Positions 1 through 46,247 of a DNA stretch of 46,247 bases are shown piece by piece. Under the pieces are notes generated by a model, which saw only the letters and a list, made by a program, of their open reading frames with translations, searched no databases and was not told where the DNA came from. The position numbers were made by a program, and so were the translations under genes. How positions within the stretch are numbered: the stretch's first letter is position 1; the number at the start of each line of letters is the position of its first letter. Source of the stretch: Gemmatimonadota bacterium. Lineage in GTDB: Bacteria; 4572-55; J002. The stretch is taken from assembly GCA_003697105.1 (NCBI GenBank), contig RFFQ01000168.1:1-46247 (forward strand), read 5' to 3'.

Positions 1-633
1 CCCTTGTCTTTTGAGAAATTTGACCCTGTTATTGATTCCTTCGACAATGCCATTTGAGACCCTGTTGATGAAGAAATTCAAGATATATTCTTTGTAGTTT
101 TTCAGTGTTTTCAAGAACAGTTTGACGTATACATTATTGAGGGCTTCTGCTTTCTCAATCCAGGCATTGAGTCGATTTTCGCCTTCGTCTCGCTCAAGCA
201 TTTCATCAAAGATAGCTCGGAATTCCTCTTTGAGTTGATAGACCTTTTCCAACTCTGGTGAACATTTGAAAGCCTTTTCCAGCAGTTGTTTTTCGTCGTC
301 ATAAAGCTTATCCGGATGTTTTAACAGCGCCCAGCGTAAATACTTGAGCCTGACTTCATCCGGAAATTCTTTCCGTAAAGATTTGCGGCATCTGTCCAGA
401 GCCGTATTGATGTGGTTGCTAACATGAAATCGGTCTACAACAATGACTGCGTTAGGCATTCGTTCTTTGGCAACGGAGATAAATCCATCCCACATATCAC
501 AGGAAAATACGGTGATTTGCTGTAGAAATGATTCCCCGAATTTTTCCTGCATATATTTGATAATAAAGTCCTTGTTTCTCTGTGATAGTACATCGATGAC
601 ACATGCTCGTTGAGGCGTCTTTTTCAACCCTCT
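1..633 (-). pseudogene. ISL3-family transposase, C-terminal fragment
   Basis: Reading the minus strand from 633 gives about 211 open codons that run off the left edge. The fragment shows ISL3 (DDE_Tnp_ISL3) hallmarks: a C-D-M-W-D-G-F block with the second catalytic Asp (near 495-510), then V-V-D-R-F-H-V (near 425-450), and near the left edge N-G-I-V-E-G-I-N-N with the catalytic Glu (codon 40-42). The N-terminal zinc/HTH half and the first catalytic Asp are absent: an in-frame TGA lies at 634-636, and no ISL3 N-terminal sequence is recognisable in any frame up to 840. ISL3 transposases are usually 400-450 residues, so this is a 5'-truncated remnant, or one disrupted by a frameshift or deletion. 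It indicates past insertion-sequence activity beside the giant locus. Whether the 3' end is intact cannot be seen. Confidence 0.85.
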
Positions 634-636
634 TCA

Positions 637-804
637 GACATCACCGACCGGTGCTTCCCGCAAAATTCAAACAGAGACGATGGTCACCCGGCTGGTTTTT
701 TTTTGCTCAATTTCAGCTCTTTTTTCGTTTCAATAGCTGATATTCTGCGTCGAACACGTTCATTTTGCGGACGGTCTCCTTGTCAGATGGGGGGTAAAAT
801 TGGG
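637..804. other. Intergenic stretch without recognisable gene
   Basis: Between the broken transposase and the promoter at 805 I see no gene. It contains a T-rich run near 697-706 and several stops in all minus frames. A plus-strand frame open over 610-954 crosses the transposase remnant, the promoter and the structured leader and has no family signature, so I do not count it. An IS terminal inverted repeat may lie here, but the matching end is outside the window. Confidence 0.5.
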
Positions 805-833
805 TTTACACCTCAAAACAAATCTGATATAAT
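805..833 (+). promoter_or_regulatory. Sigma-70-type promoter with extended -10
   Basis: TTTACA (805-810) is followed after exactly 17 bases by TATAAT (828-833), which is preceded by TG one base upstream (825-826), a perfect extended -10. The expected start is near 840. It would drive the membrane-protein gene at 1013, and possibly sfsA, with a leader of about 170 nt. The match is seen directly; activity is inferred. Confidence 0.7.
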
Positions 834-839
834 GGGTCT

Positions 840-1012
840 GTCAAGGGTGAAGCGTTTGCGTCGAACGGCGACGTACCGCCAACACAAAGGACGGAACGCT
901 TCACTCGCTCCCTCTGCGAGAGTCCGCGAGTCGTGTAAACGGCTCGGAAAGTAAGATAGACATCGTTATCCCCCTTAATTTATCATCTTTTTTACCCCAA
1001 CGGAGTAGAGTG
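840..1012 (+). promoter_or_regulatory. Long structured 5' leader of unknown class
   Basis: Downstream of the promoter, GTGAAGCGTT (847-856) is perfectly complementary to AACGCTTCAC (895-904). This 10-bp stem encloses smaller hairpins, for example CGTCG/CGACG (859-863 with 869-873) or the alternative GGCG/CGCC (867-870 with 877-880). A further stem CTCGC/GCGAG (904-908 with 916-920) follows, then CGAG/CTCG (927-930 with 943-946), then an unstructured pyrimidine-rich stretch to a GGAG ribosome-binding site at 1002-1005. I do not recognise a known riboswitch consensus. It could be a cis-regulatory leader, a small RNA, or the leftover end of a mobile element. Confidence 0.4.
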
Positions 1013-1486
1013 ATGAACGCCACCCTCATTTATTATACCCATTTTACCATTGGGATGATCATCGCGTTATATGCGATTTTAGTTTTTACCTTAGATATGC
1101 TTTCCAAAGCGCACGATCTGGATTCGGAGACCTTCAAGACGCTCAATGAGCGGCTTTTTTGGACTGTCTGGATCGGCAATTTTATTGTTCTTGCCGCCCT
1201 TCTCACCGGTGGCTATTTGGGTACACCCTATTTTAAGCTCAAATCGACATGGATTTTTGGGAAGGTACTCGGCTATCTGTTTCTGGCTGGGATCATGGGG
1301 ATGATGGGCACTCGCCTCCTGAAAAAACGGCGGAACGCCCTTGCAGCGAATGATCTACAACAGGCAGGTCACCTCTCTAACCATATCCACCGGTTTGCCT
1401 ATCTCCAATTGATAGGGGTTTTGCTGGTCATCGGATTTGCTTTCAGCCGGCGGATATTCCCGAAATTGATCCTACCCCTGTTTTGA
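1013..1486 (+). CDS. Small four-helix integral membrane protein, function unknown
   Basis: A 157-residue protein. I take the ATG at 1013 rather than the GTG one codon earlier, because GGAG (1002-1005) then lies 7 bases upstream. Four hydrophobic segments are visible at about residues 7-27, 49-70, 80-100 and 128-145. The loop between helices 1 and 2 is short and charged, and the loop between helices 3 and 4 is basic (RLLKKRR) and has His residues (SNHIHRF, about 122-127), which suggests that loop is cytoplasmic. Size and topology resemble small CopD/DUF2269/HemJ-like families, but I see no diagnostic motif, so no function is assigned. It follows the strong promoter at 805-833 and precedes sfsA on the same strand with a 126-base gap holding hairpins. 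Confidence 0.85.
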   Translation: MNATLIYYTHFTIGMIIALYAILVFTLDMLSKAHDLDSETFKTLNERLFWTVWIGNFIVLAALLTGGYLGTPYFKLKSTWIFGKVLGYLFLAGIMGMMGTRLLKKRRNALAANDLQQAGHLSNHIHRFAYLQLIGVLLVIGFAFSRRIFPKLILPLF

Positions 1487-1507
1487 GGAAACCGCACGCT
1501 TTCAGTG

Positions 1508-1569
1508 CCCCATTTGCGGACGTTGCTGGCACGGCACAGACCCGCAAATGGGGTTCGTAGCCCCGAACC
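1508..1569 (+). repeat. Overlapping, mutually exclusive hairpins upstream of sfsA
   Basis: CCCCATTTGCGG (1508-1519) and CCGCAAATGGGG (1542-1553) form a perfect 12-bp inverted repeat with a 22-base loop. Its right arm overlaps a second hairpin, GGTTCG (1552-1557) with CGAACC (1564-1569), loop TAGCCC, so both cannot form fully at once. No T-run follows, so it is not a standard intrinsic terminator. It begins 22 bases after the membrane-protein stop codon and ends 43 bases before the sfsA start. It could be an attenuator, an mRNA-stability element, or a genome-wide intergenic palindrome. Confidence 0.55.
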
Positions 1570-1612
1570 AAGTAAATTATGTAAATATAATTATAGAGGA
1601 TCGCCCCCTCCA

Positions 1613-2311
1613 ATGACCTTTAATCCCCCGTTGATACCGGCAACCTTGATCAAACGATACAAGCGATTTTTAGCCGATGTTATGCTGGAAAACAACAAAC
1701 CGCTTACCGTACATTGCCCCAACTCCGGTAGTATGAAAAGTTGCATCCAACCCGGATGGCACGTAATGATCAGTGACAGCCAAAACCCCAACCGTAAATA
1801 CCGTTATACCTTGGAAATGGTACATAACGGCACATGCTGGATCGGTGTCAATACAAACCGCCCCAACGCCATCGTGGAAGACGCCATTTTAGCCGGAAAC
1901 ATCCCGGAATTAAGCGGGTATGAAGAGATAAAACGGGAGGTGAAATACAGCCAGAATAGCCGGATCGATATTTTATTGAAAAAGGCAGACCAGCGGTGCT
2001 ATGTGGAGGTCAAAAATGTTACGTTAGTGGAAAATGATGGCTTTTACAAATTTCCAGATGCGGTCACCATCCGCGGGCAGAAGCATTTGCAGGATTTAGC
2101 CCAGATGGTTGCAGAAGGGCATCGCGCCGTGATGGTTTATCTCATTCAGCGGAGCGATGGCACCCTGTTTACCCCCGCCGATGCGATCGATCCGGAATAT
2201 GGCAAATTACTGAGAGAGGTACATCAAAAAGGGGTCGAAATCCTGCCCTACCGCGCAGAAGTGACCCCAGAGTGTATCCAAGTTGTGGAGAAAATCGCTC
2301 TAAAATTGTAG
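1613..2311 (+). CDS. sfsA: DNA/RNA nuclease SfsA (sugar fermentation stimulation protein family)
   Basis: A 232-residue protein matching the usual SfsA length (about 230). The N-terminal OB-like part carries the family stretch R-Y-K-R-F-L-A-D-V (15-23) and H-C-P-N-S-G-S-M (34-41). The C-terminal nuclease half shows a PD-(D/E)xK arrangement: S-R-I-D-I with Asp119, then V-E-V-K-N-V-T-L with Glu132 and Lys134, followed by F-P-D-A-V-T-I-R-G-Q-K-H-L (147-159). I chose ATG 1613 because homology begins there; the frame is open back to 1505, but that extension has no family similarity and overlaps the hairpins. AGAGGA at 1595-1600 is a somewhat distant ribosome-binding site. SfsA proteins bind and cut nucleic acid in vitro; their cellular role is still unclear. 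It converges with the minus-strand barrel gene, only 6 bases separating the stop codons. Confidence 0.96.
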   Translation: MTFNPPLIPATLIKRYKRFLADVMLENNKPLTVHCPNSGSMKSCIQPGWHVMISDSQNPNRKYRYTLEMVHNGTCWIGVNTNRPNAIVEDAILAGNIPELSGYEEIKREVKYSQNSRIDILLKKADQRCYVEVKNVTLVENDGFYKFPDAVTIRGQKHLQDLAQMVAEGHRAVMVYLIQRSDGTLFTPADAIDPEYGKLLREVHQKGVEILPYRAEVTPECIQVVEKIALKL

Positions 2312-2317
2312 GCGATC

Positions 2318-3250
2318 TTAGGGTAACACGGCGGAAAGTGAAATCCGGTGAGCATTCCCCAAATCGCTGTCGTTATCCATCATAAAGGCATAATCGAGTT
2401 TGAGCCGGTCAATATTGATACCCACACCGGCAGAGTAGATAAATCGTTTATCCACATCCACCACACGAGACAGCCCGAACCGCATCATAAACACATCTTC
2501 CAGCCCGCGGAGGGGCAGACCCAATTCGCCACCACCGGTCACCCGCTTGATCACTTCTTCTTCGCTACCCGACAGGTCTATTTCCGTCCGTAAGAAATTC
2601 AGCGGGACAAAGGCGATTCCCACCGCATACTTAAAGGGGGAACGCTGTTTTTCTTTATTTTTATCCCAGTTGACTTGCGTGAAAATATCTCGCAACATCA
2701 TCCCTAAACCAAATCGCTGATCCGGCCAAACGGAGATCCCCCCATCGACACCAAATCCGGTGGCGTTACCATCGGTTAAATCGGAATTCACCAGTAAAAA
2801 TTTGCCGGTAATCCCTGCCGAGACGTAATCGTTTAATCGGCGAGCGTAACTGTAAGAGAGGGTGTTTTCCAGCCATGATTTTTCATTCTGGTTGGCATCC
2901 GTCAGTTCGGAGGAGCCCAACGCTACCCAGCTCAACCCGGAGGCACCGGTACCGGCATCCGGCAAGGCATACGCCACATAGCCGTTATTGATGACCTCAT
3001 ACAGATTGGCATACATAAACGTCACTTCCCGCTGGGTCAGATAGCCCAATCCGGCGGGATTCCAGTACGTGGACGACGCATCATCTGCCAGCACTAAAAA
3101 CGCACCGCCCATACCTAACCCCCGCGCGCCGACACCAATCGGTGCAAATGCCCCCTCAAAATTGGAGGACGATGTCATCGAACCTTGTCCCCACCCGGCG
3201 GCAGGGCACAGCAACACAACACTGAGCAACATTACTACTAAGCTACGCAT
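2318..3250 (-). CDS. PorV/PorQ-type (UPF0164) outer-membrane beta-barrel protein
   Basis: A 310-residue protein with a signal peptide (about residues 1-22, cleavage near G-W-G-Q). Right after the plug-like start comes the family signature G-A-R-G-L-G-M-G-G-A-F (42-52), then A-D-D-A-S-S-T-Y-W-N-P-A-G-L (56-69), typical of UPF0164/PorV/PorQ proteins. The rest is alternating polar/hydrophobic strands with turns rich in N, D and G, consistent with an outer-membrane barrel. In Bacteroidota PorV carries cargo of the type IX secretion system and PorQ belongs to its attachment machinery; many relatives in other phyla have no proven role. GGAG lies 8 bases upstream of the ATG. It is the next gene after the giant repeat protein on the same strand (75-base gap), so a role in exporting or anchoring that protein is a reasonable inference, but it is not proven. 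Sure of the family, unsure of the exact subgroup. Confidence 0.8.
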   Translation of the reverse strand: MRSLVVMLLSVVLLCPAAGWGQGSMTSSSNFEGAFAPIGVGARGLGMGGAFLVLADDASSTYWNPAGLGYLTQREVTFMYANLYEVINNGYVAYALPDAGTGASGLSWVALGSSELTDANQNEKSWLENTLSYSYARRLNDYVSAGITGKFLLVNSDLTDGNATGFGVDGGISVWPDQRFGLGMMLRDIFTQVNWDKNKEKQRSPFKYAVGIAFVPLNFLRTEIDLSGSEEEVIKRVTGGGELGLPLRGLEDVFMMRFGLSRVVDVDKRFIYSAGVGINIDRLKLDYAFMMDNDSDLGNAHRISLSAVLP

Positions 3251-3268
3251 GCGACTATCTCCACTTAG

Positions 3269-3319
3269 AAAAAGATGAAGGATGAAGGCAGGATCAAGTG
3301 TACGAGCCCGCCTTCATCC
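3269..3319 (-). terminator. Terminator-like hairpin between giant gene and barrel gene
   Basis: GGATGAAGGC (3280-3289) and GCCTTCATCC (3310-3319) form a perfect 10-bp stem with a 20-base loop, starting 6 bases after the giant gene's stop codon. On the minus strand the stem is followed, after six bases, by five T residues (3273-3269). The long loop and the displaced T-tract make it a weak intrinsic terminator. Partial read-through into the barrel gene would give fewer barrel transcripts than giant transcripts. Confidence 0.5.
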
Positions 3320-3325
3320 GTCAGG

Positions 3326-6300
3326 TTATTGAAGCACCGCACCTACTTTTTTGTAAACATCTTCCGCACCTGAGGTGTAAGAGACGCGAATGATAAACAC
3401 ATACAGCCCATTATTAACCTTATCACCGTTGTCATTGAGACCATTCCAATCCATACTGATCGCGATACCTCGCTCAACGGAATCAAAGAAACCATCCCAC
3501 GGCACCGTCGCCACCAGATCACCCGCCGCATTGTAAATGCTGACTTCAATCTGATCAATCTGCTCTTCGGACACATCCTTGAACCGGATCAAAATTTCCT
3601 GTTCGTCATTCGGCTGCGGAATGGGACTTGCCACAAAGACGGCATCTTCGGTTACGCGGTAGCCGCGCATATCTTTGCCATCGGTGGTATATTGGCGATA
3701 ATTCTGACCTTCTAACTGTCCGGTCATGTATTTTCCTTCATTACCCGCACCATCAAAGACCCGCACGCGATATTTGTTCTTGCCATCGTCCATAAAGACC
3801 CAAATGTCAAACGGTACAAATTCCGCACCCTGCGCAATCGTAGCCAGATTGGTCTTAGACGGATACCACGTGCCATCTTTTGTGGCTTTTGTGACCGAAT
3901 GGGTTGAGAGGACGGGGCGGTCATAACTGCCGCCGGATGACGGACGCACGCCCGGATTATCACCCGTGAAGATCAACTGGCGCAGAACAAGCTCCCACAC
4001 ATCATCATCAACTTCACGCTCGATAAAGAGGGTCGAACCGTTTTCGACCATACCCCAGAAGTGCGCCGAATCCCCGCTGGTCTCAAAGTAGAGTTCAAAT
4101 TGCTCGTCATCCAGTGCCGGCGGCTGGTTATCAACCGTCATGACCAGACCTTCATACACCGAGATCAAGTTGCCGGTGGCACCCGCGTACATCGTAATCG
4201 GGATCGTATCCGTTACCGGCGCAACAAATCCCAGTTGGTTATTCACATCGATCACATAGGTAATGTCAAAATAGCCATTACCGTTGGGGATGATTTCCAG
4301 ATCGTCATCGACTGGGATAGGTCCGGAACTCCGCTGGAATTGGTTATCCACTCCGCTAAAGTCGATATTTAAGCCCTGCACGATCTGGTCAAACGTGTTC
4401 CAGATGGAGCGGATTTGCACCCGGTCTCCGTTTTTGTACACGCCGCGCAAACCGACCGGACGTTCATCGATAAAGTCTGTGCCACCGGGTACTACTTCCG
4501 GCGTCATGGAGGTAAAGTAGAAGGTAGAAGTAAACGGCAGACGCATATCATTCCCTAAGCGGTCGGTCAACGTGACCCGAATTGTGTACTGTCCATCAAC
4601 CGACCCATCTGCGGGCAGGGCATCATCAAACAGATAAACAAAGGTATTGTTATCACTGAACGCCGCCCGCCCTTCTACCGGACCTGCCGGACCTTCGACC
4701 GAAAAATCGTAGCCATTCACCTGATCAATGCCGACCCCCGGAATGCCATACGTGCGGGTAATATCGGTGACGGTTACTTCAACCCGGTCAAAGCTGACAT
4801 CAATATTTGCCTCATTTGCCGGAGTCACACTTGTTACCCGTGGCGGGCGCGTATCGTAGAAGAAACTGCGTGCCCCAGAGACCGTGTGTGGCGATGGTTG
4901 GGCACGATCAACCGCATCGACTTCAATGATGTACTCTCCGTTCCATTCCTCAGTGGTACCGAGAGCGCCGTCACCAATCAGCAGACTCAAACGACCGTCA
5001 CTATATTGCTTGGTACCGGCAATCTCCTGCTGGGAGCCATCCGGTAAGATGCGGATCAAGCGAATTTCCGAATTTTCCACATCAATACCGGCGCCGAGGT
5101 CTTCCAGTTCCACACTCACTTGGGTGACATCTGCTGTTTTCCAGCGGGTGATGTCGGTGGGTTGGGTTCCAACGGTATCCGCCTCCACATAGTAGCTGAG
5201 GAGTCTCGGTGCCGCGTTGTCGTAGATGAAGTGATACCGGTCGGGTACCTCCACCACATTCCCCCCGGCATCGGTCAGCGTTCCTTCGATCACATACAAA
5301 CCTTCTTCTGTGATCGGTTCGTTGCTCAAATCGATATACGCACTATCCACATCTTCATTAAAACGGAAGGTCGTGTTGGTCAGACTTCCATTCGGACCGG
5401 TAATCGAATACTCCAAGAAGGTGATTCCGGCAACCACATCCGCATAGGGATTGCTATCGGAAATTTCCAAAATCAACTGGGTAATCGGTTGTCCGTTGTT
5501 ATCCAAGCTAACCGGCTCTTCCGTGGTACGGGTGATCGGTACGGAATCGGTCTGGACATAAGCTCCGCGCACCCGCGGTGCGGTATAATCCACGATGAAC
5601 GGCACGCTGTGGTAACCAAACTCGCGTAACACCAGTGCGTAATCCCGATCCGAGATCTCCAGCAGGTGTTCTTCATATTGCTCGTAACGGCGGGCGTCCA
5701 TATCAAATTCCATCCCGGGCAGTTCTGGCTGAACGTCTGGCATATTTGGTTCGCGTTCCGGCAGGCGGATCGATTTTTCAGGGGTATTCTCCTGCAGTTC
5801 TACCGGTTCAACCGTGCCTTTGTGAACCGTGCCCGCCTCACGGATAGACTTGCCCGGTTCTGGCATGGTTTCACGCGTCACTTCATCCAGTGATTTCACC
5901 GCTACTTCTGGCTGGAATGCCAGCGCTTCCGGCACGGCTTTGGTTGCTTCAATGAGCGGCAAGCCCCGATCCGCCGGTGAAGGCGGTACTAGACCCGGTA
6001 AGACCGAGACATTGATCGAATTGCCGTTGAGGTCATTTGCCCGTACCCAAATATAATAGAGACCGTCCATCGTTCCATCGGTTTCAATTGGGTTGGGGGA
6101 TGGAACCCTTGCTCCCATCGTCACGATGTTATTCTCTTCATTGATTGAATACCCGAAGCCCACCAAGGGTATTTCACCCAAATTGGCTTTTTCGAGTTTC
6201 ATATCAAAGCTAGAGACATCAAAACCGATGTAATTTTCCGGTTGTTCATTGACCGTCACCGAGAAGCTCCCCACAATATCGGTGGTGCCCGGCGGGTTGG

Positions 6301-9300
6301 CATAGATGTAATGCGGTTCGGGCGAGCTTTCCGTGATGATCGCCCCTTCCACATCATAGCGATAATTGAAGCGGAAAGAGAGTGACGAACCGGTCGCACC
6401 ATTGCCCAAATTATCCACCGGCAAGACCCGCACTTGATATTCACCCAGTTCGGTAATTGCCCCGCCTGCCGGACGGAACTGAATGGCATGATAGACCGGA
6501 ATTCGCACCACCTGACCTTGAATCTGCTCCCCACTAGGACTGATCAAGACGATGTTCGAGGCATCAAAATTGACCCCCACACCCTCAAAATCATGATCGT
6601 ACACATCATCGCTCAAGGTGGCAACGATGGAAGTCACCGGCTCGTAAATTTGCGGTAAACCTTCAATCAGGTTGGTGGTATCGGGATAGACATAAACTCC
6701 GGTCACTGTGGGCGCTTGAGTATCGTACACAAATGTGGCGGTATCGGCACGGGTGGCGGCATTACCCAACTCATCCACCGGATGAACGTGGATTGTGTAA
6801 ACCCCATCCGCCGAACCATCCAATGGTAAAGTGGTATCAAGCTCATATTCCAGCGTAGAGGCAGAAGATGGATTCTCCGGCGAGAAGGTGCTAAAGATGA
6901 AGCGATCCCGCGCGGCAAAATCCCCTTGGCTGGAAACCGAAATCCGCAAGCCAGCCACTTCCAGTGTCGAGCCGCGTGTACCGATGGCGACTTCACCGGA
7001 GTTGGAACCAAAGACAATATAATCATTGGAATTGATAAACCGGATAACCCAATCTTCCGTGGCAAGCTCCGCTCCATCGCCCAACGGACGCACGATGATA
7101 TTCCCACCCTCAGAGCCAACGTCTGACCGGAAGACCACATTGGAGATGGTCGCCACCTCTACCGGATAAGTTTCCGGCAAGGAGACCGTTAGTGTACCAC
7201 TCAAGGTATTGCCAAACGGGTCCGTAACCCACATATCGGACGCCTCCGGATCGAGGAAGCTCTCGTTATCCATTGCTTTTGCCCGTACGGATTCCACCGG
7301 GATGTTGGTCGAATCGCCACCGCTTTCCGGCGTTGGAAAGATTGCGATTTCCGCCGGGATAGTGTACGGATGGGCGACATCCTTTGCCACGCTAAAATAG
7401 ACCGTGTCTGGGGTGGCAAGATTGCCGTTCAGGTCTTGGGTACGAACAATCATCTGGTATGTGCCATTAAAGAGCGGTCGCTCATATTCGGCAATGTGGA
7501 AGACCAGCATATCGCCAAACACCCCGGCACGCTCTAGGTCGATCACATCTGCCGGGAAGATCGAATCTCGCAGGGTGATGGTGGTGGCGTCAAAATCCAC
7601 CCCGGCCGTGTGCCAGCTAGAGCCACCATCCCGAATAATGGCATAGACACTATCCGGAGCGGTACTGTACGGTAGACCGTTATTTTCATCCGGGAAGGTC
7701 GAGATAATCGTTGGGCTAACGGTATCAAATCCATAACGGAAGTTGAACTGACTCGATCCCACATTACCGGCAACGTCTCTCAAGGTTACGCGTACCGTTA
7801 CCAGATCATCTGCTTGCGGCACGGAATCCCCAAAGGTGAAGACAACCAACGATGGACTCTGAATCGAGGTGTAGCCCAAATAGGTACGGCCTCCGGCGGT
7901 GGCGTACACATCTGCCGAATCCAGACCCGTACCGGTATAATGCAGACTATCCGAGACACTCAATTCAATTTGGGAATTGCCCGGCACTAACTCATCGATG
8001 ATCAAGGTAGGCTCGCTAAAGGAGAGTTCAACCGCATCCAACATCGCCCGGGTGGTGTATGGGGCTTGGGTATCCACCGTGAAGTAAACGGAATCCACGA
8101 CCGCCAGACTGTCCACATCACTGCCGCCGTTGCCACTCAGGTCAATCGGCTGGACAAGCATCAGATATTCACCGTCTGTCGAACCATCCGGCAGACCCAG
8201 CGCCGGCTCAGGGCGAAAACCGAGATAACTAAAGGAGCTGGTTTCGCCGACCGTGGTGAAGACAAAGTAATCTCCCGCGTTATAATCAGAGGCAAAGACG
8301 GTAAAGCGCAAGACGCCGTTATCGGTGGTAAAGAGCTGACTCACCTGACCCGTACCTTGCGAACCGGAACGGGTTCCAAACACTTGGAACCGGGTTGCCG
8401 TTTGCCCCGGTGCCGCCACCATCGTGATGATCCAATCTTCGGTTAGGACTTGAGATGGTTGAAGCATACTCACGGCGCTCATCTCCCCGCTGTTGCTGTT
8501 GACCGGCGGCATGTCGATAAATTCCGGCGAGGTTACAAATGCTTGACCGGTACTCACCCGTTCAAAATAGAAGGGCGTACCGCTAATGGGTTCCTCAGTT
8601 GCCGCATCCAGCACTTGAATTTGTTCACCCAACCGCGAGAGGTCAATACCGACACCGGCTTCTACAATCTGCGCACTGGTGGTATCCAGCGGCGCCATAT
8701 CGGCATTGACAATCGCACCGTCCACCGGATTTGTGCGGCGAATTACCGGCGCTTGGCTATCCTGCGTAATCACGAAGGAAATCGGATCCGTCTCGGTGCT
8801 GTTGCCGTTGCGGTCAGTCATTACCACCGAGAGTTCATATTGCCCGTTCAACAAAACGGGGTCAGCCGGTACAAAATAGACCGTGTCACCGGCTTCACTG
8901 TAGAACGTCACATGTGGCATTTCCAGACCTGCCGGATTGATAATCCGTAGATAAGTGGTATCCGGGTTCGTCCAGATACCCGCCGGTTCACATGATGCCG
9001 AGCCGCTGAGGTCTTGGAGAGACGCCCAGAAGCGCGGGACGCTACCACCCGGCTCAATGACCAACACTTGATATTCCACCGGGAAGGTTGCCAGTAGTTC
9101 CGGTGGGGTAGTATCAATGCCGTAATTGAACGTAATCAGCTCGGTGCGGCTGTTCCCCGCCAAGTCGGCACAAGTAACATAAACTCGCACTTCACCTTGA
9201 GTTTCCGGTACGGTGAGGAAAGCATATTGCAGTTCATTTAGATTCACTTCCACCAGATCAAGCGCCATGCTATCGCCATCTGCCGGCAGGAAGGAGGCAC

Positions 9301-12300
9301 TCACAACCACGTCCGCCACATTGAACCCAGAGCCGGCAAACTCACCAACGGCATCACTGATTGCCAGATCAAGAATGGTTTCATTGGGGAGGATTTCCAG
9401 ACAGATGTCATCCCCATTTTCAAAGGGAATACCACCCAATTGTTGATCCGATACGTGCGGCGCTTGGGTGTCATAAATGAACGGCAAGGTCAGCAGTTCT
9501 GCCTGATTGCCATTCACATCCACCGGTTGCACCTGAATGGTGTAATTGCCATCATCGGAGCCATCCAAGGCGAACGGTTCTTGCAGCATCCACGTCAAGG
9601 TGGCGATATTATCCACCAGATACTCTCCGGAAGCTTGACCCGGCACCAGTTGGTTCATACGGTCATACAAACCGATATGCGAGCGGGTGAAGTCAATCCC
9701 GCCGCTATAGTCCGTCACTTGCGCTGTGACCCGATCCAGTTGGGTGTAGGTGCGGAAGTAGAAACGGTCACCAATACTGTACGGCGGAACGGCTTCATTG
9801 ACGGTGAATTCGTAGAAATAACTAAACGGTTGGCCCACAACCCCATTGACCGGCAGGGCACCCAGTTCTTCACCTTCAACAAAGTAGTAAGTGAGGTCTT
9901 CTACCGGATCGATTTCGGTGATCGTTACCGTCCAGCTATCGGCGGGTGCATCATCGGAAAGGGCAACCGGAGTGCTCATGGATCCGCCGGAGATCGCACC
10001 GCGATCATCAAACAAGGGGCGCGAGGCAAAGGGTAGCCGCCCGACGACACCCCGCGGCGACGCCGACAAGACCACCGGATTGACTTGATCCGTTCCGATA
10101 CTAAATTGAATCTCCCGTACCGGTGCAAAATTGCCGTTGTTATCCAGCGTAGTGACGATCAGGGTGTAAAGACCTTCCGTCAAGTTGCCTGCCACATCAT
10201 AAACCAGCGAATCTCCTTCTATCCGGCGATTGCCCAACGGAATCGAATTACCGGCTTCATCCACCAAACCCATAGAAGAATGGGTAAAATCAACACCCTC
10301 AATCTCACAATCGGTACCAAAATCTTGAATCAATGCCCAGACCGTCGAGAGGCTACCGAGTGAATACCCCTCTTCCGGATAGTTCGCCAATACCACCGGC
10401 GGGACAAAATCCACCCCGTAGATAAACGGTATCACGGCGGAGGTGATATTACCAGCAACATCTTGCGTGGTCACGGTGATCCGGGCTTGTCCACTCTGGC
10501 GCGGCAACGGATCGGTAAACGTGAACCGCAGTTGTTGACCGACACGGACGGTTTCACCGGCGATATCCGTGTTATTGAGACGGAATGCCACGGCGGCAGA
10601 ATCAATCCCGGAAGCATCCGCCATCAGATTCACCCGAATCTGGCTACTAACCGGTGCGGCATCGGCAATAGAGACGGTTTCCACGACGAAATAATCCCCC
10701 GGATTGAACGGCTGTGAGCCTTGTTGGACTACGAAGCGGAGTGCTCCATCAGCGGCGTCAAACGGGATGCCATACTGCCCAAAGTTCGGCTCGGCTCCGG
10801 AGACAGAGCCAATGACACTGTAGGCGTTGCGCCCTAAACTGATCGTCCAGACTTCCGTTTGGATACGAGCGGGGTCTAGGATTTGAACCGGACTGAGCAC
10901 CCCATTGGACGGAGTACCCACATCAACCGTATCCACAATGGTGGCACTCGCTGTGGCACCACCAAAAATAGGATAGCAGTAGAGTTGATTCTCATCCACT
11001 AAATCCAGTTCGATGTTATCCACAAAAAGAGAGCTAACGCCCGGCGCTTGGGTGTCGATGGTAAAGAAGGTACTCTCCGTGGCGGCGTCACCGGTGGTAT
11101 CCTCGGCATAGACGCGGATTTCATATTGACCATCGGACTGGGGATCGGCTTCTAGCGGGGTATCCAATACCCAGCGTACCTGACTGACAGTACGGGTAGC
11201 CGAGACCGTCGTGAAGACGAAATAATCAGTTGGCTGGTATTGCCCCGGTAAGACCGTGAACGTAAAGAGCGGGTCACCATCTACCGTAATTGCGGTATAT
11301 TGCTCGCTGGTGCGTCCACGTTGGGATTGCATCCCGGAGACCGAACCGAAAACAGTGAAAGAATCGGGGGAGACAAAGCTGACAAACCAATCTTCACTGC
11401 GGATGCGGTTCTGGTTTTCTGGGATGAGGGTAACAGGGGTCATGTTGCCGCTACCCGTACCGAAGAAGCGAACGGGCGATACCGCTGCTTCTGTCAGGGT
11501 GATATATTCCATTTGGGGTTGGCTACCGGCGACGCGAGTGCCATCGTGATAGAGTTCGATGGTAGCGGTTGCCAGTTGCGACCCAACCTCGGCAATGCGG
11601 GCACTGACCTCGTAGAGCGGCATCTCCGCAGCACTGAGAATCGCATCCGCCGCGGGGGTCGTGGTAAGGATGCCCGGCGGGACATTATCCGGGCGGTAAG
11701 TAAAGTATGCCGCCCCGGAGTGAGTGTAGGAATTACCGTTAAAATCGAAAATGACGGCATCAATGCGATAGCTACCTTGAGGCAGTTCCACGCCGGTGAG
11801 GTCATAGATGAGGGTAGAATTGCCCTGAATCATGGGAGCATCCAGCGGGATCAGTTGGTCTGAATCCACATGGGTCAGGCTGGCGGCGCTTCGGCTGAAG
11901 TCGATCCCAGAAACATGGGGTGGAATGGGATCACCGAGGTCACGCAGTTCGACCGCCAATTCTGTTAAGCTCCCGGTCGAAACCACCTCTCCATTTGCCG
12001 GATCGGTAGCGACCAACGTCGGAATACCGAAGTCGTAGGCATAGCGGAACGGTATCTGAATCAGATCGGTATAATTCCCCGCTTTATCGGCAATCAGTGC
12101 GCTAAGGATGGCATCACCGTTACCAGCGAGACCTTCCGTAATACTATAAACCGCTTGATCGGCGGAAATGACAAAATTTCCATCGATTGACGTATTATTA
12201 AAGAAAAGATTCATCGTCGAGCGGCTTTCTGAGAGTCCGGCGGTACGGTCGGTGAACGTGAGATAGAAGCCGACCGGCGGTTGTTCCCTTTCCTCTGCAG

Positions 12301-15300
12301 GAAGCGTATTAAAGACGAAGCGGTCACCCCGATTATAGCTGGTGGGGGATTGGGCGGCAAAGACACGAAATGCGACGCCGCTGCCACTACCGTCATTGTA
12401 ATCATCGGATTCGTAACGAACGCCGACAAGTCCGGTATTTTCCTGTAGCCCCGTGATGGAACTCCAGACCTGATAAGCAACCGGGGAGGTAAAGCGAATC
12501 TCCCAGACATTGACAGGCGCCCCCGAGCCAACACCGAGGATGTTGACAGGTTCAGTGATGGTCATGGGGTCGGTATCGATAAAAGTCGGAATTGTGGCAA
12601 AAGCTTGTGGGAAATTCCAGCCAATGAGGTCTCGCACCACATTATCGGCAAGGAGGTCATGTTGCTGCCACTGATCCGTTGCCCAGACATCGACGGCGGC
12701 GGCATCGAGGCGCGGCGCTTGGGTATCGTAAACAAAGGGGATATCCAGTTGGCGGACATTCCCGTTGTGATCCACGGCGGTAACAGCGATGGTATAGGCA
12801 CCATCATCGGCGCCATTTTCCGCGAGCAGTTCTTCCAGCACAAAGCCGACGGTGACGAGGGTATCCTGACCGGCTGGAGTATAGAGAGTATCACGTCCGA
12901 CAAGGTCGCCACGGGGTCCGGAGAGGCGGACAGTGGTTTGAGCCACATCCACCCCAGCGCCACCATCCCACAGGGTAACCCGGACATCGGAAAGACGCGG
13001 AAGAATATCGACAGTAAAGCGATCACCGGTGGTATAACCGGGTTCGACCTCTTCCACTACCAGATAAAGCCCCTCACCAAAGGGGTGGTAGCCAGTGGTG
13101 GTATAAGGTACGCCGACGGTACCGATGCTATCCTGTGTACCAGAAAATGAGCCGCTGACGGTGAAGTTTTCAGACGAAATAAAATCAATGGTCCAGGTTT
13201 CCATCGGGGCGGTATCACCCACATCGAGTACCTGCATGAGACCAGCGGTGGGCAGCCCGGTATCGATAAAGCGCGGTTGGGCAGGATACGGGGTCGCATT
13301 AATAAATTGATTGGCATACGGGGTGGTGTAGAGCACCAACGGCGGAATTTGATCCGTACCCAGAGCAAACAGGGTGGTATCCTGCCGGACATTGCCGTTG
13401 TTATCCACTGCGCGGACAATCATTTGATAGACATCCGTGGGCAGGGGTTCTAGGGGTTGAACCTGAACGGTATCCCCGTGGACGGTCTTCGTTGCCGGGA
13501 AAAATTCACCCAACAGATTGTAAATGAAAATGGTCGAAGCGTCAAAGTCCACCCCAGCGATGAGGTCTGGATATTGGGGACGGGAGCGATAGGTATCTGC
13601 GAGGCGTGCCCAGAGTTGGGGTTGACTGGCTTCTACGATTGTATTTGCCGCCGGATAACGGTTGAGAACAAGCGGGGCATCGACATCATATACATATTCG
13701 ATAGGAATCACCGTTTGACTGACATTCCCTGCCCGATCCACAAAGCGGATGCGGACGGCACCGGTATCGTTAATGGCGGGAGCATTCGCCAAAAGAGTAA
13801 TCATAAAGAGGTCATCGCCAAAACAGACGGCATCCACCGGAATGGGTTGCCCGCCGAGAGTCATTTCAACTTGTGTGGTATCCAAATCGGGGCAGGTGGT
13901 CTGAAATTCGATGCGGTCAGATTGGTCTAAGCTCGCACCAATCACGTTCATCTGACCGGGAGTGAGTACCTGACCATCACCCCCTTCGACGTGGGAAAGC
14001 ACGATGGGTTGAAAGATCACCGGTGGCTGGCTATCAATGGAAAAATCCAGAAAGGCGATGGTTTCCTGACCGGCTAAATCCGTGGCATGAACTTCCACCA
14101 GATAGGTACCATCTGCCGCTAAGGGAGTGTTAAAGACGTAGCCAAGGCGCGGCAAGCTGGTTTGTGCCGAAACGGTGGAAAAGATAAAACGATCCCCCGC
14201 CTCGTAATCCGAACCGAGAACTTGGAAGCGGAGCGCCCCGTTATCCGTCGTATAAACCTCACTGACCTGCCCGTTTGCTTGCCGCCCGGAACGTGTACCA
14301 AAAACGGTAAAGGAATCCGGTACCCCCTGTTGATCTTCAAAGATGGTGATGAACCAATCTTCAGTGCGAAGGCGGTCTTCATTCTGAATGGTCAAATTCG
14401 CGACCGTGCCCGGATTGCCCGGTAATGCCGTCACCGGCGTGACAAACGCCCCGTAGGTATTAGGCACTTCATAGAAGATCGACTGTCCCGGCGGAACATT
14501 CACCCCTTGCACACTCACATAACTCACGCTCGGGTTGGGATTAAGACCCATATTCGCATCCACAAGTTCCACCCACAGGGTATCCAGCGGCACATCCGCC
14601 TGATTGAGAATCGAACCATCTGCCGGATTCGACGTATAGACCAGCGGCGCGACATCATCTACCGTGACAGTGAAATTGACAATTTGCGGGTCGGTACTAT
14701 TGCCATTGGAATCCACCCCGGTAATGGTCAATTCATAGAATCCATTCGGCAGTGGCGACGCCAAGTGAAGGGTGACTTCTACGGGGTCTGTTCCGGCGGA
14801 AATCACGAGGGAATCTCCGCGGTCATACTGCGGATAGAGCGTTCCATCATCCAAATTCAGCAAGGATAAGCTAGCGGAGGCGACTCCAGAAGGCTGACGA
14901 TCTCCAATGTCGGTCAACCGTACCCACAACGAATCCAGTTGATTCGCCACAAAGACTTGTCCCTCCTGAGGATAGCTCTCCTGAATTTGCGGCGGGTCAA
15001 AATCATAGGCGTAGCGGAACCGCTGGGTAAACTGGCTGCGATTGCCGGCAAAATCCACTAATTCCACCTCAAAAGTACCAAATCCATTTTGATTAGGCAG
15101 GGCGACCTCCAAGATGACCCCCTCCAACGTGACCAGCGTATCGATAATCACGGCGGCAGGATAATCAAAGCGGAATGTGCTGGCGGCAGTATTAATCCCC
15201 GTCCCGGAAGGATTATCCGAGGCGTTCAGCCGCAATTCGACCGATTCCAACACCTGTGCCGCTTCACCGGGCGCATAGGTGCTAAACGTAAAGATGTCAC

Positions 15301-18300
15301 CGGGGTTAAAGCGCTGGCTCCCCTGCGTAATACTAAAGAAGAACGCACTATTATAGGGTTGGTAGAGAGACCCCACCGTCCCATACGGCTGAATACCGGA
15401 AACACTGCCCACAACTTGAAATGTATTGATTCCGATAAACGTTACCGTCCAATCTTCAGTATAAATTCGTGACGGTTGGACGATGACCGGTAAAGACATC
15501 TGCCCATTGGAGGGCAACCCGTTATCGGTAAAGACGGGAGGTGTCACCGAGGCATCTTCCGTACCACCCACATAACTGCCCAGACGTTCATAGACATCCT
15601 GATCCGGTTGGGTTAAAACGGTCGAACCCACTACAATGGAATCCACCGCCGCCGGACGGGTATCATAGGTGAAATTCACAATGGATGTGCCCGGACTAAA
15701 CCCATTATTATCCACGGGGGTAATTTCCACGGTGTAAAGTCCATCTTGCGAGCCATCTTCCAGACGCGGGGTATCAAGTTCCCAACGCAAGACCACCGTA
15801 TCTCGACGACCCGGCGTAAATTCCTCAAATAATTGTTGCCCGTTCACTAAATTACCATCAGGATCATACAACCGGATGGTGGAGGCTTCCACATCGACAC
15901 CGACCCCCTGATGATCGGTAATTGTTGCCGAAACGGCACTTAAATTGGAGAAAGTACGGAAGCGGTAAACATCCCCAAAACCAAAGCCGGGGATAGTTGG
16001 GGTCACCATCAACTCAACTCCTGAGCCAACGGCATAGGTATCCGATTGGTACACCTGACCGACCCGTCCACGATTGCGTTGCAACCCGGCCAGAGAACCC
16101 CGCACGGTGTAAGTGGTATCACTGGTAAAGCGCACTTCCCAGCGTTGGGAGGGGGTATCAGCCCCGACGTTCCGCACGGTCAACCGCCCATTACCGCCCG
16201 TCACACTGCCGTAATTCACAAAGACCGGTTCTGAAGCATAACTATCCCCATTGATCACTGCCCCATCTGCCGGACCGGACGCTAAAATCTCGGGCGGTAC
16301 AAAATCATAACCGATGCTGAAAAAGACCGTATCTTCTAGCGTATTGGCGTTAAAATCGACCAAATCCAGCCGCAACTGGTATTCTCCATTGGTCAACGGG
16401 TCGGGCTGCCCGTTATCACGAAGATAGATAAACAGGGTATCCCCGCGGAACGCCACTTCATCGGGTTCAATGGGGGTTTCCGTGGAATCCAAGAGGGTGA
16501 TCGAACTAACAGCGGGATCGACGCCTGCGGTCTGCCATTGGTTCCCAACATCACGGAAATTCACCCAGAGGGTATCTACCGGGTCATCAATAATCGTAGC
16601 GTTATTGGGTGGGTAGGAGGCCACCACCACCGGCGGTTCAAAATCCCGCCCGTAGGTAAACCGGACGGAATATGCCTCGCTGTTCGTCCCGTAGTCCTGT
16701 AAACTCAGGATGAAAAAGCCATCCAAATTAAATTGGCGCAAGGTATCTCGTACCCCAAAACGCAAATGGTTCTCATCCGCGCTCACTGTTCCATTGACCT
16801 GTTCATTTTCAAAATAGAATAGAGGCGCGCTATTATCCGGGTCAAAACCGGTTCCGGCAAACGGAACTCTCTGTGATTCATCTTGGATTTCCGCCACAAA
16901 CCACGGTTGCTCTTCCTGACGGAGTGCGCTCAAATCTGCCGTAATCACATTTTCGCGCCAATTTGTCAAACTCAGCGTATCCACAATACTATCAGGATGC
17001 CCCACCGCAAAATAGACCGCCACCGGATACGGTGCTTCGGTATCAATAATAAATTCAGCGGTATCTACCGGTGCGGCATTTCCGGCGCCATCTTCTGCGT
17101 AGGTTCGCAACTGGTACACCCCATCCTGACTGCCATCCGGCACGCTACCCAACGGATAAATCGGCGGATCGGGCGTAAATCCCAGATATTGCGTATTGCG
17201 CGTTGCCGAGATTGTGGTAAAGGTAAACTCATCACCCGCATCGTAGGCGGCACCGTTGACAATAAAACTAAATGCCGGCGCACCGTCCAACAACACCACA
17301 TATTGTTCGTTCACATGGCCGGAAGCCTGATTTCCGGAGACCGTACCGTACACATTAAACGTGGTAGCGGTTTCCATGATCACCCGCCAATCTTCGGTAA
17401 CCAACCGTTCTGCGCCACCGGGTTCAATTTGCGGGTGTAGCATCGAGCCACTCGGTGTCGACATCCCTTGATCGTGGAAGATCGGCTCCGAAATAAACGC
17501 CCCATGCCCCGGCGCACTATAGTGGAAGTTCTGCCCGGATAGCGGGTTTGCGCTGATGTACGGCGGTGGCATGACGGAAATATAAGAAGCACCGTAATTC
17601 AGACCCACATTGGCATCGATTACCTCTGCCGCGAGGGTATCCAAATCCGCCAACCGGTCTGAAAAGACCACATCCCCATCTGCCGGAATCGTACCCACAA
17701 TTACCGGCGGAGCATTATCGAACGTGACTGAAATTTCAGTCTCATACGGGGGTGCCAGATGATTATTCAAATCTTGAGCGTAAACCGTTACGGCATAATT
17801 ACCATTGGATAACGCGCCATCTGCCGGAATCCAATAAAGCAGACTATCACCGATCAAGCCTTGATCCGCCGCCGGGAGCAGTTGATTTGAACCCAACGCA
17901 ACCACTTCCATAAAGGAAGCCGGGCTAAGACCCACCGGCGTCATATCCCGGTCGCGCACAATCGCATACAACGTATCAATTGGCGACCCACTATAGCCTT
18001 CGGGGATAGTACGAACCACCACCGGCGCGGCGTGGTCATACTGGTAATCAAACGCAACATCAATTTCGGCAATATTCCCTGCTCCGTCGATCAGGGTTAA
18101 TCTTAACATACCTTGACCATTTCCACCGGGGGCGCGATCAAAGGTATAAGCCAGTGAATCACCCGCGACCGTAACAACACCTACCGGCGATTCACCCACG
18201 AAGGGGTGATCAAAATCGACCGTTAGCGTTGACAGCCGGTGGTTCAATTCGCTGGCATCCGGCTGGACAGTCACTTGAATAGCGGTTGGGGTTGCTCCGC

Positions 18301-21300
18301 TAATTCGTTCGGCAAATTGTTCAAACACAAATTTATCGCCCAAATTGTATTGGGTGTTATTCGCCGCCGCTTGGACGGTATAGGTAAAACCTTCATTAAC
18401 GGTATAAGCCTGACCCACTACCTGATTCTCGGTCACCAATTCCCCATTTTGATAGACATCGTAATGGCGCGCGCCGGTAAAGATCAATTCCCAATAGATG
18501 TCACTTTCGGGGCTAACCGTGCTATTATAGACGAGTGACATCTGCCCTTGGGTTACCCGTCCGGCATTATCCACAAACGTGGGACGGGTCGCAAAGGTGG
18601 GGGTAACATTGCCTTCTGCGAGTTCGGTCACAATATTGAGTGATGCGGGTTGTAAGACCTGCGAACCCCAACGGAGTTCGGCAATTTCCGGCATTTGCGT
18701 ATCAATGGTAAAGGTCGTCGTATAGACCGGCGCCACATTGCCATTCCGATCCACCGGCGTGATCGTCATTGTGTAGTCACCATCGGCTAAGGGAGCATCC
18801 GGTACCAGCGCCACCCAACTAAAATTACTGCCAAAATTTGGTACAAATGTGCGAATGGTATCCAACGTGACATTGGTAATGGCAATCGTCGTGGCATTCA
18901 AGTCAATCCCGGAGCCACCATCATCCCCAAAAGCGACCGGGATCACGGTGAGTGGTTCGGCAACCGTGCTGAGATGAAAGGCATCATCGATGCTGTATCC
19001 CCCACCTGTGCCCCGAATGCGGAAGCGAATCCCATCACCGGTAGCAAAGGTGTTAGACTCATAAATTTGACCCACACGACCGTTCTGTTGGGGTCCGGAG
19101 ACCGACCCTTCCACCGTGAACGTGGTGCTGGTAATCATGGTAATGACCCAATCTTCTGTGGTGGAATAGGGCCCAACTTCCAAATCTTCCAAAATGGGGG
19201 TTGTGGGGTTCCCGGTATCCACAAAAATCGGGTCTGTCACATACAGATTCGCGCCGGCGGCAGTGCCATTTGCCGGAGCAACCGCCAGCACTTGCGGCGG
19301 AGTCACATCATATTGGAACGTAAATGGTGAGACCACCGTCGCACTATTGCCTTCCACATCCACCGCGTAAACCCGAATAAAATAGTCACCATTTTCCGCT
19401 TCGGTATCCAGCGGATCATCCAGAGAGAGCACTAAGCGACCGTTTGCCGGTTCAGGGGTCAGCGTGCCCGACAGCGCTTGCCCGCCGGCATCTTGCAGAT
19501 CGATATGGGAATGATCCCAATCGACACCGGCACCGCGCCCTTCACTCAATTCAGCGATAATCTGACCGATTTGCGATTGGACCAGCGAATCGGGAGCTGG
19601 AATAGTCCTTACGACCGGCGCCCGGACATCTAGATTGAAGAGGAAGGAAGCTTCATAAGCCCCTTGGATGGTATTTCCGGCAAGGTCGTAGGGTTGAACT
19701 TGGAAGTAATATTCTGCATTTTCGAGCGCTTCGACCGGTTCAAAATAGATCACGGTATCCCCAACGGCGGTTTTGGTACCGGAAATTTCCGCGCCGGTTT
19801 CAGATTCAAAAAGCCGTATAGTTGTCCGCACCACATCAATTCCGGACGCCTCTGGATGAGCCAGACGGCTCGCCGGTACCGGGTCATTCAGGCAAACTTT
19901 GATGCGGAAAGCGTTACCTAGAATGGAGTCCACAATGGCACCCGGTTGCGGGTAGAGACACGCCTCTACAATATCGGGGTCAATGGTATCAAAGATGAAG
20001 GCGGAGGTATCCGGCGGTGCTTGATTGCCGAGCGAATCCTGAGTTGTAACCACAATGCCATAACGCCCATCCGCGGAGCCATCAATCGGTAACGGTAAGA
20101 AGTTGAGTACCAAGAGGGAATCGCCCTGAGTCGTTTTGGTAACCGGCACACCTCGCCAGACATCGCCGGCAGAGAGTAGTGAATCCGCTGTTGGAATCGC
20201 CAGTTGGATGGTCGAGGTTTGGACATTCGCCCCAATGCCAATCCCATCATTCAATAGGGCGGAGACCGACGAAATGGGTTGATTTTCCGCACTATTCACC
20301 GGCGGAAGAGTCGCGACAACCAGTGGTGGTGTATCATCAAAGCGGAAGGTAGAAGTCGCGGTTGTGAAGTTACCGTCGCGGTCATAGGCCTCAACGGTGA
20401 AGGTGTAAGTACCGTCGCCTTCTAGAGCTTCGGTAAGGGTGAGATAGATCGTATTAATGCCATCGGTAGAGCGGACCCCATCCAGAGATTCACCGCTTGG
20501 GCTGAGCAGGGTGATGGCGGAATTTTCCAGATCGACACCGAAGCCGGGGTTGCCGAGATCACCGCCATCCTGTAGTTGTGCGGAAAGGACAAGCAACGAG
20601 TCCACGGCTTGGTTAAGCGCCGGATAAAACTGGGTGACGGCGGGTCCAGTGGTATCGCGTTCCATACGGAGGTTTCGTTCTGCCCGGCTGGGTACGGTTT
20701 GGGAGAGAGCTTGGGCAAGAACGATAATTTTATACGTACCTTCACTGAGTCTTCGTCCGTTGGCATCATTACCGGTCCAGAAGATGGTGTGCCCTTGGTC
20801 TTCCGTGGGGAAGCGAATACCGGCATCAATGGTTTGAAGGAGTTCATCAACGTAGTACGTGCCAAAGGTAAAGACATCGCCGGGTTCAAAGGGGGTAGTA
20901 CCGGAGTAGATGGCAAATTCCAGCCCATAAGTGGAATTCGTATAGAGACCTTGGTCAATGGTAAAGGTATCAACAATGGTATAAGCTGAACCGGTATCCC
21001 GATAAGCAAGTGCCCATTGGGTACCTTCAGCGGAGATAGCCTCCACGCGCCAGTCATAGGTGCGGGCGTTGGAACCATCGGTTTCTACGAGGGTCATGCG
21101 CCCTTTACCCGGAGAGGGGTTGGCTGATTGGAATTGAGGAATCGTGGCGGCGGTGGTGATGGAGCGGACTTCTATCTCGACTTCGCTTTGGCGGTCCACC
21201 TCAAAGGTGATGTCGGCACCGTGACCGTTTTGCTGGACATTTTCGATGGTGACGGCGACATCAATGCTGATATTGAGTTGTTCGGTAACTTGGCTGGTGA

Positions 21301-24300
21301 CACGGTTTCCAGCGACATCTTGCCCATCGATAATAAAGTTATAAACACCGTTGGGCATGGTTTCACCGTTGGTATTGGTACCATTCCAGCTGACAAGCCC
21401 ACCGTCATTTTCATCAGCGGAGAAGGTGAGTTGGCGGGTGATATTGGGGTCACTGGAATTAATGATGGTGATGGTACCAATGATATTTTCGGTGACGCCA
21501 AAGCGGAAGCGAATATTGCTAGATTGTGATGGAGGCGAATAACAGGTATAGAGACGTTCTCGCCCGAGCCAGACCGTGGGACAGACAGGCTCATCATTAT
21601 CGGAGTCAACGATAAAAGAGGGACGTTGATTATCAATGACAAACGTTCGTTGGATGGCAGATTGCCGCGAATCCGCCTGAATGATGATGGTCATGGTATC
21701 GGGGTCGGTACCGGGTTGATTGAAGTGGAAGTCATCGCTCGGGTCTTCTGGAGTACCGCCATCATGCGTGCCGTACCAGACAAGGGTATTTTCGCCGGAG
21801 TTATTGGGTGCTGGTGGATTGGAGCGAGCCACGGTGGTAATTTGGATGAGATCACCGGCACGAAACGGAGTATCACCATGGACAACACGGAACATCAAGC
21901 GGGCATCGGTAAGAGGAGCGGTTTCGGGTTGGTAATTTTCATTGATCCAGTACAGTTGGTTGGTGGAAAGGGGTTGCCCGTTATTGACCGGGGTTTGGAT
22001 CCCATTTCCATCCGTGAAAGTAAGACGAAATTGGGTGGAATCATCAAAAGCGACCGTCCACTCGCCGGTGGGCGTCGAATCATCAGAGACGGCGAGGGTA
22101 TCCACAAAACCATTGCCGGTATTGTTAGGATTGATAGTCACACAGGAGACAAAGGCTTGGGAGGTATAGAGCCGCCGGAGGCGTCCATCTTCGTCATAGA
22201 GTTCAATTTGGACGAAGGAACCTGGTCCAGAGAGGTTATATAAGATTTGTGTCGAATCTTTAACACCATCAAAGATAGTTGGGCTAAAGGGGTCATTTTC
22301 AATACGGAGGTCACTGACATAGACCTGCTGGTTGACTGAGATATAATCAAAGACGAAAGTAGAAGTATAGATGCTTTGATTAGGTTCGGGGATGGCATTA
22401 TCGACAACAGTGACACGGATAAGGTAGCAACCATCATCATTGGGATCGGCAATTTGGTTATCTCCGATGAGAAGAAGCCGGAGTTCGCCAGTATTGGGAT
22501 CATATTGTTGTTGACCGTTTAGACGTCCACGCGGCCCGTAGAGTTCAATTTGAAGCAAGTCTTCATTGATACCGGAGCCAGTATCGGTAATAAACGCGGA
22601 GACGGAGTTCAGCGGTGTACTAATGTATTGTCCGCTGGGCGGATCAAATTCAACCACTTGTGGGTCATCAAGGTCTGGATTAAAGATAACGGAATCCACC
22701 TGAATGGTAGAGCGATTGAAAACTTCATCCCGGGCGCGGGCGAAGATATAATTGACGCCGTTGAGAAAATCGGGTGAATCTTGAAGGTCGAGGGCAATGG
22801 TAAAGAGCCCGGTAGTGGGGTCTGTGGTGGCAGTACCTTGGCTAATGGGTAGAATATCATCGTCCTCATCATCTTGGGTATAGCTTGGGTCATTATCGAT
22901 CCAGACTTCGACAGTGGTATTTCGTTCGCTGACACCGGTGACGGTAAGGGGGTCATCGTTCGTCCAGACGGGAACATCGATAAACTGGGGCGGTACGGGT
23001 GGGGTAACGTCCACCTCCATAATACCGGCGGTTTGAGCAAGGGTGCCGTCATTGACAAATTCAGCGCGGAGCTGATAGGTATAGGCACCGCTGGTCAGAT
23101 TCAGTCCGTCTTGATAGGGGTTCCAGGTTAATTGTTGGGAGATGCCGCCGTCCTGATAGATAGCAATTGGATCGGCACAGAGGGTATCAGCCGAATCGAT
23201 GGTCAGGGTATCAACGGGAAGACCGCGCGAGTTGTAAAGAATGACAGATACACAAGCATCCGCCGCTAAGGTATATTGCAGGGTAGAGGTTTCAAAGACA
23301 AAATCACCGTTGGGGGAGAAGGTTTCGGGCACAACGGTAATGTTTTGGATACCGAAGTTCTGTTGGATATCAAAATCAACGAACTGGGTATTCCGGTTTT
23401 GCAGGCTATCAAGGGCAGTGACCACGATATAGTAATCATCATCGGGCAAGGAATAGCCGTGTTGGACGTAGTATCGCATTTGCAGGCGACCATTGGGTAA
23501 CCGGGTTTTCACGATGGAGTCTGCTGGAATCGGGGTAATATCGGAAACAGGTCGCAGATAAAGTGTGGAAGCGTTGAATGCGGGACCGATACCAGCACCA
23601 TCATTGAGAGTAGCTTGGACATAGAGCGCGCCACTGTCATTTTCCGGAAGTTGAGAGACAACCGAGCCTTCTACCGGGGTGGTGGCGATACTGGGAGCAG
23701 AAACATCAATATTGATAATCTGGATGGCAGTGGTATCCTGCGAGGGATTCCCCACCGCATCTTCCGAGAAGAGTTGAAGCGTGTGCACTCCTTCGGAGAA
23801 ACCGACACCGCCTTGATCGACAATCATGCGGAATGAACCATCAAAAGAGATGGGGTCGGCATCGGAACGTGTAACGATACCATCAATGATAGGGATAACG
23901 GTAGCATTTGCCTCATCAACGGAGCCTTCCACCGTGATGTAGGAGGCACGTCCCCAGAAAGAGTTGGTGGATTGAGTCCAGATACCGGGTTCAATATCAA
24001 AGATTACGGGAGCGCCATCGGGACCAGTGAGGTCCACCAACACCGCGATTACACGTTCAATGGAAACATTTCCATCGAGGGTCGTTGCGCGGAGGCGTAC
24101 TTGGTAACCGCCGTCATCGGCGATACCATTGCCATCTGCATCAGCGGGACCATTGAGGGTCACTTCGCCGTTCCACAACTCCAGTTGCGGGTTGACCAGC
24201 GCATAGCGCAGGATGTTATTGGCGAGGGTATCAACCACATCACCTTCCAAAGTCTCAACAGTGACCGTCATGCGGGCGTTTTGAGAGATTTCATACTGAA

Positions 24301-27300
24301 TGTATGTGCGGTCATAGCGGTTATCGCCATTGGGACTAAACGGATTAACAGTGGCTGTCGCATTGGCAATGGTGAGTTCTGCAACCAAAATATTGACCGT
24401 ATCGGAAGCGGCACTGCGGTTACCGACGGCATCCTCCGCATAGGCAAAGATGCTGTTATAATCATCGGCAAGCAGGTTCACCGTTTGGCTGAAATTCCCA
24501 TTGAGTGGGTCCGCCGTTAAGGTCGCGATTTCTTCCAGTGATCCTCCAGCAAGGCGGTATAGATAGACGGTACTGTTCTGTTCGGCATTCCCTTGCACGG
24601 TGTAAGTGGGTTCAGAAGTGGTGATCAGGCTATCGGTATTAGCCAGAGTTGGTCGTGCTGGGGCTTGGGTATCCGTGCGGACACTCCGCTGGGCAAACGC
24701 ACCGGTACCGGCAGTGGTACGGGCAATAATGTCAATCAGATAGGCTTTGGTGGTATCAGCAGGAACCGCCATTTCACCACTTATCCCGGGCTGGGTGTAC
24801 GTCCCGTTCCAAATGATATTTTGGGGATTGAGAGCTTCAAACGCCTGCCGCTCAGGGCTTTGGTAAACAAAATTATCGGGGTCTTGAACATCACGTACTA
24901 CAATCTGCACCGAGCAATCTTGTGACACATTAAAGCTGATTATTGTTTGATCATACAACAAGTCACCATTTGGGCTGAATGGATTCGGCGAGACCGAAAT
25001 GTCACTCAGGTTCATGTCACTCAAACTAACTTGGCGTACAACGGAGTAAGTAGGTCCGTTGCCAAACACGTCATATGCCCGCGCGATCAGGTAGTTTGCT
25101 GAATAGGGTAACTCGACCCCGCTAAATAGGAATTCACCAGTATTCGCGTCGGCAGTCGTTTCCCCCAACGGGATGGGCTGGGTGAGATCGCCGGTTTGGG
25201 GTGGAATCAAATTATTATCATCATCGATAAATAGTTCCACACGCGATTCTCGTTCGGCGGCACCCCGCACATCAATCGTCGCCGAGGTAGTGGGGCTGGG
25301 CAGATTGGCGATAACCGGTACGGCAGGTGGGCGGCGGTCGATTTCCACCGAGCCAAGTCCAGTAGCCGTCAAACCATCTTGGGTGAGCGTTACCCGAAAA
25401 GCAAAGGTGCTGTCGTGCCCATCCGGTACGACATACTGCCCGGAATTGTTTGTACCATCCCACTCAACGGTTTGTGGATTGTAAAACGCAAATTGCTGGT
25501 CACTCACCACCAGATTTTTAAGCACCGGTGGATTATCGGGGTTCGTCTCGATATCGACAATCTCCACACTGACGACACCATCAATGGAGATGTCATAGTT
25601 GAGTTCGGTGGTTTCATAGAAGCCATCTTCATTACCGGGGGCAAAGGTCACCGGAATTGCTTCCAGATTAGAGACATTTACCGGGCTAAGGGTGATGACC
25701 TGTTCCACCGGACTGCTACTATTTCCAACCGGATCGCGGGCAATCACCCGTAGGGTGTCATCGCCGACTTCCAGTTCCACACCGGGGAATTCAAAGCGAC
25801 CAGTCTCATCATTGACGGAGGCTTCTCCGAGCAGGTCGAATCCATCCGAAGAGGGTGTATTTAGGTAGATTTCGATTGTAGCACCCGGTTCGGCAGAGCC
25901 GGAGACAGTCACTGGCGACGAGGTTCGAGGGGAAGCTATCGCATCCAATACCGGCGGGTCTGGTGCGAACACATCAATATAAACGGGAGTTTCAATCTGC
26001 CCAAAGAAATCATCATTGACTTCATCATAGATATCCAAAATAAACCGGTAGTTGAACAAGCCGGGGTCTTGCCACGCGTAATCACCGGTAAAGAAGTTCC
26101 GCCCATCCCACCAGACTTCATGTCCTTCATTTTGGTTTTCGACGAAAAACTCATAAAAATCACCCGATGTAGCGCCGGTCAAAAAGTCAACGGGTTGGCT
26201 GCCGGTTAGTGTAACCACCCGCACCCGGATATTCGCACCTTCATTCGTGGTAAAGCGCACCCGGGCTCGATCTGCGTAATTATCCCCATTGGGACTAAAC
26301 GGATTCGGCACGACCGGCGGATCGAGGAACGCAATTTGGGCGGTACGGCGGTACTTCCGCACTTGATCCACCGGCGGCGTTGCCGAGCGGTTACCGAACG
26401 GGTCAACCGCGAAGATGAAGAAGAAATTCGCCCCTTCATTCACAGGAATGCCTGAAATTGAGAAAGTGCCCAGGTCATCAGCCGTACCTTCCGCAACCAG
26501 TTGCGGGTTCGTATTATCCAGATTGGCAAACAGACTATCATCATCAACATAAATTTCAATTGCCGAACCGGATTCCGTTGCTAACCCTTCAATCGTAATT
26601 TGATCCACATTGACAATGTAACTGCCCGGAATGGTGCGCGTCACAAACGGAATGGGGGGCGGTGCATTATCCACATTGACCACACCCCGCACACTGGCTA
26701 ATGCGCCACTGGTTCGGGCGGTAATCCGGTAGAAGAAAGGTTCTTCCCGATTTTGGGCGACATAAAAGCCCAGTGAATCACGCCCGTTCCAGCCAACCGA
26801 TTGGGTAAATCCCGGAAAGTTAAAGGTGTAATCTTGCAACAACCGAATTTCCTGCCCAAACGAATTTTCAATCGCCACCCGCACCGAACAATTTTGTGAC
26901 ACTTGGTATTGAATCTGAACACTATCCAAAATAGTGTCGTGATTTTGGGGAGAAAAGGTTTCGGGTTGGGCAGAATGGTCTTCAATCCGTAAATCGGTCA
27001 GGATCACCGCCCGTGGAGTTGACGGATCGGAGACATTTCCCTGCTCATCTGTTGCCACAGCAAAGAGGTAATTTGTGCCCACATGAGGCGAACCGGTATT
27101 ATCCACCAGATTTACGCCGGTAATCGTAAACGTACCGGTAATACCATCGGTTGTACCCGTACCTTGCAACGTGCGCGGGGTAATATCGCCACTATTGCTG
27201 AACGTCGGGTCGTCATCCACGTAAATTTGGATAGTGGTACCCCCTTCGGCGGTACCAAAGACATCAATACTCGAGGTGGCGAAAGACGACCCCGCTTCCG

Positions 27301-30300
27301 GTTCGATAATAGCCGGTGCGGGGGGTTCATCCGTATCAATAATCGCGGTGGTGACATCATCCGCGCTAAAATCACCGCTGGTGGCAATCACCCGGATCAG
27401 ATACGCCCCATCCGCCACAACACTACCGGCATTATTCCGCCCATTCCATGCAAAGGTTTGCGGGCTGAGGACAGCATACTGGCGACCGAGCAAGGTGTCC
27501 AGAACGGCATTCGCCGGATTATCAATCGGTGCAATCCGAACCCGAATATCGGCATCCTGAGAGATACCATAGCTAACCGTTGTAAAATCGGAACGTCCAT
27601 CACCATTGGGGCTGAACGCATTGGGTGTCGCACTGATTTCCGTGATAAAGAGATCGGTCAAGACGGCCAGAACTTTGGTCGAAATTGGACCGGTATTGAA
27701 GTAGGCATCCGTGGCACTTGCCCAGATATAGTTTGTGCCGATTTGGAGGGGCACAGAGGCTTCAAATACACCGGTCTGGGCATTGGCGGTGGTTTCACCC
27801 ACCAAAACCGGATTGACGAGATCGGTGGTATCGGGATCGGTGTAAATTTCAACGATTGCGTTCGGTTCTGCTGTTCCGCGCACGGTAATGGATTGAGCCG
27901 TAGCATACGTGGTATCCCCCGGAGCGGGGAAGTTAAAGACCGGTGCGGCAGGCGGTGTCACATCTACAATCACCCGCTGGCGGGTCTGGACGGTATTATT
28001 TCCATTGCCGACCGCTTGGATAAAGAAGAAGTAATCGGTCACATTCGGCAGAATCGATGCGGGTGAAGGTGCCCATGTCACCGTTTGGGGATTAATTTCC
28101 GGATCGAGCATGACATTATTTAGCAAGGTGGCACCGGGTAAGTCGTTGAAAATCCCGCCACTGTAATACTGCATTTTCACGGTCACCAATGCCGCTTCAC
28201 TGATTTCAAAACTGAGCCGGGCTTGTTCTAAGATGTTGTCGCCATTCGGGCTGAATGCTTCCGGTGGAGCGGGTACAACTGCCGCATTTTCCACCACCAG
28301 TCCACTAATTTGAAGTTCATCCGTTACAGCGAAACCGGATTCATTGTAGTACGCATCCCGCGCTTTCACATGAACAAAATTACTGCCTTCATTGAGTTCA
28401 ACCGGTGCTTCCCACTGTCCGGTTAGCGCATCCGCGGTGACCTCCGTTACAAAATCCGTATCCGTGGGGGGCGCGTTGGTATCGGTGCGGTACAACAGCA
28501 CCGTCGCCGAGGGTTCCGCCGTACCACGCAAGGTAAACGGATTAACCCGAACCAATTGCGCCGCACCGTTGGTGATTACCGGCGTCCCCGGAGCCGTGCG
28601 ATCAATTTCAAGCGGTACAAACACTTCCGTAAACACATTGCCATCCAGAACCGATTCCGCTCTGAATTTGAGAACGTATGGTCCGGTTGATAACGTTTGG
28701 GAGGCACTTCCCGGCACCTCGCACGTGCCACTGACACGACCGCGACCATCCCACACAAAGGTGTGCGGATTCAACTCGCTCTGGACCCCATTCTGTTGGG
28801 CAACAAAGCGGTAATTCTGCCCGAGACTATCCGCCCAGCAGATGCGGACATTGGCATCTTCGGAGACATCATACGTGATCGTGGTGGTGCGCGGAAATCC
28901 ATCTGGATTGAAAACCGGCGCGGAAATGGACGTTACCGTAAAGCTAATATCCGTTAAAATAACTTTGCGAACATAATTATCGGTAAACGTACTGGGGTTC
29001 GAGGGTGCTAACGGCGGATCGGATAGATTACCGGCCACATCGCGTACCCGCGTAAAGAACCAGTTTTCGCCGGGTTCAACCGGCACGGAGGTTTCAAAGA
29101 AGCCGGTTTGCGCATCGGCGGTCACTTCCGCTACCAGCACCGGCGCCGCGGCGGTTTCCGTCGAGCCCGGCGGATAGAACGGATTTTGACGCGGATTATA
29201 ATCATCATCCCGATAAATATAGACAATTGAACTGCGTTCTGCCGCGCCTTGTAGTGTAATAGACGTTTCAGAGGTGGAGCGCACCGGTTCATTGAGCAAA
29301 GCCGCCGCCGGCGGAACCAGATCGCTGGAAACCGTACCGAGTACTTCGGCACGAACCGGTGAGCCGCTCGGGTTCGGGCTAAGACGAATCCGGTAGCGAA
29401 AATCTCGCACTTCCGCATTGACGGGAATCGTAACCGACCCATTGGGGAATTGGATATCCAGCGGCACACCCCCTAATTGCAGACCATCGCTATAACTACG
29501 TAATTCATGATCCCATTCGGTAGGTGTCGTCAGATCATCAAATTGAATCCGCACATACGCATCTTGCGAAAGTTCATAGCTCAACACCGTATAATCGTTA
29601 AATCCATTACCTAAACCATTGCCACTTTCCGGGCTAAACGGTGTCGGCAACGCACTATGGCTCGTTACATTGAGGATCGAAAGAACAACTGTATCCGCCA
29701 CCGAAGGTGCCGAAGTATTAAACACCGCATCGGTTGCCGTTACAAACAGGCCATAGGGGATTCCCGCCTGCGGGATCGTCACCGGAATCGAAAAATTGCC
29801 CACCGCATCGGAATTACCGCTGTTGACCACGGTGGTATCGCTCCCCTCGCTATATAGATAAACCTCCACGGTCGAATTGGGGTCTGTCAAGCCTTCCACG
29901 TTGAGATTCGCTGATGGAATAATGGGGTCTAGGTCGAATAATGTCGGGCGAGTCGGAGCCCGAAGGTCCATCACAAACGCCCCAAAAACCGGCGGGGATA
30001 CGCGCCGCTGATCGCCGGCGGTGATTCGGAAGCGGTAGATCGTCTCCGCACTATCGATAATACCTCCCGCCCCATTCCAATATTCGCGGAGGGTGACCCC
30101 ACCCGGGCGATACTCTCCTTGAATCAGCGTATCGACGGGAGTTCCACTTTGATTCAAAATCACAATAGTGACTGAATCCGCACCTGCATCGGGAGTAATC
30201 ACGTATTCCACGGCGACGCTATCCAAACGCCCATCCGCATTGGGTGAAAAGACTTCTGGATTGGCAGTGGCGGAAACAACACCCACCTGCGAATAAAAGA

Positions 30301-33300
30301 CAAATCCCGTATCTGCCGGACTCGGTCCATTGAAGACCGCATCAATTGCTTCCACAAATAGATAATTATCTTCCGTATCTTCTAACAATTGAACGCCATT
30401 GACGGTAAAATTACCAGTAATATCCTCCGCAACAGCCTCATTGGTCTGTTGGATGGGTGGAGTCGCATCATTCCCCTGTACAAAAAGGGAATCATCATCT
30501 ACCCAAACCCGGATAGTGGCACCGGGTTCAGCAACCCCAAACACATCCACCGTTGCTTGAATCACCGGACTTGCCGGACGGGTGCCCGAAATACGCGGTT
30601 GTGGTGGAGCTTGGTTATCCACAATAACCGACTGGGTTTGCGAGAAGACAATATCGCCCACCCGCACCGTCACGGTGTAGAGAAAAACGCTGGTCGAATC
30701 TTGCGCGACAAAATTCCCATTTTGATCCCGCCCATCCCAGACCACTTGCTGCGGGTTTGCGGCGGCATAACGATTCGAGGAATCGATCACGGCAATGGGC
30801 GTATTGGGGTCCTCGATACGGAAAATGGAAACGCGGGTAGAGCAATCTTCCGAAACATTAAAGGTAATGGTGGTAAAATCAAACAATCCATTTGTATCTG
30901 CCGGGGAGAAGGTAGCCGGCGTCGCGGTTAGATTTTCAATGCGGACTTCGCTCAACGTCACATGGACGGGAGTGCTGAGGGTATCGCTATTGCCTACCGC
31001 ATCGGTTGTAATAACGGTGATATAGTTATTACCTACTTCTAAATTGACATTTTCAGTGGAAAATAAACCGGTCACATCATCAGCATCTTGGATATCCCCT
31101 TGATCTACCGGTGGGGTGACATCACCCGGTTGAACAAATAGCGAGTCATTATCAACAAAAATTTGGATACTGGCGCCGGCTTCCGTTCGACCCGCCACCC
31201 GAATCGGATTTTGATTGACAAAAATATCCTGCGGTGGATACGTCACAATCAAGGTCTGTGGGGCTTCGGTATCAATCACAAAGGTACCCCGACCGGAGGT
31301 CGTGAAGTTTTGCAATTCCGCCACGATGAGGAATTGGTACACCCCATCGTCTAAAATCCCATCATTATTCGCATCGTAAGTCGGATTATTGACCCAAGCG
31401 GCGTTCAACGTACCGTCCCACGTTTCGGCGCTGTTTAGCACTTGAAATCGTTGTTGCCGCTCAATAACCGTTGCCAGCGTATCCACATCGGCCAAGTCTT
31501 TGATATAGACCGAAACAAGGGCATCATCCGAAAGTGAATAGGAAATGGTAATAAGGTCAAATAGCGCATCCCCGTTTGGCGAAAATCGCTCTGGAGTGGC
31601 TTGTTGGTTGCTGATGGCTAAATCGGTGAGGCGCACCCGTAAGGTATCCGAATACCCGGAGTAATTGCCGACCGGGTCTAAGGATCGCGCCGAAATATAG
31701 TTATAACCGCTGGCAAGAGGGATATCCGCCTCAAACCGTCCATCCACATCGGCAACCGGTAAAGTGCCTTCCAGCAAATTACGCCCGTTGTCATTATCAA
31801 CCCAAATTTCGATTTCTGCCCCAGGTTCAGCGCCACTCCCGCGCAAAACAACCGATTCCGTGGAGACCACCGAATCTCCCAAGACGGTAATCAGCGGAGT
31901 CGGCGGCGACAACAAGTCCGCTTGGACAAATCCCGTACCGGTTGCCACCAGGTCACCCACCTGTGCAGAGACCACAAACCGGTACAGCGTTTCGGAACTA
32001 TCCGTGGCGGCAATCTGTCCGGCGTTGTTTTGCCCGTTCCAAATTTCATTGATAACGACACCCCCTCGCCGGAACTGATCCGTAATCAGATTGCGCACCA
32101 GCGTATCCGTTTGTGCATCATAAATATCGATAGAAACGGATGCCCCGTTGGGATCAGAAATTTGATACTGAATATTGGTCACATCCACAATTCCGTCGCC
32201 GTTCGGGCTAAACGGGTCGGGTAAGGCTTGTACGGAAGCCAAATTCAGATCGGCAACGGTTAAAATAATAAAATTAGAAAATCCGGATCGATTTCCAACC
32301 GGATCGACTGCGCGGGCATAGATTGAGTTCACGCCCTGATTGAGGGTCAGATCGGCGCTGAATGTTCCATCTTCATTGAGGGAAAATTCGCCCTGTAAGA
32401 GGCGCTGAGAATTTTGGGGCGTGCTATCCCCATCAGCTTCAACCCAAATCTGAACTACGGTTGTGGGATCAAAATCCGCATCAATGGGCACAAATCCATC
32501 GATGGTCAAATTGGTCACAGTGAACAATGTATCTTCTGGGGCGATAAGTACCGGTGCTTGGGGCGGAGTGCGATCCACCGTGACATAGTCTTCCCGATAG
32601 ACTTCACGTTGCCCATCATTTGCGATAATACGGGCACGGTATAAGCCGGAGGCAACCAATGCTCCGGTGCTATCCTGACCATTCCAAATACGCCGGTTGG
32701 GGTTATTGCCAATCAACTGGTATTGGGCGGGTAAGCGGTGCACCAGATTTCCACTGGCTTCGTTATAAATATGGACCGAGACTGAGCAATTTTTGCTCAG
32801 GCTATAGCGAATCACCGTACTATCTTTGACACCATTTCCATCGGGTCCGAACGGGTTGGGGGAGATCGCCAGATCATTGATCTGGATCGTGCTTAAATTG
32901 ACCGTTCGTAGCGCCGACCGGGCGGACGGATTCCGTTGGGCATCGCGTGCAATGGCAAAGAGGTCATTATCCCCTTCCACCAATCCCGTAATCGTAAACT
33001 CAAAGTTTCCATTGGTCTCGTCTGCTGTACCCGAACCCATGAGGGTGCTATCACCATTGGCTTCCAGCCGGTAGATTTCCACCGTGGCGCTGCGTTCGGC
33101 GGCACCTTCCACCGTAATCGAGGAGGTCACTACCGGTGAGGCGGGCGCCGCAAAGAAGGGGGGCGGCGGGGGGCGGTTATCCACCCGAATAACATTATCA
33201 TTGGAGACAAATTGATAGTTTTCAATCGATCCCTGAATCGTAAGCTTAAACGTTGTGTCAATCGGTGCACCTACTGCGCTGCCCGGCTGGCCGCCATTTA

Positions 33301-36300
33301 CACGCCCATCCCATTGGATAAGTTGGTCGCCGGCGGTCTGGTAAACGGGACCATAACTCCACACCAAATTGGTTTCCGTGGCGTCATAGACAAAAACCCG
33401 CACACTACAATCCGCACTGAGCGTATATTCAATTTGGACACTATCGTTGAAGGCATCCCCATTGGGTGAGAAGGGGTTCGGCAACAGGGTGACATTTGCA
33501 ATACTCAGCTCCGTTAGGGTCAATTGGACAACATTGGAATAATCCGTCGGGTTACTATTGCCCACCGCATCCACGGTGATACCGTAAACATCATAATCCC
33601 CGGGTTCATCCAGCGGAACACTGACCTCAAACTGACCCGTCTCCGTCACATCCACGCTGAGAGTCTCCACAATGATATTGTTTGCCGGGGTCGAATCACC
33701 AAACGCTTCGATAAAAATTTGGACCGTAGCGCCCGGTTCAGCGGAGCCGGTCAATGTCACCGGACTTTCGGAAACTGTCGTGAATAGCGGTTGGTTGAGC
33801 TGCGGCGCTTCCGGAGCAGTTAAATCCACTTCCACCAGCGCGGTTTGACTCACGGGGACCGTATTTGCATTAAATCGAGCACTGATCAACACGCCAAAGA
33901 CATCACTGGAATCAACAAACCCATCGCCGTTGGGGTCCACCTCATCTTGTAGGGTTTGGGTGACGGCATCAACCGAGCCGTCCCAAATGCGAGAGCGCAG
34001 CGAGTTCGGTGTTTCAGCAACCGATCCATCCAGAATCGTCTGAATAACACTATCGACACTGCCCTTAAAAATCTGTAAGGTCACAAAAACATCATTCGCT
34101 TGGGCAGAGTTGATCTGGTAACGGATAAACGTCCGGTCTAGTACATTGTTGGAATCTGGGCTAAACGGGGTCGGTTCAACGGTGAGGGTACCCACAGAGA
34201 GGTCAGAATAAAATACTTCGTAAGGTGCGATCATCCGGGTGGGTCCGTTACCGACCGCATCTAATGCTTGAGTTGTGATGTAATTGGTAATACCGGGTAA
34301 CAAGTTCACCGTACCGCTGTATGTGCCTGTGGGGGACAATGCGGTTGTGGTGGCACTTTCCTGAAGAATTGGTGGGGTATTATCCAACGAATCCACAAAA
34401 ACGGCATCATCATCCACATAAAATTCGACGGTTGCTTCCGGTTCGGTAATCCCTTCCACGAGAATCGACGGTTGGGTCACCGGTGATGCGGGGACGGTAC
34501 GATTGATGGAGATCAAGCCCGGGGCGCGGGTATCCACTCGCACCACACCACTGGCAGAGACCGTGGTGGTGGAATCGGTCGCCGCCACAGCGGTAATTTG
34601 GTAGCGATAAAGCCGGTCGGTGCCATCCGGGGGATAAAACGGTGCGGCATAATTCACGGAATCTCGCCCATCCCAGAAGAGTTGTTGGCTACCAACCGCC
34701 GAAAATTGAAGCGTGCTATCCAGCAAAGTCCAAACGGGCGCTGTGCCACCGACTTCAAAGATTTGAACGGTTACATAGGCATCCAACGACAACTCATAAC
34801 TGATAACGGTGCTATCAACCACCCCATCGGCATTCGGGCTGAACGGATCGGGTTCAACGTTCACATTTGCAATATTGAGCGGGCTGAGAATCACGCGGAA
34901 CGGATCCGACGCCACAGAGGTATTCCCTTGCGGGTCGGTTGCCAGTGCAAACACATAATTATTGCCCGGCACCAAGTTTACACCGCTTTGTTGCCACTGA
35001 CCCACATTGTCGGCGGTTGTTTCACCGATCAGTTGGGGTTGGTCGCCGCGTTCGGTGGCTTCGGTAAAATTATCATCATCATCAACCCATACTTCAATGG
35101 TGTTATTCGGGTCTGACACACCTTCGACAGTAATCGGCGTCTGGGTAACGGGTGAGCGGGGGATAGATCGGGCAATGGTCGGTTGTACCGGAGGTTGGGT
35201 ATCGATTGTGACGGCTAACGAAGTGGAAGCAGAAAGCCCGCTGGGCAAGTTCGCATCAATCCGGATCAGATAAAACCCATCATCAGCGATACCATTGTTA
35301 TCCGCATCGGCATAGGTGGAATCTGTACGCCCATCCCACCGGACGACATGCGGATTCAGCACTTCGTAGAGAAATGTACGGGGCTGAAGTGTTCGCACCA
35401 AGCGTCCATCGGGGAGCTCGACTCGCACCGTAACCGAACAATCTGTGCTGACTTCAAAGGTAACGGTGGTGCTATCAAAAATCCCATCCCCTACCGGCAC
35501 GGCACCCGTCGCCGGACTAAAAATAGACGGCACAGCTTCAGGGTTATTGATCGTCAAATCCGGGGAGAAGAAGGTATATACTTGATTGGAAGCACTCGCT
35601 CGATTCCCTACGGCATCCCGGGCAATCGCGTAGATAAAGTTATCACCGGTAGTACTGGCAGATTCTGACTCATACAGTTGCACCGGTGTCGTAAACGAAC
35701 CTTGCTCCGGGATTTCCACAATTTGGCGCAACAAAGGTGGAGTAAAATCATTGGACTGGTTGATCACACTATCATCATCCACATAAACATAGGCAAAACT
35801 ACTGGCATCGCCCGCACCTTCTACCGTAATTGGATTGACTGTTGTGACAGAATCCGGTTGTGTTAGCCGAATGATTGCCGGTGGTACATTATCCACAATC
35901 ACCGGAGCGAACCCGGTCACCGTAATGTTCCCATTCTTCAACACAATTTCAAAACGAAACGGGTGATTTTCCGTATCCGGAACATTGATACCGCTAACCG
36001 AGGTATCCGGTTGCCACGATTGGACATGCGTCACTCCGCCGATCCGGAAAGCGGACGTCAGCAACGTATCGACTCTCGTTCCGGTGAGGGCATCTTGCAC
36101 ATAAATACTGACACTGTCCACATCTTCGGAGAGTGTGTATTCCAAAAAGGTTTCATCCAGCGTATTATCACCATTCGGACTAAATACAAACGGCGTCGCG
36201 ATAGCCTCATCAATATTTAATTCGGTTAGGCGGATACGCAACAAAGTGGAGGCACTGGCCGCGGAACGATTCCCGGCGGCATCGGTCACAAAACCGTACA

Positions 36301-39300
36301 CATCATACGATCCGGCGCCTTCTAATTGGAAGTCGAGGGTGAATCGACCGCTCTCGGTGAGTGTACCTTCTGCCCCCGTTGGAGAGACGGCTAACTGGTT
36401 GCCAATAATGCCATCTCCGTCATTTTCCCGGTAGAGTTTCACGAACGCGTTCGGTTCCGCATATCCTTCTAGTTGGAAGCTATTCAACGCCGTGAGGGTA
36501 TCTTGAATCCCATCGCCATCCAAGTCAAACGAAATATGGAGAGTATCTGGTGGGATGTTATCGACCCGGACAAAGCCCGGTGCACTTTGAACCACCGTGC
36601 CATTATCATCTAAAGCATAGACGATATACCGATATTGGATGTCAATGTTACCGGGATTTGCCGGCGCCCAAACCAGTGAATTCGGGTTATTGACCACAAA
36701 TTGTTGTCCGGTACGTACGGTATCACGGATGCTCGTCGCATTGATCCGGTTAAACACAATCCAAACGGAATCGGCATCAGCACTGAGATTGTAAATAATC
36801 CGGGTTTGATCGCGGAAACCATCATCATTGGGAGAAATGGCGTCTAATGACTGCCCCAGCAGTTCTATGGAGAGTGACGTGCGATAAATACTATCCGGTA
36901 GGGAGAATGCCGAGACATTCCCCACAGGATCAAGGGCACGCACAATAAAGCGGTTCCAGCCGGTATCTAAGGGGAAATCCGTCACTTGCCAGACGCCGGT
37001 GAAGGGGTCTGAGACGGGGTTTGTTCCCACATCCACCAGTGTGGTATCCCGAGAGCCGTCCTCATTCACGGTAATGCGATAAATTTCGACTTCCGCCCCG
37101 CCTTCAGAGACCGCGCCTTGCAAAGTGGTGGTTTCGCGAGTGGTGGTTTCGTCCTCAATGGTCAAAACAACTTCATCCGGGGCTTCTCGGTCCACCCGAA
37201 TGGTGCGGTACGCCACCGCTTCTACGCCAGTACCCGCCTGACGCGCCGTAATTCGGAAGAAATAGGTCGAATCCTCTCCAGCACTAAAGCCGGCAGCGGA
37301 TAACCCTTGTCCTTGCCAAATCCGCTCCTGCGGGTTATTCGATTCAAGTTCAAAGGCGTTCGGCGTTTCAACTGCCGCGACAACACTGCTCGGTGTGCCA
37401 TCAGGGTTGATCCGGAGCACGTCCACTGAAACCGTCGCATCATCCGAAAGGTTGTATGATAGCAACGTCCGATCAGCAAAACCATCCCCATCCGTCGGGT
37501 TTGGGAGACCCGGGCTGAACGGGTTGGGAGAAATACTGTTCACACTGATGTTAAACGAGGATAAAATCGCCACGAGTGCCGTATCCGACGGGGCAAATAG
37601 TACGCGCGAGATGGGTGAAATATTGCCCACGGCATCAACTACCCGCGCCGAAACCAAGTTCCGTCCATCATAAATCGGGACGGTCGTCGCGGTAAATTCT
37701 CCCAACGGGTCAATGGTAATCCCCGTTAGACTATCGACGCGTGCAATCTGATTTTCATCGGTATAGTGGGTGTAAATCCGCAAACTGGCACCGGGCTCTG
37801 CCGTACCGCTGACGGTAATCGGTTGACTGGTAAAAAGCGAGTCAGAAAATGGGTTTAGCGTCGGTGCGCTGGGCGCTTGCAAATCCAAGACGACTTGTAC
37901 CTGTTCCGAGATAAAATAGGTATCGTTAGAATCTTGTTTAGCGGTAAATCGGATATTGTACACCCGTTGTTCACCCACCAGCGCGGGGAACGCACCAGCG
38001 GGACCGCCCCACGTAAAGCTATTGATGCCTGCCGGTTGGTTAATGAACCCGGTACCTCCGACCGTCACACCGGTAAACGCATCTTCTATGGTCACCGCTA
38101 CCTGCGCCGCTTGAGACAACCCATATTGCACCCGCACGGAATCCCGAATATTATCCCCGTTCGGGCTAAACCGGTCAAACAGGGCGGTGGGAAGTTGGGT
38201 AAATGAAAGTGAAATTTTGCGCAAGAAAATGGGGTCCGAAATGGCACTATCGGCAACGGTCTGCCAGCTATTAAACATTTCATCAGTCACGGTGACAAAC
38301 ACATAATTCACCCCATCATTCAACTGATCCGGGTTGATCGACGCGGTAAAAATACCATCGTCATCGCTGATTACTGAGGTGAGAAACACCGGTGGGGTGG
38401 AATCCGAAGTTTTTTGAACAAATGACGAGTCATCGTCATCAAAATAGAAATCAATGGTGGCGTTGACTTCTGGTAAACCGCGTTGATCGGTTACCGTTCC
38501 CCGTAACAAGATGGTTTCCGTAATAATGGAATCTGGCTGGATCAAAATTGGTTTTGCTGACGGTGCGTTATCTAATATTAGGATACCTTCGGCACTGGCT
38601 TGCACCGCATCGGGGTCTTCGATATCAACGGCTAAAATTTGGTATCGCAGGGTTTCACGATGGTTATTGGGTGGGGCAACGGCCGCACCGCCTCCAACAC
38701 CCCAATCCAGCCCGCGCGCATAGCCGTTCCACGTCAGTTCTTGCGGATTTTCGGATTCCCGCTGAAGAACTCGCGTTTCCGGCAGACCCGGAGTTTGGGT
38801 TAGGACGGTTCCATCTTCCCGCGTAATCGTCACGGTCACATTAGCATCTTCGGACAAATTATACCGGAAGATGACATTATCCCGCAAGTTATCGCCATTC
38901 GGGCTGAACCCTGGGGTGAGGTCCCGGAACGTCGGTGAAATCGAGGTCACATTGATGTTCAAGGTGGAAAGATTTGTCCGGTAGTTGGCATCATTTTTCT
39001 GCACGGTACGCAAGGCTTCAATGGAAGAGTTACCATAAGGGTCTGTAGCAACTGCCCAAAAATAACGCCATCCTTCTGGATTTTCATCCAAAGTCCCTAA
39101 CCGGAGCGAGACCGCAGCGGTAAAAAATTGACCGGTCTCATCCGCAATAATGTTCCCCGTAATTGCCTGCAACGGCAAAGAACCGGAAGTTTCATTGACA
39201 AACAGAGAATCATCATCCACATAAATTTGAACTTCGCTACCGGGTTCAGCAATTCCCGCAATAGAGATCGGAAAAGAGGTTACGGAGGGTCCGGCAAAAT

Positions 39301-42300
39301 AACCACTATCAGTAGCCGCATTATAGGGAAAGTCCACATCCAGAACAACCGGAGCACCCGCAATGTGGGTAATTTCCGGAATATCTGGATCGTTCGTATC
39401 GACAATAAATGACGCGGTGGGTTGAGAAACCGGCTGTCCGTTCAAATAGGCAATCGCGCGAATGATATAGAGGCTATCGGTTTCCGCACCCCCTTTGATA
39501 TAGTTTCGGCTACCAATTAAGGTAAAAGCAGTTGAATCTAAGACCGTTCCCCCATTGGTTACCAGTTCTTCACGGCTACCATCCCATGCCGGAGTGGTGA
39601 TGGTACCTAAAGCGGATAATTTCGGGGTCCAACTACGAGGTAAAATCGCAATGTGATCTCCATCAACCGTCTCAATCCGCAAGCGGACACTATCGGCATC
39701 ACTGGTCAATCCGTAGGAGAATCGAATATCATCCACCACCCGGTCACCGTTGGGAGAAAAGACCGGTGAAACCGCCGTGATCACTTGAAAATCTTGTAAT
39801 GCCAGATTGGACAGACTGACAGTATCGATTGCCGACGGTACAGATTCATTGCCCACATCATCAATCGTCGTTGCATAAATTAAGCAGGTATCGGCAAAAC
39901 CAATAGGGACTCCGGTGACGGTCCACTGCCCATTTTCATCCACGGTACCTTCATTATCGACTTGTACGGTATCAAAGAGTGCCCCATCGAGCCGGTAGGC
40001 AACATAGACCCGCACATTATTGGTGCGTCCTCCGGCAGAGGGGTCGGCGCTTCCGGAGACGTCGATGGGGGTAAAGGTCGGGAATCGCGGAATATCTTCC
40101 AATAAGGGGGGGGCAGGAGGGCGATTGTCGGCTTCGACAATAATATTGGCACTTGCCGTGAGTGGTGTTCCACTGCCCACTTGCTTTTCGGCACTGACCA
40201 CGATCCGGTAATAAGTCAATTCATTTTGTGCCGTCAACACATAGGCGGAATCCCATGTCACCGTCTGCAAAATACCGCCTGCCATTAATTGGTTGGTGAT
40301 AATGGTATCGGTATTCGCTGGAGTCGGTGAGAAAAAGTCGGAAGCAACAATCGTCACCCGAGCAGAATCAGAAAGGGTAAACGAAATCGCGATGTTATCC
40401 TTAAAATTATCACCGACTTTTTGCCCTCCGGATTCATAACCTGGGGAAAACGGGTTCGGAGCGCCTACTAACCCGGAGATACTTAATTCCGATAAAATGA
40501 TAGAATCTGGAGCAACACTGCGGTTTTGCACTTCATCTGTTGCCACCACAAATACGTAATTTAAACCTAAATTCAGTTGGACACTGGGAACAGAAAATTG
40601 CCCGGTGATGGCGTCTGTCGTCACTGGACCAAAACGGGTTTGGTTGCCATCGGTGAGATCATCCAAGACGGGATCATCATCCACATAAACAAAAATTTCG
40701 GCATTGGGGTCACTCGCCCCGTTAACAGTGAGGGGGGTTTGGCTAGTAACCGAGGGTAAACTTCCTACGGTCAAGGTGGGTGCCGTATTATCCACTACGA
40801 CGGTTTGTGTACTCGAACCCCGTTGGCCCAGGTCGTTAATTGCTGAGATGCGAATAATATAAACCCCATCATCGGCAAACGTACCCAAACGAGTACGCCC
40901 ATCCCAGAAAGGCGTTTGATTGATAACCGGCTCAAAAGCGGCAAACACGCTATCGCCATTATCATTGACAATAGTTGCTAACGTATCACCGAATAAGGTC
41001 AACACATGCACCCGCACGGAGCAGTTTTGGGAAACATTGAAGGAAACCGAAACCTGATCAAATAGCCCGTTTGTATCGGCTGGGGATATCACTTCCGGTC
41101 GAACAACGGCATTGGTAATATTCATCGAACCCAACACAATCGTAAACGGTGCAGACGGGTCGGACAGATTACGAACATCATCAATCGCTTCGGCAAAAAG
41201 GTAATACGTATCGCTGACAGTACCGAGCTCCACATTGGGAACGGTGTATTCACCCGTACTGGCATTGGCGGTTGCTTCTCCACGAAACACCGCGGGAGTA
41301 ATATCACCGGCATCATTAAAATTCGGGTCATCATCCACATAAACACGAACCGTTACGCCGGCTTCTGCCGTTCCTTCCACCGTGATAGGCGAAGCCGTCA
41401 CCAACGTGTCATTTAGTGCAATGAGCGGAGGTTGTGGAGCTTCATCATCCGCAATAATAAAGCCTTGGGCAACAGCGACCGCATTATTGGCATCACGGGC
41501 AGAAATTTCGTAGCGATACACGCTAACGGTACTATCTGTACCTAATACGCCATCAGCATTATCTCGCCCATCCCACTCAATCTCATAAGTAATCCCCTGA
41601 AACTGTTGGATAAAATCCCCCGGAGTTGTTTCCGGATAGTACCAAACAAGGGAATCCGTACCTGCTTTATAAATTTGAACATTGACTCGCGCATTCTGAG
41701 ATAAGCTATACGTAATCCGGGTATCATCTAATCGTCCGGCGCTACTGGGGTTATTTGGGCTAAACGGATTCGGAGTAACCCGCGCATTTTGAATATTGAG
41801 AGAACTAAGTGCCACTTGTGTCCGGCTGCCGACGGTTCCACCATTGGGAACAGAGGCATTATCCACCTCATCCACCGCCACCGCAAAAATATAGTTGATG
41901 CCTTCATATAAAAGGGTCACAGAGGCGTCAAAACGGGTATTTTCAAGCGTGGTAGCGGGGGTGGTTGCAACCAATTCGGCAGGCGTCAAATCACCCAGGT
42001 CATTCGGATAGGTAAACAGGGAATCATTATCCACATACAGCCGTACGATAACATTTTCATCAGCTTGCCCTTCAACCGTGATCGGATTTTCATCAGTGGG
42101 TGAGGAGGGTTGGAACAGCGTCGGCTCGGTAGGAGGTTCATTATCCGATATCAGCAAAGTGGGTACAATCGCCCGAATTTGCGGGTTTGCTGGTGGATTA
42201 TTGATGTCAAAACTCTGTTCATCTTCGGCATAAAATTCGACCTCAAATAATTGAATACCGGTTGTGTCCAACGGGCTGGTGATATTTGGGTTCAACCCGC

Positions 42301-44743: not shown

Positions 44744-44800
44744 AGTTCCTTCCACCTTAGCATTAAGGTTTTTGGGATAAGATATAGACATGATTTCCTC
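44744..44800 (-). promoter_or_regulatory. Two competing ribosome-binding sites and starts
   Basis: ATG 44741-44743 is preceded by A-rich GGTGG and AAGGA (44747-44756), spacing 8 or 3 bases, and gives a normal 32-residue signal peptide. ATG 44789-44791 is preceded by GAGG (44797-44800), spacing 5, the better-placed site, but would add 16 residues (with Glu and Lys) before the signal peptide. I prefer 44743 for the protein, with 44791 as a real alternative. Confidence 0.6.
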
Positions 44801-44969
44801 AAGTTCTGGTGCGGTGATAGAGCAAATCTTATACCCCCACCGGAGGGCTAGGCACTGCCTACGTTTACCACCGCAGATAAACATCCAGAGCACCGGATGA
44901 TAGGTCTCAAATCACCGATATTTTTTATAACTTCAAGAATCCAAATGATATAAATAGGGTAACTTAACA

Positions 44970-44986
44970 TTTTACTTGAAGTAAAA
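44970..44986. promoter_or_regulatory. Perfect 17-bp palindrome, operator-like
   Basis: TTTTACTTGAAGTAAAA: two 8-base arms around a single central base. It lies directly at the transcription start expected from the promoter at 44988-45014, a typical repressor position. The regulator is unknown. Confidence 0.5.
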
Positions 44987-44987
44987 C

Positions 44988-45014
44988 TTTATCATAGATT
45001 TGATCGGTTGTCAA
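44988..45014 (-). promoter_or_regulatory. Putative promoter of the giant gene
   Basis: On the minus strand a consensus TTGACA (45014-45009) is followed after 15 bases by GATAAA (44993-44988), a 4/6 match to the -10 consensus. TATGAT overlaps it at 44996-44991 but with a spacer of only 12. The expected start is near 44980, leaving a leader of about 240 nt before ATG 44743. The -35 is convincing, the -10 is weak. Confidence 0.45.
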
Positions 45015-45393
45015 GAGAATTTTTGAAGCAAATACGGTTAGAAATGGGGTGACTTCAGACCGGAAAAAACAGAGATATTACAAGAACAGAACATTATAAA
45101 AAGATATTTATTACCAACAAGTTACAATGAAAGTAATATTGGGGAAAGAACGACGGATTTTTAGCTCTTTCTCGGCAAAATTACCTCAGGAAACAAAGCG
45201 CGGACCACCCTCCATTTTCTCCACCGGGCGGTTGCCAAAGCCGGTTCAAAACGATGTGTCAAAAAAGCGAACATCCCCCCTCACCGGAACTTTTTCCTTG
45301 CCAAACCTACTAAATTTTACTACCTGTTACGAACGCAAATCAGCCAGAATCTCACATCACGTTTATCTTCCCCCAACATCAGGATAGCGGGCA
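45015..45393. other. AT-rich intergenic region between divergent genes
   Basis: Divergent spacer upstream of the giant gene and the zinc-finger gene. A plus-strand frame at 45127-45387 (86 codons) has no ribosome-binding site and no recognisable motif, so I do not call it a gene, though it ends just before the next start. No clear plus-strand promoter is seen. The stretch 45061-45120 is strongly AT-rich. Confidence 0.5.
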
Positions 45394-45906
45394 GTGGCAG
45401 TTTTCACTTTCAAAGTCCAAAAACTCATCTGTTCCCATTGCGGACAACCGGTTGACCCCGCTCAAATAAAATTAGCGTATTTCGCCAAATCGCGCGGTCA
45501 ATTGGATAAATTTGATCGCTCAAAAATGGAGATCGCCGTGTTCAAACATGCCTTTCCCAATCTGGAATTGGCACAACCCCTGAATGCCCGTAAAAGCCTG
45601 ACAGAAGAGCCTACCATTGTTTACGGCATCGCCCTACTGCACCCCAATTGCGAATTGATCATGGAATCTTGGCTGGAATATTTGGTTGGATTCAGCGTGC
45701 GATTGCAAACTAAAACGGGTGAAGGTTTTGTGATGATGCCCAACCCCTTACCGGAATCCATCACCGGTACCATCTCCACCGAGTGCGTGATTTGCGCCAA
45801 ATCCATTTTTCATAATGGGAAGGAATTTTATGTAGCGTTATGGGATGAGGAAGAATTTGTGTTTTGCAGTTCTCAATGCCTCCAGCAAGGCATCCCCGAG
45901 GATTAA
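45394..45906 (+). CDS. Zinc-finger protein with TRASH-like C-terminal motif, function unknown
   Basis: A 170-residue protein, soluble, with no signal peptide or membrane segment. It starts at GTG 45394 with AGGA (45381-45384) 9 bases upstream; the next ATG would remove the first zinc pair. Two metal sites are suggested: C13-x2-C16 paired with H83-x2-C86 (C-S-H-C-G and L-H-P-N-C), and C131-x2-C134 with C158-x3-C162 (E-C-V-I-C and F-C-S-S-Q-C), the latter resembling TRASH/MYM-type fingers. The middle part is mixed alpha/beta. It could be a metal-sensing or nucleic-acid-binding protein; there is no evidence for either beyond the cysteines. Divergent from the giant gene, so a shared regulatory region is possible. 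Confidence 0.75.
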   Translation: MAVFTFKVQKLICSHCGQPVDPAQIKLAYFAKSRGQLDKFDRSKMEIAVFKHAFPNLELAQPLNARKSLTEEPTIVYGIALLHPNCELIMESWLEYLVGFSVRLQTKTGEGFVMMPNPLPESITGTISTECVICAKSIFHNGKEFYVALWDEEEFVFCSSQCLQQGIPED

Positions 45907-46014
45907 CTGCTCCCAGAGAAATTCCGCATTGCCCCCATCCGCCTAAATTCGTTAATTCTTATCGTGGAACACTTAATAGAAAAGTCCATTAGCTCCCCTA
46001 AATGGAAATTCGTC

Positions 46015-46247
46015 ATGAGAACACAATCACAACTCCGAGCCGCCAAAGTTGGACTGCCACCCGGCACACTCTTACACCCTGCTGAGAACAAAACCAGCAA
46101 AACGAACATCAAACAGATGCACTATAACGAAACCCAGATAGACGAAACTCAGCTAGGTTCTGTTGACATTTAGCGTAACCATATCAATGTGGCTACGAAC
46201 TGTAAAAATGCCATAAATGACGTATCGAATTTATCAAAACGGGAAAA
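46015..46247 (+). pseudogene. CorA-type Mg/Co transporter, N-terminal remnant (interrupted)
   Basis: From ATG 46015 (the frame is open back to 45964) the translation contains G-L-P-P-G-T-L-L-H, closely like the conserved start of CorA-family magnesium/cobalt channels (typically A-G-L-P-P-G-T-L-V-H), followed by a T-K-I-like strand and N-E-T-Q-I-D-E-T-Q, like the CorA D-Y-D-E...E-K-E strand. A TAG stop lies at 46171-46173. Beyond it, in the same frame, H-I-N-V-A and A-I-N-D-V-S-N-L-S-K resemble the next CorA block (W-I-N-V-D-G...). This suggests a decayed gene with a nonsense codon, plus perhaps a small deletion. A sequencing error, or a chance short protein, remains possible. The gene runs off the right edge. 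Confidence 0.45.

Follow-up and report, generated by a model that had tools for sequence, protein, structure and literature searches.

A giant protein encoded on a 46,247-nucleotide stretch of Gemmatimonadota DNA (contig RFFQ01000168.1; the whole stretch is referred to here as the window) carries 15 copies of a module of about 95 residues, which we hold with high confidence to be a self-contained β-sandwich insertion domain. The best overall explanation, which we consider likely, is a domain plugged into exposed loops of extracytoplasmic proteins, from which it would jut sideways. We also favour, somewhat less firmly, a broader reading: the copies would belong to one unnamed superfamily, with solved, hitherto unconnected members in domain D2 of FlgL and FlgK and in motif 2 of Wzc. 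Phages and bacteria would have exchanged it as a portable part for decorating surfaces, and it would have entered the exposed loops of mutually unrelated extracytoplasmic machines time and again: the heads and tails of phages, the hook, junction and filament of the flagellum, capsule exporters, β-propellers and giant Ig-like rods.

The giant protein and its module copies

The giant open reading frame spans positions 3326–44893 of the minus strand as a single reading frame, listed at 13,855 amino acids from a GTG start (residue i starts at 44893 − 3(i − 1)); a later ATG ahead of a signal-peptide-like stretch is the likelier true start. Its N-terminal half alternates FSPNGDG/FlgD_ig-like units with Ig-like units, and its C-terminal half is the module-bearing Ig-like array, with a FlgD-like domain last. 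The next gene, 75 bases downstream on the same strand (2318–3250), belongs to the PorV/PorQ family (NF033709, 118.6 bits against a cut-off of 90), and there are 89 Por_Secre_tail matches genome-wide. The presence of these type IX partners suggests that the giant protein uses the type IX system for export, and it is probably secreted. A C-terminal sorting domain over cut-off, the signal for this system, was sought in the giant protein and not found; its C-terminal 200 amino acids gave matches to FlgD-like models and a weak one to the end of PorU.

Within the reading frame, the module is about 92 residues long. A genome-wide profile search returned the same 15 copies and no further ones, in agreement with the total given by a sequence-only reading of the window. 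That reading had listed 13 sites, in early loops, late loops, second domains and FlgD-like domains; every one lies inside an HMM-found copy, and the unlisted copies m12 (10673–10942) and m15 (6884–7150) complete the count. Each copy was recovered when omitted from the profile, with i-E values from 2e-5 to 4.5e-25 (11 to 74 bits); the shuffled or reversed giant protein, used as a control, scored 2.3 bits at best. Pairwise identity among the copies is 15–47%, and m07 is the most typical. The E-D-W signature originally described proved approximate: its Trp is present in all 15 copies, as is the final (G)D-x-F block, and a G-S/T-x-S-G-like turn in 11, but exact E-D-W occurs in just 7.

All copies lie on the minus strand. 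Two occupy FlgD-like hosts, in a FlgD loop (m01, 21827–22150, leave-one-out i-E 2e-5; m02, 20855–21139, 5.5e-9), and the others interrupt Ig-like domains between strands A and B or between D and E. The A–B loop holds m03 (18962–19243, in host D1 at 18704–19309; 3.7e-20), m06 (15950–16240, in D7 at 15665–16306), m09 (13001–13288, in D13 at 12728–13354) and m13 (9746–10030, in D19 at 9473–10090). An extended A–B linker holds m04 (18314–18595, in D2 at 18038–18703; 9.2e-9), m07 (15275–15550, in D8 at 15005–15664; 4.5e-25), m10 (12302–12601, in D14 at 12035–12727) and m12 (in D17 at 10412–11056). The D–E loop holds m05 (17210–17497, in D4 at 17045–17719; 3e-18), m08 (14171–14446, in D10 at 14036–14659), m11 (11204–11482, in D16 at 11057–11689), m14 (8249–8539, in D22 at 8075–8761) and m15 (in D25 at 6725–7381).

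Host folds and the origin of the copies

With the modules removed, 31 Ig-like units aligned at about 106–133 residues, and the late-type (D–E) insertion points were column-exact in the host alignment; MAFFT alignments combining module-free with occupied hosts came out misaligned and were left out. For both sites, AF2 predicted seven host strands and a separate β module, the host being split into A and B–G or into A–D and E–G. The E-host model (D7 with m06) had a pLDDT of 91.4 and a pTM of 0.82. The L-host model (D22 with m14) was less confident, with a mean pLDDT of 77.8 and a pTM of 0.61; the module itself was at about 80–95. The predictions support a host fold that is complete around the module, and together with the alignment they bear out the earlier observation that host strands resume after the interruption. 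The hosts are continuous on both sides in sequence and in predicted fold, and homologous module-free hosts exist. Within the window, all hosts are related Ig-like folds, Big_13-like and FlgD_ig hosts alike, so that the description of these hosts as unrelated does not hold here; unrelated hosts do exist in other genomes and in phages.

It is scarcely credible that the module is a mere elaboration by long hairpins, an ordinary part of the Ig-like host fold. A given host type always has its module in the same loop and the hosts are also β-sandwiches, as such an origin would have it, but the explanation is already contradicted by the evidence: sister hosts of similar length have no module (D3, D6, D9 and others, and the T-type hosts D5, D11, D20 and D23), the structure predictions show a separate domain, the module profile is unlike the host profile (hhalign probability 0.8%), and the module is homologous to inserts of unrelated proteins.

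Hosts D1–D24 form four copies of a six-domain super-repeat (7382–19309, minus strand) with host types E-T-n-L-T-n. Mapped onto the host tree, these types can be explained by 3 changes, the smallest number possible for four types, against a shuffled mean of 13.0. Since the four types recur in the super-repeat, three to four acquisitions plus duplication suffice, and we infer that the module sites were first acquired that many times and then copied along with the super-repeat. This number is a parsimony estimate, because the tree of the modules alone has no resolved branching. The original wording, by which the module was inserted 15 times, is unsupported, given that duplication of the super-repeat explains most copies. 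A mobile coding element making fifteen independent insertions would suit a module found at several loops, and T-type hosts that differ in carrying it (m12 in D17, none in D5, D11, D20 or D23). Such an element is nevertheless very improbable: the insertion site is predicted by host type, with just the 3 changes noted above; same-site copies are the most alike (m08/m14, 47%; m07/m12, 44%); GC content is equal in the modules (52.7%) and in the region (53.1%); and a tandem-repeat scan of the window DNA was empty, so that no recent copying is seen.

Phage relatives, and probable relatives in flagella and capsule exporters

Searches of Pfam, NCBIfam, PHROGs and PDB sequences with the 15 window copies gave nothing significant. 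No window copy matched PF21158 flgK_1st_1 at E ≤ 1 (cut-off 24.2 bits); in the wide alignment, whose rows include four from FlgK, four members did match this model. Nor did any window copy match PF23607 WZC_N (cut-off 27 bits), for which the best E among 37 family members was 0.0067; the module profile gave no convincing match to one PF23607 protein of another genome. Against the Ig-like families (the Big_ families and FlgD_ig), the module itself stayed below cut-off. The prospect that a Pfam model would account for the window copies was thus not borne out. The suggestion of an undescribed insertion domain stands in that the module is nested, sits at different loops and matches no sequence family of Pfam, NCBIfam or the PDB, and falls short in that structures have been solved for FlgL/FlgK D2 and Wzc motif 2, which are likely to be remote relatives.

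At a limit of E < 0.01 (with Z set to 1000), an HMM built from the window alone matched 33 ORFs in viral loci, with a best i-E of 4.6e-15 and none in the reversed control. This window-only profile places the module in proteins of the phage virion, including those of the tail tip and of head decoration, and in proteins of the bacterial surface. In hhalign, the profiles of the window module and the phage inserts matched each other across most of their length (96%, E 3.4e-9; reversed profiles, 0.7%). The phage hosts are decoration (HDPD, PF02924), tail tube (PF18906), sheath (phrog_23) and tail-tip (phrog_687) proteins; in one 222-residue decoration protein, HDPD model positions 1–116 span residues 10–218, flanking the module. 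Among related phage tail proteins, Ab19, Bhz54 and Suso have the module and DLP_1, PSV3 and AXL_3 have the same site empty. The virion inserts are accordingly the same domain by the window-only profile, in several unrelated hosts and with empty sites in relatives, but they differ in being mostly single (two in some) and in that many are of a GNTGNGT ... DPxG sub-form. The literature searched held no description of them as a family. The Ig-like domains of phages belong to known Ig-like families and often sit at protein ends, whereas the module has no significant match to any Ig family. Those domains are treated as promiscuous β-sandwich add-ons of virion proteins, with weak binding to surface glycans supposed (Fraser et al. 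2006, cited in PMC10684548; discussed in PMC9230969).

Bacterial hosts comprise FlgK, flagellin, FlgE, β-propellers and FlgD_ig proteins; in searches, the flagellar proteins, the β-propellers and FlgK D2 were added by wider profiles. The wider profile matches 30 of 386 sampled genomes, and scanning genome contigs for the family consensus returned one locus, in an Armatimonadetes MAG.

FlgL D2 is exposed, inserted in the middle of helix α3 of D1 and missing from some relatives, such as B. cereus FlgL (PMC6155364). The D2 domains of FlgL (PDB 5ZIZ, 7C7Z) and FlgK (PF21158; 4UT1) resemble the window module as inserted, exposed β-sandwiches of about 80 or more residues, but have helical flagellar subunits as hosts, and the window form has E-x-W and GSVSGxQ motifs. 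In Wzc, motif 2 is a jellyroll of eight strands and about 97 residues; Wzz lacks it, and it is placed radially, with no neighbour contacts (PMC8285477). In this capsule export tyrosine kinase (PF23607 WZC_N) the motif is likewise inserted and exposed, but its host is periplasmic and helical, sequence similarity is marginal and there is one per chain.

Foldseek returned FlgL 5ziz with probability 1.00 from both models, the top compact match in the PDB for the E-host model, and Wzc with 0.9–1.00 from the L-host model; E-values were about 1e-3, and the query was host plus module, the module being assumed to be the matched part. On that assumption, the 5ziz match places the module in the same β-sandwich fold as FlgL/FlgK D2. 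Sequence links to FlgL and Wzc run through intermediates. With FlgK rows in the profile, a PDB sequence search reached FlgL D2 at E 8.5e-8; with a profile lacking them, the search returned nothing at E ≤ 10, so the sequence claim for FlgL is lowered. Wzc sequence matches are weak, in the 1e-4 range: a Wzc-like kinase of the same genome carries the module (E 7.7e-5), as do two more Wzc-like proteins elsewhere. Structure prediction and these indirect links make it likely that the module has the same fold as FlgL/FlgK D2 and Wzc motif 2 and probably descends with them from a common ancestor; no paper in the literature searched links either of them to the phage or giant-protein modules. Convergence of small β-sandwiches, with a true separate insertion domain whose real family comprises the giant-protein, bacterial surface and phage modules only, would agree with the dependence on FlgK rows, the marginal Wzc matches and the Foldseek E-values. 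We consider it unlikely, as the window-only profile matched FlgK D2 in hhalign (94%, E 2.2e-7) with a clean reversed control (0.7%), an N-T-G-x-G start and a G-D-x-F end are shared, and the hits of the wide profile include FlgK and Wzc-like proteins of several genomes, with the match falling at the expected position in the protein.

Possible role of the module at exposed surfaces

Having left the cell by the type IX system, the giant protein would form a long Ig-like rod on which the modules would be side branches that leave the backbone undisturbed. These branches may give a sticky or shielding surface, through weak glycan or cell contact or through lateral packing, and we put forward a decoration or adhesion role only tentatively. 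The same domain might instead act mechanically, with modules that stiffen or pack neighbouring Ig-like domains and make no outside contact. The regular order of the super-repeat would suit this, as would the proposal that FlgL D2 reinforces subunit contacts (PMC6155364); it seems rather doubtful given that Wzc motif 2 is radial and touches no neighbour (PMC8285477) and that many unrelated hosts carry a lone, isolated copy.

The module thus probably belongs to an insertion-domain superfamily, so far unnamed and shared among these proteins, whose members decorate exposed surfaces; its biochemical role is one that we infer. In the giant protein, occupied and empty sites of one host type stand next to each other, and among related phage particles some have the module and others lack it, which makes the function of the add-on directly testable. 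If correct, this reading would name the domain and bring together occurrences that now go unannotated, both in giant proteins of bacterial surfaces and in the decoration, sheath, tube and tail-tip proteins of phages. It would also tie the domain to FlgL/FlgK D2 and Wzc motif 2, whose structures are solved but whose roles are unsettled.

A giant protein with 15 module copies

A single stop-free frame on the minus strand (3326–44893) encodes a giant protein of 13,855 amino acids and fills nearly the whole 46-kb contig; the source genome is 4.18 Mb and 97% complete. Near the giant gene, an ISL3-family transposase gene (DDE_Tnp_ISL3; 1–627) is truncated by the contig end. In the N-terminal half (22400–44600), FSPNGDG/FlgD-like units alternate with Ig-like 'GxAEPxAxVxxxVD' units in about 30 module-free pairs. 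An array of Ig-like units, which open with D-x-x-x-P and resemble Big_13 and related models, starts at residue 8080 and is broken by a charged, Pro/Glu-rich stretch of ~75 residues (~5716–5941; residues ~12985–13060) that differs from the remainder of the protein.

We seeded a profile from 15 copies of the ~92-residue insertion module, with boundaries set by hand. Searching the giant protein returned the same 15 copies and nothing more above noise, and the rest of the genome yielded no further copy above noise. When any one copy was left out, a profile of the rest still found it (i-E between 4.5e-25 and 2e-5); shuffled and reversed versions of the giant protein gave at most 2.3 bits. Copy-to-copy identities are 15–47%. 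All module positions in the sequence-only reading fell within these copies, and the search located two that it had not listed (10673–10942 and 6884–7150, minus strand).

After module removal, 31 Ig-like units of about 106–133 residues align end to end, revealing two entry points: after strand A, or between strands D and E. E units carry the module after strand A at host position 20–22 and T units after the same strand at 36–42, with a longer linker, and L units carry it between strands D and E at 69–77, in practically a single alignment column. Two more copies occupy two FlgD-like units, apparently at the same loop. AlphaFold2 models of E unit D7 (mean pLDDT 91.4, pTM 0.82) and L unit D22 (mean pLDDT 77.8, pTM 0.61) both contain seven host strands, split into A and B–G (D7) or A–D and E–G (D22), with a separate beta module, mostly at pLDDT >80, between them.

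The units recur with a period of six, E-T-n-L-T-n (n, no module), four times over. On a tree of the 24 hosts with their modules cut out, the four host types required three changes, the minimum (shuffled mean, 13), which suggests that a few acquisitions, at the A–B, D–E and FlgD loops, together with duplication of the six-unit block would account for all copies; the sequence-only reading of a module 'inserted 15 times' is not needed. The T linker is perhaps a separate acquisition site. T units are the exception to this regularity, with the module present in 4 of 8, and thus gains or losses continued at this site. A tree of the modules alone resolved too poorly to count events.

Relatives in phages and bacteria

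Scanning viral contigs returned 35 loci. Within them, the profile from the giant protein alone matched 33 ORFs (threshold E<0.01 at Z=1000), with 0 matches in the reversed sequences. The viral hosts are mutually unrelated and include HDPD head decoration (model positions 1–116 spread over residues 10–218 of 222, with the module inside), tail tube (PF18906), tail sheath (phrog_23) and tail tip (phrog_687) proteins. One tail structural protein carries the module at residues 41–118 in phages Ab19 and Bhz54 and at residues 33–117 in Suso, whereas the site is empty in DLP_1, PSV3 and AXL_3. Attachment was terminal rather than by insertion in two phage proteins (HDPD at locus L075 and cement at L104), and a myophage sheath (L108) carries two modules in tandem. 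Another head decoration protein (L083) seemingly holds two successive copies within a single HDPD domain.

In a diverse set of 192 genomes, the profile from the giant protein alone found the module in 19, counting the source genome; a widened profile found it in 30 genomes out of 386. Among the bacterial hosts are the flagellar proteins FlgK, flagellin and FlgE (hook), propellers of the lactonase and FG-GAP types, and surface proteins with FlgD_ig domains. At five bacterial loci (L067, L029, L025, L065 and L053), the first ~37 profile positions lie ~60–70 residues from the remainder; these apparently split modules seem to have another domain inserted into the insertion domain.

Fold, probable export and possible function

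The window copies had no convincing match among Pfam, NCBIfam and PDB sequences. In profile comparisons, they matched phage GNTGNGT inserts (96%, E 3.4e-9) and FlgK D2 (94%, E 2.2e-7), against 0.8% for the host Ig unit and 0.7% for reversed profiles. Foldseek returned FlgL (5ZIZ) at probability 1.00 for both models and Wzc at 0.9–1.00 for the L-host model; many high-rmsd, two-domain antibody matches of the E-host model were discounted. The D2 domain of FlgL, a sandwich of 5+3 strands, interrupts a helix of D1, resembles FlgK D2 and is absent in B. cereus FlgL (PMC6155364). Motif 2 of Wzc folds as a jellyroll of eight strands, is absent from Wzz and makes no contact with its neighbours (PMC8285477). 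A profile of window, phage and FlgK rows matched FlgL exactly at D2 (E 8.5e-8); without the FlgK rows, the search returned nothing. The full profile also matched the periplasmic part of a Wzc-like tyrosine kinase in the source genome (L117; contig C14, 10460–10660; E 7.7e-5), which has a divergent domain copy at motif 2, and two BY-kinase-like proteins in other genomes. Kinship of the module with FlgL/FlgK D2 and Wzc motif 2 is likely.

The module is a new family of the insertion-domain kind with a known fold, and its 15 nested copies in a super-repeat are a new architecture. In the mostly open-access literature searched, we found no report that makes this connection between phage, flagellar, capsule-export and giant proteins.

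Directly downstream of the giant gene lies a PorV/PorQ-family gene (118.6 bits; cut-off, 90), and type IX sorting domains were matched 89 times across the genome. The giant protein is therefore probably a type IX-exported surface rod with the modules as side branches. All hosts identified here are virion or extracytoplasmic proteins, and in likely relatives with structures the domain points outwards. Our first guess, taken from the analogous case of phage-borne Ig-like domains (PMC9230969), is that the side branches may make weak glycan or cell contact; our second is that they pack or stiffen.
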